Positions 1-64,000 are shown, counted from the first letter of the stretch. The stretch: DNA of 64,000 bases from Vulcanimicrobiota bacterium (GCA_013036105.1 JAAXCX010000002.1:124001-188000), one strand, 5' to 3'. The notes: generated from the letters alone by a model not told the origin. Made by a program: numbers and translations.

Positions 1-1
1 A

Positions 2-772
2 GCCGCCGGTTTGGAACGCTTGCACGCAAGGGCGGCGCACATGGGCCCGTTCGAACTGACCGAGATGGTGCCGGCTGCGGGACAAGGCGCGCTCGCAGTC
101 GAGATTCTCGCCGGCGGCGAGTTCGAGACGCAGATTCGCGAAGCGGTGAACGATCGCTCAGCGGAACTTGCCGTGATCTGCGAACGCGCGGCGCTGCGCG
201 AGCTGCGCGGCGGATGTCAGGCGCCGATCGGCATTCACGCGCGCTTTTCCGGTGGCGCACTCGAGGCCTTCGGCGCCCTTGCCGAAGGCGAGGGTGGGGC
301 GATCGTGCGCGCGCAGCTCAGCCGGCCTGTCGAGACGCCGGCGCAAGCCGAACTCCTCGGCGCGGAGCTCGCGGCTGCGCTGAACGCGCAGAAAGGCCGC
401 CGGCTGGACGGCAGACTCGTGGTGCTTCCGCGCACGCAAGAACGCTCCAGCGTCATTGCCTCGGCGCTCCGCGCGGACGGGGCGGAGGTGCTCGAGATGC
501 GCTCCGGTGAAGCCGAACCGCCGGGCCTGGGTCAGCGGGTGCCGGACATCATCGTCTTTCCCTCCAGCGGATCGGTCGGCGCGGCGGCAGAGTACTTGGC
601 GCGCGTGCACCGGTTCGAGCGGCGCCCGGCCATCGCCGCAATGGGCCCGGCCAGTTCGGCGGCGGCGCACGCAGCCGGATTTACGCCGGATCTGGTGGCG
701 CCCGAAGCGGCCATCGACGCGCTGGTCGGCGCGATCCGCGATCATCTTTCTTCCAAGGAGCGCTCCAGCTGA
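2..772 (+). CDS. hemC: Porphobilinogen deaminase C-terminal part fused to a half-length HemD-like domain (5' end outside window)
   Basis: HemC polymerises four porphobilinogen units into hydroxymethylbilane in the cytoplasm. The frame is open to the left edge, so the N-terminal two thirds are missing. Visible are the PAAGQGALAVE segment and GGCQAPIG, whose Cys carries the dipyrromethane cofactor in this family. After the HemC C-terminal domain, at about residue 128 of the visible part, a further 120 residues resemble only the second half of uroporphyrinogen-III synthase: VVLPRTQERS, then DIIVFPSSGSV, then AAMGPASSAAAHAAG. A complete HemD is fused to CobA downstream in the same operon, so this half domain is probably vestigial or structural. 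The stop overlaps the proposed CTG start of hemB. HemC identity is secure; the role of the tail is not known. Confidence 0.92.
   Translation, partial: AAGLERLHARAAHMGPFELTEMVPAAGQGALAVEILAGGEFETQIREAVNDRSAELAVICERAALRELRGGCQAPIGIHARFSGGALEAFGALAEGEGGAIVRAQLSRPVETPAQAELLGAELAAALNAQKGRRLDGRLVVLPRTQERSSVIASALRADGAEVLEMRSGEAEPPGLGQRVPDIIVFPSSGSVGAAAEYLARVHRFERRPAIAAMGPASSAAAHAAGFTPDLVAPEAAIDALVGAIRDHLSSKERSS
755..771 (+). promoter_or_regulatory. Ribosome binding site and CTG start of hemB
   Basis: AAGGAG at 755-760 lies 8 bases before CTG at 769-771, inside the last codons of hemC. CTG overlaps the hemC stop as CTGA, the same geometry as the ATGA couplings elsewhere in this operon. The first ATG (832) has no Shine-Dalgarno sequence and would delete the conserved basic RPRRLRR stretch of HemB, so CTG is preferred. 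Confidence 0.7.
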
Positions 773-1758
773 AAACACTCCCGAAACTCCGGCAAACGAT
801 CCGTCCGCGGCGGCTGCGCCGGAACAGCGCAATGCGCGAACTCGTGCGCGAGCACCGCACCGATCCCGCGCAGCTCGTGCAGCCGCTCTTCGTGGTCGAG
901 AACCCGGACCAAGCCGGACCGATTGCCTCGATGCCCGGCATCGAGCGCTACACCGTCGAGAGCGCGGTGCGCGAAGCGCGCACGCTCGACGCCCTCGGAC
1001 TAGGCTCCGTGCTGCTCTTCGGCATTCCAAAAACGAAAGACGCGCGCGGCAGCAAGAACTTCGATCCCGATGGCGTGGTGCAGCAAACTGTGCGCGAGAT
1101 AAAGAGCGCCTTACCTCATATGATCGTGATCGCGGATCTCTGCAACTGCGAATACACCGATCACGGACACTGCGGAATTCTGAACGAACGCGGAGACGTT
1201 GACAACGACGCGACGGTCGAAATATTAGCGCGCACGGCCTTAACGTACGCGCGCGCCGGCGTTGACGTCATCGCGCCTTCCGACATGATGGACGGCCGCG
1301 TGGGCGCGATTCGCGAAGCGCTCGACGCCGAGGACTTTGAACAGATCGCGATCATGGCCTACAGCGCGAAATATGCGTCTGCATTTTACGGTCCATTCCG
1401 CGAAGCCGCGGGATCGACCCCGCAGTTCGGCGATCGCCGTACGTATCAAATGGATCCGTCCAACGTGCGCGAGGCGCTGCGCGAAATGACCCTCGACGTG
1501 CAAGAAGGCGCCGACATCCTGATGGTGAAGCCGGCGCTCGCATACCTCGATGTCGTAAGAGCCGCGCGCGACCGTTTCGACGTGCCGATTGCCGTCTACA
1601 ACGTCAGCGGCGAATATTCGATGATCAAAGCCGCCGCACTCAACGGATGGATCGATGAAGAGCGGGCGGTGCACGAGATGCTCGTCAGCTTCGCACGGGC
1701 CGGCGCGAACATCGTCATCACGTATTTCGCCAAAGAGTATGCAGCCCGCAGCCGCTGA
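769..1758 (+). CDS. hemB: Delta-aminolevulinic acid dehydratase (porphobilinogen synthase)
   Basis: HemB condenses two 5-aminolevulinate molecules to porphobilinogen. Starting at CTG 769 gives 329 residues, the usual family length, and restores the N-terminal RPRRLRR segment. The metal site is of the three-cysteine zinc type: Cys125, Cys127 and Cys135 in ADLCNCEYTDHGHCG. The active-site lysines are Lys201 (YSAKYASAFYGPF) and the Schiff-base Lys254 (MVKPALAYLD). The gene overlaps hemC upstream and the mobA-like gene downstream by 20 bases, so it is translated as part of one polycistronic message. A start at ATG 832 would give a 308-residue protein lacking its N-terminal arm. Confidence 0.95.
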   Translation: MKTLPKLRQTIRPRRLRRNSAMRELVREHRTDPAQLVQPLFVVENPDQAGPIASMPGIERYTVESAVREARTLDALGLGSVLLFGIPKTKDARGSKNFDPDGVVQQTVREIKSALPHMIVIADLCNCEYTDHGHCGILNERGDVDNDATVEILARTALTYARAGVDVIAPSDMMDGRVGAIREALDAEDFEQIAIMAYSAKYASAFYGPFREAAGSTPQFGDRRTYQMDPSNVREALREMTLDVQEGADILMVKPALAYLDVVRAARDRFDVPIAVYNVSGEYSMIKAAALNGWIDEERAVHEMLVSFARAGANIVITYFAKEYAARSR

Positions 1759-2322
1759 CGTCGCCGTCGTCATTCTCGCCGGCGGTGAAGCGACGCGCTT
1801 TCCGGGCAAGCTCGAGAGAGACGCCGGCGGAGTGCCGCTGCTCCTGCGCGTCTACCGCAACGTGCGATCGATCGGTCCGGTCTACGTCTCGGCCAACGCG
1901 CCGTTCGGCGACACGGTTGCGCGCGAACTCGATTGCACGATAGTCCCGGATAGCCAGCCGGGCCGCGGACCGCTCGGGGGAATCGTCTCTACATTTGAAA
2001 GCGTCCGGGAGCCGCTGTGCTTCACGGTCGCCGGAGATGCGCCGTTCGTCGACGTCCGCGTCTTCGACCGCCTGCTGGCGGCCTGGGAGCCGCCGTTGGA
2101 GGCCGTCGCCGCCGAGCGCAACGGCCGGATCGAACCGCTCTGCGCGATCTACTCGCGCGAAGCGTTCTTGCGGGAAGGCCGTACCGAATTGGCGACCGGA
2201 TCGGGAGCCGTCCGCGCAGTCGTCGAAAGGCTCGTGCACCGGCGGGTCGGCTTTCCTGACGAACGCGCGCTGGCCGGTATCAACACGATCGCGGAGCGCG
2301 ATGCATTGTTAGGACTTCATTT

Positions 2323-2326
<4 letters not shown>
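1739..2326 (+). CDS. mobA: MobA-like molybdenum cofactor guanylyltransferase
   Basis: MobA-type enzymes transfer GMP from GTP to molybdopterin. The 195-residue product has the nucleotide-binding start VVILAGGEATRFPGKL (family LAGG-x-S-x-R-M-G-x-K), GPLGGI at mid-length, the metal-binding aspartate in TVAGDAPFVD, and GINTIAE near the end matching the family N-x-N-T-P-E-D region. ATG 1739 lies inside the hemB end, and the product ends in TGA overlapping the TTG start of hemL. A molybdenum gene inside a haem operon is odd; fdhD, needed for a molybdenum/tungsten formate dehydrogenase, lies 18 kb away. Another nucleotidyltransferase of the MobA-like family is possible because RFPGK departs from the usual RMGxxK. 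Confidence 0.75.
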
Positions 2327-3623
<1,297 letters not shown>

Positions 3624-3627
<4 letters not shown>

Positions 3628-4196
3628 TCGAACCGATCGCGCAGAGCGACGTCGCAATTCCGCGGCTCTTCGCCTACCACCGGGCGCTCGAGCAGGCCGA
3701 GACGGCCGGCAAGACCTCGACCCAGATCCGCAAAGATCTCTCGGCGCTCGGTCCGCTGGGCCGGTGCAGACAGGGCTATGCGATAAAACCGTTGATCGAT
3801 CAGCTCGAGCTGGTCTTAGGATTAGAACGTGACTGGCGGATCGCTATTGCCGGCTTTGGTTTTCTGGGACTCGCGTTTGCGACGTTTTTGGCAGCCCGCG
3901 AGGAACGATTCAAGGTCGCCGCTATTTTCGATAACTCGCCGTCCGTCATCGGACAGGAGTGGCAGGGCGTTCGCGTGGAGGACGCCGTTTCGCTCGAATC
4001 CGCGCTCGCGCGTGTGGGCGCACAGATCGGCGTTATTGCCGCCCGGCTGGCTCAAAGCGGAGTCCGCGCCTTGCTGAACTTCGCGCCGGTCTGGGTGCGC
4101 GTTCGGCAACCCGTCATCGTGCGCAACATCGATCTCGCGGGCGAGCTTTCCATCCTCACGCACCGCTTGAGCTTCGCCCCGGGGTATACGAACTAA
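3624..4196 (+). CDS. rex: Rex-family redox-sensing repressor, internally shortened
   Basis: Rex proteins bind DNA through an N-terminal winged helix and sense NADH/NAD+ with a Rossmann domain. Recognisable parts are AIPRLFAYHRAL, the recognition-helix region TQIRKDLSALGPLG, the nucleotide loop GFGFLG (residues 77-82), LLNFAPV, and RNIDLAGELSIL near the end. At 190 residues it is shorter than the usual 205-220. Compared with remembered family sequences, about 14 residues of the second HTH helix (the usual SSxxLAxxxGV part) and about 10 residues around the conserved VPxxxAQ motif after the IGVIA strand are missing. Its position just before hemA mirrors the known rex-hemACD arrangement of Streptomyces. 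DNA binding may be altered or lost. Confidence 0.82.
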
Positions 4197-4197
4197 C

Positions 4198-5484
4198 ATG
4201 TCGCTGGTCTGCCTAGGCCTTTCTCACAATACCGCCCCCGTCGAGGTGCGCGAGCGGCACGTCTTTCCAGCCGAGCGCATGAGCGAGGCGCTCGTTGCGC
4301 TGCGCGACTACGAGGCGGTGCGCGAAGCACTGATGCTGCAAACGTGCGGACGCCTCGAGATTTACGCCGAGGTCAACGATTACGAAGCCGGCGTTGCGCA
4401 GCTCAAATCGTTTCTTCAGCATTTCCGGCACGGATCGGTCGCTTACGATCTCGAGTCGTACTTGTATACGCTGCTCGGACGAGAAGCGGTCGAACATCTC
4501 TTTCGCGTGAGTACCGGCCTCGACTCGATGCTCATTGGCGAAGCCGAAATTCTGGGTCAAGTCAAAGAGGCGTACGCCGCCGCGCGCGAGGCGAACTCCG
4601 CCGGCGAAGTGCTGCACAAACTGCTGCGCGAAGCGATGAGTGCGGGCAAGGCTGCGCGCACCCAAACGCGTATCGGCGAAGAATCACCTTCGGTCGCGAC
4701 GGCTGCCATCGATTTGGCGAAACGGCGTTTCGGATCGCTCGAAGGCCGCAGCGTTCTGGTCATCGGTGCGGGCAAGATGGGCGGGGCTGCCGCAAAACGT
4801 TTTCGCCGCGAAGGCGCGCGCAACGTCGCGGTTCTGAGCCGGACGCTCGAACGCACGCGTGAAGTGATCGCGCAGATCGGTGCGGGCGAAGCGCTCGAGC
4901 CGGGCGAGCTCGTAAACGCACTGACGGCAGCCGATATCGTCATTACCTCGACCGGCGCGACGCATTTCGTGCTGACGCCGGACAGTGTCGCGCAAGCGCT
5001 GGAACGTCGCGCGGAGCGCCCGCTCTTCATCATCGATATCGCCGTCCCGCGCGATGCGCATCCGGCGGTGGGCGAGCTGCCCAATGTGACGCTGGTGGAT
5101 ATCGACGGCTTGAAGATGCACGTCGACGAAAAACTTGAGGTTCGCCGCGAAGCGATTCCGCAGGTCGAAGAGATCGTCGCTGAATACGTCGACCGCTTTA
5201 GGCAATGGTATAAAGCGCGCGCGACGGTTCCCGTGATCGCATCGCTGACGCAAAAAGCCGAAGCCGTCAGGGCCGCCGAGTTGGAACGCCTGTTCGCGCG
5301 TCTTCCGGATCTTGGCGAGCGAGAGAAAATGCTGATGACCGGCGCGTCGCTGACGATTATTTCCAAACTCTTACACACGGTCGTCACGAAGCTGCGCGAA
5401 AAAGCTTCGGAAGAAAGCTCGGAGGCGATCACGCACGCCCAGCTGCTTCAGGAGCTCTTCGAGCTCGACGTTGCCGACCGGTAA
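4198..5484 (+). CDS. hemA: Glutamyl-tRNA reductase
   Basis: HemA reduces glutamyl-tRNA with NADPH to glutamate-1-semialdehyde, the first committed step of the C5 pathway. The catalytic cysteine is Cys50 in LQTCGRLEIYAEV; the family usually has TCNR, so Gly replaces Asn here. STGLDSMLIGEAEILGQVKEAY is the signature block, VLVIGAGKMG the NADPH loop, and a helical dimerisation region fills the last 100 residues. The 428-residue length is normal. ATG 4198 follows the rex stop by one base. The end overlaps the cobA-hemD start. Confidence 0.96.
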   Translation: MSLVCLGLSHNTAPVEVRERHVFPAERMSEALVALRDYEAVREALMLQTCGRLEIYAEVNDYEAGVAQLKSFLQHFRHGSVAYDLESYLYTLLGREAVEHLFRVSTGLDSMLIGEAEILGQVKEAYAAAREANSAGEVLHKLLREAMSAGKAARTQTRIGEESPSVATAAIDLAKRRFGSLEGRSVLVIGAGKMGGAAAKRFRREGARNVAVLSRTLERTREVIAQIGAGEALEPGELVNALTAADIVITSTGATHFVLTPDSVAQALERRAERPLFIIDIAVPRDAHPAVGELPNVTLVDIDGLKMHVDEKLEVRREAIPQVEEIVAEYVDRFRQWYKARATVPVIASLTQKAEAVRAAELERLFARLPDLGEREKMLMTGASLTIISKLLHTVVTKLREKASEESSEAITHAQLLQELFELDVADR

Positions 5485-6967
5485 GGTCTTTCTCACCGGC
5501 GCGGGACCCGGAGACCCTGGACTTTTGACGTTGCGTGCGCGCGAGGCCCTTCGCCGCGCCGACGTCGTGATCTATGACGCGTTGGCGTCAGACGCGATCG
5601 TCGATCTCGTGCCGCCCTCGTGCGAGCGCATCTATGCGGGCAAGCGCGGCGGCGCCCCGAGCGTCGCGCAAGACGACATCGAAACACAGATGATCGAAAA
5701 AGCGCGCGCCGGTAAAACGGTCGTGCGCTTAAAGGGCGGCGACCCGTTTCTTTTCGGCCGCGGCGGCGAAGAGGCCCAGGCGCTGCACGCGGCCGGCATC
5801 GATTTCGAGATCATTCCGGGTGTGAGTTCCGCGCTCGCGGCTCCGGCGTATGCCGGCATTCCGGTGACGCATCGCGATCACAACACGATGCTTACCATCG
5901 TCTCGGGTCACGAAGATCCCGCGAAAGAGATCTCCGCGATCGATTGGCAGCGGCTCAGCGATCCGAAGCAAACGCTAGTCTTCCTGATGGCGATGCGCAA
6001 TCTGCGTGACATCAGCGCCAAACTGATTGAGCACGGTTTGCCGGCGGATCATCCCGCGGCTGTCATCGCAAACGGCACGCGGCCTTCTCAGCGCACCATA
6101 ACCGGCACGCTCGCCGGTATCGCCGGTGACGCGGAGCGCGAGGGTTTGAGCGCGCCGGCGATCGTGATCGTCGGCACGGTCGTTGCCTTACGTGATACAG
6201 TGGCCTGGTTCGAGAAACTACCGCTCTTCGGCAAACGCGTGCTGCTGACGCGCCCCGCCGATCCGCACGACGATCTCGCACGCGCGTTGATGCGCGCGGG
6301 CGCCGAGCCGGTCGCAGCGCCGGCGATTGCGATCGTCGCGCCAGACGATGCCGCGGCGGCCGAGCACGTGACACACGATCCCTCGCAATACAGTTGGGTG
6401 GTCTTCACCAGCGCCAACGGCGTGCGCGTCTTCTTCGATTACTTGGAAGCGCGCCGTGACGACGCGCGCGTCTTCGGCAGCGCTAAAATTGCCGCGATCG
6501 GTTTAAAAACGTCGCAAGCGCTGCTGCAGCGCTGCGTCCGCGCCGATGCGGTTCCGCAGCGCTATGTTGCCGAAGACCTCGCCGACTTGCTGATCGCTTC
6601 GTCGCGCGAAGGCGACCGGGTACTGCTCTACCGCGCTCAGGAAGCTCGCGACGTGTTGCCCGAGCGCCTAAACGCAGCGGGGCGGCCCGTGACGGTCGTC
6701 GCCGCGTACAAAGCCGTCTTCACCGAGGATGCGCAGTTCCCCCAGCGCGTTTCGGGCTGCGACATCGTAACGTTCACGAGCGCGAGCACCGTAAACGGCT
6801 TCGTCCACAATCTCGGATCGCCGCAAGCGGCGCGGCAAGCGTGCACCGGAAAGATCGTCGCCTGCATCGGCCCGGTCACCGCGCAGGCCGCCAAGGATGC
6901 GGGACTTCCCGTGCACGTCGTTGCCCCCGAGCATACCGTAGAAGGCCTGGTCGAAGCGCTATCGTAA
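5471..6967 (+). CDS. cobA-hemD: Fused uroporphyrinogen-III C-methyltransferase / uroporphyrinogen-III synthase
   Basis: Residues 1 to about 245 are a SUMT: GAGPGDPGLLTLRA near the N-terminus, VRLKGGDPFLFGRGGEE, IPGVSSALAAPAYAGIP and PAVIANGTRPSQRT. They make precorrin-2 from uroporphyrinogen III for sirohaem or cobamides. From about residue 250 a complete HemD follows: RVLLTRPADPHDDLA, WVVFTSANGVRVFF, LLYRAQEARDVLPERL, DIVTFTSASTVNGF and ACIGPVTAQAA. It cyclises hydroxymethylbilane. Fusion of these enzymes is common. TTG 5471 lies 14 bases inside hemA; AGGAG is 16 bases upstream, farther than ideal. This is the only full HemD seen here and should be the functional one. Confidence 0.93.
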   Translation: MPTGKVFLTGAGPGDPGLLTLRAREALRRADVVIYDALASDAIVDLVPPSCERIYAGKRGGAPSVAQDDIETQMIEKARAGKTVVRLKGGDPFLFGRGGEEAQALHAAGIDFEIIPGVSSALAAPAYAGIPVTHRDHNTMLTIVSGHEDPAKEISAIDWQRLSDPKQTLVFLMAMRNLRDISAKLIEHGLPADHPAAVIANGTRPSQRTITGTLAGIAGDAEREGLSAPAIVIVGTVVALRDTVAWFEKLPLFGKRVLLTRPADPHDDLARALMRAGAEPVAAPAIAIVAPDDAAAAEHVTHDPSQYSWVVFTSANGVRVFFDYLEARRDDARVFGSAKIAAIGLKTSQALLQRCVRADAVPQRYVAEDLADLLIASSREGDRVLLYRAQEARDVLPERLNAAGRPVTVVAAYKAVFTEDAQFPQRVSGCDIVTFTSASTVNGFVHNLGSPQAARQACTGKIVACIGPVTAQAAKDAGLPVHVVAPEHTVEGLVEALS

Positions 6968-7752
6968 TTCGCGTCGCCCTTGCCGCCGCGCTCGCGGCAG
7001 TTGTTGCTTTCGGCGCATGGCGCGCGCGTTCGCTGACCGCAAGCGGCGCGGTAGCCGCTGCGTTGGTCGGCACCGCAATCTTTGCAGCTGGCGCGTGGGG
7101 TTTCGCGGCCGTGCTCTTCGCGTTTTTTCTGCCCGCCGTCGTACTCTCGCGTTTCGGATCGAAACGCAAAGCGGAGATCGTTGACACCGACAAGCGCAAA
7201 GCGCGCGACGCGCGCCAAGTCCTTGCGAACGGCGGAGTTGCCGCGGCGTGCGCCGTTGCATACGCTTTCACGCGGTCCCCTGTCCTCGCCCCAGCTTTTG
7301 CAGGCGCGCTGGCGGCAGCGGCCGCCGACACGTGGGGCACCGAGCTCGGAACGCTCGCTCGCGGCACGCCGCGATCGATCGCCAATTTCCGCGCGGTCGC
7401 GCGCGGATTATCGGGCGGCGTGACCATCGCAGGAACGCTCGCCGAGATCGGCGGCGCACTTGCGGTCGGTCTCGTCGCGTGGGGAGTTGGCATTGCGCCT
7501 TGGCCGATCGTCGCCGCCGCCGGATTTGCAGGGGCGTTGGCCGATTCGATTTTCGGAGCGACGCTGCAAGCGCTGCGTTACTGCAGCCGCTGCCGACGGC
7601 TCTGCGAGACCGATCCGCATATCTGTGGAAGCCAAACCTCACTCGTGCGCGGATGGGGCGCGATCGACAACGACGCAGTGAACGCCATCGCGACGATCAC
7701 CGGCGCGCTTGCAGCCGGGTGGCTTGCCTCGCTCTATACCGCGGCTTTCTGA
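6967..7752 (+). CDS. DUF92 family membrane protein
   Basis: The product is a polytopic inner-membrane protein of the DUF92 family: hydrophobic segments with the repeated layout LTASGAVAAALVGTAIF, LSRFG followed by a basic stretch, and AADTWGTELGTL, plus a late CSRCRRLCETDPHICG cysteine cluster. Function is unknown; some eukaryotic relatives are phytyl phosphate kinases (VTE6), so polyprenyl or phytyl phosphate metabolism is a guess. The start is unclear: the frame has no ATG, GTG or TTG between 6842 and the first membrane helix. ATT 6967 is chosen because it overlaps the previous stop as TAATT, imitating TAATG coupling. Last gene of the haem operon; its end overlaps the convergent glutaredoxin gene. 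Confidence 0.75.
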   Translation: MRVALAAALAAVVAFGAWRARSLTASGAVAAALVGTAIFAAGAWGFAAVLFAFFLPAVVLSRFGSKRKAEIVDTDKRKARDARQVLANGGVAAACAVAYAFTRSPVLAPAFAGALAAAAADTWGTELGTLARGTPRSIANFRAVARGLSGGVTIAGTLAEIGGALAVGLVAWGVGIAPWPIVAAAGFAGALADSIFGATLQALRYCSRCRRLCETDPHICGSQTSLVRGWGAIDNDAVNAIATITGALAAGWLASLYTAAF

Positions 7753-7991
7753 CCGTAGGTTTTTTCGAGGTAGGGAATGATGTCGTCGTCATCATCGAGC
7801 ACGACGTCGCCGTCGACCATGACCGGGATGCCCGTCTGGCCGGAAACTTCGCGCACAACCGTGCGTTGCGCGTGGTTGGCCGGAACGTTGACAACCTTGT
7901 AGTCGAGCAAGAGATCGGTAAGCTTAGCGCGCACCCGCGCGCAGTATCCGCACCATTCGGCTTGGTAGAGAACGATGTTTGTCGGCCGCAC
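7734..7991 (-). CDS. Glutaredoxin-like thiol oxidoreductase
   Basis: The small 85-residue protein has a thioredoxin-fold start IVLYQAEWCGYCARVRAKL, with the redox CGYC pair at about residues 14-17. The glutathione-site cis-proline is in TGIPVMVDGDVVLDD. A run of five aspartates precedes the final helix IIPYLEKTYG. Such proteins reduce protein or glutathione mixed disulfides in the cytoplasm. GTG 7989-7991 is preceded by AGGGAG. It converges on and overlaps the DUF92 gene. It could also be called a glutathione S-transferase N-terminal domain protein, but no C-terminal GST domain follows. Confidence 0.85.
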   Translation of the reverse strand: MRPTNIVLYQAEWCGYCARVRAKLTDLLLDYKVVNVPANHAQRTVVREVSGQTGIPVMVDGDVVLDDDDDIIPYLEKTYGQKAAV

Positions 7992-8061
7992 TTTTTCTCC
8001 CTAAAGGGGCCTCTCACGGCACGGGTCGTAGTACCAATCCTAACCGTAAGGGGCTCACTGC

Positions 8062-8817
8062 TTGCAATCACTCGATGAGGCCGGACCGTTGCGACGCGCT
8101 TTTGCCGTCTCGCTCGTCATCCATATGGCCGTGGCCTTCATCATTCCCCTCATGCCCGCGCAGCTATCATCCGGGCCCGAGGCCGTGGAAACGCTCTCAT
8201 TCGCCCACATCGCCCACATTCACATCGAAAAGCACGCGGACCCGCGCCCGCTTCCAGTCGCTATGCCGAAAACGAAACGGCGCTCGCCCGTGGTTTCTTT
8301 CGAACGCAAGCGCAGCGAACTCACCACCGATAAGCACAGTTCGCACGCGCGCCCGACGCCGGTCAACGGTCCGCAGGCTCGGGTAGCGGCCGCTCCGCGA
8401 AACGTTCCGAAGAGCCGGCCCGTACCGCTGCTCGCGCGCGCGCCGGGTCTCCAGCCGCCGAAAGATCAAACACTCCAGCGCGCTCCGGGACCTTCGCCCA
8501 ATCCGCAGGGCACGTCAGAAGTCGCGATGTCGGGTGCGGGCACTAACGATCGCGGCGGCGTTTCGCCCTTCGGCGCCGAACAACCGCCCATTCTCGATCC
8601 GCGCGTGAGGACTGCGCTGCAGCAGCGTTTCAACCTTCATGTCGTGCTGATCGTTACCGTCGGCGAAGACGGCAAGACGAAAAAAATTGAATTCCATCCG
8701 CCGCTCGACGATGCGACGCAGCGCCAAATTCAAACGCTGCTGGCGAACGCGACGTGGGATGCAGCCGTCTGCGGCGGCGGCGTCAGTTGCGAAGGCGTCG
8801 CAACGATAAAACTATAG
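8062..8817 (+). CDS. TonB-like energy-transducer protein
   Basis: The layout is typical of TonB. A short cytoplasmic N-terminus is followed by one signal-anchor helix (AFAVSLVIHMAVAFIIPL, about residues 13-30), with a His inside the membrane segment as in TonB. A long Pro/Arg/Lys-rich periplasmic stretch runs to about residue 170, and a compact C-terminal domain starts HVVLIVTVGEDGKTKKIEF. TonB spans the periplasm and passes proton-motive force to outer-membrane receptors. TTG 8062 has GTAAGGGG about 8 bases upstream. No exbB/exbD neighbours are present. The C-terminal domain is closer to general TonB-C modules than to E. coli TonB, so the partner is unknown. Confidence 0.75.
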   Translation: MQSLDEAGPLRRAFAVSLVIHMAVAFIIPLMPAQLSSGPEAVETLSFAHIAHIHIEKHADPRPLPVAMPKTKRRSPVVSFERKRSELTTDKHSSHARPTPVNGPQARVAAAPRNVPKSRPVPLLARAPGLQPPKDQTLQRAPGPSPNPQGTSEVAMSGAGTNDRGGVSPFGAEQPPILDPRVRTALQQRFNLHVVLIVTVGEDGKTKKIEFHPPLDDATQRQIQTLLANATWDAAVCGGGVSCEGVATIKL

Positions 8818-8831
8818 AGTCGCGCATCGCG

Positions 8832-9179
8832 CTAAAGCGGGCTGCACGTTTCAACGACCCACCAATTGACGGAAAAAAATACCAGTGAAGCCGTGATCGC
8901 GGCCGAGAGCAACATTTGTGTATAGAAATTCTTTAAAGAGCCTCGCCCGATAAAAAGCGGACCGGAAATAATGAACCCTAGCAGAGCGGCCGTAATCGGC
9001 GAAAAAGGATGACAGTGGTATGCGCTGAGAGGATGGTGCGTGCCCCAAAAAACCGCGATCGCGATCCCGAGGACGAGGCCCGCAACCGCCGCTCCGTATA
9101 CGAACACAATGCGTTGCGTACGGCGAATCGAGGCGACGTCTTGACGTTCCTCGGGCGTCGGGTCGGGCGAAATGATCAA
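8832..9179 (-). CDS. Small integral membrane protein, function unknown
   Basis: The 115-residue product has a charged cytoplasmic N-terminus followed by three likely membrane helices: IVFVYGAAVAGLVLGIAIAVF, ITAALLGFIISGPLFI and MLLSAAITASLVFFSVNW. A His/Cys-containing loop (HHPLSAYHCHPFSP) lies between the first two. I do not recognise the family. TTG at 9177-9179 lies 3 bases after the arginase stop, so it is probably the last gene of the AI-2E-arginase transcription unit. Convergent with the TonB-like gene. Confidence 0.65.
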   Translation of the reverse strand: MIISPDPTPEERQDVASIRRTQRIVFVYGAAVAGLVLGIAIAVFWGTHHPLSAYHCHPFSPITAALLGFIISGPLFIGRGSLKNFYTQMLLSAAITASLVFFSVNWWVVETCSPL

Positions 9180-9182
9180 ACT

Positions 9183-10055
9183 CTAAAGTATCGCTTTCCC
9201 TAAACCCGAACAGATCAAGCCGACGGCCAGCGTTGCCGTATGATTGCGCGTGTCGAGGATCGGATTGATCTCGACCATTTCGATCGATCCGAGTTTGCGG
9301 GATTCGGCCAGCATTTCCATCGCCAGATGCGCCTCGCGAAAACTCAAGCCGCCCTTGACCGGCGTGCCGGTGCCCGGCGCCTCGCGCGGATCGATCGCGT
9401 CCAAATCGAATGAGACATGTATCGGCGTATCGGCCGATCCTGCAATGGCCATCGCTTCATCCATGACGCGCGCCATCGTCAAGCGATCGACGTCGCTCAT
9501 CGTGAAGGCCTTCACGCCGGAACTGCGGAGGTTTTCTTTTTCTTCCGGTTCCACATCGCGCAGCCCGATCTGCACGGTGCGTTTCGGATCGGCGTAACCG
9601 CGTTCGAGCGCAAACCACAGCGGCATACCGTGCACGTTTCCCGACGGCGAGCTTTTCGGGCTGTTGATGTCGCTGTGCGCGTCCACCCACACGAGCCCCG
9701 CGGCCTGCCCGCGCGCGCGCTTCAGACCATCGAGGGTTCCAATGGCGATGGAATGATCGCCGCCCAGCACGATTGGAAACCCGCCGGCGCGCACCGCTTG
9801 CTCCACAACGCCGGAAAGTTCAGCGCACACGCGGTCGATGACGTCGAGATATTTCGCGCTCTTATCCCGTTCGTCGACCGCTTCGCGAATCGGCACGTGC
9901 AGGTTGCCGTGGTCCACAATATCCGCGATGCCGAGCGCGCGCAGCTGCTCGTGCAGTTGCGCGTAACGAACCGCCGATGGGCCCATGTCAACGCCGCGCC
10001 GGCTGGCGCCCAAGTCCATCGGGACGCCGATGATGTCGACGCGCGGATTGCTCAC
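9183..10055 (-). CDS. rocF: Arginase (ureohydrolase family)
   Basis: Arginase hydrolyses arginine to ornithine and urea using two manganese ions. The metal motifs are all present: [18 protein letters not shown] and SFDLDAIDP. The substrate loop GNVHGMPL follows the second. The C-terminal block [14 protein letters not shown] with EINPILD is typical. At 290 residues it is slightly short, mainly from a compact loop after GMPL. GTG 10053-10055 overlaps the upstream transporter stop as GTGA. Agmatinase and formiminoglutamase are related, but the [11 protein letters not shown] stretch favours arginase. No urease genes are nearby. Confidence 0.9.
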
Positions 10056-11731
10056 GTTTTAAGCGCGGCCTGAGCGGCGGTCTCGGCCTGCGCGTCGGCT
10101 TCGACCACCTCTTGAGGATCTTTGGTGAGCACGGGTTTGGCTTCCTCACGGCTGACCGATCCCGGAATCACGTGCAGTAAGAGCACGCGAATGATTCCGG
10201 CAATCGGAACGGCGATGAACATTCCGGCGACTCCATAGAGCTCGCCCCCAACCAATACCGCTAACACGATCGCGCTCGGCGGCAGCTTGATCGTGCGGCT
10301 GACGATATTCGGCGCGATGACATGTCCCTCGAGCTGGTTTGCAATGAAGAAAACGATCGCAACGGCCACGGCCTTGCCGATTCCACCCGCCGAAAATCCA
10401 ATCGTGAAAGCCGGAATGAAAGCGATGATCGGGCCGATGTACGGAATCAGATCCAAGGCGCCGGCAACGGCGCCGATCAAGATCGCGTACGGCACGTGAA
10501 CCAGCATCAATCCCACCGCAATAATGACGCCGATTGAACCGCCGACGATCAATTGCCCGCGAATAAACCCCCCCAGGACTTCCTCGAGTTCCCCGAGCAA
10601 ACCGAGTGTCGCGTCGCGGCGTTTCTCCGGAACGAACCCCATAAAGAATCGCTTGATGTTTTCTGAATCGAAGAGCAAGTATGCAGCAAGCACCGGAATC
10701 ACAATGATGGCGCCCAGAAAAGCCGCCGTGCCCAGCAAGACGGTCACTGCGCCGGTCGCCGCGCCTCCGCCGTGTTTTTGGAACCAGACGATGGCTTGAT
10801 TTGGAAGCTGCGCGAGTTCTTTGCGCACCACCTCGGGTGCGTGGCCGATGATCGGCGTTTGCGGGCTGGTGAGAAATTTTTCAATGTTGATGAGAATCGC
10901 GGGGCCGTCGTGCGAGAGCGTTTGGAATTCGGCCGAAAGCGACGGGATCAGATATGACAAGCCGATGGCAATAAGTCCGACGAGAACGGCGTAGACGACG
11001 AGAATCGCGAGAATCAGGTGGAGCTTCCGGTTCAGCCAGCGTACGATCGGATAGATCAAGTATGCAAAAAATATCGCGCCGACAATGATGAGGGTCACGA
11101 GCCTGATGCGCTCCACGAAATGGATCGCGTAATAGAGCATCACCCCGATCAGCACGACCGAAAGCAACATTTTCCAGGCCATGTCGACGCTGACCGGCGT
11201 CAGCCAACGGTATGGCGCCTCATCGGTACCGCTTGCGGCAGCGATGCGTTCAGCCGTTTTCTGGACCTCGATCTCCAGACCGATTGCCGACGCTTTCGCT
11301 GGCCAGCGGTAACGAATGTAGCGCGTCGCCAGCGATGTGATGGCGCGGACAATTCCACGGACAGGCCGCAGCGCCGGATTGTAACCGTCATCGAGATCGA
11401 TGAGAAAAAGAATCCACCGCTGACGCGATGGAAGGCGCTCGCTCCATATGCGCGCACGCTCCACGCCCTGCGGAACCTTCTTTTGCAGCGCCGCGAGTAC
11501 GGCTTCGTCGTCGTCGCCGGCGGCACGCACGATTCCGGTAAAGTCGCGGTACGATAACCCGAGCGCGTTAAGCATACCGCGATCGATCGGACTTTGGCCG
11601 TACCAATAATCGCTCAAGCTCCCGGCGATTGCCGCGCGAGCCTTGTCGATCAAGCGCGGCAACCAGCGAATGCCGCCTAACTCCTCCGACCAGCGCCGCG
11701 GGGGCGTTTCGGACAGGTTCTTTGCCTGCAT
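10052..11731 (-). CDS. DUF5069 domain fused to an AI-2E family transporter
   Basis: Residues 9 to about 120 match DUF5069 as I remember it: ELGGIRWLPRLIDKARAAIAG, SLSDYWYGQSPIDRGML, then a helical part with a WSERLPSR segment. A linker leads to a membrane domain from about residue 185. It has eight or so helices typical of the AI-2E/PerM family, including the long periplasmic helix region and DLIPYIGPIIAFIPA near the C-terminus. PerM proteins export or exchange small solutes; individual substrates vary. DUF5069 normally occurs alone, so the fusion is unusual. ATG 11729-11731 has GAGG upstream. The C-terminal tail is acidic/alanine-rich. Confidence 0.85.
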   Translation of the reverse strand: MQAKNLSETPPRRWSEELGGIRWLPRLIDKARAAIAGSLSDYWYGQSPIDRGMLNALGLSYRDFTGIVRAAGDDDEAVLAALQKKVPQGVERARIWSERLPSRQRWILFLIDLDDGYNPALRPVRGIVRAITSLATRYIRYRWPAKASAIGLEIEVQKTAERIAAASGTDEAPYRWLTPVSVDMAWKMLLSVVLIGVMLYYAIHFVERIRLVTLIIVGAIFFAYLIYPIVRWLNRKLHLILAILVVYAVLVGLIAIGLSYLIPSLSAEFQTLSHDGPAILINIEKFLTSPQTPIIGHAPEVVRKELAQLPNQAIVWFQKHGGGAATGAVTVLLGTAAFLGAIIVIPVLAAYLLFDSENIKRFFMGFVPEKRRDATLGLLGELEEVLGGFIRGQLIVGGSIGVIIAVGLMLVHVPYAILIGAVAGALDLIPYIGPIIAFIPAFTIGFSAGGIGKAVAVAIVFFIANQLEGHVIAPNIVSRTIKLPPSAIVLAVLVGGELYGVAGMFIAVPIAGIIRVLLLHVIPGSVSREEAKPVLTKDPQEVVEADAQAETAAQAALKT

Positions 11732-11760
11732 CAGGCCCTCACGTTCGGGAAGGCTCCCGC

Positions 11761-11783
11761 GCCTCCCGGCTCCGCCCGGAGGC
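11761..11783. repeat. Imperfect inverted repeat in a divergent intergenic region
   Basis: GCCTCC(C)GG at 11761-11769 and CCGGAGGC at 11776-11783 can pair with one bulged C around a 6-base loop. It lies between the divergent DUF5069/AI-2E and BmpA-like genes and could act in either leader. No regulator is assigned. Confidence 0.4.
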
Positions 11784-11814
11784 TTCGGGGCGCGGCTGTG
11801 CTAACGATACCGCG

Positions 11815-12843
11815 ATGAAGCACAAGGCGATCGTTATCTGCGCCGCGGCCGCGGCTTTCTTGACGCTTGCGGGTTGCGGCCGCCACGTGAGCGGCCCGGC
11901 TAAGGCCGGACAATTGACGCTCGGCATGGTGACCGACGTGGGCGGTTTGGGAGACAAATCGTTCAACGACTCGGCGTACTCCGGATTGTTGCGCGCACAG
12001 AAATCCCTTGGCGCAAACGTTCAGGTGCTGCAATCGCGCTCGGCGTCGGACTATCAGCCCAATCTGACGGCGCTTTCCGAAAAGCATTTGGATATGATCT
12101 ACGCGATCGGGTTCTTGATGAACAAAGACCTCGATCAGATCTCCAAGCAGTATCCCAAGCAGCATTATGCCATTATCGACGCAGTGGTAGACGATCCAAA
12201 CGTCGTTTCGGCTACTTTTAAGGAAGAAGACGGATCGTTCTTGGCCGGAGCCCTCGCGGCGCTCGTGAGCAAGACTCACCACATCGCGTTTCTAGGCGGC
12301 CAAGATATTCCGCTGCTGCGCAAGTTCGAAGTGGGCTACATCGCCGGCGCGCATCAGATCGACCCGAACACGAAAGTCGACGTGAAGTGGGTCGGTTCGT
12401 TCGAAGACGTTGCCGGCGGACAAGAACTGGCCAACGTGCTCTTTAACGGCGGCGCCGACATCGTTTACGCGGCTGCCGGCAAAGCGGGCATCGGAGCGAT
12501 CGACGCGGTGAAGACGCGAGCGAACTCGTTCGTGATCGGCGTCGACTCCGATCAAGACAGTCTGGCGCCAGGCAAAATTCTGACGTCGATGGTCAAGCAC
12601 GTTGACGTGGCGGTCTTCGATATCGCGCAAGCGATCCAGCAAAAGAAGGCTCTTAAGGGCCACTTAACCTTCGGTTTGAAAGACAACGGCGTCGGACTCA
12701 CCGACTTCGAATACACGCGCGCGATCATCGGCAGAGCCAACATCGAGCGGGTCGATAGCATCCGGGATGACATCGTAAGCGGCAAGATCACACCGCCATC
12801 GACTCCGCAGGACCTGGCGACCTGGAAACCGGTCAAACTCTAG
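11815..12843 (+). CDS. BmpA/PnrA-type nucleoside-binding lipoprotein of an ABC importer
   Basis: This is the periplasmic solute-binding component. A lipoprotein signal ends in LTLAGC, with the lipidated Cys at about residue 22. The mature part begins LTLGMVTDVGGLGDKSFNDSA, the hallmark of the Bmp/PnrA family that binds purine nucleosides. DIVYAAAGKAGIGAIDAV and VIGVDSDQDSLAPGKILTSM are further family blocks. The gene starts at ATG 11815, giving 342 residues. It is followed directly by a double-NBD ATPase and two permeases, completing the importer. The substrate (purine nucleosides) is inferred from the family. Confidence 0.92.
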   Translation: MKHKAIVICAAAAAFLTLAGCGRHVSGPAKAGQLTLGMVTDVGGLGDKSFNDSAYSGLLRAQKSLGANVQVLQSRSASDYQPNLTALSEKHLDMIYAIGFLMNKDLDQISKQYPKQHYAIIDAVVDDPNVVSATFKEEDGSFLAGALAALVSKTHHIAFLGGQDIPLLRKFEVGYIAGAHQIDPNTKVDVKWVGSFEDVAGGQELANVLFNGGADIVYAAAGKAGIGAIDAVKTRANSFVIGVDSDQDSLAPGKILTSMVKHVDVAVFDIAQAIQQKKALKGHLTFGLKDNGVGLTDFEYTRAIIGRANIERVDSIRDDIVSGKITPPSTPQDLATWKPVKL

Positions 12844-14285
12844 ATCTCGCCGGTGCCGCGCTCAAACTGCGCGGCATTCGCAAGGTCTATCCCGGCGTCA
12901 TCGCGGTCGACGGCGTCGATCTCGATCTGCTCCCCGGTGAAATTCACGCGCTCGTCGGCGAAAACGGCGCGGGCAAATCGACGCTAGCCAATATCGCGTT
13001 CGGCGCGGTCAAAGCCGACGACGGCACCATCGAAACCAACGGTACCGTCGGTTTGGTGCACCAGCATTTCGAACTCGTGGGCCGTCTGCGCGTTTGGCAG
13101 AACATCATGCTCGGACGCGAGCCGCGCAAAGGCATGCTGGTCGACGTCGATCGCGCGCGTTCGCGCGTGGCGGAGCTCGCCGAACGCAACGGGCTGGCGA
13201 TCGATCCCGACGCGCTTGTCGAAGAGCTGCCGATCGGCGTGCAGCAGCGCGTCGAACTCTTGCGCGAACTCGAACGCGAACCGTCGGTGCTGCTGCTCGA
13301 CGAACCGACTGCGGCTTTAGCGCCCGCAGAGATTGCCACGCTCTTCGCGACGGTCGTGGAGCTCGCCAAACGCGGCACCGCAATTCTCGTCGTGACGCAC
13401 AAGCTGCAAGAGGTCATCGATTACACGACCCGCGTGAGCGTAATGCGCCATGGCAAAATCGTGGCACGCTATCTCACGACCGAGACGAGCACCGACGAGA
13501 TTGCGCGCGCAATGGTCGGCGGAGAGTTGCCGCACGTCGCGCAGCGCGAAGCCACCGGAACGCAAGCGTGTTTAAGCGTGCGCGATTTGACCGCGGGCGT
13601 CGATACAACGACCGTCTCCGATCTCTCCTTCGAAGTGAGCGCCGGCGAGATCGTCGGCATCGCGGGCGTTGAAGGCAACGGGCAGACCGCGCTCGCCGAC
13701 GCAATCGCTGGAATGATCCCATACGCCGGCGCGATCGAACTCGATGGCAGCGCCGATGCGCTAAAGCATCGTGAAAACATCGGCATCGTGCCGCAGGATC
13801 GCCATCACGAAGGCCTCGTGCTCAACTGGTCGATCGTCGAAAACGCGATTCTCGGGCGTCAGAATTTACCCGGAATCCGAAAAGGCGCGCTCACCGATTG
13901 GAACGCGGCCCGAGCCGACGCCGAAGCGATCATCGAACGGTTCGACGTGCGCGCCGCATCGCCGGACGTTCCGGTGCGAACACTTTCCGGCGGCAATCAG
14001 CAAAAACTCCTGGTCGGTCGCGCGCTGCTCGGCGATCCGCGATTCGTTTTAGCGTACCAGCCGACGCGCGGCATCGACGTCGGCGCGGCAGCGCTCGTGC
14101 AGTCGCGACTGATCGAAGCGCGTAACCGCGGCTGCGCGATCCTTTTGATCTCATTCGAGCTGGACGAGATTTTGGCGCTCGCCGATCGCGTGCTCGTGAT
14201 GTTCCGGGGAAAGATTACCGGATCGTTCAGCGGTGCCGAGATCGATCGCGGGAAGATCGGCCGCTTGATGGCGGGGTTGACGTGA
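12822..14285 (+). CDS. Nucleoside ABC importer, duplicated ATP-binding subunit
   Basis: Two nucleotide-binding domains lie in one 487-residue chain. NBD1 has Walker A GENGAGKST, signature LPIGVQQRVELLREL and Walker B VLLLDEPTAAL. NBD2 has the degenerate GVEGNGQTAL loop usual in this subfamily, signature LSGGNQQKLLVGRAL and FVLAYQPTRGIDVG. It powers the adjacent permeases. No ATG, GTG or TTG lies early enough: the first ATG-like start (13053) is after Walker A. CTG 12822 is proposed because AGGA sits 9 bases upstream and the frame then gives the normal N-terminus LKLRGIRKVYPGVIAVDG. It overlaps the binding-protein gene by 22 bases. Confidence 0.88.
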   Translation: METGQTLDLAGAALKLRGIRKVYPGVIAVDGVDLDLLPGEIHALVGENGAGKSTLANIAFGAVKADDGTIETNGTVGLVHQHFELVGRLRVWQNIMLGREPRKGMLVDVDRARSRVAELAERNGLAIDPDALVEELPIGVQQRVELLRELEREPSVLLLDEPTAALAPAEIATLFATVVELAKRGTAILVVTHKLQEVIDYTTRVSVMRHGKIVARYLTTETSTDEIARAMVGGELPHVAQREATGTQACLSVRDLTAGVDTTTVSDLSFEVSAGEIVGIAGVEGNGQTALADAIAGMIPYAGAIELDGSADALKHRENIGIVPQDRHHEGLVLNWSIVENAILGRQNLPGIRKGALTDWNAARADAEAIIERFDVRAASPDVPVRTLSGGNQQKLLVGRALLGDPRFVLAYQPTRGIDVGAAALVQSRLIEARNRGCAILLISFELDEILALADRVLVMFRGKITGSFSGAEIDRGKIGRLMAGLT

Positions 14286-15328
14286 GGGTCGTACTGCGCG
14301 TGCTTGCCGGCCCCGCGGGCGCGCTCGTGCTCGCATTCGTGCTGGCTGCGGTCGCAATGCTCATCGCCGGCGTCAGTCCGCTCGACGGATTCGGCGCGCT
14401 CTTCCAGGGTTCGCTCGGCGGCCGGCGTCCGATTGCCGAGACGCTCGTGCAAACAACGGCGCTGCTTTTCCCAGCGCTCGGCGTCTCGCTCGCGTTTCGC
14501 GCCGGATTGTTCAATATCGGCGCCGAGGGTCAGTTGCTGATCGGTGGACTCTTTGCCGGCGCGGTCGGCGCACATTTTGCCGGCCCCGGCTGGCTGGTCA
14601 TTCCGGTCCTTCTGCTGCTCGGCATGGTCGGCGGCGGTATTTGGGGCGGTATCGCGGGCTGGCTGCGCGCGCGCTTCAACGCGAGCGAAATCATCTCGAC
14701 GCTGATGCTGAACTTCATCGCGCTTTCACTTGCGGGGTATTTGGTGGCGGGTCCGCTGAAGAGTCCGCTTGCATCGGGCGCGGAAACGGCACCGCTGCTC
14801 CCCAGCGGCTGGCTTCCGGCATTTCCGAGTCTCGGCAGCATCAGCTTTGGCGACACGCGGCTAACCATTTCGATCTTAATCGCCATCGCAACCGCCATAG
14901 TCTTGAGCTTCGTCTTTACGCGCACCGTTTTTGGTTACGAGTTGCGCGCGGCCGGGGAAGCGCCCGAAGCGGCGCGCCGCAGCGGCATCAATATGCCGCG
15001 CATGACGCTGATCGCGCTCGCGCTTTCGGGAGCCGTCGCCGGACTCGGAGGCGCGGCGATCGTCACCGGCGTGCTGCACCGCTTCAACACGCAGCTTTCG
15101 CCCGGATACGGCTATACGGCGATCGCGGTTGCGCTCGTCGGCGATCTCAATCCGCTCTGGGTCTGCGTCGCGGCGTTCGGCTTCGGGATCTTAGAAGCGG
15201 GCGGTCTGGCGATGCAAGCCAATGCGGGCGTTCCTAAAGACGCCATTCACGTGATCGAAGGCTTGATCGTTCTCGTGTTAGCGGCGCGCCGGTACTTTGC
15301 CACGCGCGCGACGGGTGCGCCGGTATGA
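14282..15328 (+). CDS. Nucleoside ABC importer permease, subunit 1
   Basis: The 348-residue membrane protein belongs to the BPD_transp_2 type used by Bmp importers. Multiple hydrophobic helices surround the family block FNIGAEGQLLIGGLFAG, followed by FNASEIISTLMLNFIA and the coupling-region sequence GYELRAAGEAPEAARRSGIN. The GTG start 14282 overlaps the ATPase stop as GTGA and its own stop overlaps the second permease as ATGA, so subunit stoichiometry is likely kept by translational coupling. Confidence 0.9.
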   Translation: MRVVLRVLAGPAGALVLAFVLAAVAMLIAGVSPLDGFGALFQGSLGGRRPIAETLVQTTALLFPALGVSLAFRAGLFNIGAEGQLLIGGLFAGAVGAHFAGPGWLVIPVLLLLGMVGGGIWGGIAGWLRARFNASEIISTLMLNFIALSLAGYLVAGPLKSPLASGAETAPLLPSGWLPAFPSLGSISFGDTRLTISILIAIATAIVLSFVFTRTVFGYELRAAGEAPEAARRSGINMPRMTLIALALSGAVAGLGGAAIVTGVLHRFNTQLSPGYGYTAIAVALVGDLNPLWVCVAAFGFGILEAGGLAMQANAGVPKDAIHVIEGLIVLVLAARRYFATRATGAPV

Positions 15329-16221
15329 GTGCGGGCGTGTCGCTGATGCTGACGCTGCTGTTCTTGACGCTGATCAAGTCGGTGCCGATCGTTTATGCCG
15401 CGCTCGGCGGCGTGATCTCCGAGCGCGCCGGCGTCGTGAACATCGGGCTCGAGGGCATGATGACCGCGGGCGCATTCAGCGCGGTGGTCTTTACAAATCT
15501 CACCGGCAGTCCGATCATTGGTTTGATCGCCGGCATCTTTTTTGGCGCCGTGCTCGGGTTCGTACTGGGGTTCGCCGCAACGTTCTTCAAAGTCGATCAG
15601 ATCGTCGCGGGCGTGGGCATCAACTTGGTAGCGCTCGGCGGTGCGGCGTACGGTTTGGTGCTGATCTTCAATCAGCCCGGCGCAAGTCCGCAAGTTACCC
15701 AGCTGGGGCCGGGACAGTTGCTGCCGCAGATTACGACCGGCGAAACAGCGATGATCGTTCTCGGCTTGCTCTGCGCGTTTGGTTTGAATTGGTTTATCTA
15801 TCGCACGCCGTGGGGACTGCGCATACAAGCGTGCGGCGAAAACCCGCGCGCGGTTACCGATGCCGGGCTCAATCCGTTGCGTCTGCGCCTGTACAGCGTG
15901 ATAGCAAGCGGCGCACTCGCCGGTTTGGGCGGCGCCTTTCTTTCCATCTGCGAAGTCAACTTGTACTCAGACCAAATGACCGCCGGGCGCGGCTTCATCG
16001 CGCTAGCGGCTGTTATTTTCGGACGATGGACGCCATGGGGCGCAACAGGCGCCGCGGTCTTCTTCGGGTTTTTCGAGGCGCTACAGTACGTGCTGCAAGG
16101 CCGCATCTCTTGGCTGCCGAGCGACGCGATGCAAGCGCTTCCATATCTTGCCGCACTCTTCGCCATCGCAGGCCTGGTCGGCCGCGTGCGGGCACCTGCG
16201 GCAGATGGAGTACCTTACTAA
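15325..16221 (+). CDS. Nucleoside ABC importer permease, subunit 2
   Basis: The second permease has 298 residues and the same fold: VPIVYAALGGVISERAGVVNIGLEGMM near the start, VDQIVAGVGINLVALG in the middle, and the coupling segment GLRIQACGENPRAVTDAGLN. SAQMTAGRGFIA-like sequence (YSDQMTAGRGFIALA) precedes the last helices. It pairs with the first permease to form the membrane channel. It starts at ATG 15325 in ATGA overlap. It is the last gene of the importer operon; a repetitive element begins 8 bases after the stop. Confidence 0.9.
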   Translation: MSAGVSLMLTLLFLTLIKSVPIVYAALGGVISERAGVVNIGLEGMMTAGAFSAVVFTNLTGSPIIGLIAGIFFGAVLGFVLGFAATFFKVDQIVAGVGINLVALGGAAYGLVLIFNQPGASPQVTQLGPGQLLPQITTGETAMIVLGLLCAFGLNWFIYRTPWGLRIQACGENPRAVTDAGLNPLRLRLYSVIASGALAGLGGAFLSICEVNLYSDQMTAGRGFIALAAVIFGRWTPWGATGAAVFFGFFEALQYVLQGRISWLPSDAMQALPYLAALFAIAGLVGRVRAPAADGVPY

Positions 16222-16229
16222 CACATTGT

Positions 16230-16281
16230 TGTCATCCTGAGCTTGTCGAAGGACCCTGAGCGAGCGCAGCGAGTCGAAGGG
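16230..16281. repeat. Dispersed palindromic repeat, copy 1
   Basis: The element runs from TGTCATCCTGAGC (16230-16242) to TCGAAGGG (16274-16281), with CGAGCGCAGCGAG between and internal short dyads. A related element with identical ends is at 46419-46469. Both sit immediately after a stop codon, as REP-like elements do. No transposase is linked. Confidence 0.7.
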
Positions 16282-16359
16282 CAAAAAGCGAGGGCAGCAT
16301 GGGCCAAGGGCGACCTTAAGCAAAACCCGAAGTTAGCCGACAACAAGCCTAGGAGCTGT

Positions 16360-17352
16360 ATGCGGTATATTTTAGCTCTCCTTACCGCAGCTGCGATAAC
16401 CGGCTCGTCGATCGCACCTGCGAACGCGCTGTCACTGCCCGGCCCGCTGGCACAATTGCAGGCCACGCTGACCCAAGCTGCGCAGCGAGCTCCCGGCCGC
16501 GTCGCCATGGAAGTCCAGGATCTCGGATCGGGCTTGGTCTCTTCGATCAACGCAAACGAAGTGATGCCGGCCGCTTCCACGATAAAAATTCCGGTGATGG
16601 TCGAAGTTTTTCAACAATTGCAAGCCGGCAAGTTCGATCTGAATCACCGCGTTACGCTCATGTCGCACGATCGTGATTGGGGTTCCGGCGACATCGCCGA
16701 TGCGCCGGTCGGATCGACGTTCCCGGTCTCTACGTTGCTCACACAGATGATCACCGTCAGCGACAACACCGCCGCGAACATGTTGATCCGTTTGGTCGGC
16801 CGCTCGAATATCAACACGGAAATGCGCGACCTCGGGTTGCGCCACACGCGTCTGAGCGATTACATTCACACGGCGGGCTGGAGCATTCGCAACACGCTGC
16901 GCACGAGCCCCGCGGACATGGTCCACCTGCTCAGCGACATGGCAAAAAAGCAATTAGTCGACGAATGGTCGTCGCAAGCCATGATAGATATTTTGGAACG
17001 CCAGGAGATCAACTCGCTGATTCCCGAGCCGCTTCCGCAGATTCCAATCGCGCATAAGACCGGTTCGCTCGACGATACGCTCAATGACGTCGGTATCGTC
17101 TACGCGTCCAACGGCACGTATATCATCGCAGTTATGACAACGCAACTGCCGACGCTCTCGGCGGGCCGGCGGTTCATCCGGCGCGTTTCGAGTATGGCGT
17201 ACAAGGATTTACAACAGCTCGGGCACATGCGCGCACTCGATACGCTCGACACAGGGGCCGCAGCCGCCGCGCCGGACCCCGATCAAGACACGCCCGTGTG
17301 GGCCCCGCAGACGCCCGTCCCGGCCACGCCCAACCCCGAAGCTACGCCGTAG
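16360..17352 (+). CDS. Secreted class A beta-lactamase-like protein lacking the general-base glutamate
   Basis: A cleavable signal peptide (about residues 1-24, ending ANA) precedes a serine beta-lactamase fold. Motifs are S73-T-I-K76 (AASTIKIPV), S134-D-N136 (TVSDNTAAN) and K233-T-G235 (AHKTGSLDD). The omega-loop region, residues 161-182, contains no Glu, whereas class A enzymes use Glu166 in ExxLN for deacylation. It may therefore be a slow hydrolase, a penicillin-binding sensor or a peptidoglycan-related enzyme. The C-terminal 40 residues are Pro/Ala/Thr-rich. ATG 16360 is preceded by AGGAG; an in-frame upstream GTG/ATG within the repeat is rejected because it would mask the signal peptide. 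The end overlaps the convergent ilvE. Confidence 0.82.
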   Translation: MRYILALLTAAAITGSSIAPANALSLPGPLAQLQATLTQAAQRAPGRVAMEVQDLGSGLVSSINANEVMPAASTIKIPVMVEVFQQLQAGKFDLNHRVTLMSHDRDWGSGDIADAPVGSTFPVSTLLTQMITVSDNTAANMLIRLVGRSNINTEMRDLGLRHTRLSDYIHTAGWSIRNTLRTSPADMVHLLSDMAKKQLVDEWSSQAMIDILERQEINSLIPEPLPQIPIAHKTGSLDDTLNDVGIVYASNGTYIIAVMTTQLPTLSAGRRFIRRVSSMAYKDLQQLGHMRALDTLDTGAAAAAPDPDQDTPVWAPQTPVPATPNPEATP

Positions 17353-18289
17353 CGACCGCTCTTCCGGCATAGACCGGCGTCAGCCACTTCCGGTATTTCG
17401 GCTCGCGGCCGTTGACCAGGCGCTCGTAGAAGCTGGCAATCTTTTGCGTGATCGGGCCAATCTTTCCATCGGCCACGTCGCGCCGGTCAACCGACCTGAC
17501 GTACACGATGCCGACCGCCGTGCCGCTGAAGAAAATCTCTTCGGCGCCGTACAGTTCGCTGCGATCGATCGCGCGCTCGACAACTTCTAAACCAAACTCC
17601 TTGCGCGCAATTTCTATCACGGCGCGGCGCGTGCAGCCTTCGAGCACGTTCTGCGAAGGATCGGGCGTGAGGATCACGCCGTTCTTCACCATGAAAATGT
17701 TCTCGGCCGAACCTTCGGCAACGTGCCCATCGTGCGAGAGCATGATGGCCTCGTCGAATCCGTTGGAAATCGCTTCGCTCTTCGCAAGCGCGCTGTTCAC
17801 ATAGAGCCCGGTAATTTTCGCGCGCGGCGGCGCGGCCGAATCGTCGGCCCGGCGCCACGAGCTCGTTCCCGCGGCGACGCCTCCGGAGATGTCGAGATAA
17901 TGCGTGAATGGAATCGCGGCGATCGCGAACGCGTCGGGCACGTTGTGCAGCCGCACGCCAACGTCTTCGGCGCACTTGTACATGAACGGCCGGATGTAGG
18001 TTGCGGTCTCAAAACGGTTGCGCGCGCAGAGTTCGGTCGTAATCTCGATCAACTCGTCGACCGAGTGCGGAACGCGCATCAAGAGAATCTTCGCGCTGAT
18101 CGCCAGGCGTTCGAAGTGCTCGCGCAACTGCACCAAATAGAGTTCGCTATCTTCGGACACCCAGTAGCCGCGAATGCCTTCAAAGCACCCGGTTCCGTAC
18201 TGTAGTCCGTGGGTCAGAAGTCCGACTTTGGCGTCTTCGTAGCGTTGAAATTCGCCGCCGGCGTAGACCGTGAGCTCGCCCAGTTTCAC
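17342..18289 (-). CDS. ilvE: Branched-chain amino acid aminotransferase
   Basis: This is a fold-type IV PLP aminotransferase catalysing the last step of valine, leucine and isoleucine synthesis. Seen are THGLQYGTGCFEGIRGYW near the N-terminus, YIRPFMYKCAEDVGV, the PLP lysine region AKITGLYVNSALAKSEAISNG, EGSAENIFMVKNGVILTP, and FFSGTAVGIVYVRSVD. The length of 315 residues is normal. GTG at 18287-18289 has AAGGAG upstream, lying inside an 11-base inverted repeat shared with the divergent gene. D-amino-acid and ADC-lyase relatives are less likely given the ECFEGIRGY-type motif. Confidence 0.92.
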   Translation of the reverse strand: MKLGELTVYAGGEFQRYEDAKVGLLTHGLQYGTGCFEGIRGYWVSEDSELYLVQLREHFERLAISAKILLMRVPHSVDELIEITTELCARNRFETATYIRPFMYKCAEDVGVRLHNVPDAFAIAAIPFTHYLDISGGVAAGTSSWRRADDSAAPPRAKITGLYVNSALAKSEAISNGFDEAIMLSHDGHVAEGSAENIFMVKNGVILTPDPSQNVLEGCTRRAVIEIARKEFGLEVVERAIDRSELYGAEEIFFSGTAVGIVYVRSVDRRDVADGKIGPITQKIASFYERLVNGREPKYRKWLTPVYAGRAVATA

Positions 18290-18297
18290 AATAGCGA

Positions 18298-18397
18298 CTC
18301 CTTATGGCTGAGCGGGTTCCGCCGAGCCCCGACGCGTCCTCCGGCCACCGGGCCAACGCCGCCGCAGCCCAGAGGGGCAGCTATCCGCCATAAGGAG
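18298..18397. promoter_or_regulatory. Perfect 11-base inverted repeat carrying both divergent ribosome binding sites
   Basis: CTCCTTATGGC at 18298-18308 and GCCATAAGGAG at 18387-18397 are exact reverse complements, 78 bases apart. The AAGGAG in each arm is the Shine-Dalgarno sequence of ilvE (minus strand) and of the phosphoesterase gene (plus strand). The match extends 5 bases beyond the shared AAGGAG, so it may be a paired operator or chance plus shared ribosome binding sites. Confidence 0.5.
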
Positions 18398-18408
18398 AAA
18401 CCGGGCGC

Positions 18409-20712
18409 ATGCGTCGAGCTATTCTCCTATCGGCGGCGGCCGCCGTTTCCGTTTTCGCGCTGGCCGAGGCGGCCCCGCACTTGCAGTCCATTCTACCCAG
18501 CGGGTGGCGCCTGACGGCCCCGGCGGGCCCACTGGCGACCGTCGGTGACATGCCGCAGGGCATCGCGCTTTCCCCAGACGGCAAGACGTTAGCGGTGGTC
18601 GAGTCAGGCGTCATGCCGGCGGCGCTGCGTTTGCTCGATGCAAAGACTCTCGCGACGATTAAAGTTGTGACGCTCAACGGTGCGTTTGGTAAACCGGTGT
18701 GGTGCGGCGCGGGGACTGTTTGCGTTCCGGGTGCGGCGACCGACGCCGTACAAGTCGTTGATATCGCAAGCGGCGAAATTGAACCCGCCTCGCTCGCTAA
18801 GGGCGCGTGGCCGGTCTCCGTCGCACTTTTTTCCTCTCGTCAAAGTGGACAAAGAGTTCCATCCGTGGTTACGGCCGACGATCACAACAGCGCAAGCGGC
18901 GGCACTATCTCAATCGGACAAATTCATGATGGGGGCGTAACGTTTGCGGCACACCCGATCCTCGTGGGCTCGCATCCGGCGACGGCCCTCGGAACGTCCG
19001 ACGGTAAGTACGTTTACGTCGCACTGCGCGGACAAACTTCCGTTGCCGTCGTCGATCCGGGAGCGGCGAAGGTCGTCCAAAATATCGCCGTTGGCAGCCA
19101 TCCGTGCGATCTGGCGCTTTCAAACGATGAAACAGCGCTCTTCGTCGCGGTTTGCGACGAAGATATAATAGCGGTGATCGACACCCGCACCAACAAGCGC
19201 GTCGCGTCACTTCCGGTTGGAATAAAACATGGACGCGTTCACGGATACGGCGCCAATCCGAACGCCCTGCTGGTGCACGGACATGACCTTTTCGTAAGTT
19301 TGGGCGGAGAGAACGCGATCGCGCACCTTCGGAATGGCCGCGTCATCGGATACATTCCCGCGGGCTGGTATCCGACCGGGCTTGCAATGGGAGCCGACGG
19401 AACCCTGTACGTCAGCAACGGCAAAGGCGAAAGCGCGCCGGCAAACCCGCAGTTCAACATTCGCAAACGCAGCACCGGCGGATATGTCGCCGATATCACG
19501 GTCGGCTCCGTGCGTGCGATCCCGCGCAGCACGTACGACCAGATCAAGACGATGACCGCACAGGCGATAAGCAATCTGATGCCGCTGTGGTCAGCGCGCG
19601 CGCCAGCGCAAACCGTGCTGCGGGCGCACGGACCGATCTCGCACGTGATCTACATCATCAAAGAAAACCGGTCGTACGATCAAGTCTTAGGCGATATCAA
19701 AGGCGCCAACGGCGATCCGTCGCTGGTGAATTTCGGTCAAGACGTCACCCCGAATCAACACGCGCTCGCGTTGCGCTTCGGTGTGATGGACAACGCCTAT
19801 GCCGATGCGCAGGTCAGCGCGGACGGGCACAACTGGGCCGAGGCGGCAACGGCAAACGACTATGTCGAGCGGACGTGGCCCGTCAACTACGGCGGCCGGC
19901 GCCAGGGGTACGATTTGCAAGGCGGCAGAGGGGCGACAGTGCCGCATTTAGGATTCTTGTGGGACGCAGCAAAACGTGCCGGTGTTACGTATCGCGATTA
20001 CGGTGAGGGCGACTGTTGCGGACCCCCAAATAACATTCTCACTTTTCCAGCATTGGCGGGTCACTTCGATTCGGCGTTCGTCGGCTGGAACTTGAGGTAC
20101 AGTGATCTGGATCGTTTCAAGGAGTGGAAGCGCGAGTTCGATCAGTTCGTCGTGCAGCGCAATCTGCCGCAGCTCGAGATCGTCTATTTCCCCAACGACC
20201 ACACGTCGGGCACACAGGCCAACATGCCCACGCCCGAAGCATTCGTCGCGACCAACGATTATGTGGTCGGTCAGCTCGTGGACGCGGTCTCCCACTCACC
20301 GTACTGGAAAACGACCGCAATCTTTATTCTCGAGGACGACGCGCAAAACGGCCCCGATCACGTGAGCGACCAGCGCTCGACGTTTTATGTCGCCAGTCCG
20401 TACGCGCGCGGAGGCGTCGACGGTACCCATTACTCGACCGTGAGTTTCCTGCGGACGATCGAGTTGCTTCTGGGCCTCGACCCGCTCTCCGTGGCAGACA
20501 CGACAACCCACCCGCTCTACAATCTGTTTGCAACGACGCCGGTAAATGCTGCGCCCTACAACGCTATCAAGCCGCGTGCCGACATGAATGCGGTCAACAC
20601 GCGCACAGCCTACGGTTCAGCGTTAAGCGCGCACTTGGATTTCAGCAAGGCGGATGCCGTCGATCCGCGCGTCCTCAACGATATTCTGAAACACGCGGTG
20701 AAACGGCGGTGA
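18409..20712 (+). CDS. Exported YncE-like beta-propeller / phosphoesterase fusion protein
   Basis: The protein has 767 residues and a signal peptide ending at about residue 22. Residues 40-370 form a YVTN-type beta-propeller: QGIALSPDGKTLAVVESG, YVALRGQTSVAVVDPGA, IGYIPAGWYPTGLAMGADG. From about residue 400 there is a phospholipase C/acid phosphatase-like phosphoesterase domain, starting HVIYIIKENRSYDQVLGDI, with DNAYADAQVSADGHNW, FPNDHTSG and LEDDAQNGPDHVS supplying metal-binding Asp/His residues. The combination is a known architecture of unclear substrate, probably acting in the periplasm or outside. ATG 18409 has TAAGGAG upstream. It is coupled to fdhD by a GTGA overlap. Confidence 0.88.
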   Translation: MRRAILLSAAAAVSVFALAEAAPHLQSILPSGWRLTAPAGPLATVGDMPQGIALSPDGKTLAVVESGVMPAALRLLDAKTLATIKVVTLNGAFGKPVWCGAGTVCVPGAATDAVQVVDIASGEIEPASLAKGAWPVSVALFSSRQSGQRVPSVVTADDHNSASGGTISIGQIHDGGVTFAAHPILVGSHPATALGTSDGKYVYVALRGQTSVAVVDPGAAKVVQNIAVGSHPCDLALSNDETALFVAVCDEDIIAVIDTRTNKRVASLPVGIKHGRVHGYGANPNALLVHGHDLFVSLGGENAIAHLRNGRVIGYIPAGWYPTGLAMGADGTLYVSNGKGESAPANPQFNIRKRSTGGYVADITVGSVRAIPRSTYDQIKTMTAQAISNLMPLWSARAPAQTVLRAHGPISHVIYIIKENRSYDQVLGDIKGANGDPSLVNFGQDVTPNQHALALRFGVMDNAYADAQVSADGHNWAEAATANDYVERTWPVNYGGRRQGYDLQGGRGATVPHLGFLWDAAKRAGVTYRDYGEGDCCGPPNNILTFPALAGHFDSAFVGWNLRYSDLDRFKEWKREFDQFVVQRNLPQLEIVYFPNDHTSGTQANMPTPEAFVATNDYVVGQLVDAVSHSPYWKTTAIFILEDDAQNGPDHVSDQRSTFYVASPYARGGVDGTHYSTVSFLRTIELLLGLDPLSVADTTTHPLYNLFATTPVNAAPYNAIKPRADMNAVNTRTAYGSALSAHLDFSKADAVDPRVLNDILKHAVKRR

Positions 20713-21560
20713 ACGACCTGCGCTCTTCGGAGCGCCCCGGACTCACGACGCCGGCCGCGATGATTGCGCTGGAGGCCAAGCAGCGCCGCGAACTGATCGA
20801 CGACCTCGCGACCGAGGAGCCTCTCGAGATCCGGCTCTCCGCGCAAGGCGCGTCGCAAAGCCTTGCGGTCACGATGCGCACGCCCGGCAACGACTTCGAA
20901 TTGGCCGCGGGCTTTTTATTTTCCGAAGGCGTCGTGACGCGGCGCGATGATATCACCGGCATGTCGTACTGCCTCGATCCTGCGGTCGGCGAAGAGCAAC
21001 GCTACAACATCGTCACTGTCGATCTCGCAGGGCCAATGCCGCCATTGGAGCGGCTCGAGCGGCACTTTACGGTCAACAGTTCGTGCGGCGTCTGCGGCAA
21101 GTCGAGCATCGAAGCCTTGCAAGTTCGCGCACAGCCGCTCGCTGATCACTTCCGGATCTCCTACGATTTCATTGCCGAACTTCCAGACAAAATGCGCAGC
21201 GCGCAGCGCATCTTTGCCTCGACCGGCGGCCTGCACGCCAGCGCGCTCTTCGATAAGGCCGGCAATCTGGTCGCGTTGCGCGAAGACGTCGGCCGCCACA
21301 ACGCGCTCGACAAGATCGCCGGCTGGGCGCTCCTGAACGACCGGCTACCGTTACAAGAGTCGGTGCTGCTGGTCAGCGGGCGCGCGAGTTATGAACTCTT
21401 GCAGAAGAGCATCACAGCGGGTATTCCCATCGTCTGCGCTGTTTCGGCGCCTAGCAGCCTTGCCGTAGAAACTGCGCGTGCATTCAACGTAACGCTCTGC
21501 GGCTTCGTACGTGGAACGCGCTGCAACGTGTACACGGTGGCGGAACGCATCATCGCTTAA
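20709..21560 (+). CDS. fdhD: Formate dehydrogenase accessory sulfurtransferase FdhD
   Basis: FdhD carries sulfur from a cysteine desulfurase to the molybdenum cofactor of formate dehydrogenase. The 283-residue product has the redox pair Cys126/Cys129 in NSSCGVCGK, preceded by the family blocks RTPGNDFELAAGFLFSEG and followed by STGGLHASALF, REDVGRHNALDKIAGW and VSGRASYELLQKS. The C-terminus LAVETARAFNVTLCGFVRG is also typical. GTG 20709 overlaps the previous stop. No formate dehydrogenase structural gene is visible here, so its target is elsewhere. The last 11 bases overlap the convergent polX. Confidence 0.94.
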   Translation: MNDLRSSERPGLTTPAAMIALEAKQRRELIDDLATEEPLEIRLSAQGASQSLAVTMRTPGNDFELAAGFLFSEGVVTRRDDITGMSYCLDPAVGEEQRYNIVTVDLAGPMPPLERLERHFTVNSSCGVCGKSSIEALQVRAQPLADHFRISYDFIAELPDKMRSAQRIFASTGGLHASALFDKAGNLVALREDVGRHNALDKIAGWALLNDRLPLQESVLLVSGRASYELLQKSITAGIPIVCAVSAPSSLAVETARAFNVTLCGFVRGTRCNVYTVAERIIA

Positions 21561-23280
21561 GCCGTTCGCGCTTCGCGCGCACAAACTCGAGCACGCCTTT
21601 CAACGGCCGCGCGTTCAAAACGTCGTCGCGAGTGAGGCCCGCTCTCCGCGCCTGAACGATTGCTAAGTCAATGTTGCCGAGCTGGCCGGCGTCGTGCGCA
21701 TCGCTATCGACCGTCAGCGTCACGCCGAGACTCTTGGCACGGCGCGCGAGATTGGCCGGTAAGTCGAAGCGCTTGGGCTGGCCGTCGATTTCGAGCGCTG
21801 TCCCGGTGCGCGCCGCAGCGGCAAATACCGCATCGTAATCGTACTCGTAACCCGCGAACCCATCGACCTTTCGTCCGGTCGGATGACCGATGATCGTCAC
21901 ATACGGATTTTCACAGACGCGAATCAGCCGCTTCGTCATCTCCTCGCGCGTTTGCCGGAATGACGAGTGCACGCTCGCGATCACAATGTCCATGCCTTGC
22001 AGTACGTCGTCGGGAAAACCCAGCGAGCCGTCGGGAAGAATATCGACTTCGCTTCCCCAGAGCGTGCGCACGCCATACTTGTCGCCGAGGTCGCGAATCG
22101 ATTCGCGTTGCGTGCGCAGTTCGTCGGCGCTACAGCCGATAACACCGCGTGACGGCGAGTGGTCGGTGATCGCGTGATATTCATAACCGCGCGCCGCGAC
22201 CGCGGCGATCATCTCTTCAAGCGTCTGGCGTCCGTCGCTCCAGGTCGTGTGCATGTGGAAGTCCCCGCGCACATCGGTTGCCTCGAGCAGTTCGGGAAGC
22301 TCGTTTTTCAGCGCGAGCTCGACTTCGCCGATTCCGCTGCGCAACTCCGGCGGAACGTACTGCATGCCGAGTGCCGCGTACACGCCTTGCTCGTCGCGGC
22401 TGGTAAAGACGTCACCGTTCTCCAAGTTCAAAATGCCGTTTTCGCTCACGCGCAGATTTTTACGGGCAGCGTGCTCGCGCACTTGGATGTTATGCTCGCG
22501 GCTGCCGGTGAAATGCTGCAGCAAATTGCCGTAAACGTTATCGGGCAAGACGCGCAGATCGACCTGCAGTCCGTCTTCGAGCCAGATGCTGCCTTTGGTC
22601 GGCCCTTCGGAAAGTACGGCGCGCGCGCGATCCCAGCGCACGAAGTGATCGATCACGGCGGCAGCAGAGTCCGACGTGCAGACGATGTCGATGTCGCCGA
22701 CCGTCACTTCGGCGCGGCGCAAACTTCCGGCAAATCCGATCCGGTGAACAGCGGGGCCTGATTCGAGATACGTTACGGCCTCGTGCGCGATAACGAGCGC
22801 GCGTGGCAGCGCCGTTCGTCGCATGCGACCGCGATAGGCGAGAATTCCGCGACGGATATTCTCGATCGTTTTGGGACCCATGCGCGGCGCTTCCGCCAGC
22901 ACTCCCGAATCGATTGCTTTTTCCAAATCGGCAAGCGATCCGATGCCATACGTTTCGAAAAGCATCGCGGCCGTTTTGATGCCAATGCCCGAGACGCCCA
23001 GCACTTCGAATATCGTCGGCGGATAGCGCTGCTGAAGCGTTTCGAGTTGGGCGCAAGTGCCCGTGCGCACGATCTCCTCAATCGTCGCGGCCAGCGATTT
23101 GCCGACGCCCGGCAGCGTGGTGAGTTCACCCGCGGCAAGCAGGTCGGTAACGGGCGGCGCATTCTCCAGGGTCGCGGCGGCCCGCTCGTAGGCCGTGAAC
23201 TTGTAAAACGTCTCGCCGGCGAGCTCCATGAGCTTCCGGATGCGCAGCAGGGTCTCGGCAATCTCCGTATTCGAGGGCAC
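21550..23280 (-). CDS. polX: DNA polymerase/3'-5' exonuclease PolX
   Basis: This is a family X repair polymerase joined to a PHP exonuclease. Residues 1-130 contain helix-hairpin-helix repeats (TLPGVGKSLAATIEEI, GVSGIGIKTAAMLFE). The polymerase palm has GSLRRAEVTVGDIDIV with its metal aspartates, then VDLRV. The PHP domain starts near residue 340 with DFHMHTTWSDG, followed by HAITDHS, ASVHSSF, IIGHPTGR and DSDAHDAGQLG metal-binding motifs. The length of 576 is normal. The likely role is gap filling in base-excision repair. GTG at 23278-23280 lies only 29 bases from the divergent nicotinate phosphoribosyltransferase start. Confidence 0.95.
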   Translation of the reverse strand: MPSNTEIAETLLRIRKLMELAGETFYKFTAYERAAATLENAPPVTDLLAAGELTTLPGVGKSLAATIEEIVRTGTCAQLETLQQRYPPTIFEVLGVSGIGIKTAAMLFETYGIGSLADLEKAIDSGVLAEAPRMGPKTIENIRRGILAYRGRMRRTALPRALVIAHEAVTYLESGPAVHRIGFAGSLRRAEVTVGDIDIVCTSDSAAAVIDHFVRWDRARAVLSEGPTKGSIWLEDGLQVDLRVLPDNVYGNLLQHFTGSREHNIQVREHAARKNLRVSENGILNLENGDVFTSRDEQGVYAALGMQYVPPELRSGIGEVELALKNELPELLEATDVRGDFHMHTTWSDGRQTLEEMIAAVAARGYEYHAITDHSPSRGVIGCSADELRTQRESIRDLGDKYGVRTLWGSEVDILPDGSLGFPDDVLQGMDIVIASVHSSFRQTREEMTKRLIRVCENPYVTIIGHPTGRKVDGFAGYEYDYDAVFAAAARTGTALEIDGQPKRFDLPANLARRAKSLGVTLTVDSDAHDAGQLGNIDLAIVQARRAGLTRDDVLNARPLKGVLEFVRAKRERLKR

Positions 23281-23309
23281 TTCGCGATTTTCAACGTATA
23301 GGCACTAAC

Positions 23310-24416
23310 GTGCCTACCAGGCTGCCGCCGGAAATCTTTAATTTGCCCGTCGAGAAGATGCGCGACGGCTATTACTCCGACACGTACTTCAACCGCGCCC
23401 GGCAGATTCTCGAGCGCGACAACTACCATCCGACGGTCCGCATGCAAGTCTTTCAGCGCAGCGATGCCGTGCTCTGCGGCATCGACGAGGCCATCGCGAT
23501 TTTGCGGTTATGCTCGGGACGGCGCCTGCCGTCGGGCGAGTGGGAAGACGGCTGGAAAAAACTGCGCGTCCACGCGCTCTATGACGGCGATCGGATCGCG
23601 CCATACGAAACCGCACTAACGATCGAAGGCGACTACGAGCTCTTCGCGCACCTGGAGACCTGTTATCTCGGCGTGCTTTCGCGGAGGACGCGCATCGCAA
23701 CCAACGCGCGCGAAATCGTGAAAGCCGCCAACGGCAAGCAGGTGTTGTTTTTCCCCGCGCGCTTCGATCATCACTTGGTGCAGACGGGAGACGGTTATGC
23801 GGCGTACATCTCCGGCGCGCTCGGCGTTTCCACCGATGCCAACGCCGAGTGGTGGGGCGCGGGCGGAATGGGAACGGTCCCGCATGCTCTTATCGCCGCG
23901 TACGGCGGCGACACGGTGCTCGCAACGCAAAAATTTGCCGAGTACATCGATCGCGGCGTCAATCTGATCTCGCTCGTTGATTTTGATAACGACTGCGTCG
24001 GCACGAGTTTGGCGGTCGCGCGCGCGCTCGGCGACCGCTTGTGGGGCGTGCGTTTGGATACGTCGCAAACACTTGTCGACAAGTCGATCTGGAACATGAT
24101 GGGCACGTTCAAACCGACCGGCGTCATTCCGCAACTGGTCTTCAACGTGCGCCGCGCACTCGACGCCGAAGGTTTCAAACACGTGCGTATCGTCGCCAGC
24201 GGCGGCTTCACCGCGCAACGCATTCGCGAGTTCGAGCTGGATAAGGTTCCGGTCGACGCATATGCCGTCGGCGGCGCGTTCTTTTTGGGCGCCGGCAGCG
24301 GACGCACCGAATACACGGCCGACGTCGTCGCACTGGAAAGCGGCGGCGCGTGGCGCGAATGCCACAAAGTCGGCCGCCCCGAGCGTCCCAACCCGCGCCT
24401 AAAACTGGTTGAGTAA
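23310..24416 (+). CDS. Nicotinate phosphoribosyltransferase family protein
   Basis: Enzymes of this family make nicotinate mononucleotide from nicotinate and PRPP in NAD salvage. The 368-residue sequence has the N-terminal DGYYSDTYFNRAR substrate region, the SRRTRIATNAREIVKAA helix, FFPARFDHHLVQTGDGYAA, ATQKFAEYIDRGVNLISLVDFDND with acidic active-site residues, VWGVRLDTSQ-like VRLDTSQTLVDKS, and IVASGGFTAQRIREFE for the phosphate loop. GTG 23310 is the first possible start after the short divergent gap. It belongs to the shorter PncB-like subgroup and specificity is inferred. Confidence 0.88.
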   Translation: MPTRLPPEIFNLPVEKMRDGYYSDTYFNRARQILERDNYHPTVRMQVFQRSDAVLCGIDEAIAILRLCSGRRLPSGEWEDGWKKLRVHALYDGDRIAPYETALTIEGDYELFAHLETCYLGVLSRRTRIATNAREIVKAANGKQVLFFPARFDHHLVQTGDGYAAYISGALGVSTDANAEWWGAGGMGTVPHALIAAYGGDTVLATQKFAEYIDRGVNLISLVDFDNDCVGTSLAVARALGDRLWGVRLDTSQTLVDKSIWNMMGTFKPTGVIPQLVFNVRRALDAEGFKHVRIVASGGFTAQRIREFELDKVPVDAYAVGGAFFLGAGSGRTEYTADVVALESGGAWRECHKVGRPERPNPRLKLVE

Positions 24417-24978
24417 CGTGCTGCTCGAGATGCGCGGCGCGACCTTCCGTCGCGGCGGCGAGGAACTCGTAACGGCGCAAAATGTCGAACTCGATGAAGG
24501 CGATCGACTCGCGCACGCGTGTTCCGGTAACCGCGCGGCCGCAATCATCGCGATGATGGCTGCTGGGTTGGTCCGCGCATCCGGCGGTGCCGTCTACATC
24601 GGGGCGTTCGATCCGCGAATCCAGCCGGTTCACGTGAAGCGGCTCGCAGGATACGTTCCGCACGAAACGCTGCCGAACGAATTTCCGAGCTTCGAACAAT
24701 ACATCGAATACCGTGCCGCGCTGTGGCAATTGCCGCAAGCCGAAAGCGTCGTACGCGCGCGTCACATTCTCGCGGGACTCGACGGCATCCACGAGTCGTT
24801 CGCGTACCCGCTAGCCGGCGCGTTGATCGCGCAGCCGCGATTGCTGGTCCTCGATCGTCCGCAAGCGGTGTATGGTCCGCAGATCACCGGCGTCTCGAAG
24901 ACTTGCGCCATTTTCTCCACGCACGGTTCGGAGGCCGAGGCCGCTCGTTTTCAGGATGCGTGCGCGGTGCGCGTATGA
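24409..24978 (+). CDS. ABC-type ATPase homologue without catalytic motifs
   Basis: The 189 residues follow the outline of an ABC ATPase: a first strand LLEMRGATFRRGGEELV, a Walker A position, an effector segment LAGYVPHETLPNEFPSFEQYIEYRAA split by helices, and an H-loop FSTHG (169-173). The catalytic residues are gone: the P-loop reads SGNRAAA (39-45) without Lys or Thr, the signature is PLAGA (134-138) instead of LSGGQ, and Walker B is LLVLDRP (145-151) with Arg for Glu. The frame is intact, so it is a pseudo-ATPase and not a recent wreck. TTG 24409 overlaps the previous gene; GTG 24418 is an alternative. It is coupled by ATGA to a membrane protein, its presumed partner. Confidence 0.72.
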   Translation: MSNVLLEMRGATFRRGGEELVTAQNVELDEGDRLAHACSGNRAAAIIAMMAAGLVRASGGAVYIGAFDPRIQPVHVKRLAGYVPHETLPNEFPSFEQYIEYRAALWQLPQAESVVRARHILAGLDGIHESFAYPLAGALIAQPRLLVLDRPQAVYGPQITGVSKTCAIFSTHGSEAEAARFQDACAVRV

Positions 24979-25574
24979 CGGCTCGGTCAGCAATCTCGGC
25001 AATCGCTTTCACGCGTTTGCAACGGTTTGGCGGGCAGGTGCTGTACGTCGCGGCGGCCGCGGCCCTGTTCGCTGCACTGCAGATGCATTCCGATCTCGGC
25101 GCGCATGCTCTCGGAGCTGCGCTGTTCGGCTCACTTGCCGGAATCTATTTCGCGCTTGCGCAACGCGGCGGCCGAATGCGCGAATTAGAGCTCTGCGAAC
25201 AATCGGCGCCGCTGTACGCGCGCGAAGTTGCTCGAGCTATCGCGTCGGTCCCCATCTTGGGCGTGGTCATTTCCCTCGCCGGATATTGGATCGTCACCGG
25301 AATATCTTCAGGGCCGACTGATTTGGTAGCCGCCCCGGTATTCTTATCGATGGCATGCGCGTGTGCCGTTTCCATCGTCGCGCTTTGCGCTACCGTCCGC
25401 ACCGGCTTCTGGCAAGCCGTTTACATTGTGCTGGCGGCCGTCATCGCGGCGACCGTGGTGATGTTGGAATACCCGCAGTTGCCGGCAGCATTCCTTTTCT
25501 GTGGGATCGCGGGCTTCATCGCGCTACGTCAATTCGGTGAAGCTCTGGCCCGCTGGGATCCGGCGCCATTTTAG
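24975..25574 (+). CDS. Polytopic membrane protein paired with the pseudo-ATPase
   Basis: The product has 199 residues and about six hydrophobic helices, including VLYVAAAAALFAALQ, LGAALFGSLAGIYFAL, ASVPILGVVISLAGYWIV, VFLSMACACAVSIVALC, AVYIVLAAVIAATVVML and AAFLFCGIAGFIALRQF. Six helices fit an ABC-2 or CcmB-like permease subunit, which suits the upstream ABC-like protein (ATGA overlap), but no family motif is obvious. I cannot name a substrate. It ends 4 bases inside the convergent hydrolase remnant. Confidence 0.7.
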   Translation: MTARSAISAIAFTRLQRFGGQVLYVAAAAALFAALQMHSDLGAHALGAALFGSLAGIYFALAQRGGRMRELELCEQSAPLYAREVARAIASVPILGVVISLAGYWIVTGISSGPTDLVAAPVFLSMACACAVSIVALCATVRTGFWQAVYIVLAAVIAATVVMLEYPQLPAAFLFCGIAGFIALRQFGEALARWDPAPF

Positions 25575-26311
25575 CGCCGCCTATCTGGAGTGCGGCGGAC
25601 TCGGTCCACGACCGCGTTTATCGCAGAAATCACAGCTGCTGGGCGGTCGATCGGAATCGCCTGCGTCGAACCATTTATGATCATATCAACGCCAAGAGCT
25701 GAAAGCCGGGCGATTTTTTTATTCTCGAAAATCCAACTTTCCACGACCGCTTTTTTCTTCGATATCGGTATTGGAAGCGACTCGATATCCTTGGTCGTCG
25801 TGAGGACGACGAGGGGCATGAGCCCGTAAGGCCGTTGCTCTCGACGAACCTCAGCAGAACTTTTGTCACTTTCACGCGCAGAGGAAGCGACGGATCTCCA
25901 CAAGCCGGGCCGCTCCCATTGTTGATGAATCACATCGAGCAATTCGCCGGGAATCGCGCGATCCGGCGGCGTGTACATGCATTGCGCGTAGGCCGGTGCG
26001 CCCGGATGAATCTCGTGATGCTCGGCTGCGGCTACGCAATGCTGCATCCAGGGCATAATAGAAAGCTGCGATTTCAGCGCAGGCACGGCTCTTGCCAGCC
26101 ATTGGTTTTGATAGGGTATATTGGGCGCGACGAGCACCATCCCGGCAATCTGGTGCAGATAGCGGTCGGCGTAGAGACGCGCGTGAAGACCCGAAAGAGA
26201 ATATCCAACGATGACGATTCGACCGGTGAGGCCCGCTCGCGACAGCATCGTGTGCAGGTCCGTTACCGCCGAACCGGCATCCCCGGTGGTGCGTATACTG
26301 ACGGTTGTCAA
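25571..26311 (-). pseudogene. N-terminally truncated alpha/beta hydrolase
   Basis: The readable part begins inside an alpha/beta hydrolase fold: AVTDLHTMLSRAGLTGRIVIVGYSLSGLHARLYADRY (shown in two pieces: AVTDLHTMLSRAGL and IVIVGYSLSGLHARLYA) with the nucleophile in GYSLSG. The region before it, which should carry the first strands and the HG oxyanion loop (roughly 70-90 residues), is missing. The frame runs back only about 12 codons, with a YRADRR stretch recalling the family YDRAG motif, into the DJ-1 gene end. TTG 26309-26311 is the nominal start. The stretch is richer in A/T runs than its neighbours. Most likely it is a gene remnant left by a deletion or acquired incomplete; a shortened functional protein is less likely. 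Confidence 0.65.
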
Positions 26312-26343
26312 TGCCCTCCGGTCCGCGCGGTAACTCTGTGCTT

Positions 26344-26907
26344 CTAGACGACGGGCGTGGGAATCGCCATCGCGAGCTTCTCGACGATCGCGCGATTAAA
26401 CTGCGGCAGATCGTCGGGAGTGCGCGACGTGACCCAGTTGCCGTCTTGCACCACCGGTTGATCGCGATATAACCCGCCGGCGTTGCGAATGTCGTCGGCG
26501 ATTGCGGCCACGCCCGTGAGTTGGCGGCCGCGCACGATTTGCGCGGAGATCAACACCTGCGGCCCGTGGCAAATCACAAACATCGGTTTTTTCGCCGCAT
26601 CGAACTCGCGCACGAGGCGCTGCACGTCTTTGTTCGTCCGGATGTGATCCGGGGAGGTGCCGCCCGGAATGAGCAGAGCGTCGAAGTCTTCCGCCGTAAC
26701 GTCGGCCACGAGCTCTTCGGCTTTGGCGGTTTGGCCCTCGTCCAGTCCACGCTTGCCGCGGATCTTCTGGCGCGACTTCTCGTCGATGCCGACGATGGTC
26801 ACGATCGCGCCGGCCTCTTCCAAGGCGCGGCGGGGCTCGGTGAGTTCAGATTCCTCGAAGCCGTCGCCCACGAGCGCGGCGATACGTTTTCCCTCTACTG
26901 ATTGCAT
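26344..26907 (-). CDS. DJ-1/PfpI family protein (glyoxalase/deglycase or peptidase-like)
   Basis: The product is a 187-residue flavodoxin-like protein of the PfpI subgroup. The nucleophile Cys113 sits in FVICHGPQ followed by His, and the conserved glutamate Glu18 is in GDGFEESEL. PGGTSPDHIR and TSRTPDDLPQFN are further family blocks. Members act as stress-protective glyoxalases or repair glycated molecules, and older annotation calls them intracellular proteases. ATG at 26905-26907. The downstream hydrolase remnant starts 32 bases after its stop on the same strand. Confidence 0.9.
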   Translation of the reverse strand: MQSVEGKRIAALVGDGFEESELTEPRRALEEAGAIVTIVGIDEKSRQKIRGKRGLDEGQTAKAEELVADVTAEDFDALLIPGGTSPDHIRTNKDVQRLVREFDAAKKPMFVICHGPQVLISAQIVRGRQLTGVAAIADDIRNAGGLYRDQPVVQDGNWVTSRTPDDLPQFNRAIVEKLAMAIPTPVV

Positions 26908-26940
26908 CCGCGTTCGGTTCTCTGGCGGGGCGACTCGCGC

Positions 26941-27432
26941 CTACGAAGCAGGTTCGACCTGCTGCACCGCCGCGCGAAGCAAGTAGGCCAATTCCAGCTC
27001 GATTTTGCCCGCAGCGTCCAAGATGGGGTCGTCGCCGATGGCTTTGATCGTCACGTTGCGCTTGGTCATGTCGCCTTCGGGCACGCGGTGGCGCGGGTTG
27101 ATCTCGCGCATGTAGATGCGCGCGTCGTACCGCACCTGGCCTTCAGGAAGAAAGTAGAGCGGATCCAATCCAAACGCGTAGAGCTCGAGCGAGAGTAAGT
27201 GCGTATGCTGCATGAACTCGATGGGTTTGGTTCGCAGCGCGATTATCGCGCGCGCCATCGCCGATGGCGCCAGCCGGCGCGAGCCCGAGTAGACTTCTTG
27301 CAGCTCCGGAATGGAAACGCCACAGGCTTCGGCGAGCCGCTCGTCGGAAAGCTCGCGCTCCGATGCGTACGTTTTTAAGCCGGCTCCGAATTCGGAACCG
27401 CCGGCGGTGCCGGTGACGGGGTCCCAGTTCAT
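26941..27432 (-). CDS. Helix-turn-helix protein of unknown role
   Basis: The 163-residue protein starts at ATG 27430-27432, which overlaps the SDR stop. Residues 20-65 resemble an XRE-type helix-turn-helix (ELSDERLAEACGVSIPELQ followed by SGSRRLAPSAMARAI). The remainder has a FGLDPLYFLPEGQVRYDA segment and an acidic C-terminal helix, without motifs I know. Its tight coupling to the SDR suggests a regulator or accessory of that enzyme, which is inference. Longer in-frame starts upstream lie inside the SDR and are rejected. Confidence 0.65.
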   Translation of the reverse strand: MNWDPVTGTAGGSEFGAGLKTYASERELSDERLAEACGVSIPELQEVYSGSRRLAPSAMARAIIALRTKPIEFMQHTHLLSLELYAFGLDPLYFLPEGQVRYDARIYMREINPRHRVPEGDMTKRNVTIKAIGDDPILDAAGKIELELAYLLRAAVQQVEPAS

Positions 27433-28196
27433 CCGAAGAGTCCGCCGATCAGGCCGCCGTCGATCGCAATCGTTTGCCCGGTAATATAACTCGCGGGTTC
27501 GCCGCACAAGAAAGCGACTAGCGGAGCAAATTCATCGGGCGTCGAGATGCGCCCAATGGGCACGTCTTGACCGGCGCGCTCCATCGCGGCATCGTCTTTG
27601 TAGAGCTCGCGCAATCGTGCGGTGCGCACGCGACCCGTTGCAATCGCATTGATGGTCACGCCGTCGCGCGCAACTTCGGTCGAGGCAGTTTTCAGCGCTG
27701 AAATTAACGCCGTGCGAAAAATGTTTGAGAGTGCGAGCGAGGGGATGGGTTGCTTCACCGAACTCGACGTCAGCGCAACGATGCGACCCCAGCGCCGTTG
27801 GCGCATGCCGGGCAAGACGCCGTGCACGAGCTGGAGCATGCTGCGCAGCGTGTTTTTATACGCTCTGTCCCAATCGGAGGCGCTGAGTTGCGAAAACGCG
27901 CCTGCTTTAGGGCCGCCGCCGTTTGCGATCAGCACGTCGATCGATCCGAAATCCGCGTTCGCGCATTCGAGCAGCCCGGCGACCGATGCTTCGTCAGTCA
28001 GATCGACGCGATAGTGCCGCGCATCAGGCGAACCTTCCGCGATCGCCTCCGCGGCGGCAGCTTCGAGCTCGCTTTCGCGTCGCGCGGCCAAAGCCACCCG
28101 CGCGCCTTCGCGGGCTAGAGCCATCGCGCAGGCTCTTCCGAGCCCCGAGCTGGCCCCCGTTACAAGCGCGACACGTCCGCGCAATCCCAAGTCCAT
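27429..28196 (-). CDS. SDR family protein, 3-oxoacyl-ACP-reductase-like, atypical active site
   Basis: A Rossmann-fold short-chain dehydrogenase: VALVTGASSGLGRACAMAL binds the nucleotide, ANGGGPKAGAF replaces the usual NNAG, and the C-terminus AFLCGEPASYITGQTIAIDGG is FabG-like. The usual Tyr-x-x-x-Lys is absent: after LTSSSVKQPIPS comes LALSNIFRTALISALK, with no Tyr at the expected place. This matches a known FabG-like subgroup reported to lack the perfect catalytic tetrad, so it may not be a simple reductase. 255 residues, ATG 28196. Overlaps the HTH gene downstream. Confidence 0.85.
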   Translation of the reverse strand: MDLGLRGRVALVTGASSGLGRACAMALAREGARVALAARRESELEAAAAEAIAEGSPDARHYRVDLTDEASVAGLLECANADFGSIDVLIANGGGPKAGAFSQLSASDWDRAYKNTLRSMLQLVHGVLPGMRQRRWGRIVALTSSSVKQPIPSLALSNIFRTALISALKTASTEVARDGVTINAIATGRVRTARLRELYKDDAAMERAGQDVPIGRISTPDEFAPLVAFLCGEPASYITGQTIAIDGGLIGGLFG

Positions 28197-28253
28197 CTCG
28201 GGCGGAGTTCGCCCCGCGAGGCTCCGTCGCTTTTAGCGGGAACCTGATGCTCG

Positions 28254-28628
28254 ATGGCAGAGACCGAACCGATCGTCGAAAAACGCACCGAAATCGTCTT
28301 TCCGACCGACGTGAACCACTACGGCACGCTCTTCGGTGGAAAAGCCGTCGCGATGATGGACGTCGTCGCTTCCATCGCCGCGATGCGCGCGGCGCACAAA
28401 CCGGTCGTCACCGCATCGATCGATCGCATCGATTTCAAAGAACCGATTCGCCAAGGCAACTTGGTCGAAACCGTCGCGCGTGTCGTTGCAATCGGACGCA
28501 CGTCGATTACCGTTGAAGTCGAACTTTGGCGCATCCTCGCAGAAAGCGGAGAGCGCGTGCTATCGACGGTCGGTAAATTCGTTATGGTCGCGATCGACCG
28601 CGACGGAAAACCGACGCCGGTGCGTTAA
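28254..28628 (+). CDS. Acyl-CoA thioesterase (hotdog fold, YciA/BFIT type)
   Basis: The 124-residue hotdog-fold protein has FPTDVNHYGTLFGGKAVAMMD, in which the Asn/His and the following Gly-rich helix form the acyl-CoA site, and VTASIDRIDFKEPIRQGNLVE, the second family block. Members hydrolyse acyl-CoA to free acid and CoA in the cytoplasm. ATG 28254. A hairpin terminator follows at 28635-28658. It is divergent from the SDR gene with 57 bases between them. Confidence 0.88.
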   Translation: MAETEPIVEKRTEIVFPTDVNHYGTLFGGKAVAMMDVVASIAAMRAAHKPVVTASIDRIDFKEPIRQGNLVETVARVVAIGRTSITVEVELWRILAESGERVLSTVGKFVMVAIDRDGKPTPVR

Positions 28629-28634
28629 CGCTGT

Positions 28635-28658
28635 CCTACCGTTCGCAACGGTGGGTTT
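28635..28658 (+). terminator. Probable intrinsic terminator after the thioesterase gene
   Basis: CCTACCGTT (28635-28643) pairs with AACGGTGGG (28647-28655) around CGC, nine pairs including one G-U, followed by TTTC. The T tract is short. It separates the thioesterase from the cupin gene. Confidence 0.55.
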
Positions 28659-28676
28659 CAATATTTGGGAGGGCGT

Positions 28677-29054
28677 ATGTCGATCGGTCTGCCTGAAAAT
28701 TTTACGAACAAAGAGAACGACAAATATGGAAAACTCAATCTCATCGATATCCCGGCAGAAATTGCGGCGAACATTCCCTGGTTCAACCAGACGCTCACCA
28801 CCGTTAATGACGCAGTGGTTCGCCTCGGCATTTTCGAAGGCGAGTTTCCATTTCACAAACACGACGATCAAGACGAGTTTTTCTTGGTGCTGGATGGCGA
28901 GATCGAGCTCGATGTGGAGGGTGGGCAGCCGACACGGCTTGGCGCGCACCAAGGCTTCACGGTACCGAAAGGCGTCGTGCATCGCCCCCGCTCACGCAAG
29001 CGCTCAGTAGTTTTGATGGTTGAATCGATTGGGATCGTTCCTACCGGCGATTAG
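28677..29054 (+). CDS. Single-domain cupin protein
   Basis: The 125-residue cupin has FPFHKHDDQDEFFLVLDGEIELD, which supplies the first metal motif G(x)5HxH(x)3,4E, and GFTVPKGVVHRPRSRKR, the second motif with its His. A metal ion is therefore likely bound. The substrate is unknown; similar small cupins act as isomerases, dioxygenases or binding proteins. ATG 28677 has GGGAGG 3-8 bases upstream; the in-frame TTG 28665 would lie inside that ribosome binding site. Confidence 0.85.
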   Translation: MSIGLPENFTNKENDKYGKLNLIDIPAEIAANIPWFNQTLTTVNDAVVRLGIFEGEFPFHKHDDQDEFFLVLDGEIELDVEGGQPTRLGAHQGFTVPKGVVHRPRSRKRSVVLMVESIGIVPTGD

Positions 29055-29063
29055 TTGCGATTC

Positions 29064-29828
29064 CTATTTAGGCGCCAACCTAATCGCGCCGTCCAGGCGA
29101 ATTACTTCGCCGTTGAGGTATTGGTTCTCGACGATGTGATGCGCGAGCCGTGCATATTCGGCCGGACTTCCCAACCGCGGCGGAAACGGCGTCTGCTTTC
29201 CAAGCGACTCACGCGCGGCTTCCGGCAATCCTGCCAGCATCGGTGTATCGAAGATGCCCGGCGCGATGCTCATTACGCGAATTTGGTGTTGCGCGAACTC
29301 GCGCGCGATCGGCAGCGTGATCGCGGCGACGCCGCCCTTAGAGGCCGAATAGGCCGCCTGACCGATCTGACCGTCGAATGCGGCGACCGATGCCGTGCAA
29401 ATGAAGACGCCGCGATCTTCGCCCGGCTCGACCGCGCGTTTCATCATCTCCGTCGCCGCGATCCGGATCACGTTGAACGTTCCGATGAGATTGATCGTCA
29501 CGACCTTGGTGAAGTGCTCGAGCGGCTGCGGTCCTTCGCGCCCGACGACGCGTTCGGCCGTGGCGATCCCCGCGCAGTTGATCGCGCCATGCAGTGCGCC
29601 GAATTCTTTGAGCGCCAGATCGACCGCGGCGCGCACGTCTTTTTCGGCGGTGACGTCGGTGCGGTTGAAGCGCGCATTCGCGCCTGCTTCCTTGGCGACT
29701 TCGGCCCCATGATCGTTCACGTCGCAGATCACCACGTTTGCGCCCGCGCCGGTAAATTCGCGCACGCAGGCCGCCCCCAGCCCGGAGGCTCCGCCCGTTA
29801 TAAGGAAGGTCTTCTTTGCAATCTCCAT
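29064..29828 (-). CDS. SDR family 3-hydroxyacyl-CoA dehydrogenase-like protein
   Basis: The 254-residue SDR closely resembles type II 3-hydroxyacyl-CoA dehydrogenase (HSD17B10-like). [19 protein letters not shown] binds [20 protein letters not shown] and [16 protein letters not shown] follow, and the catalytic residues are Ser in [10 protein letters not shown] and Tyr/Lys in [10 protein letters not shown]. The C-terminal [21 protein letters not shown] and [12 protein letters not shown] blocks are also typical. It would oxidise 3-hydroxyacyl-CoA in fatty-acid or branched-chain degradation. ATG 29828 has a GGAG-type site upstream. Confidence 0.9.
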
Positions 29829-29867
29829 AGGAGCCGCGCTTTAGACGCCGCCCCGCCCAAACCCGGG

Positions 29868-29897
29868 TTGCGCCGCCGGCCGCGGCGGTGGTATGAT
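29868..29897 (+). promoter_or_regulatory. Probable sigma70-type promoter of rpsO
   Basis: TTGCGC (29868-29873) and TATGAT (29892-29897) are separated by 18 bases. The expected start is about 29904, giving a leader of roughly 60 bases before rpsO. A GC-rich dyad CGCCGCCGG/CCGCGGCGG lies between the two hexamers. Confidence 0.5.
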
Positions 29898-29967
29898 TCC
29901 CCGGTCGCTCGGGCGGACCCACGGCCTGCACCGAAGCGAGCCTATCCTTGAACGAGGAGTTCTATTC

Positions 29968-30237
29968 GTGCCAATCACCAAAGATCAGAAATCCGGGCTG
30001 GCGGCCAAGTATGGCCGTTCGGCGGGCGACACCGGTTCAGCCGACGTCCAAATCGCGATCCTCACCGCTTCGATCAACAAACTGAACGAGCACCTGAAGG
30101 ATCACAAGAAAGATCACCACAGCCGCCGCGGGCTGTATCTGCAAATCGGCCAGCGCCGCCGTTTACTCAATTACTTGCAGAACAAAGATTTGGACCGCTA
30201 CCGCAAACTGATCAGCGAACTCGGCCTGCGCCGCTAA
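29968..30237 (+). CDS. rpsO: 30S ribosomal protein S15
   Basis: S15 binds 16S rRNA early in small-subunit assembly. The 89-residue product is standard length: [21 protein letters not shown] at the N-terminus (seen in two halves), [20 protein letters not shown], the DHHSRRGL rRNA-binding segment, and a basic C-terminus [16 protein letters not shown] 29968 is chosen because GAGGAG lies 8 bases upstream and PITKDQK is the conserved start; an earlier in-frame ATG would add an unrelated 25-residue extension. In many bacteria pnp follows rpsO directly; here it is 17.6 kb away. Confidence 0.98.
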
Positions 30238-30240
30238 CGA

Positions 30241-30882
30241 TTACCAGCTCTTGGTGACGGCGAACCTGTACTGCCGCACGAGCTGATTTCCGGCAAAGCC
30301 GTCAACGCGCAGCGGCAACTGCGTATTCGGCGAGAGGTAGAGCACCTCGCGCGTCATCCCGTTGTCTTGCGCCGGGTTGGCGACGTTCAGCGTGACTGCC
30401 GTGACCATCGCGCCGTCCAACTTCGTCGCGCCGCTCGAGAGCGTGCCGCCGGTCTGCTGCGCGTGGGCGAGTATTCCGGCGAAACTCAAGTCGGAGACCG
30501 AGTACCCGCGCAGCGAGCTCACCAGCGGATCGGTTAAGCTCACGGTCTTGCCCATCGTAATGCCGAACGCGCCGCTTTTTGAAGCGTAGACCGTCGGGCC
30601 GCCCGCCCACTTTACGTTCGCGCCTGAATTGGGTCCCTGATTGATGTGCATTGCCACCGTCGACGGCTTGATGAAACTATAGGTGAAGACGGCATGCTCG
30701 TTGCTGCCGCCTTTGACTTCATAGAGCTGAATCGTCGCGTTGTAACCATGCAACGCCGACCACGATTTTGCAAACGCGTCGAGCGCGTTACCGGTCGCCG
30801 CCGGCGCGCTTGCGAAGCTCAGCGCGAAAAACGCGAGCATTGAAATTGCGGCCGCTCCAATGCGCCTAACCGAACCTGTCAT
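30241..30882 (-). CDS. Exported LolA/DUF2092-like outer-membrane lipoprotein carrier homologue
   Basis: The 213-residue protein has a signal peptide (MTGSVRR, then a hydrophobic stretch ending ASAPAATG). The mature part follows the LolA-like half-barrel pattern: FAKSWSALHGYNATIQLYE, FTYSFIKPSTVAMHI, then repeated strands ending YLSPNTQLPLRVDGF. LolA shuttles lipoproteins through the periplasm; these looser relatives may bind other lipids or have structural roles. ATG 30882 has TAAGGAG upstream. Ends 3 bases from rpsO, convergent. Confidence 0.7.
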   Translation of the reverse strand: MTGSVRRIGAAAISMLAFFALSFASAPAATGNALDAFAKSWSALHGYNATIQLYEVKGGSNEHAVFTYSFIKPSTVAMHINQGPNSGANVKWAGGPTVYASKSGAFGITMGKTVSLTDPLVSSLRGYSVSDLSFAGILAHAQQTGGTLSSGATKLDGAMVTAVTLNVANPAQDNGMTREVLYLSPNTQLPLRVDGFAGNQLVRQYRFAVTKSW

Positions 30883-30907
30883 AACAGCTCCTTAACAAGC
30901 CAGAGGC

Positions 30908-32380
30908 ATGACCCGTTCTCGGCCCGCCTGCGTGGGCCTTCGGGCAAGCGGCGGTAGTTCCAAGGCGCCCGCCGAAGCGTCGACGATGATCGCTGCTCAC
31001 ACGCCGCGCGAATTGATCTTTTCCGACGTTGCCAACGACATCGGGCCGGCGGCGCTTACGGTCGAAGGCACTCTTCCCGGCTGGCTGCGCGGCGCGTTCG
31101 TCCGCAACGGTTCGGCGCGCTACGGCTTTGGGCCGGTGCAATTCCGCCATTGGTTCGATGGCATGGCGTTTCTGCAGCGGTTCGAGTTCGGCGAAGGCAA
31201 CCTGGAATACACCGGCCGCTTCCTTCGCACCAAAAGTTACCAAGCCGCGGTCGAAGGGCGCGCGGAATATCAAAGCTTTGCGACGCCGGCCGCGCGCTCG
31301 TTCGGATCGTGGCTCGCGGGCCTAACGACGAAGAACATTACCGACAACACCAACGTCAACGTCGTACGCTACGGCAACGCGAGCGTCGCGCTCACCGAGA
31401 TCGGCGCGCCGCGCTGCTTCGATCCGCAGACGCTGGAGACGGGCGATCTGCTGACGTTTAACGACAACCTCGGAATCGGCCCTACGACTGCGCATCCCGT
31501 TCGCGCGGGCAAGAGTTGGGTGAACTTCACGCTCAAGCCGGGCATGCGCAGCGAATACGCCGTGTGGAGTTTTTCCGGCAACGGCCCGCGCAACGTCATC
31601 GCGCGCATCTCCAGCAAACGCCCGGCATACGTTCACAGCATGGGCGCGAGCGCGAAATATGCAATCCTCATCGAGTATCCGTACCGATTCGACCCCCTCG
31701 CGATGATCCTCGGCGGAAAGCCGTACATCGAAAACTTTCATTGGGGCGGCGACGAGACGCTCATCCATCTCATCGATCTGAGCGGATCCGCGCCGCCCGT
31801 TACCTGCTCGGCCGAGCCGTTCTTCTGCTTTCATCACGTTCACGCGTTCGACGATGGCGACTGCGTCGTGATCGATCTCGTCGGTTACGATGACGCCTCG
31901 ATCGTTTCAGACCTTTACCTCGACCGCGTGCGCGAACGCGCGCCGGTCGCGCCGGGCCTCTCGCTGCGGCGCTACCGGGCGCCGTGCAACGGGCAGGACG
32001 CGACGCGCGAAATGCTCTCGAGCACGCGCATGGAACTGCCGCGCGTCGACTTTCGCGCCGAGCGTCCGCGCTATGTGTACGCACCGCGCGTCGGGGAGGG
32101 GGACGCGTTTACCGACGCCGTTCTGCAGATCGACACGATGTCGGCTTCACAACGCGTTTGGGAACGGCCCGACGAATCTCCCGGCGAAGCGATCTTCGTT
32201 CCGAAGCCCGGCGGAAGCAGTGAAACCGGCGGCGTCGTGCTTTTCGTCGCGTTCAACGCGAAGCAAAACCGGTCGGCATTGGTCGTCGTGGATGCGACGA
32301 CGTTCGAAGAGTGCGCGCGCGCATGGGCGCCGGCGATGCTTCCCTTAGGGTTTCACGGCCAATTCTGGCCGAACTACTGA
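30908..32380 (+). CDS. Carotenoid oxygenase (RPE65/apocarotenoid dioxygenase family)
   Basis: The 490-residue seven-bladed propeller enzyme cleaves a carotenoid or apocarotenoid double bond using Fe(II) held by four histidines. Candidates are the His in TAHPV, HSMGAS, FCFHHVHAF and the final GFHGQFWPNY. LRGAFVRNGSARYGFG and HWFDGMAFLQRFEF are N-terminal family blocks. ATG 30908 begins only 25 bases from the divergent LolA-like gene; the next ATG at 30986 is an alternative, since the first 26 residues look non-conserved. No carotenoid synthesis genes are adjacent. The end overlaps the convergent lipoprotein gene by 7 bases. Confidence 0.87.
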   Translation: MTRSRPACVGLRASGGSSKAPAEASTMIAAHTPRELIFSDVANDIGPAALTVEGTLPGWLRGAFVRNGSARYGFGPVQFRHWFDGMAFLQRFEFGEGNLEYTGRFLRTKSYQAAVEGRAEYQSFATPAARSFGSWLAGLTTKNITDNTNVNVVRYGNASVALTEIGAPRCFDPQTLETGDLLTFNDNLGIGPTTAHPVRAGKSWVNFTLKPGMRSEYAVWSFSGNGPRNVIARISSKRPAYVHSMGASAKYAILIEYPYRFDPLAMILGGKPYIENFHWGGDETLIHLIDLSGSAPPVTCSAEPFFCFHHVHAFDDGDCVVIDLVGYDDASIVSDLYLDRVRERAPVAPGLSLRRYRAPCNGQDATREMLSSTRMELPRVDFRAERPRYVYAPRVGEGDAFTDAVLQIDTMSASQRVWERPDESPGEAIFVPKPGGSSETGGVVLFVAFNAKQNRSALVVVDATTFEECARAWAPAMLPLGFHGQFWPNY

Positions 32381-33402
32381 ATGATGAAGCCGGCGACCTG
32401 AGCCGTAGATCCGTCCGAATAGAGAACGCTTCCAAAGCCTGCGCCGTCCGCGCCGTAGAACGCCGCACTTGCCCCATTGCTGATTTGCGTTACCGCGCCC
32501 GACGTTTTTCCAAAGGGGCCACCGGACATATTTGCCGTCGCGCTCGCATCGGCCGTTGCGTCGCTCAGGGTGACGCCAATCGCGCTTGCCAAGTTGAAAG
32601 CGCCGACGGTCACCGTAAAGGTTCCGGAATCGTTGATCAGCGGATTACCGGCCCCGGTAATCGTCCAGGTCGCGCCCGATGGCGAAAGCGTCATCGCATT
32701 GAGCGGAGACAAGTAGGCTTTGAGCGCCGCACCGCCGGAGTTGACATTGCCGTTCTGCGTGCCGTTGAACGAGAACGTGTTGCCGAACTCGGTGTTGAGC
32801 AGCGAGATGTTTTGTATTCCACCGAAACCGCACGTGTTGGCGCTGCCCGTCGCGCTGCAGGTTAGCCCGAACGATGCGACAGCGGGGGCTGTTGGGCTCG
32901 GCGCGGCAGTGCCGGTGACGCTGAATGAAGTCGTGCCCGCGCTTTTCGTGACCGTGCCGCTCAGTGTATTGTAGGCGATCACAGCGCCCGCTTGCGACGT
33001 GAACGTCGCCGTTCCGGAAAGCGTGGAGGCCGTCGCAGAGTTTTGCGTCTGAGTCAAAACGACGTGCGCCAAGATCGTCGTGCAAACCGGATCGTAGAAG
33101 ACGTCGATGGTCGTCGTGATGGTGGTCGCGCCTGAAACGATCGAGACTTTGACGCCGTTGTTGCACACCGGCGCCGTGTTGGCTCCGCCGAACGCCTGAG
33201 TGGTGCCCTGGCCAAAGATGAGCGTCAGAATTCCAACGCCGAACTCGGCAGCCAGCGCGGCCTGCGCGGCGTTGCGCTGAGTCGCGATCGAAAGCGTCGT
33301 CTGGGGCGGGCCGGGCGGCGGCGTCGCCGTGGTTGCCGCGCATGCGGAGAGCGCAAGCGATGCTATGCAGACCAATGCGGAAAACCGGCTCTTCTGAAGC
33401 AT
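32374..33402 (-). CDS. Ser/Thr/Ala-rich lipoprotein of unknown function
   Basis: A lipoprotein signal ends in LALSAC (Cys at about residue 21), followed by a Pro/Thr linker. The mature 320 residues are low in charge and rich in Gly, Ala, Thr and Ser with alternating hydrophobic residues. This suggests a beta-rich surface or periplasmic protein; two Cys pairs (VCNNG/VCTT and LTCSATG/NTCGFG) may form disulfides. I recognise no domain. ATG 33402. Convergent with the carotenoid oxygenase gene. Confidence 0.65.
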   Translation of the reverse strand: MLQKSRFSALVCIASLALSACAATTATPPPGPPQTTLSIATQRNAAQAALAAEFGVGILTLIFGQGTTQAFGGANTAPVCNNGVKVSIVSGATTITTTIDVFYDPVCTTILAHVVLTQTQNSATASTLSGTATFTSQAGAVIAYNTLSGTVTKSAGTTSFSVTGTAAPSPTAPAVASFGLTCSATGSANTCGFGGIQNISLLNTEFGNTFSFNGTQNGNVNSGGAALKAYLSPLNAMTLSPSGATWTITGAGNPLINDSGTFTVTVGAFNLASAIGVTLSDATADASATANMSGGPFGKTSGAVTQISNGASAAFYGADGAGFGSVLYSDGSTAQVAGFIIQ

Positions 33403-33515
33403 CCGGCGATCTTGCGTTGGGCCGTTGAACGATACCTGCGAAGGTCCCCCGCCCGAAGCTCCGTAAGCCTTTTCCCCTATCGCCTTCGCCTTTTTATGAA
33501 GAGGGGGAACTTCGT

Positions 33516-33863
33516 ATGGTTACTCGTTTGCGTCACATCGCCGTCGTGCAATTTGCGCTCGTCGCCGCGGTACTCTATGGTTTGATCGGCATACTCATTG
33601 GATTGGTATGGTGGCTGGTGATCGGGCCCATCATGATCGCGGAAATGTCGAGAACGCTGATGCCGTCGGCCGGACTAGGTGCTCTTAGCGGCATCGGGTT
33701 CTTCGCAATTATCTTTTTCCCGATCTTCTACGGCATCATCGGTTTTATCGCCGGCCTGCTTTACGCCGGGCTCTATAATTTGGCCGCCCGCTGGACCGGC
33801 GGCTTCGAGTTGACGCTCGATCAGGTTGTCCCGGTTTCGACGGTGGCCATCACGACGGTCTAA
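33516..33863 (+). CDS. Small membrane protein resembling the DUF3566 layout
   Basis: The 115-residue product has two long hydrophobic regions: FALVAAVLYGLIGILIGLVWW and a central FFAIIFFPIFYGIIGFIAG. It ends YNLAARWTGGFELTLD, close to the C-terminal pattern of DUF3566-type transmembrane proteins (LYNLxAxxxGGxxxxL). Function is unknown. ATG 33516 is preceded by AGAGGGGGA. It ends 1 base before the convergent transketolase gene. Confidence 0.65.
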   Translation: MVTRLRHIAVVQFALVAAVLYGLIGILIGLVWWLVIGPIMIAEMSRTLMPSAGLGALSGIGFFAIIFFPIFYGIIGFIAGLLYAGLYNLAARWTGGFELTLDQVVPVSTVAITTV

Positions 33864-33864
33864 A

Positions 33865-34863
33865 CTATTTGCGCGCGATGACGCGGCGAACCGCCGCTTC
33901 GATCGCGCCCGATCCCATGCCGTAGTGTTCGATCAGCTCGGCGGGATCGCCGGACTGCCCGAACTGATCGGCGACGCCGATAAATTCGATCGGCGCCGGT
34001 CTGCGCTGCGCGAGAATCTCGGCAACGCGCGAGCCCATACCGCCGGAGATTTGGTGTTCTTCAACGGTGACGACCGCGCCGCAACGTTCGGCGGCTTCGA
34101 CGATGGTTTTTTCGTCCATCGGTTTGACGGTGTGATTGTTGACGACCATGCACTCGATGCCTTCGCGCGCGAGCGTTTGCGCGGCGATGAGCGCATTGTA
34201 GACCAGAATGCCGCAGACGACGATGGCTACGTCTTTGCCTTCCCGGAAAATTTGCGCCTTGCCGAGTTCAAACGGCGTCTCGCCGGTCGTGACGACGGGC
34301 GTTTTTTCGCGGCCGAAACGTAAGTACACCGGGCCATCCATCGCTGCGACGGCCAGCGTCGCGCGCTTGGTTTGAATGGAATCGCACGGAACGACGACGG
34401 TCATGTGCGGAATGCAGCGCATGATCGCGATATCTTCAATCGCCTGGTGCGTCGCGCCGTCGGGCCCGACCGAAACGCCCGCGTGCGCGCCTGCAATTTT
34501 AACGTTGGTTTCGTTGAGCGCCATCGTCGTGCGCACTTGCTCCCACGAACGGCCGGGATTGAACATCGCGTAGCTCGCAATGAACGGGACCTTGCCGGTG
34601 CTGGCCATGCCCGCGGCCATCGCGACGAGCATCTGTTCGGAGACGCCGATCTCGATGTACTGATCGGGTAACGCCTCCTTGAAACCCAGCATGCGCGTGG
34701 ACTCGGAAAGATCCGCGCAGATCGCGAGCACGTTGCGGTTGCTTTTGCCCGCCTCGATGACGCCTTCGCCGAATCCGTTGCGCGTCGGCACTTGCTTGAC
34801 GCTGGCGGGATCTTGGAGCTCGGCCAGCCGCATCGCGGCGACGCCGTCGAGCGCGTTAGCCAT
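33865..34863 (-). CDS. Transketolase, C-terminal subunit
   Basis: The 332-residue chain holds the pyrimidine-binding and C-terminal domains of transketolase: RNGFGEGVIEAG, the activator glutamate in YIEIGVSEQMLVAMAAGMA, AHAGVSVGPDGATHQAIEDIA, and VTVEEHQISGGMGSRVAE. With the preceding gene it forms a split transketolase moving two-carbon units in the pentose phosphate pathway. ATG 34863 overlaps the N-terminal subunit stop by 8 bases. Split forms are common in archaea and several bacterial phyla. Confidence 0.92.
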   Translation of the reverse strand: MANALDGVAAMRLAELQDPASVKQVPTRNGFGEGVIEAGKSNRNVLAICADLSESTRMLGFKEALPDQYIEIGVSEQMLVAMAAGMASTGKVPFIASYAMFNPGRSWEQVRTTMALNETNVKIAGAHAGVSVGPDGATHQAIEDIAIMRCIPHMTVVVPCDSIQTKRATLAVAAMDGPVYLRFGREKTPVVTTGETPFELGKAQIFREGKDVAIVVCGILVYNALIAAQTLAREGIECMVVNNHTVKPMDEKTIVEAAERCGAVVTVEEHQISGGMGSRVAEILAQRRPAPIEFIGVADQFGQSGDPAELIEHYGMGSGAIEAAVRRVIARK

Positions 34864-35713
34864 TGGCGGTCAACCGTTCGCGTTCGGCCTGAAGTTCGCG
34901 CAGCGCGACATCCGCCTGTTCTTTATTGGGCGGCTTGCCGTGCCAGGTGTAGTCGCCTTCCATATAACTGACGCCTTTGCCCGGCACCGTGTTGGCGATG
35001 ATCACGCTCGGGCGGCCTTTGACGGCCTTGGCTTTTTCGATCGTCTCCGTAAACTGTGCGATGTCGTTGCCGTCGCACTCGAAGACTTCCCAGTTGAAGG
35101 CCCGGTATTTGTCCGCAAAAGGTTCCAGCGGCATGACGTCTTCGGTGCTTCCGTCGATCTGAATGAAGTTACGGTCGACGATTGCGATCAAGTTGTCGAG
35201 CTTGAATTTGGCGGCGGTCATCGCCGCTTCCCAATGCAGCCCGCACTGGTGCTCGGCATCCGACGTCACCACGTAAACGCGCCAGCTTTTGCCGTCCATC
35301 TTCGCGGACAGCGCCATACCTGTGCCTTGAGCTAAGCCTTCACCCAGGGGCCCCGACGTCGTCTCCACCGCCGGCAACCGCACGCGCTCGGGATGCCCTT
35401 GCAGGCGCGTTCCGAACTTGCGCAGCGTCAGCAATTCTTCGACCGGAAAATAGCCGCCGTACGCCATCGCGCTGTACCGAACGGGCGCGATGTGCCCGCA
35501 CGAAAGCAGCAGCCGGTCGCGGTCATCCCACAGTGGTTCTTTCGGGCGGTGATTCAGCACGTGTTCGTAGAGCACGGTGAAGACGTCGGCCATATCCAGC
35601 GGCCCGGCCGAATGCCCGGACCCCGCGGCCAGGAGCGAACGGATAATTCCCTCGCGCACGTTGGTGGCGTGGAGTTGAAGTTCGGTGATACGTTGCGGCG
35701 TGAGCGTGGACAT
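34856..35713 (-). CDS. Transketolase, N-terminal (TPP-binding) subunit
   Basis: The 285-residue chain has SGHSAGPLDMADVFTVLY, the GHIAPVRYSAMA block, TTSGPLGEGLAQGTGMAL, and NVWEVFECDGND-like FNWEVFECDGND. The thiamine-diphosphate/metal motif normally reads GDGExxEG; here residues 151-158 read SDAEHQCG, keeping the Asp and Glu but replacing both glycines. A downstream Asn in IVDRN completes the metal site. Translation is coupled to the C-terminal subunit. It may still be active, but the motif change deserves notice. Confidence 0.9.
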   Translation of the reverse strand: MSTLTPQRITELQLHATNVREGIIRSLLAAGSGHSAGPLDMADVFTVLYEHVLNHRPKEPLWDDRDRLLLSCGHIAPVRYSAMAYGGYFPVEELLTLRKFGTRLQGHPERVRLPAVETTSGPLGEGLAQGTGMALSAKMDGKSWRVYVVTSDAEHQCGLHWEAAMTAAKFKLDNLIAIVDRNFIQIDGSTEDVMPLEPFADKYRAFNWEVFECDGNDIAQFTETIEKAKAVKGRPSVIIANTVPGKGVSYMEGDYTWHGKPPNKEQADVALRELQAERERLTANG

Positions 35714-35755
35714 ACCAGGCCGTAAATACCCGGCTTTGCCGGAGTCTCCTCGTCT

Positions 35756-36670
35756 TTACTCCTGCAAACGCGGCAGACGCACGACGAATTCGACGCCGCC
35801 CGCTTCACCATCGCGTACGAATGCCTCGCCTTGATGCGCGCGCGCGATCCATCGCACCAGCGCCAGTCCCAGCCCGCTGCCGCGTGCGTCTCCGCTAAAA
35901 GCGCGCTCGAAGATCCGATCGCGGTACGCTTCGCCAACCGCATCGCCGTCGTTGAAGATGAGCAAATCGACGGTACGTCCGTTTGCATGGGAATCAACGA
36001 CGATCAGTCCGCGCGCGTGACGCAGCGCATTTTCGAGCAGATTGCGCAGCAGCTCGCGCAGGCGCAGTTCGTCGCCGTTGACGATCGCCGACCGGGCGCG
36101 ATTGTCGATCGCTAGTCCACGCTCGGCCGCGCGCGCTTCGAACTCTTTGGAAACATTTTTGGCGAGCACGGCGACGTCGACCGGTTCGAGCTGCAGCAGA
36201 TGTGAATCGGCCGGCCGCGACAGGGTCAGCAGTTCGCCGACCGTTTGCGACGCGTCGAGCGCAGCTTGCGTGATCGTATCGAAATCCTGCGCGAGCCCGT
36301 CAGGCGCGCCCGGCTTGGCGGCTTGTGAAACCGCGGCGATCGTGGCCAGCGGCGAACGCAGCCGGTGCGCGGCGTCGGCGACGAATTCACGTTCGCGCTG
36401 GCGGCCGGCGATCAACGGCTGCAGCGACGCGCGCGCCAAGAGCCAGGACGCCCCACCGACGATTGCGAGCAGCGGTACGTCGAAGCTGAGAATGGTTTCG
36501 AATACGCGCGTCATGGCCGTGCGGTATCCGGCCGCCGCCTCCGGTGTTCCGATTGCGGGCAGCAACAGCTCCCGGTACTGAACCGACATGAACGCGTAAG
36601 CGCCCGCGCTGAGCAGCGCAAGGACGACTGCGAACACGAGCAGATACCGGAGCGCCAGGCGCGCGATCAC
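35756..36670 (-). CDS. Membrane sensor histidine kinase
   Basis: The 304-residue protein has two membrane helices (about residues 6-30 and 65-80) around a short periplasmic loop, then a dimerisation/H-box, with His102 in FVADAAHRLRSPLATI. The residue after His is Arg instead of Glu/Asp. The ATP domain follows with LRNLLENALRHA (N box) and a shortened G box GDARGSGLGLALVRWIA. It overlaps the response regulator start by 4 bases. No separate sensory domain, so the signal is probably sensed in the short loop or membrane. Likely controls the adjacent copper/haem cluster, by position only. Confidence 0.88.
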   Translation of the reverse strand: MIARLALRYLLVFAVVLALLSAGAYAFMSVQYRELLLPAIGTPEAAAGYRTAMTRVFETILSFDVPLLAIVGGASWLLARASLQPLIAGRQREREFVADAAHRLRSPLATIAAVSQAAKPGAPDGLAQDFDTITQAALDASQTVGELLTLSRPADSHLLQLEPVDVAVLAKNVSKEFEARAAERGLAIDNRARSAIVNGDELRLRELLRNLLENALRHARGLIVVDSHANGRTVDLLIFNDGDAVGEAYRDRIFERAFSGDARGSGLGLALVRWIARAHQGEAFVRDGEAGGVEFVVRLPRLQE

Positions 36671-37335
36671 GCTTCCAACTTATATCCGACGCCCCAGACG
36701 GTATGGATCACCTCGCCGGCGCCGGCGCGTTTGAGTTTGCGGCGCAGCTGGCTGACGTAAACGTCGACAATATTGGTCGAGCCCTCAAAGTCGTAGTCCC
36801 ACAGATGTTCGAGCAGCCGTTCGCGCGAGAACGCGATGCCGGCATTGCGCGCGAAAAATTCGAGCATCCGGAATTCGGTCGCGCCCAGCGGCAGACGCTT
36901 TCCGGCGACGCTGACCTCGCGGGCGGATGCGTCAATTTCGAGCGATCCGGCGCGCAGCGTGTCGTGCAGGGGCCGGTCGGCGCGCCGCGTGATGGCGCGC
37001 AGACGAGCAAAGAGCTCTTCTTCGACGAACGGCTTGACCAAGTAGTCGTCGGCCCCGCAATCCAAGCCGCGCACGCGATCTTCGACCGCGTCGAGCGCGG
37101 TCAGCATGAGGATCGGAGTTTGTACGCCTTCGCCGCGAGCGGCCTTGGCGACCGAGAAACCGTCGCGTTTGGGAAGGACGACGTCGAGAATCGCGGCGTC
37201 GTAACGCTGGCGCAGCAAATGCTCCAAGCCCGCTTCCCCGTCCGCCGCCAAGTCCACCGCATATTTGCGGCGTTCGAGCATCGTGCGGACGGCAGCGGCG
37301 ATCGAGGCGTTGTCCTCGACCACCAAGATCCTCAT
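36667..37335 (-). CDS. OmpR-family response regulator
   Basis: The 222-residue regulator has a receiver domain with the acidic pocket in ILVVEDN, phosphoacceptor Asp51 in AILDVVLPKRDG, and Lys in YLVKPF. A winged-helix DNA-binding domain follows from about residue 128: RLPLGATEFRMLEFFARN, RERLLEHLWDYDFEGSTNIVD (in two parts), ending HTVWGVGYKLE. It is coupled to the histidine kinase gene. It lies 7 bases after the stop of the CxxCH-barrel gene on the same strand. Confidence 0.94.
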   Translation of the reverse strand: MRILVVEDNASIAAAVRTMLERRKYAVDLAADGEAGLEHLLRQRYDAAILDVVLPKRDGFSVAKAARGEGVQTPILMLTALDAVEDRVRGLDCGADDYLVKPFVEEELFARLRAITRRADRPLHDTLRAGSLEIDASAREVSVAGKRLPLGATEFRMLEFFARNAGIAFSRERLLEHLWDYDFEGSTNIVDVYVSQLRRKLKRAGAGEVIHTVWGVGYKLEA

Positions 37336-37342
37336 GCCTCTA

Positions 37343-38473
37343 TTATAGGTGCGCTGGCCAGGGAAATCCCACCGTCAGCGCCGCGCCGAGATGGCCGGAA
37401 GCGCCGACGGGCTGAACTTGCTGGATGAGCAGCCGCGCGTGCGGCGTCACGTGAAACGCCGCGTAGTATACCCAGTCGCGCGAGATGAACGGAACGGCTT
37501 GCGCGTCGTAGCGCACGCCCAGATATGCATGCGGCGTGACGTAATATTTTAAACGGGCGTAGCCGCCCGCACTTCCGGTACGCGTGCCGAACCCGTCGGC
37601 GTTTTGATCGCTGCCCCACCATTGCTCGGCTTGCAGCTCCACCTTGTGCACGGTGAGTTTCGCGAGCACGCCCTCGCGCTGATAGGCATCGGAAAAGGTG
37701 TTCCGACCGGCAGGGACGATTCGCCGCGATCCGGTGATGAAGTCACCGCCCACCTGAACATTGGATGTTAGCGGCGCACGCAAGAACATACCAAACTCAG
37801 GTGAATTCGCGGCGGTCGTCTCGCCGGTCGGAACAGGTTTGCCGCCGTACGCGGAGCCTTTGAACTCGCCGAAGTCGACCACAAAATCGGCAGTGGCCGA
37901 TCCTATGGCGCGTTCGGCTTGCAAGCCCCAGCGTGGCGACGACAGCGATAGATCGTTCAGGCCGACGTGCGCGCCGTAATACCCGTATGGCGCGAGATCG
38001 TCGAGCCGCTGTCCCGGCGATTGCGCCAGCGGCAGCTCGAATAAGCCTAAACGATACAGCGATTGCGTATGCGCGTTGTAGGTGGCGAGATAGCCCAGAA
38101 AGAGTCCCGCCGGGCCTCCGCCCGCGCCCAAATTATAATGAATGAAAGCGCTCACGGCGCCGATGTCGGCATTCGAAAGCAGCACGCCGCCGGGAGAAAA
38201 CCGCCGTGTGCCTGCCGCCGGATCCGCTTCCCACTCCATTTGATAGCGCATCGCGACGCCCGTCGTGCCGTGCTTTGGAATGGGCAGCTGGTAGCCGTGC
38301 GCGCGAAACGCATTGCCGAACGAGTTGAGTTCGGGAAGTACGCTGTGACAGGCAGAGCACTGCAGCTGATAGCGCTGCGCGAACAGAGGAATGGCTCGCG
38401 CCGGTGCGCGCAGCGCCAGCGTGAATGCGGCCGCAAGCGCGAACGCCGCGGCGATCCGCAGTTTAGCGGGCAA
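37343..38473 (-). CDS. Outer-membrane beta-barrel with an N-terminal CxxCH haem-binding motif
   Basis: A signal peptide ends at about residue 27 (APARA). Right after it comes YQLQCSACHSVLPELN, with Cys39, Cys42 and His43 forming a single c-type haem site. The remaining 300 residues have alternating aromatic/Gly-rich strands such as IHYNLGAGGG, YGYYGAHVGLND, ADFVVDFGEFKG and YARLKYYVTPHAYLGVRYD, ending in LGAALTVGFPW, as in outer-membrane barrels. Similar barrel proteins with an N-terminal haem motif are known in metal- or electron-transfer loci. TTG 38471-38473 overlaps the cupredoxin stop by 11 bases. Electron transfer across the outer membrane is inference. Confidence 0.8.
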   Translation of the reverse strand: MPAKLRIAAAFALAAAFTLALRAPARAIPLFAQRYQLQCSACHSVLPELNSFGNAFRAHGYQLPIPKHGTTGVAMRYQMEWEADPAAGTRRFSPGGVLLSNADIGAVSAFIHYNLGAGGGPAGLFLGYLATYNAHTQSLYRLGLFELPLAQSPGQRLDDLAPYGYYGAHVGLNDLSLSSPRWGLQAERAIGSATADFVVDFGEFKGSAYGGKPVPTGETTAANSPEFGMFLRAPLTSNVQVGGDFITGSRRIVPAGRNTFSDAYQREGVLAKLTVHKVELQAEQWWGSDQNADGFGTRTGSAGGYARLKYYVTPHAYLGVRYDAQAVPFISRDWVYYAAFHVTPHARLLIQQVQPVGASGHLGAALTVGFPWPAHL

Positions 38474-38921
38474 TGATTTCCGCTCTCATCGGGCCGCCGT
38501 AATGATAGAAGCAGCCAAAGAGATACGTGCCGGGCTTATCGACGAGCAGCGTCTGCGAAGACGCGCCGGGCGCTAAACTTCCGCTGCTCCAGTTTTGCGA
38601 GATCGAACTGCCGCTCTGCGTTTGCGCGGAAGACGAATACGGCGATCCCGCTGGAAAGGTCGTCGCGCCCGGAATGGCGGTCGCGGTATGCGCGAAGCCA
38701 TCGGAATTCACGAACCGCAGCATCGTGCCGACCGCAACGTTAGTCACTGCCGGTGAATAACCGCCGGCACTCCCCGCCGGAGTTTGCGAGCTCGGATTGA
38801 GCGTGAGGTTGACGTCGATCGTTTGGACTTGCGAGCCGCCACCGCCGCCCGACGGCGTCATCGTTCCCCCGCCGGTGCAAGCGGCGAGCGAGAGCAGGGC
38901 GATGCACAGTGTTGCCCTCAT
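38463..38921 (-). CDS. Cupredoxin (plastocyanin-like) lipoprotein B
   Basis: The 152-residue lipoprotein has a lipobox LSLAAC (Cys15) and a Gly-rich linker. The cupredoxin fold has type-1 copper ligands: His in DGFAHTATAIPG, then Cys-x2-His-x4-Met in GCFYHYGGPM, exactly the plastocyanin spacing. TVGTMLRFVN-type (VAVGTMLRFVNSDG) precedes the first ligand. It should carry one electron in the periplasm or at the membrane surface. ATG 38921 overlaps the Sco stop as ATGA. Confidence 0.88.
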   Translation of the reverse strand: MRATLCIALLSLAACTGGGTMTPSGGGGGSQVQTIDVNLTLNPSSQTPAGSAGGYSPAVTNVAVGTMLRFVNSDGFAHTATAIPGATTFPAGSPYSSSAQTQSGSSISQNWSSGSLAPGASSQTLLVDKPGTYLFGCFYHYGGPMRAEIIAR

Positions 38922-39487
38922 TGTGTCAGTTGCCGCCATTGCGCGTTGACTTCGGCGACGACTTGAGCGGTGAGATCGGTCGATGCAAGCAGAGTTCGGC
39001 GAAGCGACCCGTGCGAGTCGATAAAATAGACGAACGTCGTGTGCACGTCGGCATAACCCTTGCGTCCTTGACGCGCGACGACGCCGAAGGCGCTCATGAC
39101 GCGGTGCACGTCCGATATGTTGCCGGTGGCCAGCGTCCACATCCGCGGATCGGCTCCGAACGTCTTAGCCATCGAACGCATGTCGGCTCGTGAATCGTGC
39201 TCCGGGTCGAGCGTGATCGTCAACAAGTGAATGCGCCTGTGCTCGGATGAAAAAATTCGCGCCGCCGCGGCGAATTGCGCGTTCACGAGCGGACAGGCGT
39301 CGGTGCAATGTGCGGCGACAAACGTGACCACCAGCGGCGTGCGCGCGAGCGAAGCAAACGTAAACGAGCGTCCCGTTTGATCCACAAGCACCGGAGGCGC
39401 GGTGCGCGCGGCCGATGGGAGGGCCGGCGCGAAGATTGCAATCGCAATCGCAACGATCGCGCCGGCAGGCTTGAAACGACTTAGCAA
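38918..39487 (-). CDS. Sco/SenC-like copper chaperone or thiol oxidoreductase
   Basis: The 189-residue thioredoxin-fold protein with an N-terminal signal/anchor has the Sco copper site: Cys61-x3-Cys65 in AHCTDACPLVNAQF and the third ligand His in DVHTTFVYFID. LLTITLDPEHD is also typical. Sco proteins deliver copper to cytochrome oxidase or to other copper proteins and control thiol state. Here it is translationally coupled to two cupredoxins and probably matures them. TTG 39485-39487 is chosen because it gives a normal membrane anchor; longer frames run into the preceding gene. Confidence 0.9.
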   Translation of the reverse strand: MLSRFKPAGAIVAIAIAIFAPALPSAARTAPPVLVDQTGRSFTFASLARTPLVVTFVAAHCTDACPLVNAQFAAAARIFSSEHRRIHLLTITLDPEHDSRADMRSMAKTFGADPRMWTLATGNISDVHRVMSAFGVVARQGRKGYADVHTTFVYFIDSHGSLRRTLLASTDLTAQVVAEVNAQWRQLTQ

Positions 39488-40104
39488 TAGGGGCCCTGGC
39501 AGCCGTTGCCGCCACCGAAACCGCCGCCGCCCGGGGTCGTGGGTTGCGGCGTCGCCTGTGGGCCGGGCGCTGCGTTCGCGCTCACCTGGATCACGTCGCG
39601 CATGCTGATCGCATCCATGTAGTGATAAGCGCATCCGATGTAGTACGTGCCGGCCGTCGCGAGCGTCACGCTAGCCGATTGGCCGCCGTGAATCGTGCCG
39701 CTCGTGTACCCTGCGGCGAGGGTCGTGCCGCCGGAGGCCGTTGTCGGAAGCGACGGCGCCGCCGGAAAACCGGTCGTGCTCAGCACGTTGAGCGTATGGT
39801 CCGTCGCGCTTGATAGGTTCCGAATCGTCACGACCGTGCCGGGCGGAAACGCGATGGTCTGCGAGTACACGTTTTGCGTGTATCCGCCCACGGTCCCGAA
39901 TGTCGGATCGTTGACGACGCCAATCGTTCCGTCGGGAAGCGCGAATCCAATGGTCAAGCTACTTACGCCGGTGGGCGGGCTACTGGTCGTACCTCCGGTC
40001 GATCCCGGGAGGCTCGAGCCGCCCCCTGAGGCGCCGCCTCCACAGGCCGCTAGCGATAATGCAAGTGCGGCCAAACTGAATACGGCGATTCGAGTCTTGT
40101 GCAT
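39481..40104 (-). CDS. Cupredoxin-like lipoprotein A
   Basis: The 207-residue lipoprotein has a lipobox LSLAAC (Cys21), then a Gly/Ser/Pro linker. A cupredoxin fold follows with first copper ligand His in SATDHTLNVLS and Cys-x2-His in IGCAYHYMDAISM; the Met spacing is longer than in plastocyanin. The C-terminal 35 residues are Pro/Gly-rich and end in a CQGPYC pair. ATG 40104 has GGAG upstream. First of the coupled cupredoxin-Sco-cupredoxin-barrel set. Confidence 0.85.
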   Translation of the reverse strand: MHKTRIAVFSLAALALSLAACGGGASGGGSSLPGSTGGTTSSPPTGVSSLTIGFALPDGTIGVVNDPTFGTVGGYTQNVYSQTIAFPPGTVVTIRNLSSATDHTLNVLSTTGFPAAPSLPTTASGGTTLAAGYTSGTIHGGQSASVTLATAGTYYIGCAYHYMDAISMRDVIQVSANAAPGPQATPQPTTPGGGGFGGGNGCQGPYC

Positions 40105-40174
40105 ACGCGTTCTCCAAGAGCAAAAAGTGTCTCAGCAAGAGCGTAAGACTCAGGGATGAAAAAAGTTTGAAGGG

Positions 40175-40993
40175 CTAGCGGGATTTGATGGCGTCGCGCA
40201 TCGCGACGGCCAGATTTCTCAGAGCCGGGTCGGTGGCGGCGTCGCCCGCCACCGTGGCAAACGCCGCGCGCGCCTGAACGCGCTTGCCTTCGTGCAGCAG
40301 CACGGTTCCCAGTGCGAAACGCGCCCGCGCGTACTGGGGCGCGAGGTCGACCGCGAGCTGAAATTCACGCTCGGCCGAAGCGTAATCGTTGGTTTTGGCT
40401 TGCGCCAACCCGAGATTGTAATGGGCGTAGGCGTACTTCGGATTTGCCTGCAGAAACTGGCTGAAATCGTTGCGGGCCGTGGCCATGTCGCCCGAGCGCA
40501 GCGCTACCAGACCATGATCGTAGAGGGCGCGGGCCGAATCGGGAGCTGCCGCTACGAAGCGGTCCGCCACCGCGCGCGCGTCGCGCAAGTCGCCGCGCTC
40601 CAAATCAACGGCAATCAAGTTTGCCATGGCCGCCAAAAAACCGGGATCGCGCGCGATCGCCGATTGCAACTGGCGCGCGGCGTCATCGAGCCGGTGCATG
40701 TTCGCATAGGCGATCGACAAATCGTAACGCGCCGTCGAATTTTGCGGTTCGCCCGGATTGAGTGCGATGATGCGTTCGAATTCGGCGGCGGCCGACGGCC
40801 AGTCCGCGCGCTGCTCGGCGCCGATTCCTAAATGAAAGCGTTCAACGACTTCACGGCCGGCGGCCAGCGCCCGGAGCTGGGGAATGTTGGTCGTACGCGG
40901 GGCCGGAGTGGCGTGCGGATACATTTGAGCGCGCGCAAAGGAGCCGCACGCCGCGAAGACGATCAGCGCCGGCACCAGCCAGGAGCGTCGCAC
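40175..40993 (-). CDS. Periplasmic TPR-repeat protein
   Basis: The 272-residue protein has a signal peptide (cleavage after ARAQ at about residue 23) and at least five tetratricopeptide repeats: WPSAAAEFERIIALNPG, LDDAARQLQSAIARDPG, LRDARAVADRFVAAAPD, MATARNDFSQFLQANPK and YASAEREFQLAVDLAPQ. TPRs bind protein partners, so it may scaffold the neighbouring exported redox proteins. ATG at 40991-40993, 3 bases after the upstream small gene. Confidence 0.82.
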   Translation of the reverse strand: MRRSWLVPALIVFAACGSFARAQMYPHATPAPRTTNIPQLRALAAGREVVERFHLGIGAEQRADWPSAAAEFERIIALNPGEPQNSTARYDLSIAYANMHRLDDAARQLQSAIARDPGFLAAMANLIAVDLERGDLRDARAVADRFVAAAPDSARALYDHGLVALRSGDMATARNDFSQFLQANPKYAYAHYNLGLAQAKTNDYASAEREFQLAVDLAPQYARARFALGTVLLHEGKRVQARAAFATVAGDAATDPALRNLAVAMRDAIKSR

Positions 40994-40996
40994 CTG

Positions 40997-41242
40997 TTAC
41001 GGCCGGGGCAGTTCCGCGTTTTGCCAGGAGGTCGCGCCCGCGGCCTGCTCGGGTTTGCAGGCCCATCCAACGCGCCCGGCTTCGGTAATCGGGCCTAGGA
41101 GGGCGGGAGCGGCTGAAGGCTGGAGGGCGCCGTCGAGCATGGCCTCGAGCGACTGAGCGCCGGCATATCCCCGTTCAAATCCGAATGTGCAGGCGGCTAA
41201 AACCGCCGCCAGCACGAAAAGCCTGAGCCACCGCCTTGACAT
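40997..41242 (-). CDS. Small exported protein of unknown function
   Basis: The 81-residue product has a basic N-terminus SRRWLRLF and a hydrophobic segment VLAAVLAACTFGF; LAAC could be a lipobox (Cys18). The mature part is short and has one more Cys in GWACKPEQA. No domain is recognised. ATG at 41240-41242 has AGAGGTG upstream. First gene of the minus-strand run that leads into the TPR and copper genes; 33 bases from the divergent beta-barrel gene. Confidence 0.6.
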   Translation of the reverse strand: MSRRWLRLFVLAAVLAACTFGFERGYAGAQSLEAMLDGALQPSAAPALLGPITEAGRVGWACKPEQAAGATSWQNAELPRP

Positions 41243-41275
41243 CACCTCTAGTATAGCCGAATCTCTGAAGAATCC

Positions 41276-43078
41276 GTGAAACGCGCTATAGGAATTCCGG
41301 CCCTGCTCCTGACGCTGGCTGCCGCCCCGGCGCCGCTGGTCGTCGGCTCGGTCCGCGACCAAGAAGGCGCTCCCATCCCCGGCGCGTCGGTCGCGGCGGG
41401 AATGCTGCGCACGGCCACCGCCGCGGACGGCACATTCGCGCTGCAGGCGGGCGGCGTGCGCTCGCTACGCATCACGTGTTCGTACTGCAAATCCGTCGTC
41501 GTCAGCGTGCAAAATTCCGAACCGGTCGTCGCCATCGTACAGCGATATCACGCGCTCAGCGAGAGCTCGCCGTCGGCGCGCGACCTGCGGTCGCTGCCGT
41601 ATTCCCGTCCCGAATCCGCGAGCTCGCTGCATCCGTTCGTCGTGCTCACCGACAGCAGAGCATTCCTTCCCGGCGCGCGCCTGGCGGATCGGGCGGCATC
41701 GGCGCAAGGAGGCGCAGTCATCGACGACAGCATTCCCGATTACGACATCGCCGCCAACGTCTCGCTGCTCCCGGTCATTCCATCGTTCGATCTGCAATCG
41801 TCCGATGCGTTCGCACCGGGTCAGACATCGTACACCGGCGATCAAGCCTCGGGCGGCGTCTTTATTTTGAACGACATTCCGGCGCAAGGATCGGATGCAT
41901 CGCTCACCGGCGGCAGCGATTATGCCGCCCGCCGCGGAGTTTTTACACCCAATGCGGCATACGCATTCTCCGCTTCGAGCAATCAGAGTACGAACAGCGC
42001 GCGCGGGGCCGCGCAGCTGCATGTTCCCGTGGGCATAGATTCGCTCGATCTCTCCTTCTTAGGAGCGAGCGCCGGAGTCACGCGCAGCTCCGTGTGGAGC
42101 CGCGAAGGAATCGAAGGATTTCGCGCGCAGTACGCGCGCGTGCGCGACACGGCGCTGCAGGCGACGTTCGTCGCCGACCGGGCCGGTTACGTCACCACGT
42201 TTGCTTCGGCGCCGCTCAGTTCGACGTGGAGCGATCTGGTGGGCGACCTGACCGTTTCATCACAAACGCCGGTACAGATCTTCGGAGATTTCGGCGTGCG
42301 CCAGTCCACGGGCTTGTACGACGCCGACGCGTTTCATCTGCGCATCGCGGGTTCGGTCTCGCAAACGCATTTCGACGCCGGCGCGCAAACGAGCGGGCCG
42401 GGGTATTCGGCGCGCGCAACCATCGGCGCTTACGCGATCGCTTATAACGGCGGCACCGGCGGCGTTGCGCTGCCGCTGCAAGCGCAGGCGCTGGTGCCTT
42501 CGGTCTACGCGTCGTACGCGCTTTCGCCGCAGTGGAACCTCGAGCTTTATGCCGGAACTTCGTTCCGTCTGCCGACGCTTCTCGAAGCGTACGGAACGAA
42601 CCCGGATCCCGATCTGCATGTTGACCGCTACGCGGAAGTCACGCAAACGGTGACATATTCCGATTTGAGCCGCATCAAGGTTTCGATGACGTACATGAGC
42701 GAGAAGCTCAGCAGTCTCGACGCGGGAACGGTGCATTCCGCGGGCGCGTCGATCGCATGGCAGGTTGCGCCGGAGCTCTCGCTGCGCGCATGGACGATGT
42801 GGTTTAACGACACCACGCAGCCGTACGAAAATATCTTGCGCTTCGGTCGCGACGCGCCCGCCGGAACACCCGGCTCTCTATGGCTGACCTATGAGAACCC
42901 CTCGGGTTTCCGGATCGACACCATTTACCGCTCCGATTTTCTCGACGCTCTGCCGCAACGTCACGTCGATGCTTCGGTTTCGGCCCCGCTGGGCGCAGGA
43001 CTCCGCTGGTTCGTAGGCACCGAACGGCTGCAGGACGCCCGGACGGTCGACGCGGGGATCAAGTTCGGCGAGCCCTAA
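41276..43078 (+). CDS. TonB-dependent-receptor-like outer-membrane protein with carboxypeptidase-regulatory-like domain
   Basis: A signal peptide (MKRAIGIPALLLTLAAAPA) is followed at residues 22-75 by a carboxypeptidase-regulatory-like beta-sandwich (VVGSVRDQEGAPIPGASV, ATAADGTFAL). A short plug-like section (ASGGVFILNDIPAQGSDAS) and many barrel strands follow to residue 600. NLELYAGTSFRLPTLLEAYG is the TonB-receptor barrel hallmark. The plug is much smaller than usual and no TonB box is evident. The protein ends in a barrel strand VDAGIKFG. GTG 41276. First of a three-gene exported set. Confidence 0.78.
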   Translation: MKRAIGIPALLLTLAAAPAPLVVGSVRDQEGAPIPGASVAAGMLRTATAADGTFALQAGGVRSLRITCSYCKSVVVSVQNSEPVVAIVQRYHALSESSPSARDLRSLPYSRPESASSLHPFVVLTDSRAFLPGARLADRAASAQGGAVIDDSIPDYDIAANVSLLPVIPSFDLQSSDAFAPGQTSYTGDQASGGVFILNDIPAQGSDASLTGGSDYAARRGVFTPNAAYAFSASSNQSTNSARGAAQLHVPVGIDSLDLSFLGASAGVTRSSVWSREGIEGFRAQYARVRDTALQATFVADRAGYVTTFASAPLSSTWSDLVGDLTVSSQTPVQIFGDFGVRQSTGLYDADAFHLRIAGSVSQTHFDAGAQTSGPGYSARATIGAYAIAYNGGTGGVALPLQAQALVPSVYASYALSPQWNLELYAGTSFRLPTLLEAYGTNPDPDLHVDRYAEVTQTVTYSDLSRIKVSMTYMSEKLSSLDAGTVHSAGASIAWQVAPELSLRAWTMWFNDTTQPYENILRFGRDAPAGTPGSLWLTYENPSGFRIDTIYRSDFLDALPQRHVDASVSAPLGAGLRWFVGTERLQDARTVDAGIKFGEP

Positions 43079-43118
43079 ATACGTTCTACACCCACTTAAG
43101 AAAGAGGGTACTTATCCT

Positions 43119-43157
43119 ATGACTGACTTCTTCGTCAAACAGGCGGGCGCGAAGTAA
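43119..43157 (+). other. Short ATG reading frame before the second beta-barrel gene; possible frameshifted N-terminus
   Basis: ATG 43119 opens MTDFFVKQAGAK and stops at TAA 43155-43157, with AGAGGG 12 bases upstream. The following barrel gene is open in another frame from 43127 but lacks a good start; its signal peptide VKSAIRFAAAGGLL begins right where this frame stops. A one-base deletion or assembly error would join them. Otherwise it is a 12-residue leader. Confidence 0.4.
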
Positions 43158-43189
43158 AGAGCGCGATTCGCTTTGCTGCAGCCGGCGGA

Positions 43190-44947
43190 TTGCTGATGGC
43201 CGGCTTTCTGCCGGTCTCGGCTCTTTCGGCGAGCGCCCCGATAACCGGCGTCGTTGTCGATCGCGACGGCCAGGCAATCGACAAGGCCGACGTCCATTTT
43301 TACGCCGAGAACTCGCGCGAAGTCGGACACGGCCGATCCGACCAGCGGGGCCGCTTTTCGATCGACGTGAGCGATCCGCCCGAAACGTGGCGCGTCGAAG
43401 CCAAAGGCTTTGAAACGCGCTCGCTGCGCTTTACCGAACTCGACTCGAATACAGTCGTGCTCTATCCGCGCGAAGCCAAGTCGCCCGCCAAAATCGACGG
43501 CGCCGATTTCGCCGTGTTGCCCTATCAAGACGTGGGCTACGTCTTTGCGCTCGCGCCGTTCGCCGTGATTCAGGGAGGCGGAGCCATCGGCGTCGGCGAC
43601 CGCGGATTGAGCGGCAGCGCGAATGCACTCGAAGGCAACGGCACGTCTTTCGAAACCGTGCCGGCGCACTATCTTTCGTTCGCCGGAATCGCGGACGCAT
43701 TTCATTCTTACCGCTATTCCGACGGCGCCTCCGGGCACTACACGCTGGGCTTCGATAAGGCCGCGGGAAGTTCGCTGCAGGCCGGCGGCGGTTCGCTTCA
43801 GATCGATTCACTTCAAGGCCGCGCGGGAGACGTCGCGTTCGGCTACGGTTCCAGCTCGGGCGATCTGACGCAGCATTCGCGCGCCGATCTCGTTTCGCGG
43901 ACCCCCCTAGGCGCGGGCAAATTGCTCGTCCTTGCGGGGCGCAGCTTTCTGGTCGATCAAAGCGGCAGCTCGGAAGAACTCGGCAACTCGAGCGCGACGG
44001 AGATTCGGCTCGATGAGCCTTGGCTGGGCTCGACTGCAACGTTCGAACTCAAAGCCAAGCAAAAAATAAAAAACAAACTCGCCGATTATCATGAGTCCGA
44101 CAGCGAGGTCGAAGGTGAGTTCCGGCTGCGCAACAGCGGCCCGCTTTTCGGTAACGAGATCGGCGTCAAGATGACGCGCGACACGGGCGTGCGCGATTAC
44201 ACGACCAAACTCTACAGCGGCTCCGCGCTGACCAACGAGATTTTTGCAAGCGAAACGTACCAAGGCACGCGCTTTGCCGCACACGCGACCATCGCGTGGT
44301 ACGGATTGCACGACGCGGGCGTCACGAAAAAGCTTCCGGGCGGAGTCTCGCAAACTGCCGCGGGCGCAGCCGCCTCGCTGCGCGCCCGCTGGCAGATCAA
44401 CAACCGGTTTTCGCTCGAAGCGTCGCGCGGAAACTTCGAGGATACGCCGTCGGTCAGCGGCCAGTTCTTCGCCGATCCCGTGCCCGGGCTCGTGCTCAAC
44501 CGCAGCAACCTTACCGAGGGTTCAATCGTTTACGGATCTCCCGGCGGATTTCAAGCGGAGGTGACCGGTTATTCCGAGCGTTACACGACGGCGCTCCCGA
44601 CCACGCAGCTCAGCGGCTTCGGCATCGCGGTGGACTGGCCGTTGGGTTCGGATTTTCGCCTGCGCGCCTGGACGCTATCGCTGCACGACACCGCCGCGGG
44701 CGTCAGTCAACCAGATCTCGGTCCGTCGCTCGGCCGTGACGTCGCGTGGCTGACCTATTACGGCGGACGCCGTACGCGATTCGACGTGATCTACCGGCGC
44801 GAAACGGATCCCGTGGAAGCGGGACGCTACATCGATGCGGATGCGGCGATCGCGATCGCACCGCATCTCTCGCTGATCGGCACGATGGAACACCACAGCG
44901 TCACCTCGTCGTACGGACTGAGCCTCAGCTTCGCAGAACGTCCGTGA
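43190..44947 (+). CDS. TonB-dependent-receptor-like outer-membrane protein, N-terminus uncertain
   Basis: The product resembles the preceding protein in layout. A hydrophobic leader GGLLMAGFLPVSALSA is followed by a carboxypeptidase-regulatory-like domain (ITGVVVDRDGQAIDKADV, SDQRGRFSIDV), a reduced plug section (IGVGDRGLSGSANALEGNG), then barrel strands to LSLSFAERP. TTG 43190 gives 585 residues but cuts the basic start of the signal peptide; the frame is open back to 43127, and ATG 43119 would serve after a -1 frameshift. The two barrel genes may be old duplicates with diverged sequence. Confidence 0.75.
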   Translation: MLMAGFLPVSALSASAPITGVVVDRDGQAIDKADVHFYAENSREVGHGRSDQRGRFSIDVSDPPETWRVEAKGFETRSLRFTELDSNTVVLYPREAKSPAKIDGADFAVLPYQDVGYVFALAPFAVIQGGGAIGVGDRGLSGSANALEGNGTSFETVPAHYLSFAGIADAFHSYRYSDGASGHYTLGFDKAAGSSLQAGGGSLQIDSLQGRAGDVAFGYGSSSGDLTQHSRADLVSRTPLGAGKLLVLAGRSFLVDQSGSSEELGNSSATEIRLDEPWLGSTATFELKAKQKIKNKLADYHESDSEVEGEFRLRNSGPLFGNEIGVKMTRDTGVRDYTTKLYSGSALTNEIFASETYQGTRFAAHATIAWYGLHDAGVTKKLPGGVSQTAAGAAASLRARWQINNRFSLEASRGNFEDTPSVSGQFFADPVPGLVLNRSNLTEGSIVYGSPGGFQAEVTGYSERYTTALPTTQLSGFGIAVDWPLGSDFRLRAWTLSLHDTAAGVSQPDLGPSLGRDVAWLTYYGGRRTRFDVIYRRETDPVEAGRYIDADAAIAIAPHLSLIGTMEHHSVTSSYGLSLSFAERP

Positions 44948-46413
44948 AACTACGCAGCGCTTTCGCGCTTTTCGCGATCGCATCCGCACTGTCGGCTTGC
45001 CACGGCGCCACAAGCGGATTGCCGCAGACCAGTTCCACGCCCGGATCGCGCGCAACGCCGCCGCGGTTGGGCGCCGTCGGAACCGGCCACGCCAACTACA
45101 CAGTCTACATGTTTCACAATTACTCCGCGTCCAACGGGCTGCCGACGTCGCCGCCCAACGACGGCGCGCTTCCAAAAGGGTCGCTCACGCCCGTATCGTC
45201 GGGAAGCGGAACGGCGCTCTATGGGCGCACGGCGGCCGGCGGCAATCCTATCGGGCACGACGGCATCGGCTGCGGAACGGTGTTCAGTACGAACACCGCT
45301 TTCACCAGCTATAGCGTCGTGTATGCATTTAATGGAAGCGATGGCTGCGATCCCCGGCACGACGCGATGGTTCCGATCAACGGTTCGCTCTACTTCACGA
45401 CGCAAGGCGTGAACGACACGTCCAAGGACACATACAACAACGGCGACGCGTACTCGCTCGCGCCGGGGAGCACGCCTTCGATCGTATTGTCTTACGGCGG
45501 CGCGCCCAACCAGGGCGCGGAGCAGCATAGCTCGTTCACGCTCGACCAAATGTTCGGCAACGTGATCTTCGGTCAAACCGCCAAAGGCGGAGCGAACGAC
45601 AAGGGCCAGGTCTACGCCATCACGCCGAGCGGTTCGGCATATTATCCTATCCACGATTTCAGCAAGAGCGAAGGCACCGAACCGCATGGCCGGATCATTC
45701 AGCTCGGATCGACGCTCTGGGGAATCACGCGCAGCGACGGTGCGGGCGGAGGCGGTACCGTCTTTTCACTGGTGCTGAGCTACAGCAACGGCATTCCGCA
45801 GCCGCAGCCGGCGATCAACGTTATTCACGCGTTCGTCAGCGGCGGAAGCGACGCGTACTTTTCCGATCACGGCTATTTGACGCCCGTGACGGAAGCCGGT
45901 CAAACGATGCTTTATGGCCTGACGCAATGCGGCGGCGGCGGAACCGGCGGCGACAGCCATCACTGCGGAAGCGGCATGGGCGACGGCGCGATCATCCGCA
46001 TCATTCCGCACATGACCAACGGTCAATACGACGGCACCGGAACGTACAGCGTCTACTATGCCTTCCAGGGACAAGATGCGGCGCTTCCCAACGGCGAGCA
46101 CGACGGCGCCGATCCATACGGATCGCTGTATTACGATCAGACGTCGGGATATCTCTACGGGATGACCGCCTACGGCGGCTCGAGCGACGACGACGGCACC
46201 GTCTTTCGCTTCATTCCGGGATCGCTCTCGACGTACCAAGTGCTCTATCATTTCACGGGAAAAAATGGCGACGGCGCCAAGCCGATCGACAACGTCATCA
46301 TTTCGGGCGGATTGATCTACGGCATGACCGTTTACGGCGGGACTGCCGATGACTCGCTCGACGGCACCAAAGGCGGCGGAAACGGCACGATTTTCGCGAT
46401 CCCGGTGCCGTAA
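44944..46413 (+). CDS. Repeat lipoprotein with GTVF...YGMT-type propeller-like repeats
   Basis: The 489-residue lipoprotein has a lipobox ALSAC (Cys18) and many repeats of about 50-60 residues built on GTVFxxxxxxxxYxxxxxFxGxDG and LYGxTxxGG: examples are CGTVFSTNTAF, LYGRTAAGGN, NVIFGQTAKGG, LYGLTQCGG, LYGMTAYGGSSDDDGTVF and IYGMTVYGG. Such tandem repeats form surface propeller-like proteins of unknown function. GTG 44944 overlaps the preceding barrel gene stop, so the barrel and lipoprotein probably work together at the outer membrane. A repeat element begins 5 bases after the stop. Confidence 0.78.
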   Translation: MKLRSAFALFAIASALSACHGATSGLPQTSSTPGSRATPPRLGAVGTGHANYTVYMFHNYSASNGLPTSPPNDGALPKGSLTPVSSGSGTALYGRTAAGGNPIGHDGIGCGTVFSTNTAFTSYSVVYAFNGSDGCDPRHDAMVPINGSLYFTTQGVNDTSKDTYNNGDAYSLAPGSTPSIVLSYGGAPNQGAEQHSSFTLDQMFGNVIFGQTAKGGANDKGQVYAITPSGSAYYPIHDFSKSEGTEPHGRIIQLGSTLWGITRSDGAGGGGTVFSLVLSYSNGIPQPQPAINVIHAFVSGGSDAYFSDHGYLTPVTEAGQTMLYGLTQCGGGGTGGDSHHCGSGMGDGAIIRIIPHMTNGQYDGTGTYSVYYAFQGQDAALPNGEHDGADPYGSLYYDQTSGYLYGMTAYGGSSDDDGTVFRFIPGSLSTYQVLYHFTGKNGDGAKPIDNVIISGGLIYGMTVYGGTADDSLDGTKGGGNGTIFAIPVP

Positions 46414-46418
46414 TATAT

Positions 46419-46469
46419 TGTCATCCTGAGCGTAGCATTTCGCGTTTAGCGAAATGCGAAGTCGAAGGG
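46419..46469. repeat. Dispersed palindromic repeat, copy 2
   Basis: The ends TGTCATCCTGAGC and TCGAAGGG are the same as in copy 1 at 16230-16281. The centre holds a perfect 9-base hairpin, GCATTTCGC (46435-46443) and GCGAAATGC (46449-46457), with a 5-base loop. It may also act as a terminator for the lipoprotein gene. Confidence 0.7.
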
Positions 46470-46507
46470 GGGTCGAGCGTCCGCCGCCGCTATAACGACC
46501 TTTGCGT

Positions 46508-46537
46508 TTGACGCGCACGGCGGTTGTGTGCCATAGT
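46508..46537 (+). promoter_or_regulatory. Probable sigma70-type promoter of the DEAD-box helicase gene
   Basis: TTGACG (46508-46513) and CATAGT (46532-46537) are separated by 18 bases. Transcription would begin near 46544, leaving a leader of about 60 bases. Confidence 0.5.
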
Positions 46538-46556
46538 GAAGGCCACTCCTGCGCGA

Positions 46557-46594
46557 TCTTTCGAATACGATTGAGCCGCGCTCTCTTCGAAAGA
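46557..46594 (+). promoter_or_regulatory. Leader hairpin overlapping the ribosome-binding region of the helicase gene
   Basis: TCTTTCGAA (46557-46565) and TTCGAAAGA (46586-46594) are perfect reverse complements with a 20-base loop. The right arm covers the only purine-rich stretch (GAAAGA) before the proposed ATT start at 46603, so folding would hide it. DEAD-box helicase genes are often controlled through their leaders. Confidence 0.5.
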
Positions 46595-46602
46595 TTTCCA
46601 CA

Positions 46603-47784
46603 ATTCATACCTTCGATCAACTAGGCCTCAAGCCGGCGTTGCTGCGTGCCGTGCACGATCTCAAATTCACCGAACCGACGCCGATTCAAATCATGTCCAT
46701 TCCGCCCGGCCTCGAGGGCCGCGACGTGCTCGCCAGCGCCGAAACCGGCAGCGGAAAATCCGCCGCGTTCGGCCTGCCGATTCTCAACAAATTGATGGAC
46801 CTGCCGCGCGGAAAGACGCGCGCGCTGATCCTGGCTCCGACCCGCGAACTCGCCGACCAAATTGCCGCGCACTTGAAGCTGCTGGCAAAATACACCGATA
46901 TCCGCATTGCAGCCGTCTATGGCGGCGTCGGATTCGGACCGCAAGCGACCGCGTTTAAGCGCGGCAGCGACATCGTCGTCGCGACGCCCGGACGTCTGCT
47001 CGATCATATCGAGCGCGGCACTGCAAAACTGGGCGACGTCTCGCTGCTCGTTCTGGACGAAGCCGACCGCATGCTCGACATGGGCTTCTTGCCGCCGGTG
47101 CGCCGCATCCTGAGATACGTCGCGCGCGAACGTCAAACGTTTTTCTTCTCAGCGACGCTGCCGCCGGCGATCGCCGGTCTGGTTCGCGAGATGCTGCACG
47201 ATCCGGCGCGGGTCGAACTTGCCGCCAAAGCGTCGCCGGTTGCCGGCCTCACGCAAACGGTCTACGCCGTGCCCAACGAAAAGAAAACCGATCTCTTTCT
47301 CGAGCTGCTCAAGGACAACACGATCTACTCGGCGATCGCCTTCACGCGAACGAAAGCTCGCGCGAACCGGCTGGCCGCGGCGCTCGAAAAACACCGCATT
47401 CCGTCGGATTTGATCCACGGCGATCGCTCGCAGTCGCAGCGCACCCGCGCGCTCGAAGACTTTAAGCGCGGCAAGCATCGCGTGCTGGTCGCGACCGACA
47501 TCGCGGCGCGCGGCATCGACATCCTCGAACTCGGGCACGTGGTCAACTACGACGTCCCGCGCGCGGCCGAAGATTACATGCACCGCATCGGACGCACGGC
47601 TCGCGCGAAGTCAACGGGCGACGCGATCACCTTCGTCTCATCGGACGAAGAGCCGCTGATGAAGCAGATCGAGTACGCGCTGGGCAAGCGCTTGGACCGC
47701 ACGAAAAATCCGCTCTTCCCCGATGCCAGCACCGCGCCGCCCAAGGCGCAGGTCGTCTACCGGTCGCGCACCCGCCGCCGCTAA
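46603..47784 (+). CDS. DEAD-box ATP-dependent RNA helicase
   Basis: The helicase core is complete: Q motif FTEPTPIQ, Walker A AETGSGKS, APTRELADQ, TPGRLLDH, LDEADRMLDMGF, SAT in FFFSATLPP, then the second RecA domain with AIAFTRTKARANRLA, ATDIAARGIDI and HRIGRTARA. A basic C-terminal tail ends SRTRRR. It would unwind structured RNA in ribosome assembly, decay or cold shock. The conserved N-terminus HTFDQLGLKPALLRA lies upstream of the first TTG (46639); no ATG or GTG is available, so ATT 46603 is proposed. It is followed by pnp, a degradosome partner in other bacteria. Confidence 0.9.
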   Translation: MHTFDQLGLKPALLRAVHDLKFTEPTPIQIMSIPPGLEGRDVLASAETGSGKSAAFGLPILNKLMDLPRGKTRALILAPTRELADQIAAHLKLLAKYTDIRIAAVYGGVGFGPQATAFKRGSDIVVATPGRLLDHIERGTAKLGDVSLLVLDEADRMLDMGFLPPVRRILRYVARERQTFFFSATLPPAIAGLVREMLHDPARVELAAKASPVAGLTQTVYAVPNEKKTDLFLELLKDNTIYSAIAFTRTKARANRLAAALEKHRIPSDLIHGDRSQSQRTRALEDFKRGKHRVLVATDIAARGIDILELGHVVNYDVPRAAEDYMHRIGRTARAKSTGDAITFVSSDEEPLMKQIEYALGKRLDRTKNPLFPDASTAPPKAQVVYRSRTRRR

Positions 47785-47864
47785 GACCCAGGGCGGCTTG
47801 AGTACGGTCCCGAACGGGACGAGCCTCATAATAAAACGATAAATAACGAAAATAGGAGTAAATT

Positions 47865-50087
47865 GTGCCTGAATCCGTCTCATTAGAGATCGGCGGGCGC
47901 ACGATGACCATCGAGACCGGCGAGCTCGCGAAGCAAGCGAACGGCTCCGCCTTGGTCCGGTATGGCGACCAAAATGTCGTGCTCTGCGCCGTCACTGCCT
48001 CCGAGAAACCTCGTGAAGGCATCGACTTCTTCCCCTTAACCTGCGATTTCGAAGAGAAAATGTACGCTGCCGGTAAAATTCCGGGCGGCTACATCAAACG
48101 CGAAGGCCGCCCGTCCGAACACGGCGTGCTCAGTTCGCGCCAAATCGATCGCCCGATCCGTCCGCTCTTTCCCGACGGTTTCCGCAACGACATCCAGATT
48201 GTCGCCAACGTGCTCTCGATCGATCGCGAGCTCGATGCCGACGTGCTGGGCGTCTGCGCCGCCGGAGCCGCGCTCGCGCTCTCGGATATTCCGTTCGACA
48301 AAACGGTTGCCGCAGTACGCGTGGGCCGCGATGAGGACGGCGAATACATTTGCAATCCCACGCTGCCGCAGTACGTTACCGGCGGCATGGATATCGTGAT
48401 CGCCGGCACGGCCGACGCGGTTATGATGGTCGAAGGCGGCGGAAACGAAATCACCGAGGATGATTTCCTGGGTGCGATCGAATTCGCGCACGAGCAGATC
48501 AAACTGATCGTCGCATCGATCGACAAGCTCGTGAAGAAAAACGGCAAGAAGAAACGCGAGTTTCCGCTGCTGCGCCCGAACTCTGATCTCGAAAAATGGA
48601 TGCGCAAGACGTTCAAAGACGACGTCGCCAAAGGCATGCGCGTTTTCGAGAAGCTGGAGCGCGAACAGACGCTCGGCAAGATCACGGTCGACGAAGCGAT
48701 CGCGCGCTGCAAGGATCCGGAAATCAAGGCGCTCCTTGAAGATAAAGTGCTCGCCAAAGACTTCGGCAAGATCCTCAAATCCATGGAAGAGGACGAGCTG
48801 CGCGTCATGGTCGTCGACGAAAAAGTTCGTCCGGACGGACGCAAGCCCGACCAAATCCGCGACATCTGGTCTAAAGTCCATTACGTCCCGCGCGTGCACG
48901 GTTCGGGCCTTTTCCAGCGCGGTCAGACGCAAGTCTTTACCGCGGCAACGCTCGGATCGATCGGCGACGCACAACGTTTGGACGGCATCCTGGATCTCGG
49001 ATCGCAGAAGCGCTACATGCACTTCTACAACTTCCCGCCCTTTTCGGTCGGCGAGACCCGCCCGATGCGCGGACCGGGCCGGCGCGAAATCGGCCACGGC
49101 CATTTAGCCGAGCGCGCGCTCGTTCCGGTGCTTCCTTTAAAAGAAGACTTTCCGTACACGCTGCGCCTGATCAGCGAAGTGCTCGAATCCAACGGGTCGT
49201 CGTCGATGGCGTCGGTCTGCGGAAGCTCGCTTGCGCTCATGGACGCGGGCGTTCCGATTCGCGAACACGTCGCGGGCGTCGCGATGGGCCTGATCCTCAA
49301 AGGCGACAAGTACACCATTCTCACCGACATCCAGGGAATGGAAGACGCGCTCGGCGAGATGGACTTCAAAGTTGCGGGCACCAAAAAAGGCATCACCGCA
49401 ATTCAAATGGACATCAAAGTCCAAGGCGTGACGGTGCAGATCATGCGCGAGGCAATGGCCGAGGCCAAAAAATCGCGCCTGTTCATTATCGGTAAACTCG
49501 AAGAAACGATCGCGCAGCCGCGTGAAGAGCTTTCGAAGTACGCTCCGCGCATGATCGTCGTGCAGATCAATCCGGCGAAGATCAAAGACGTCATCGGTCC
49601 CGGCGGAAAGATCATCAACAAGATCATCGAGGAAACCGGCATCGAGAAAATGGACATCGAGGACGACGGCAAGGTGTACATCACCGCGCTCGACGGCGAG
49701 TCGGCTGAAAAAGCCCGCGCGCAGGTCGAGGCGATCACCAAAGACATCGTCGTCGGCGAAACCTATACCGGTGAAGTCACCCGCATCATTGCCATCGGCG
49801 CGTTCGTGAAGATCCTGCCCGGCAAAGAAGGCTTGGTGCACATCAGCCAACTCGCGCCGACCCGCGTCGAAAAAGTTGAAGACGTCGTCAAAGTCGGCGA
49901 CGAGCTCACGGTCAAAGTCATGGAAGTAGACGGCCAAGGCCGTCTCAATCTCTCGCATAAGGCCACCCTTGCGGGCGCATCGGGAAACGGTTCGTTCGAA
50001 CCGGCGCCGGCGCGCAGCGGTGACGGCGGATTCGGCGGAGGCAGCGGCGGGAGCCGCCGCCCGCGCAGACCGCGACGCCGCGAGTAG
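47865..50087 (+). CDS. pnp: Polyribonucleotide nucleotidyltransferase (PNPase)
   Basis: PNPase degrades RNA 3' to 5' with phosphate and can add tails. The 740-residue protein has two RNase PH domains (FFPLTCDFEEKMYAAGKIPGG in two parts; DGRKPDQIRDI, SSMASVCGSSLALMDAG), a helical linker, a KH domain at about 555-615 (PAKIKDVIGPGGKIINKI) and an S1 domain at about 620-690 (GETYTGEVTRIIAIGAFVKI). A Gly/Arg-rich tail ends RRPRRPRRRE. GTG 47865 has AGGAG 6 bases upstream. A terminator follows at 50114-50139. A hairpin GTCCC-GAAC-GGGAC lies in the leader. Confidence 0.98.
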   Translation: MPESVSLEIGGRTMTIETGELAKQANGSALVRYGDQNVVLCAVTASEKPREGIDFFPLTCDFEEKMYAAGKIPGGYIKREGRPSEHGVLSSRQIDRPIRPLFPDGFRNDIQIVANVLSIDRELDADVLGVCAAGAALALSDIPFDKTVAAVRVGRDEDGEYICNPTLPQYVTGGMDIVIAGTADAVMMVEGGGNEITEDDFLGAIEFAHEQIKLIVASIDKLVKKNGKKKREFPLLRPNSDLEKWMRKTFKDDVAKGMRVFEKLEREQTLGKITVDEAIARCKDPEIKALLEDKVLAKDFGKILKSMEEDELRVMVVDEKVRPDGRKPDQIRDIWSKVHYVPRVHGSGLFQRGQTQVFTAATLGSIGDAQRLDGILDLGSQKRYMHFYNFPPFSVGETRPMRGPGRREIGHGHLAERALVPVLPLKEDFPYTLRLISEVLESNGSSSMASVCGSSLALMDAGVPIREHVAGVAMGLILKGDKYTILTDIQGMEDALGEMDFKVAGTKKGITAIQMDIKVQGVTVQIMREAMAEAKKSRLFIIGKLEETIAQPREELSKYAPRMIVVQINPAKIKDVIGPGGKIINKIIEETGIEKMDIEDDGKVYITALDGESAEKARAQVEAITKDIVVGETYTGEVTRIIAIGAFVKILPGKEGLVHISQLAPTRVEKVEDVVKVGDELTVKVMEVDGQGRLNLSHKATLAGASGNGSFEPAPARSGDGGFGGGSGGSRRPRRPRRRE

Positions 50088-50113
50088 CGTCCGGACGACG
50101 ACTGTCGAATGAC

Positions 50114-50139
50114 AAGGGCCCGCAGAGATGCGGGCCTTT
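50114..50139 (+). terminator. Intrinsic terminator after pnp
   Basis: GGCCCGCA (50117-50124) pairs perfectly with TGCGGGCC (50129-50136) around GAGA, preceded by AAG and followed by TTT, which extend the stem. Confidence 0.75.
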
Positions 50140-50164
50140 GCGTTCCATTTAGAAGGAAGAGAGT

Positions 50165-50650
50165 ATGCCGATCCGTTCACAGATGCTCCCTCTGGTCTTT
50201 GCCGTGCTCGCCGGATTTGCGGGTGGAATTCTTTCTCAGCAGCTGGTCCGGCCGGTTCAAGCCGCCGGTGCGCCGGGCGTCATTTCCGCCCGCGATTTTC
50301 GTTTGGTGGACGCGCAGGGCAAACTGCTCGCCGAGCTGGCGCTGGTGAAATATCCCGACAAGAGACCTGCGGAACCGCAACTGAACTTTTTTGCCGCCAA
50401 CCATTACCTCACGACGCTTGGCCCCGGAGGACTCTACTACGGAAAGGGCTATGGCGACGAGAATCTTGGAGTTGGTTTCTCGTACGGGTCGTCAGGCAAA
50501 CTGAGCCCTTCGGTGTTCTTCTGGTTTAACAAAAAGGGCCGCATGGGATTCATGCTTGACGCCGACAAGGGCGGCGCGCCCTCCGCGTGGATGTACGACG
50601 CAAACGGCAAAACGATCTGGCGAGCTCCGGCCGCCACGCCGACACCTTGA
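50165..50650 (+). CDS. Membrane-anchored protein of unknown function
   Basis: The 161-residue product has an N-terminal signal anchor (LPLVFAVLAGFAGGILSQQL). A compact beta-rich domain follows with FRLVDAQGKLLAELALVKYP, repeated Gly-Tyr turns (GLYYGKGYGDENLGVGFSYG) and WMYDANGKTIWRAP. It looks like a periplasmic beta-sheet domain with internal repeats of the xDxxGKxxW type. No family is recognised. ATG 50165 has AAGGAAGAG upstream, just after the pnp terminator. Its stop overlaps the SDR start as TTGA, making it the first gene of the SDR-UbiD-UbiA unit. Confidence 0.65.
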   Translation: MPIRSQMLPLVFAVLAGFAGGILSQQLVRPVQAAGAPGVISARDFRLVDAQGKLLAELALVKYPDKRPAEPQLNFFAANHYLTTLGPGGLYYGKGYGDENLGVGFSYGSSGKLSPSVFFWFNKKGRMGFMLDADKGGAPSAWMYDANGKTIWRAPAATPTP

Positions 50651-51483
50651 AAGAGGCCATCCTCGTCACCGGTGCGTCGACCGGAATCGGCTATGCCGTG
50701 AGCGCGTTGCTCGCGGCTGAAGGCTATACGGTTTTTGCCGGTGTGCGCAACGCGGCCGACTCCGAGCGTTTGGGGGCGATCGCTGGCGTGGCGCCGCTGC
50801 AGCTCGACGTCACCGACGCCGAACAGGTTCGCGATGCGGCGCACATCGTGCATGAAAGCGGTCAAAGGCTACGCGGCGTCGTCAACAACGCCGGCATCGC
50901 CATTCCGGGCCCGCTGGAGTTCTTGCCGCTCGATGAGCTGCGCCGCCAATTCGAAGTGAACTTCTTTGGAGCGATCGGCGTCACGCAAGCCTTCCTGCCG
51001 ATGCTGCGCGCTTCCAAAGGGCGCATCGTGTTCATCAGTTCGGTTTCGGGACAGATCGCTTCGGCATTCGTTGGCGCCTACAGCTCCTCGAAGTTCGCGC
51101 TGGAAGCCGCGGCCGACGTGCTGCGCATGGAGCTGCGCGGTTCGGGCGTCTGGGTAGCGGTGGTGCAGCCGGGCAACGTCGACACGCCGATCTGGAACAA
51201 AGGCCGCGGCCAAAAGGAGTCGCTGCTCGCGCGGGCTCCGCAAGTCCGCGACTATTACGAAAAACATCTCAACGCGCTTGCGAGCTTGAGCGAAAGCCAG
51301 AAGCGAACCGGGATCGATCCGGCCGTCGTCGCGCGCGTCGTGCTCCATGCGCTGTCGGCGAAAAAACCTCGCGCGCGCTACCCCGTCGGCGCGCCCGCGG
51401 GCTGGATGCGCCGCATCTTCACCGCGCTTCCGGAACGCGTGCGCGACCGCACGCTCATGCGGCGTATGGGTTTCGAGGAATGA
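50647..51483 (+). CDS. SDR family oxidoreductase
   Basis: The classical SDR of 278 residues has ILVTGASTGIGYAVSALLA for the nucleotide, NNAGIAIPGPLEF, catalytic Ser in FISSVSGQIAS and Tyr/Lys in GAYSSSKFALEA, then VVQPGNVDTPIWNK. The C-terminal extension RYPVGAPAGWMRRIFTALPE is typical of retinol dehydrogenase/17-beta-HSD-like SDRs. The substrate is unknown. TTG 50647 overlaps the previous stop and ATGA coupling links it to ubiD, so a role in quinone-related metabolism is possible but unproven. Confidence 0.87.
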   Translation: MKEAILVTGASTGIGYAVSALLAAEGYTVFAGVRNAADSERLGAIAGVAPLQLDVTDAEQVRDAAHIVHESGQRLRGVVNNAGIAIPGPLEFLPLDELRRQFEVNFFGAIGVTQAFLPMLRASKGRIVFISSVSGQIASAFVGAYSSSKFALEAAADVLRMELRGSGVWVAVVQPGNVDTPIWNKGRGQKESLLARAPQVRDYYEKHLNALASLSESQKRTGIDPAVVARVVLHALSAKKPRARYPVGAPAGWMRRIFTALPERVRDRTLMRRMGFEE

Positions 51484-52961
51484 CCTACGACTCGCTGGGC
51501 GATTTCGTTGCGGCGCTGGAACGCGCCGGTCAACTTCACCGCATCGAGAGCGAAGTCGATCCAAAATTAGAGATCAGCGAAATCACCAACCGCGTCGTGA
51601 AGCGTGGCGGTCCCGCGCTGCTTTTCACCAACGTGCGGGGCTCGCAGTTTCCCGTTCTGACCAATCAGTTCGGATCGCGCCGGCGCATGGCGATGGCGCT
51701 CGGCGCCGCGACGCTCGACGAAGCCGGCGACCGTATCCGCAAACTGCTCGACATGTCGATGCCGCAGTCGGCGATGGAAAAGATCGGCAAGTTGCTTTCG
51801 CTTGCGCCGCTCGCCGCGGCACTTCCGAAAACGGTTTCTTCAGGAAGCTGCCAAGACGTGGTGCTCGACAAGCCGGACCTCACCAAACTTCCGGTACTGA
51901 CCACGTGGCCCATGGACGCCGGTCCGTTCATCACGTTGCCGCTCGTCGTGACCAAAGATCCGCAAAACGGACGCTTCAACGTCGGCATGTACCGGATGCA
52001 AGTCTACGGTCCGAACGAAACCGCGATGCACTGGCAGCGGCACAAACAAGGCCGCGCGCACGCAGGAGCATGGGGAGATCGCGTTCCGGTGGCGGTCGCG
52101 ATCGGGTCGGATCCCGTGCTAACGTACGCGGCGACCGCGCCGCTTCCGCCGGTGGTGGACGAGTATCTTTTTGCCGGTCTGCTGCGCGGGAAACCCGTGA
52201 AATTGGTCGCGTGCAAGACCGTCGACCTCAAGGTTCCCGCCGATGCCGAATTCGTGCTCGAAGGGTACGTTGATAATACCGATGTGCGCGTCGAGGGCCC
52301 GTTCGGCGATCACACGGGCGTTTATAGTTTGGCCGACCGCTATCCGACGTTTCACGTGCAGTGCGTGACGCACCGGCGCAACGCGATCTATCCTGCAACG
52401 GTCGTCGGAAAACCGCCGATGGAAGACGCGTGGCTCGGAAAAGCGACCGAAAGAATTTTTCTGCCCCTTCTGCAGATGGTCGTACCGGAGATCGTCGACA
52501 TGAATCTGCCGGTCGAAGGCGGCTTTCAAAATCTGGCGATCGTTTCGATTCGCAAAGCGTATCCCGGCCAGGGCAAAAAAGTCATGAACGCGCTGTGGGG
52601 GCTGGGGCATATGATGATGCTGACGCGCGTCCTCGTCATCGTCGATGAAGACGTTGATGTTCAGGATCCGCGCACGGTCGCGTGGTTCGTGCTCAACAAT
52701 CTCGACGCGCAACACGACGTTGTCATGATGCCCGGCCCGGTTGACGATCTCGATCACGGATCGTACACGCCTGCGCTCGGCATGAAAGTCGGCGTCGACG
52801 CAACACGCAAGACGGCGGCCGAAGGCTATACGCGCGAGTGGCCTCCCGACATGATCATGGACGACGCGACGCGCTCGCGAGTGGACGCGCGCTGGAAAGA
52901 GTACGGGTTGGACCGCATCGAGCGTGCGCTCGAGCCCGACGACTGGTCGGGCCAAAGATAG
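51480..52961 (+). CDS. UbiD family decarboxylase
   Basis: UbiD enzymes decarboxylate aromatic or unsaturated acids using prenylated FMN. The 493 residues include GGPALLFTNVRGS, RFNVGMYRMQVYGPNETAMHWQ (in two parts), the active-site E-R-E-like region EFVLEGYVDNTDVRVEGPFGDHTG, and RHPAYPATVVGKPP-like NAIYPATVVGKPPMEDAWLG. The adjacent UbiA-type prenyltransferase and the organisation fit quinone biosynthesis; in futalosine-pathway organisms UbiD/UbiA homologues perform the late decarboxylation and prenylation steps of menaquinone. No UbiX is visible here. ATG 51480 is in ATGA overlap with the SDR. Confidence 0.9.
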   Translation: MTYDSLGDFVAALERAGQLHRIESEVDPKLEISEITNRVVKRGGPALLFTNVRGSQFPVLTNQFGSRRRMAMALGAATLDEAGDRIRKLLDMSMPQSAMEKIGKLLSLAPLAAALPKTVSSGSCQDVVLDKPDLTKLPVLTTWPMDAGPFITLPLVVTKDPQNGRFNVGMYRMQVYGPNETAMHWQRHKQGRAHAGAWGDRVPVAVAIGSDPVLTYAATAPLPPVVDEYLFAGLLRGKPVKLVACKTVDLKVPADAEFVLEGYVDNTDVRVEGPFGDHTGVYSLADRYPTFHVQCVTHRRNAIYPATVVGKPPMEDAWLGKATERIFLPLLQMVVPEIVDMNLPVEGGFQNLAIVSIRKAYPGQGKKVMNALWGLGHMMMLTRVLVIVDEDVDVQDPRTVAWFVLNNLDAQHDVVMMPGPVDDLDHGSYTPALGMKVGVDATRKTAAEGYTREWPPDMIMDDATRSRVDARWKEYGLDRIERALEPDDWSGQR

Positions 52962-53823
52962 GTTTGCGCTGAACCGGGCCGCCGCGTTTTTCAAAGAGAT
53001 CCGCATCGAGCATACGCTCTTTGCGCTGCCTTTCGCCTACACCGGCGCGATATTTGCCGCCGGCGGAATCCCGCGGCTTCACGCGCTGATCTGGATCACG
53101 CTCGCGGTGCTCGGCGCGCGCACCGCGGCGATGGCCGCGAACCGCTACTTGGATCGCGAGATCGACGCGCGCAATCCGCGTACGGCTAACCGCGAGCTCG
53201 CCGCCGGCAGACTCGATCCGGCGGTCATGCTGTGGGCGTGCGGTGCCGGACTCGTGCTGCTGACAATCTCCGCGTGGGAGCTGAATCCGCTCTGTGTCAA
53301 ACTGTTACCGGTAGCGGCGCTCGGGGCGATTTTCTACCCGCTCTGCAAGCGTTACACATGGCTCACGCATTTTGTTCTCGGCGCGGTCGATGCGTTGGCG
53401 CCGCTCGGAGCGTTCATCGCGATTCGCGGCGGAATCGATCTTTCAGCGGTCCTCCTCTTTCTCGCAGTCACGGTCTGGGTCGCCGGGTTCGACGTGATCT
53501 ACGCGCTCATGGATTTTGCGGTGGACCGTGCGCAAACGCTCAGCTCGCTGCCCGCTCGTTTCGGCGAACGCACGGCGCGCAGCTGGGCAACCGGCCTGCA
53601 CGCACTCATGATCGTACTCCTGACGGCCGCCGGCCTCGCCGGGCATGCAGGCAAGCTCTATGTGCTGGGCGTCCTCGCCGCGGGCGTGCTGCTGCTCGCC
53701 GAAATTCGCGCGCTCGAGCGGGAGCCGGATATCTTCGCGCTCAACGATCTCGTTTTCAAGGCGAATATGGCGTTCTCGGTCGTCTTTTTTGCGACGACAG
53801 CCGTAGCGTTTTCGTTGGGATAG
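52924..53823 (+). CDS. UbiA family prenyltransferase (probable menaquinone MqnP type)
   Basis: The integral membrane prenyltransferase attaches a polyprenyl chain to an aromatic ring. EIRIEHTLFALPFAYTGAIF starts the protein. The first Asp-rich motif is NRYLDREIDARNPRTANREL and the second YALMDFAVDRAQTL, on opposite sides of several helices. About eight membrane helices are visible. EHTLFALPFA is characteristic of the MqnP-like subgroup. The start is uncertain: GTG 52924 overlaps ubiD by 38 bases, while CTG 52969 lies just after the ubiD stop. The next gene begins 2 bases after the stop. Confidence 0.88.
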   Translation: MRSSPTTGRAKDRFALNRAAAFFKEIRIEHTLFALPFAYTGAIFAAGGIPRLHALIWITLAVLGARTAAMAANRYLDREIDARNPRTANRELAAGRLDPAVMLWACGAGLVLLTISAWELNPLCVKLLPVAALGAIFYPLCKRYTWLTHFVLGAVDALAPLGAFIAIRGGIDLSAVLLFLAVTVWVAGFDVIYALMDFAVDRAQTLSSLPARFGERTARSWATGLHALMIVLLTAAGLAGHAGKLYVLGVLAAGVLLLAEIRALEREPDIFALNDLVFKANMAFSVVFFATTAVAFSLG

Positions 53824-53825
53824 CG

Positions 53826-54974
53826 GTGAAGCGGAAGCACTTTTTGACTTTGGCGGCAAGCGGAGCCGGCGTACTGCCGGGCGCCCGCGCTTTGGCCCAG
53901 AACTTTCAGCTGCAAGTGACGATCGGCATCATCGGCCCGCTCTCGGGAACGGGCAGTGAAGCGGGCCGGCAACTCGTCAACGGCGTCCGCGCGGCGGTGG
54001 ACGAAACCAACGTCAGCATCGGATCGTTCGGTACCGCGTACGCTTACCGCGCCTTCGACGATCAAGGCGAGCTCGCGCAGATGATTCAAAACGCTCAGTT
54101 TGCCGCGTCGGATCCGTCGATCGTCGCCGTCATCGGCGGCTTGGATGGCAAGCTCACGGCCGCCGCACTTCCGACCTACGCAAACGCGCAGCTCCCGCTG
54201 CTGGTCTGCGCGTCAACCGCTAACGTGGTGACCGCTCGCGGCTACCGCAACGTTTGGCGCCTCCCGGCCAAAGACGGAACCGAGGGCCAGCTCTTCGCAC
54301 GGTATCTCGCGCGGCACGGAAAACCCAAACGTGCAATCGCCGTCACCCAGGACGGAGATTACGGTCCGGACGTCGCCGCCGGTTTTGTCGATCAGGCGGG
54401 CGCGCTGGGCATCGCCGCCGAGACGTACATGTTTTCATGGGACTCGCCCGCGTACGGCGCGGCGGCAAAAGCCATCCTTGCGAAAAAGCCCGACTACGTT
54501 TACCTCTGCGGCGAAACCAGAGGATTGGGTCCCCTGGTAGATGCGCTGAAAACTGCCGGTTTCGGCGGCGCGTTTGGAGCGAGCGAAGGTTTTTTCAATC
54601 AGGGAACGCTCGACAAGTACGCCGGCGCTTTAAGCGGCGCGCTGGTCTCGACGTCGTTTCCGCCGCTCGACCGGGCGCCCGATGTCGCCAACGTGCTCTC
54701 CGATTTTCGCGCCCGCACGCCGGTCACGGCGATATCGGCATTCGCTTACGCCGCCGCGCAAATCGTGATCTCGGCTTCAAAACGCACGGGCGCGACGAAC
54801 CGTCTAGCGATGCTCTCCGCGCTGCAAGCGCCGATCTCTTACGACACGGTCGTCGGCTCGTTTCAGTTCGGCTTCGACGGCGACCCCGTCGATCCGAACG
54901 TGTACTTCTACACGGTAACCGGAGGATCGCTCAAATACACTGCGGCCTCGCATCCGAGCGCGTTCATCCTTTAG
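53826..54974 (+). CDS. Periplasmic substrate-binding protein, branched-chain amino acid (LivJ-like) type
   Basis: The 382-residue protein has a signal peptide (VKRKHFLTLAASGAGVLPG, cleavage after ALAQ). The type I periplasmic binding fold starts VTIGIIGPLSGTGSEAGRQLVNG and continues with VIGGLDGKLTAAALPTYANA, RLPAKDGTEGQLFARYL, ITQDGDYG-like AVTQDGDYGPDVAAGF and PDYVYLCGETRGLGPLV. Ligands in this family include branched-chain amino acids, amides and aromatic acids. No LivHMGF permease or ATPase genes are next to it. GTG 53826. Converges on a 49-residue gene with a 4-base overlap. Confidence 0.88.
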   Translation: MKRKHFLTLAASGAGVLPGARALAQNFQLQVTIGIIGPLSGTGSEAGRQLVNGVRAAVDETNVSIGSFGTAYAYRAFDDQGELAQMIQNAQFAASDPSIVAVIGGLDGKLTAAALPTYANAQLPLLVCASTANVVTARGYRNVWRLPAKDGTEGQLFARYLARHGKPKRAIAVTQDGDYGPDVAAGFVDQAGALGIAAETYMFSWDSPAYGAAAKAILAKKPDYVYLCGETRGLGPLVDALKTAGFGGAFGASEGFFNQGTLDKYAGALSGALVSTSFPPLDRAPDVANVLSDFRARTPVTAISAFAYAAAQIVISASKRTGATNRLAMLSALQAPISYDTVVGSFQFGFDGDPVDPNVYFYTVTGGSLKYTAASHPSAFIL

Positions 54975-55120
54975 TTCAGCATGCTCTGCAGAGAAACCGG
55001 ACGCTGCGAGGGCGCAGGTTTCGGCTGCATCGCTACCGCCTCGGCGTCTTCGAGCATCAGTACGAAACGCAACCGCCACGCGCCCAGCGCCAGTGAAAAC
55101 TTCATTCCGAACAGGTCCAT
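54971..55120 (-). CDS. 49-residue protein at the end of the GntR/ABC-2 operon
   Basis: The gene starts at ATG 55118-55120, 3 bases after the ABC-2 permease stop, with GGAGG 9 bases upstream, a strong site. The product starts MDLFGMKFSLALGAWRLRF, an amphipathic or short membrane-seeking helix, followed by a Pro/Gln-rich tail QPKPAPSQRPVSLQSMLN. No homologue is known to me. Tight coupling to the transporter makes it a credible member of the unit: possible subunit, modulator or exported peptide. The stop overlaps the convergent binding-protein gene. Confidence 0.6.
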   Translation of the reverse strand: MDLFGMKFSLALGAWRLRFVLMLEDAEAVAMQPKPAPSQRPVSLQSMLN

Positions 55121-55123
55121 GAT

Positions 55124-56155
55124 TTAAGCCTCCACCCGGCGCCATTGCAGCACCGCGAGCGCCGCGTACACGACGGTGAGCAGTAAGAGCATAAGAGTCG
55201 AGAATTCGATGCTGCCGACGACGGTGTGCATTTGCAGTCCGGCGCTTTCCATCGATCCGTGAAACGAGATGTACGCGATTGGATCGATGTAGGCGAGCGG
55301 CTGGAAAATCGAGTGAATCGTGCGACCGATATCGCTGGAGCTGGTTGCGGTTGCTCCGGCAACACTTGGAATCATCAGCGCCGCCAGCCATCCCAACCCA
55401 CAGACCAGCCCGAGGCCGCGCTTGAGGGATGCACTGAACGCCGTCAGGCACGCATACCAGGCGAGCGGCGCTAGCACCGCGAGCCCGATCACCCAAGGAG
55501 TGAGCGCATTGGCGTAGAGATGCGGCCGGACGAACATCAAGACAACGATGAGCGTGAGCGCAAACATCGCAAGCTGAGAAACGACGATCGTTACCATGTC
55601 CACCGCGATTGAGGCGATGGCCAAACGCTCGCGCGAAACCGGCTTGGTCCACGCAAGCTCCAAATGGCCGTCGTTTTCCTTGGCGAGCACGCCGCCGAGC
55701 ATCGTTGCCGTCACCAGCCCGATGATACACGAAATGGCGAACAAGATACCGATGCCGATATTTGCCGACATGTCGCGCACCACGCGAATGTGCGCAACGC
55801 CGGAGCGTTGGTTTTGATCGATACTGGAATACCCCATCGAGAAATTATTGTGGCTTGGCGCCTCACCAATCGGCATGGTCGCATCCATATGAAAAACTGC
55901 TCCGCGCCGCTCGACGATCGCGTGCACGTGTTTGAACTTGTCGTCGATGACGGTCTCGACCGTTCCGTCGGGGAGCGTCTTCGTGGTCACGTGCGCGGTC
56001 GGCGAGCCTTGCAGCGCGGTCGCAACACTCTCGGGATTGTGTTCGCTGAGCGCCCACAGCCGCATGACAATTGCCAGCGCCAAGAACACGCCTAAAATGA
56101 TGGCAACGACGCGCAGCGCGCGCATTCCGCGCAGCACTTCCGAATAGTAGTACAT
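55124..56155 (-). CDS. ABC-2 type transporter permease
   Basis: The 343-residue membrane protein has an N-terminal helix VAIILGVFLALAIVMRLWAL, a roughly 110-residue extracytoplasmic domain (with IDDKFKHVHAIVERRGAVFHMD-like beta strands), then about five helices including IGILFAISCIIGLVTATMLGG and LAPLAWYACLTAFSAS. ENDGHLELAWTKPVSRERL after the second helix is the ABC-2 permease coupling region. It forms an exporter with the adjacent ATPase. ATG 56155 overlaps the ATPase stop by one base. The substrate is unknown; the flanking small peptides are candidates. Confidence 0.85.
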   Translation of the reverse strand: MYYYSEVLRGMRALRVVAIILGVFLALAIVMRLWALSEHNPESVATALQGSPTAHVTTKTLPDGTVETVIDDKFKHVHAIVERRGAVFHMDATMPIGEAPSHNNFSMGYSSIDQNQRSGVAHIRVVRDMSANIGIGILFAISCIIGLVTATMLGGVLAKENDGHLELAWTKPVSRERLAIASIAVDMVTIVVSQLAMFALTLIVVLMFVRPHLYANALTPWVIGLAVLAPLAWYACLTAFSASLKRGLGLVCGLGWLAALMIPSVAGATATSSSDIGRTIHSIFQPLAYIDPIAYISFHGSMESAGLQMHTVVGSIEFSTLMLLLLTVVYAALAVLQWRRVEA

Positions 56156-57060
56156 CAGCGAGCCTCCACGACATCTGCAGTCTGCGAACCGGGCGAGACG
56201 GCATTGAGAAAAATATCTTCCAAGTTCAAGTCAACGATCCGCACGCTCTGTGCGCCCATACTCGAAAGCGCCTCCGCCAGACCGCCGCCGTCGGCGGTGA
56301 CCGTCAGCCGAAGAATGCGGCCGGATTGATCGAGCCGCTCGATGCGTGCGTCGCGGCGCAAGCCGTCCAGCGCGATCGTCTCGGAAGGGAAGATTCCTTC
56401 GACGATCTTGCGATCGGATTTCAAATCGTCCACGGCGCCGGACAGAATCACGCGTCCATTTTGCAGGACGGCGAGATGATCCGCCGCGCGTTCGACCTGA
56501 CCGATTTGATGGGACGAGAGCACGATGGTCGCGCCTTGTGCGGCGCTTTCAATAATAAGGTTGAGAACCGCGCGCTGATTGACCGGATCGAGACCACTGG
56601 TCGGCTCGTCCAGCACGAGCGTTTCCGGATTGATCGCGAACGCCATCACGATCGCGAGCGCCGTACGCATGCCTTTGGACATCGCGCGCACGCGTTTGCG
56701 CGGATCCAACTTGAACAGATCCATCAGCTGTGTTGCCCGTTTGGAATCGTAACGCTTGAACGTGCGCCGCTGCATTTCCAGATGCTCGGCCCCGTTCATC
56801 CATTCATAGAGAACGCTGCGTTCGGGCACGTACGAGATGCTTTCGAAAAGCGCCGGGGTTAACTCGTTGCCGTCAAAGCGGACCACGCCCGAACTCGTGC
56901 GCGCCAGCCCCAGCAGGCATTTGAACGTCGTCGTCTTGCCGGCCCCGTTGGGTCCGAGCAGGCCGAAGACGGAACCGGTCGGGATCTCGATGGTTACGTC
57001 GTCGACGGCCAGAAATTTTCCGTACGACTTGCTCAAATGTTCGATGGAAATGGTGCTCAT
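56155..57060 (-). CDS. ABC transporter ATP-binding protein
   Basis: The 301-residue ATPase has Walker A GLLGPNGAGKTTTFKCL, the Q-loop region SYVPERSVLYEWM, signature MSKGMRTALAIVMAF, Walker B ETLVLDEPTSGLDPV and H-loop LSSHQIGQVE. The C-terminal 80 residues form the small regulatory domain of ABC-2/NatA-like exporters. ATG 57058-57060 overlaps the GntR stop as ATGA with GGAGG 5 bases upstream; an in-frame start 18 bases earlier is rejected. It is regulated with its operon by the GntR protein. Confidence 0.94.
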   Translation of the reverse strand: MSTISIEHLSKSYGKFLAVDDVTIEIPTGSVFGLLGPNGAGKTTTFKCLLGLARTSSGVVRFDGNELTPALFESISYVPERSVLYEWMNGAEHLEMQRRTFKRYDSKRATQLMDLFKLDPRKRVRAMSKGMRTALAIVMAFAINPETLVLDEPTSGLDPVNQRAVLNLIIESAAQGATIVLSSHQIGQVERAADHLAVLQNGRVILSGAVDDLKSDRKIVEGIFPSETIALDGLRRDARIERLDQSGRILRLTVTADGGGLAEALSSMGAQSVRIVDLNLEDIFLNAVSPGSQTADVVEAR

Positions 57061-57452
57061 TTTTCCTCCGGAAACCACCGCGTCAGTGCGGACTCAAAGA
57101 GTTCGCGCACGCCGGCGGCGGGTAAACCTAACGATTTTGCTTCACGGACCGCTTGTGTCACCGCTTCGCCCGCAACGTCGGTCGCGGCGCGAGTCTGTTT
57201 GGCGACTCCATCCGCCCGCACGAACGAGCCACGCCCCGGAGCCGTCTCGATAACCGCATCGTGCTCGAGGTCGCGGTACGCCCGCGCCACCGTGTTCGGA
57301 TTGACGGTCAGATCGACGGCAAGTTGTTTGACCGTAGGCAGTTGCTCGCCGGGAGCGAGGACGCCGAGGGCCACGGAGCGTTTGACTTGCTCGATGAGTT
57401 GGAGGTAGATCGGAACGCCGCTGCGCGGGTCTACCGTGAATATTGCAGGCAT
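57057..57452 (-). CDS. GntR family regulator, YtrA type
   Basis: The 131-residue repressor has a winged-helix domain at residues 8-75 (GVPIYLQLIEQVKRSVALGVL, GEQLPTVKQLAVDLTVNPNTVARAYRDLE in two parts, GRGSFV) and a short helical C-terminal dimerisation part, as in YtrA regulators of ABC transporter operons. It starts at ATG 57452 with AAGGAG 7 bases upstream. It sits between the 34-residue peptide gene and the ABC genes, and a palindrome overlaps the operon promoter, so autorepression is likely. Confidence 0.92.
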   Translation of the reverse strand: MPAIFTVDPRSGVPIYLQLIEQVKRSVALGVLAPGEQLPTVKQLAVDLTVNPNTVARAYRDLEHDAVIETAPGRGSFVRADGVAKQTRAATDVAGEAVTQAVREAKSLGLPAAGVRELFESALTRWFPEEK

Positions 57453-57463
57453 GGCCGGCTCCT

Positions 57464-57568
57464 TTAGAGCTTCGGACCCCAGCCTAGGAACAGGCTTCCC
57501 TGGTTCGAGAGCGGGAAGCTCGGGCTGCGACGCTCGGTCGCTTCTTGGAAGTTGATGGGGAACGTCAT
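57464..57568 (-). CDS. 34-residue peptide with C-terminal FLGWGPKL
   Basis: The tiny gene opens the GntR/ABC operon. ATG 57566-57568 has AAGGAG 7 bases upstream and lies about 40 bases after the predicted transcription start. The stop is 11 bases before gntR. The product begins MTFPINFQEATERRSPSF, has a mixed polar middle, and ends QGSLFLGWGPKL. There is no signal peptide and no Cys. A second small gene in this window (62710-62856) ends FSGWGPKA although the rest differs. The shared F-x-G-W-G-P-K end, the independent ribosome binding site and the exporter context argue for a real peptide, possibly processed or exported. Confidence 0.68.
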   Translation of the reverse strand: MTFPINFQEATERRSPSFPLSNQGSLFLGWGPKL

Positions 57569-57601
57569 TTCGCTTCTCCTTAGAGTACCAATACGCTGTT
57601 G

Positions 57602-57644
57602 TACTAGTACACTAGTATAATAGCACGAAACTCCCCGTCGTCAA
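57602..57644 (-). promoter_or_regulatory. Promoter with operator palindrome for the peptide-gntR-ABC operon
   Basis: On the minus strand, TTGACG (57639-57644) and TATTAT (57617-57622) are 16 bases apart. Directly downstream of and touching the -10 box is TACTAGT-AC-ACTAGTA (57602-57617), a 7-2-7 inverted repeat of the kind bound by GntR/YtrA dimers. Confidence 0.75.
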
Positions 57645-57727
57645 CCCCCTTTGCGAAACTTTTTGGTCTCGCGGGGCACCTGTGCCAAGAGGCAGCCAAA
57701 GGGGTCGGATAGCAATTTACAGGGGCC

Positions 57728-57779
57728 TTGCCTATAAGGTGGGAGGCGTCTATTATAGTTTGGACTAGCGAAACTATAA
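57728..57779 (+). promoter_or_regulatory. Promoter and perfect operator-like dyad upstream of fic
   Basis: TTGCCT (57728-57733) and TATTAT (57751-57756) are 17 bases apart. TTATAGTTT (57753-57761) and AAACTATAA (57771-57779) form a perfect inverted repeat with a 9-base spacer, overlapping the -10 box and the probable transcription start. The Fic protein's C-terminal winged helix or another regulator could bind it. Confidence 0.7.
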
Positions 57780-57790
57780 CATTAAGGTCC

Positions 57791-58960
57791 ATGATACGAG
57801 AAAACTTTACTCCGCAGGCGCCTGGCCGCCTGGTAGATTTTACCGACGAACGGGGTAATAAGGGCGTTGCTTTTCTACCGGACCAGCTGCCTCCGAAGTT
57901 CGATGTCGGATCAAAAGCGATCCGCATAGCGCTATCTCATGCAGACCGGGCTCTGGCGCTCCTCGATGGCGTCGCCCAACATCTTCCAGACCCGCAGAGT
58001 CTCTTCCGAAGCGCACTAAATCGCGAAGCGCTGATGTCAAGCAGAATCGAAGGCACGAGGACGACGCTGGGGGATCTCGCTCTCTTCGATTTGACTCAGA
58101 GGCCGGACCATGATGCCGTTGCCGTTGCTAGTTACGTCGAGGCTTACAAGTATAGCCGCAAACGTTGCAATGACATTCCCTTTGGACTTGGACTGTTGTG
58201 TGAAATTCACAACGTCCTTATGCGAAACATCGAGCCAGAAAAAACCACTCCGGGCCGCTTGCGCGATCGCACGGTGCTTATCGGAATGCCTCCGCCGTCA
58301 CAAGCGCAATTTGTTCCGCCGCCCGCAGAGTTCGTCCGTGAGCTTACTGAAGATTTGGCATCTTATCTGGAAAGCAATGATGAGCCGCCTCTGATAAGGC
58401 TCGCTGTGGCGCACTATCAGTTCGAGACCATCCATCCATTTCGCGACGGAAACGGGCGCGTTGGACGCATCATGATATCGGCGTGGCTTGAATGCCAAGA
58501 AATCCTAACGGCTCCGATGCTTTACATTAGTGCTTTCTTTCAACAACGTCAGGAAGAATACTACGACAAACTCTTAAGAGTTAGCACTCGCGGGGCATGG
58601 GAAGATTGGGTGCTTTTTTTCCTAGAGGCAGTAACCACGCAGTCTAAGGATTCTGCGGCACGAGCGAAGTTGTTGGCCGGTTTACGTACACGTTACCATG
58701 CGCTCGTGGAGAGCACCAAGGTTCGATCTCATAAGTCTCACATTCTCGTAGATGCCCTATTTGACGTGCCGGTTATGTCGGTGCCGCGTGCGAAAACTCT
58801 GACGGGTATCACGTATCCCGCCGCAAAGTCGCATGTGCAAAGGCTTATCGATCTCGGAATATTGTCGAAGGAGCCCTTTATTCACAGGGGCGTCACGTTC
58901 TACTTTGCTAACGAGCTCATTGCTGCCGCAGAGCGTCCGCTCGACGAGCAGGAGCTCTGA
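57791..58960 (+). CDS. Fic domain protein with N-terminal inhibitory helix and C-terminal winged helix
   Basis: Fic enzymes usually transfer AMP from ATP to a hydroxyl on a target protein. The active-site loop HPFRDGNGRVGR (residues 215-226) is intact. SSRIEGT (83-89) matches the (S/T)xxxE(G/N) inhibitory motif on an N-terminal helix, so it is a self-inhibited class II type. The last 80 residues (VPRAKTLTGITYPAAKSHVQ then LIDLGIL) look like a winged helix. The length of 389 matches the common Fic/DUF4172-like group. ATG 57791 has TAAGG close upstream. Codons here are visibly richer in A/T than in neighbours, suggesting horizontal transfer. No antitoxin gene is adjacent. Confidence 0.93.
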   Translation: MIRENFTPQAPGRLVDFTDERGNKGVAFLPDQLPPKFDVGSKAIRIALSHADRALALLDGVAQHLPDPQSLFRSALNREALMSSRIEGTRTTLGDLALFDLTQRPDHDAVAVASYVEAYKYSRKRCNDIPFGLGLLCEIHNVLMRNIEPEKTTPGRLRDRTVLIGMPPPSQAQFVPPPAEFVRELTEDLASYLESNDEPPLIRLAVAHYQFETIHPFRDGNGRVGRIMISAWLECQEILTAPMLYISAFFQQRQEEYYDKLLRVSTRGAWEDWVLFFLEAVTTQSKDSAARAKLLAGLRTRYHALVESTKVRSHKSHILVDALFDVPVMSVPRAKTLTGITYPAAKSHVQRLIDLGILSKEPFIHRGVTFYFANELIAAAERPLDEQEL

Positions 58961-58972
58961 CTCGAAGAGCGA

Positions 58973-60325
58973 TCAGGCCGGTAGCTTCAAGTATTTCTTG
59001 AAGCGGCGGTCGCCGCGGACCGCATCGAAACGCGGATCGACCGCCATGCGGCCGGCGTTCGGACCGGCGGACTTGAGCATCGCAAGCGCGTCGCCGCGGC
59101 GATTCAGGGCGATGAGCGCGAGGGCGACATCTCCCGAATCGGCCGACTCGGGACCCCGGCGGGCCATGGCCAGCTGCGCCGCGGCCGCGCGAACGTCGCC
59201 TCCCCGCGCATAGGCGTGGGCGAGCAGCGCCGCCGCCTCGCTGCGGCAGCCTGGGCAGATAACGGCGTACCGGCGGAATTCGCGTTCGGCGGCCCCATAA
59301 TTCCGCATTGCCTCGTAGGCAAGCCCCATGTCAACGTACGGGTCGGCTCGCTCCGGCGAGAGATCAGAGGCTTCGCGCGCGTAGGCGATTGCCTCGTTGT
59401 AACGCCGCGAAAGATAGGCGGCTTCGGAAAGCCAGGAAAGCGCCGCGGGTGAAACCGGATCGAGCTGCGCCGCTTTGCGCAGCTCGAGGAAGCCTTCGCG
59501 AGCTCTTCCCTGCTGGACGAGCGCGGAGCCGTACCACTGGTGCGCCGCGGCATAACCCGGATCGAGCGCGATCGCCGTACGGTACTGTTCGCGCGCGGCA
59601 GCCCGCGTGCCGGGCACATCTTCGGCGATCCCCATCGCGGCGTGCGCCTGGGAAAGTTGCGGATCGAGTTTGAGCGCGGTACGCGCGATCGCGCGCGCCG
59701 TCGCATACGTTCTCTTCATCGGTGCGTAGCCGTAATCGCCTTCGATCGCATAGGCTTCCCCCAGCGCTGCATATCCGCGCGCATTTTTTGGATCGGACGC
59801 GATCACCGCGCGAAAATACCGGATGCTCTTTTGTACGCTCGCTTCCGTGCGCTGCTTCCAATAATAGGTCCCCATCGCGAGGAGGCGCTGGCCGTTGGCG
59901 CTCAACTCGGAGGGCGCCGGCCGGGAACGCGCGGTGCCGTGGACGAGCGTGAAACTGAGTGAAATCGCAAGCGCCGCGGCTGCGGCAACGTATTGCCACC
60001 GCACGGCGGCGCGATGCGGGGCCGGCGACGTGGAGACCGCGCCTGTAAAAAGATAGCCGCGGCGCGGAACGGTCTCGATGCAATCGGTCCAGTGAGCGCG
60101 CAGAACTTTCCGCAGCACGTAAACGTTTTGCGCGAGGTTGCCTTCCTCAACGAACCCTTCTGGCCAAACGAAATCGAGCAGCTCGCGCTTGGCGAGCACC
60201 TGCCCCGGACGTTCGGCGAACGCGAGCAGCGTGCGCACGACTTTCGGGCCCAGCGGCAAAGGACGCTTGCCCACACTCAGGAGCAAGCGCTCGGAGTCGA
60301 GGCGGAACGGTCCAAAGTACAGCAT
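58973..60325 (-). CDS. Membrane-bound winged-helix regulator with TPR domain (CadC-like layout)
   Basis: The 450-residue protein has an OmpR/PhoB-type DNA-binding domain at residues 1-95 (FGPFRLDSERLLLSVGKRPLPLG in part; LLDFVWPEGFVEEGNLAQNV; IETVPRRGYLF). One membrane helix follows (WQYVAAAAALAISLSFTLV), then a periplasmic domain with at least six tetratricopeptide repeats. Such proteins sense periplasmic ligands or partners and regulate transcription directly from the membrane. It lies 57 bases from the divergent DUF5916 gene, its likely target. ATG 60325. Confidence 0.88.
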   Translation of the reverse strand: MLYFGPFRLDSERLLLSVGKRPLPLGPKVVRTLLAFAERPGQVLAKRELLDFVWPEGFVEEGNLAQNVYVLRKVLRAHWTDCIETVPRRGYLFTGAVSTSPAPHRAAVRWQYVAAAAALAISLSFTLVHGTARSRPAPSELSANGQRLLAMGTYYWKQRTEASVQKSIRYFRAVIASDPKNARGYAALGEAYAIEGDYGYAPMKRTYATARAIARTALKLDPQLSQAHAAMGIAEDVPGTRAAAREQYRTAIALDPGYAAAHQWYGSALVQQGRAREGFLELRKAAQLDPVSPAALSWLSEAAYLSRRYNEAIAYAREASDLSPERADPYVDMGLAYEAMRNYGAAEREFRRYAVICPGCRSEAAALLAHAYARGGDVRAAAAQLAMARRGPESADSGDVALALIALNRRGDALAMLKSAGPNAGRMAVDPRFDAVRGDRRFKKYLKLPA

Positions 60326-60382
60326 TTTGATGGCTTTCTGAAGACGGCGAAACCGGTGAAAGATTAATTTAGTAGTTGAAAT

Positions 60383-62659
60383 GTGGAGTATCCTCTGAAG
60401 TTTTCGTCATGCCTGAGCGCGAGCGCCATGCTCGCCGCCGTGCTCCTTGCCGGGTCGCCCGCCCGCGCGTCGGTCGTTGCTACGTTGCAGCTTCCGGCTG
60501 TAAAAGCGCCGGCGCCGCCGCCGCTCGATCCGTCCATTCCGGCGGCGGCGTGGACAGCCGGTGCCATTCCCGAATCGGGCGGTTTTGAGGATCTGACGAC
60601 GCGCACGATCGCACCGCACGCTACGCAAGTGTGGATGATGTATGACTCGCGCAACCTCTACGTCGCCTTTCGCGCCGAGCAGCGCGGCACGCCGATCACG
60701 GCGACGCAGGCGACCAACGACGTCGGCTTCGGCAACGACGATTTCGTGGGCGTCGAGCTCGACACGAGCGGATCCGGATCCAACGTGTACTTTTTCGAAA
60801 CGACGCCGCGCGGCGCGCGCTACGAGCAGGCGAGTGAAAATGCGCGCTACCGTCCCCTCTGGCAATCCGCCGCCGCGATAAACGGCGACTCGTGGAGCGC
60901 CGTCATGATCATTCCGCTCGACGTGCTGCGCATACGCGGCGGGGCCAACCAAACCTGGCGCATCAATTTCATTCGCAACGTCGCGGCGCCCGCGGAACAC
61001 TATACGTGGGCGTACGATGGCGTTATGCAGGACGGCCAGGTCGGCAATCAGTTCCCGCTGTTTTCCGACGCCCGTTTTTGGCCGTCGTGGACCGGCATTA
61101 CCACCGGCGCAACGGCGGCGGCGAAACCGAAGCCGCGCGCTGAACTCTACACGCTCGAAACGCTCGGCCGGGATCGTAAACTTTTTCAGCAAGCCAACGG
61201 GCAGTTTTTGCCCGAAACGGTGCGCGTTGCCGGTCTCGACGTCAGCTATCCGCTGACCAGCACGATCAACTTCGTCGGCACGGTGAACCCGGACTTTTCA
61301 AATGTGGAGATCGATCAGCAGACGATCGCGCCGCAAGAGTTCCGGCGCTTCTTGCAAGAGTATCGTCCGTTTTTCTCCCAAGGCGCCGCGTTTCTCAATC
61401 CCAATCAGGCGCCGGCGGGCGGAAATGAACTCTTTTACTCTCCGTCGGTCGGTCCGTTCGACCGCGGTGAGAAGGTAGAAGGCACGTTCGGCCGCCAGGC
61501 ATTCGGCGTACTGAATTTCCGCGGCTACGATCAAACAACGGGCAATACGTTCGACGACACGGCCTTCGGTTACACGCACACGCTGCAAGACCGCACCTTT
61601 CTGTGGTGGGCCGACGGCGTGATGGCGCACCACAGCGTCTTCGGCGACGACACCTCGCTCGAAGCGGGCATCAAAGGGCGCAACCTGAAGAACGGCTTCG
61701 TATACGGCGTCAACGATGCGAGCGAGCACGGTTCGTGGGTTCCGGGCGGCGTCGCGCACAGTCTGAACGGCTTCATCGACGTGCACAAACCGAACTACGA
61801 GTGGAATCTCGACTACAGCGACATTAGTCCAAATTACAACCCCCTAGATGGCATCACCGCCAATTCGGATATTCACGGTTTCAATTTCTTTGGAGATGCC
61901 GGCGGCTCGACGAAGGCGGTAAAAAACTTCATCGTCTTCGTGAACGCCGATCGCTTCTTGGACCGCTCGGGTGCGGTGCATCAATCCGATGCCAGCATCT
62001 CTCTGAACGCTACGTTCAAGAACGCTTTTTCGATCGGCCTCGGTCCGTCGATCGACGAGTTGCGCAGTTATTCGCTCGTCGACCCGGCCGGTTTTCATAC
62101 CAACTGCAACGATCCGAATCTTCCGCGCTCGTATTTCACGGGGTTCCCGGGCTATTTCTGCGGACGAACCGACACGTTCAGCCTTGCAACGGTAGCGGTG
62201 GGCTATCGCGACGGAACCGCCACGCCGGTCGATTTCCAGACAGCCTATGGAAAGTTCGGGTTCGGTTTTGTCGGACCCAACGACAACGGGCCGGACTACA
62301 TGCACATTTATTCATTCACGACGTCGCGGCCGCTCGGGCGCATCTTCTCGTTGGGATTGGAGTACGACGGCAACTTCGAACGCGCGATGACGACCGGCGC
62401 CTTCGATTCGCAATGGCTGCGACGTATATCGCTCGGCGCGCAACTGGGGCCGTATGAAAACTTCACGATCTCGTTGCGCTCGGTCAACGGGCGCGGCGGC
62501 TTTTCGCCGCCGGGCGTCAATCTGGCGGCGGCCTATCACCACCGGTTCCGCACCGGCGATGAGCTGTTCCTCAATTTCGGAACGCCGGCGGCGGCACGCA
62601 CACTCGACCGTTTTGTGGTCAAGTATCTCTTTCGGTTCGGCGGCGACGCCGGAACGTAA
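60383..62659 (+). CDS. DUF5916-type outer-membrane protein with N-terminal carbohydrate-binding-like domain
   Basis: A signal peptide ends at about residue 29 (AGSPARA). Residues 40-220 form a CBM9-like beta-sandwich: VWMMYDSRNLYVAFRAE, DDFVGVELDTSGSGSNVYFF (in parts), WSAVMIIPLDVLRI. A long domain follows with the DUF5916 hallmark GTVNPDFSNVEIDQQTI and RPFFSQGAAFL, then a beta-barrel to the C-terminus KYLFRFGG. Probably an outer-membrane protein; substrate unknown. GTG 60383 gives 758 residues; CTG 60395, with GGAG 6 bases upstream, gives the cleaner signal peptide MKFSSCLSASAMLAAVLLAG and may be the true start. The small GWGPK peptide gene follows 50 bases later. Confidence 0.85.
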   Translation: MEYPLKFSSCLSASAMLAAVLLAGSPARASVVATLQLPAVKAPAPPPLDPSIPAAAWTAGAIPESGGFEDLTTRTIAPHATQVWMMYDSRNLYVAFRAEQRGTPITATQATNDVGFGNDDFVGVELDTSGSGSNVYFFETTPRGARYEQASENARYRPLWQSAAAINGDSWSAVMIIPLDVLRIRGGANQTWRINFIRNVAAPAEHYTWAYDGVMQDGQVGNQFPLFSDARFWPSWTGITTGATAAAKPKPRAELYTLETLGRDRKLFQQANGQFLPETVRVAGLDVSYPLTSTINFVGTVNPDFSNVEIDQQTIAPQEFRRFLQEYRPFFSQGAAFLNPNQAPAGGNELFYSPSVGPFDRGEKVEGTFGRQAFGVLNFRGYDQTTGNTFDDTAFGYTHTLQDRTFLWWADGVMAHHSVFGDDTSLEAGIKGRNLKNGFVYGVNDASEHGSWVPGGVAHSLNGFIDVHKPNYEWNLDYSDISPNYNPLDGITANSDIHGFNFFGDAGGSTKAVKNFIVFVNADRFLDRSGAVHQSDASISLNATFKNAFSIGLGPSIDELRSYSLVDPAGFHTNCNDPNLPRSYFTGFPGYFCGRTDTFSLATVAVGYRDGTATPVDFQTAYGKFGFGFVGPNDNGPDYMHIYSFTTSRPLGRIFSLGLEYDGNFERAMTTGAFDSQWLRRISLGAQLGPYENFTISLRSVNGRGGFSPPGVNLAAAYHHRFRTGDELFLNFGTPAAARTLDRFVVKYLFRFGGDAGT

Positions 62660-62709
62660 CGAAACAAATGTCATATCGCGCCGTATAACCATGCGGTAGG
62701 ATGATGATG

Positions 62710-62856
62710 ATGAAAAACAATATGAACGAGCGTGAACCGCTCAGCCAGCTTGCGTTGCCGGAGAATAACACTCCGAGTCCGACGATCTTGAGCGAACGCG
62801 TTACGACAATTCCGACACCTTCAGGCGTTTTCTCGGGCTGGGGCCCTAAAGCTTAG
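62710..62856 (+). CDS. 48-residue peptide with C-terminal FSGWGPKA
   Basis: Four consecutive ATG codons begin at 62701; the last (62710) is best spaced from the TAGG at 62697-62700 and gives 48 residues. The product begins MKNNMNEREPLSQLALPENN, is rich in Pro, Thr and Ser, and ends TPSGVFSGWGPKA. The motif F-x-G-W-G-P-K is shared with the 34-residue peptide at 57464-57568, while the N-terminal parts differ. The gene probably shares a transcript with the upstream DUF5916 gene. The last 11 bases overlap the convergent acetyltransferase gene. No signal peptide and no Cys. Function unknown. Confidence 0.66.
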   Translation: MKNNMNEREPLSQLALPENNTPSPTILSERVTTIPTPSGVFSGWGPKA

Positions 62857-63358
62857 ACAGATCTCGCCAGCCGTAGAGGTGTTCGCGGTATGCAAAACCG
62901 TCGATCTCTTCGGTAGTTTGGCAGATGACTTGCGCGCCTAACTTTTCGTAAAAGCGCCGCGCCTGGGTGTTATCCGACAAAACTCGCAGCCACGCAGATT
63001 GAAAGCCTTTAGCTTGCAGCGCCGTACCCGCGGCGCGGAGCAGCCTTTCCCCAAGGCCTTGACGTTGCGCTTCGGGCAGCACGTAGATCGCGCCGATCTC
63101 GCCGTCGAAGCCGTCCACGGGTTCGCTTGAGGCCAAGCTTGTCGCGAATGCGACGACCGTCCCGTGCGCATCGCACGCGACGAACACGTCCTCTTGGCCG
63201 GCGTGCAAACGATCGTTCCATTGGGCCGTGCGCAACGCTATGGTCCGCCGGTCGAGGTGTTCTTGCGGCAGAAGCCCCGCGTACGCGGCGTGCCACGTGC
63301 GAACCTGGACGGCCGCGATGGCGGCCGCATCTTCGAGCGATGCGCGCCGGATAACCAT
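62846..63358 (-). CDS. GNAT family N-acetyltransferase
   Basis: The 170-residue GNAT has IRRASLEDAAAIAAVQVRTW at the N-terminus, the central strand EIGAIYVLPEAQRQGLGERLL with the acetyl-CoA-binding Q/RxxGxG/A loop, and SDNTQARRFYEKLGA at the end of the fold. It acetylates an amine; the substrate is unknown. It could modify a small molecule or a peptide. ATG 63358 lies 2 bases after the stop of the NIPSNAP gene on the same strand, so the two are co-transcribed. Confidence 0.92.
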   Translation of the reverse strand: MVIRRASLEDAAAIAAVQVRTWHAAYAGLLPQEHLDRRTIALRTAQWNDRLHAGQEDVFVACDAHGTVVAFATSLASSEPVDGFDGEIGAIYVLPEAQRQGLGERLLRAAGTALQAKGFQSAWLRVLSDNTQARRFYEKLGAQVICQTTEEIDGFAYREHLYGWRDLSKL

Positions 63359-63360
63359 GA

Positions 63361-63666
63361 CTATGCTCGTTGCAAAATCGAACGGTCTTCGTTCAGGATG
63401 CAGCCCGCACGCTCGATGCGCGCGACGTTAGCGAGCGCCTCGGCATCTTGGCCCAGTCTTTCCCGATAGCGCCCGTACGCGGCAAGGTTCTCAAAGTCGA
63501 TCAGCGCCAGCGCGAAATTTGTCGGGCCGGCGATTCGGGTCGGCAGGTAGTAGCCGACCAGCTTGCCGCCGCAGCGCTCGATCGTTTCCGGCCATGCCTT
63601 CGCATAGGCTTCAAAATCCGAAAGCTTGTCGTGGTCGAGCGTATAGCGAATGCAGAGTGTTATCAT
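63361..63666 (-). CDS. NIPSNAP/ferredoxin-like fold protein
   Basis: The 101-residue dimeric alpha-beta-barrel protein has ITLCIRYTLDHDKLSDFEAY, WPETIERCGGKLVGYYLPT, NFALALIDFENLAAYGRYRE, the NIPSNAP pattern. Function in bacteria is unknown; the fold is shared with small monooxygenases and haem-binding proteins. ATG 63666 has GGAGG 5 bases upstream, preferred over the longer start at 63681. Forms an operon with the acetyltransferase. Confidence 0.85.
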   Translation of the reverse strand: MITLCIRYTLDHDKLSDFEAYAKAWPETIERCGGKLVGYYLPTRIAGPTNFALALIDFENLAAYGRYRERLGQDAEALANVARIERAGCILNEDRSILQRA

Positions 63667-63708
63667 GCTGTCCTCCAGCAATTCGTTCTCATAAAAGCCG
63701 CGCGGGTC

Positions 63709-63737
63709 TTGCTAGCACCTGATATCTTGCGTACAAT
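63709..63737 (+). promoter_or_regulatory. Promoter of a probably leaderless gene
   Basis: TTGCTA (63709-63714) and TACAAT (63732-63737) are 17 bases apart. The expected transcription start, 6-8 bases after the -10 box, falls on GTG 63744, and there is no Shine-Dalgarno sequence. Confidence 0.55.
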
Positions 63738-63743
63738 CCAGCT

Positions 63744-64000
63744 GTGTCGCCCGAATGGCTAACCGCGGTTTCGTCGCTGCTGACGCTGCTCGTCGTCGCC
63801 GCATCGGTCGTGGCTGCGCTCATTCAGTTGCGGCACATGCGGGGCGGCAATCAAATCACGGCGCTCAACGAGATTCGCGAAACGTTCGAGTCGGAAAAGT
63901 TCCGAACGGCGATTTTATATGTCTATCGCGAATTACCGCCGCTCTACGCCGATCCGGCCGTGCGAGCCGAGTTGGTCGCGGTCCCGTTGCCGGCCAAATA
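63744..64000 (+). CDS. Membrane-anchored protein, 3' end outside window
   Basis: The first 85 residues are visible. An N-terminal helix (SLLTLLVVAASVVAALIQL) is followed by a basic RHMRGGNQ segment and a helical soluble part NEIRETFESEKFRTAILYVY. This resembles DUF4760-like proteins, which have one anchor helix and a cytoplasmic helical domain of unknown function. GTG 63744 lies where transcription is predicted to start, so the message may lack a leader. Confidence 0.6.
   Translation, partial: MSPEWLTAVSSLLTLLVVAASVVAALIQLRHMRGGNQITALNEIRETFESEKFRTAILYVYRELPPLYADPAVRAELVAVPLPAK

Follow-up and report, generated by a model that had tools for sequence, protein, structure and literature searches.

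Two small open reading frames, encoding peptides of 34 and 48 residues that share the C-terminal motif F-x-G-W-G-P-K, belong to a real, previously undescribed micropeptide family of one bacterial class. Both lie in a stretch of 64,000 nucleotides from a Vulcanimicrobiota bacterium (GCA_013036105.1 JAAXCX010000002.1:124001-188000), referred to here as the window. The reading that we favour, with a probability of roughly 45%, is that the members would be stress-operon micropeptides with a conserved tail that works in trans, through binding to a partner in the cell common to all of them.

The two frames, called here P0001 and P0002, lie where an earlier note on this DNA had placed them, and their translations (MTFPINFQEATERRSPSFPLSNQGSLFLGWGPKL and MKNNMNEREPLSQLALPENNTPSPTILSERVTTIPTPSGVFSGWGPKA, respectively) agree with its description (Table 1). 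The plausible ribosome binding sites that it had proposed are also present, AAGGAG before P0001 and AGGA before P0002, and Shine-Dalgarno sequences were found at almost all of the member starts examined throughout the family. The AGGA of P0002 is followed by four tandem ATGs (62701-62712), and the true start could be 62701, 62704 or 62707 instead of 62710, an uncertainty of at most three residues. P0001 and P0002 are the only GWGPK sites in the 2.34-Mb genome, as well as its only confident family members in profile searches. Within the genus, the pN/pS ratio is 0.16 for P0001 and 0.28 for P0002.

Table 1. Coordinates in the window of the two peptides and of the features around them.
Feature	Position	Strand	Remarks
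ABC-2 type permease	55124..56155	-	Pfam ABC2_membrane_2, weak, below cut-off
ABC transporter ATPase	56155..57078	-	Pfam ABC_tran; from GTG 57078, internal ATG near 57060 possible
YtrA-type GntR repressor, 131 aa	57057..57452	-	Pfam GntR
P0001, 34-residue peptide	57464..57568	-	Ends FLGWGPKL; first cistron of the predicted operon; orthologue and pN/pS evidence
P0001 Shine-Dalgarno AAGGAG	57576..57581	-	7 nt 5′ of ATG
Putative GntR operator	57599..57620	-	22-bp inverted repeat TTATACTAG-TGTA-CTAGTACAA
-10-like hexamer TATTAT	57617..57622	-	16 nt from the -35-like hexamer
-35-like hexamer TTGACG	57639..57644	-	Peptide-gntR-ABC operon; TTGACA/TTGACG common upstream of orthologues
CadC-like regulator	58973..60325	-	Pfam Trans_reg_C and TPR; synteny cluster c2
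DUF5916-type predicted outer-membrane protein	60383..62659	+	Pfam DUF5916; synteny cluster c6-peptide
P0002, 48-residue peptide	62710..62856	+	Ends FSGWGPKA; orthologues in 5 other genus genomes

When FxGWGPK was written as a degenerate codon pattern (TTYNNNGGNTGGGGNCCNAAR), it matched 80 sites, spread over 57 of the 198 related genomes searched; the reversed codon pattern, used as a control in the same genomes, matched four. In all, 151 distinct members of about 35-50 residues were gathered, and profile matches occur in 90 of 138 genomes; these genomes are mostly draft MAGs, in which genes were called in a simple, ad hoc manner and start codons were predicted. Nearly all members fall in two families of the class Eremiobacteria of Ca. 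Eremiobacterota (a phylum represented in culture by Vulcanimicrobium alpinus WC8-2, 3.50 Mbp; PMC9758169), namely the window's own (f1) and another (f3), and hardly any matches occur elsewhere in the phylum. A search of 84,980 named species genomes gave 50 exact matches that also had the stop at its expected position, about 41 of them in Ca. Eremiobacterota or in MAGs with contigs matching ones already in the clade; the other nine, which are non-eremiobacterial, were rejected as members, being scattered, isolated and chance-like frames. Viral carriage was not indicated either, with 0 matches in 2.9 million viral contigs. The earlier note knew of no described family with such an end, and indeed no profile or sequence match for the peptides was found in Pfam, NCBIfam or the PDB, nor was the string GWGPK found in the searchable literature.

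The family consensus comprises two elements, a segment R-x-T-[VIL]-x-x-P followed by the tail F-x-G-W-G-[PV]-[KR]-hydrophobic. In the 151 members the F, G, W and G of the tail are invariant by construction, as the search pattern required them, while the residues after GWG were left free in the list: the first is P in 114 members, V in 29 and I in 6, the second is K in 82, R in 51 and T in 10, and the third is L, F, I, V or A in every one of them. The stop directly follows this hydrophobic residue in 125 members, the window peptides included; the earlier description of a stop one residue past the motif thus holds for both of them and for most of the family, but the other 26 run 1-11 residues further (e.g., GWGPRLRY, GWGPRVPGL, or the form GWGPKVVGLTSTLVRWN). 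Likewise, the N-terminal parts, which had been described as dissimilar, are variable, but many members share the R-x-T-[VIL] segment some 12-14 residues N-terminal of the F; R.[TSVP][VILFM] occurs in 88 of the 151 sequences, against a mean of 37 and a maximum of 50 after shuffling. Copies of a single genome that lie beside different regulators can differ in the tail (GWGPK vs GWGVR), so that a partner, if it is shared, would have to accept either P or V there.

The peptides are hydrophilic (median GRAVY -0.53), and a hydropathy scan found no hydrophobic stretch or transmembrane segment in any of the 151 members, the highest 17-residue value being 1.35. AlphaFold2, run on 72 sequences, predicted no secondary structure (mean pLDDT 69, pTM 0.14), which is what one would expect of a disordered peptide carrying a short linear motif. 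Some members depart from the common layout: a longer one (L101:5038-5193) carries its middle segment twice (EHRVPVAI..., EHRAPISM...), as if duplicated, and in f3 genomes two different members lie about 1.2 kb apart (L110:803-937 and L110:2066-2203; L117 likewise). A predicted metallophosphoesterase ORF may be mis-called at these latter loci, since one of the two members overlaps its start.

A search by motif biases its own result, and a survey was therefore anchored on the gntR gene that lies beside the 34-mer, the sequence upstream being read at each orthologue. It yielded 83 distinct loci with an ORF ending F-x-G-W-G-x-x-x-stop, located 1-51 nt (mostly 3-20) before gntR. Since the filter on upstream ORFs continued to demand an ending of the GWG type, the core is invariant at these loci partly by design; that it turns up at almost all orthologues was not imposed in this way. 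The loci without a peptide are the six of genus g25, L241, L317 and weaker paralogues, while at L221 the region is cut by the contig end and at L305 about 120 nt separate the upstream ORF from gntR. In a one-contig genome (G014, L314) the peptide ends FRGWGVSI, 1 nt 5′ of gntR. Across the tails of the 83 loci the third codon position varies freely (F is TTC/TTT; G is GGC/GGT/GGG/GGA; P is CCG/CCC/CCT/CCA; the last residue is L/F/I/V/A), which denotes a constraint at the protein level.

The pattern and reversed counts, the gntR-anchored loci and the codon constraint rule out a chance origin of the two shared tails. The judgement of the earlier note that chance was unlikely is thus upheld, with the matches concentrated in one class, and the two approaches that it had suggested gave positive answers: related genomes contain many small ORFs with conserved ends, variable starts and Shine-Dalgarno sequences, and synonymous-site analysis (the pN/pS ratios and the free third positions) reveals coding constraint.

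As judged from its layout, P0001 is the first cistron of an operon with putative autoregulation, followed by genes for a GntR repressor, an ABC ATPase and an ABC-2 permease. The gntR gene starts 11 nt after P0001, and its Shine-Dalgarno sequence overlaps the stop of the peptide (TAAAGGAG). The regulator matches the NCBIfam PmtR model at E 9.5e-18 (64.4 bits, below the cut-off of 200), and the ATPase matches the DrrA, lantibiotic-protection and PmtA models, all below cut-off (127.9 vs 350 bits for PmtA). The putative operator (TTATACTAGTGTACTAGTACAA) occurs as one site per genome in six of the seven genus genomes, i.e., that of the window and five of the other six, and GTACTA is present in 72 of the 83 upstream regions. 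Control of P0002 by the same GntR protein was considered and is unsupported, because there is a single operator per genome.

P0002 lies 50 nt downstream of the DUF5916 gene, on the same strand, and the gene that comes after it is convergent, therefore nothing follows it in cis. Divergent from the DUF5916 gene, and between both peptides, is the CadC-like regulator, with a winged helix, an apparent TM segment and a TPR domain. Outside the genus, the DUF5916-linked members carry a C-terminal extension. The DNA that separates the peptide-GntR operon from the TPR regulator holds a Fic/DOC-family gene (57728-58960, plus strand). The comparison of syntenic relatives gave no cluster for this gene, so it may have been inserted in the window's genome.

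Elsewhere in the class, members are found in several other contexts. They lie 5′ of BlaI-BlaR1 (L378; also L387 and L398, by similar layout), of PadR-MacB (L097; L081 is similar by clustering), of Toastrack DUF4097 genes (L122; L087 and L091 by clustering), of genes for HAAS-like proteins (L379, L393) and of an ECF sigma factor (L113). Others are divergent from ABATE/CGNR stress regulators (L377, L383, and others by similar layout), and one (L366) lies 3′ of M56/pentapeptide genes. An envelope-stress partnership has been described for Toastrack, HAAS-PadR, MacB/FtsX and pentapeptide modules (PMC11237479). For about 45 of the 60 non-GntR members, among them P0002, no gene lies on the same strand within 60 nt downstream, a count from which about four GntR loci missed by the classifier were removed and which rests on ad hoc gene calls.

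Peptides placed under stress regulators that are not otherwise related carry an invariant tail, which suggests that they have a target in common. According to the reading that we favour, each peptide would be produced once its local stress regulator is switched on: P0001 would be expressed when the YtrA-type GntR repressor leaves its single operator, and P0002 together with the DUF5916 barrel protein, beside the CadC-like TPR regulator. The N-terminal part would be unstructured and free to drift, whereas the functional part would consist of the C-terminal eight residues and of the segment R-x-T-[VIL]-x-x-P located some 12-14 residues before them, and the tail would dock in trans onto one shared partner, probably related to the envelope. 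A common receptor or partner, which the earlier note had listed among its options, is thus the best reading of the shared tail, as a candidate only; no partner gene was found. In genus g25, gntR is kept at six loci (L277, L278, L279, L285, L289, L290) that lack an upstream peptide ORF, and profile searches of those genomes recovered no member at all; such a loss of all members with gntR retained would fit the loss of a shared partner, in this one genus. A broader version, which we regard as rather doubtful, would be a class-wide short-linear-motif system, in which each of the unrelated stress regulons found in Eremiobacteria would produce its own micropeptide bearing the same C-terminal address, to be read by one dedicated receptor. 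If true, different stresses would converge on a single target via peptides and not via a shared transcription factor. The family is conserved, present in multiple copies and absent from the curated libraries searched, and a shared target could perhaps reveal a new way of joining stress responses.

For P0001 itself, the strongest rival is that the peptide is a signal or an antimicrobial, exported by the adjacent ABC transporter, perhaps trimmed to its tail, and sensed or active outside the cell; it may also induce its own exporter, since YtrA-type repressors bind such peptides. The peptide-GntR-ABC-permease layout speaks for this, together with the sub-threshold matches of the regulator and the ATPase to PmtR/PmtA and lantibiotic-protection models, and with the regulator that sits between P0001 and P0002, whose TPR domain is probably periplasmic. 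Furthermore, PmtR releases DNA upon binding the PSM peptides that Pmt exports (PMC5080381), and ClnR binds LL-37 with a Kd of 83 nM (PMC6117091). Nevertheless, the peptides display no hydrophobic stretch like that of a signal sequence and no predicted helix (AlphaFold2), many members adjoin no exporter, and the tail is conserved across genera, unlike that of most pheromones. Two genomes (G029 and G031, both incomplete, at 85-86%) have members and no GntR-ABC operon, and g25 has the GntR gene and no peptide, hence the common exporter that the earlier note had envisaged, and with it shared export by the GntR-linked transporter, is not indicated. Export as inducer explains P0002 and the solitary copies poorly, and for the family we consider it unlikely.

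A role in cis has to be weighed as well. Most GntR-linked copies end right before gntR, in a leader-like manner, and such a role could exist too. In its full form, which seems to us quite improbable, the members would be regulatory leader peptides, at whose conserved C-terminus the ribosome stalls and thereby controls the next gene (gntR, blaI, padR or that of the ECF sigma factor). The short distance to gntR and the overlap of the P0001 stop with its Shine-Dalgarno sequence would agree with this, and the W and G-P conserved close to the C-terminus are reminiscent of arrest peptides. Stops of the TGA type are rare (one of the 83 gntR-linked peptides), an argument weakened by the fact that TAA is favoured before closely spaced genes in general; as some non-GntR members use TGA, its avoidance was set aside as a weak sign of termination arrest. 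RNA attenuation was discarded too, no structure being found at the peptide-gntR junction (mean folding z +0.38, n=83). Moreover, some members run 11 residues past the usual end, Pro is replaced by Val or Ile in others, and g25 keeps gntR without the peptide. A purely cis-acting leader cannot explain a family in which about three quarters of the non-GntR members lack a close downstream gene. Modification was the other idea of the earlier note, which had recognised a variable leader with a fixed C-terminal core; the family so defined is real and constrained, but its processing or modification is unsupported so far. Under that explanation, which we hold to be very unlikely, the members would be RiPP precursors with the C-terminal octapeptide as the core, modified by an enzyme encoded elsewhere. 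The architecture would allow it, and at L092:5053-6840 a member ending FPGWGPKL lies ahead of a 105-residue ORF and, beyond it, a YcaO cyclodehydratase gene, with a BTAD-STAND regulator-cluster gene divergent; it is the sole YcaO neighbour among the contexts examined. As a general rule, however, a YcaO-modified product is ruled out by the absence of YcaO from all seven genus genomes, and YcaO is lacking in most other member genomes; PqqD/RRE is above the curated cut-off in none of the seven, the test covering these two classes of enzyme. In addition, the window neighbourhood holds no modifying enzyme, and in most members the core is devoid of Cys, Ser and Thr.

The family can be placed alongside several known systems. 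Members adjoin the Toastrack (DUF4097), HAAS, PadR-MacB and pentapeptide genes of the envelope-stress modules, so the work on these covers a context of the family, and the peptides were not found mentioned in the part of it consulted (PMC11237479). Arrest and leader peptides such as TnaC, SecM and MifM (PMC10987492) likewise are short ORFs 5′ of a regulated gene with W and G-P conserved at the C-terminus, but the non-GntR members of the present family mostly lack a downstream gene, their motif is not always terminal, and no RNA structure accompanies it. The GntR-ABC operons, in turn, offer a comparison for P0001. Among the peptides to which such regulators respond, PSMs and LL-37 form amphipathic helices and come from genes outside the repressor operon, whereas P0001 is hydrophilic and predicted to be unstructured. 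As may hold for the P0001 operon, a YtrA-type GntR protein autoregulates an ABC operon and responds to peptides in the PmtR/Pmt-PSM system of S. aureus (PMC5080381) and to LL-37 in the ClnR system of C. difficile (PMC6117091), although the regulator and the ATPase of the P0001 operon are well below the PmtR and PmtA equivalog cut-offs (64 vs 200 and 128 vs 350 bits). YtrG, of the B. subtilis ytrGABCDEF operon, is a small transmembrane protein (PMC12772383), unlike P0001, which has no hydrophobic stretch and whose relatives also occur away from GntR operons; in both cases, a small ORF, a YtrA-type GntR repressor and an ABC transporter share an operon, which P0001 heads.
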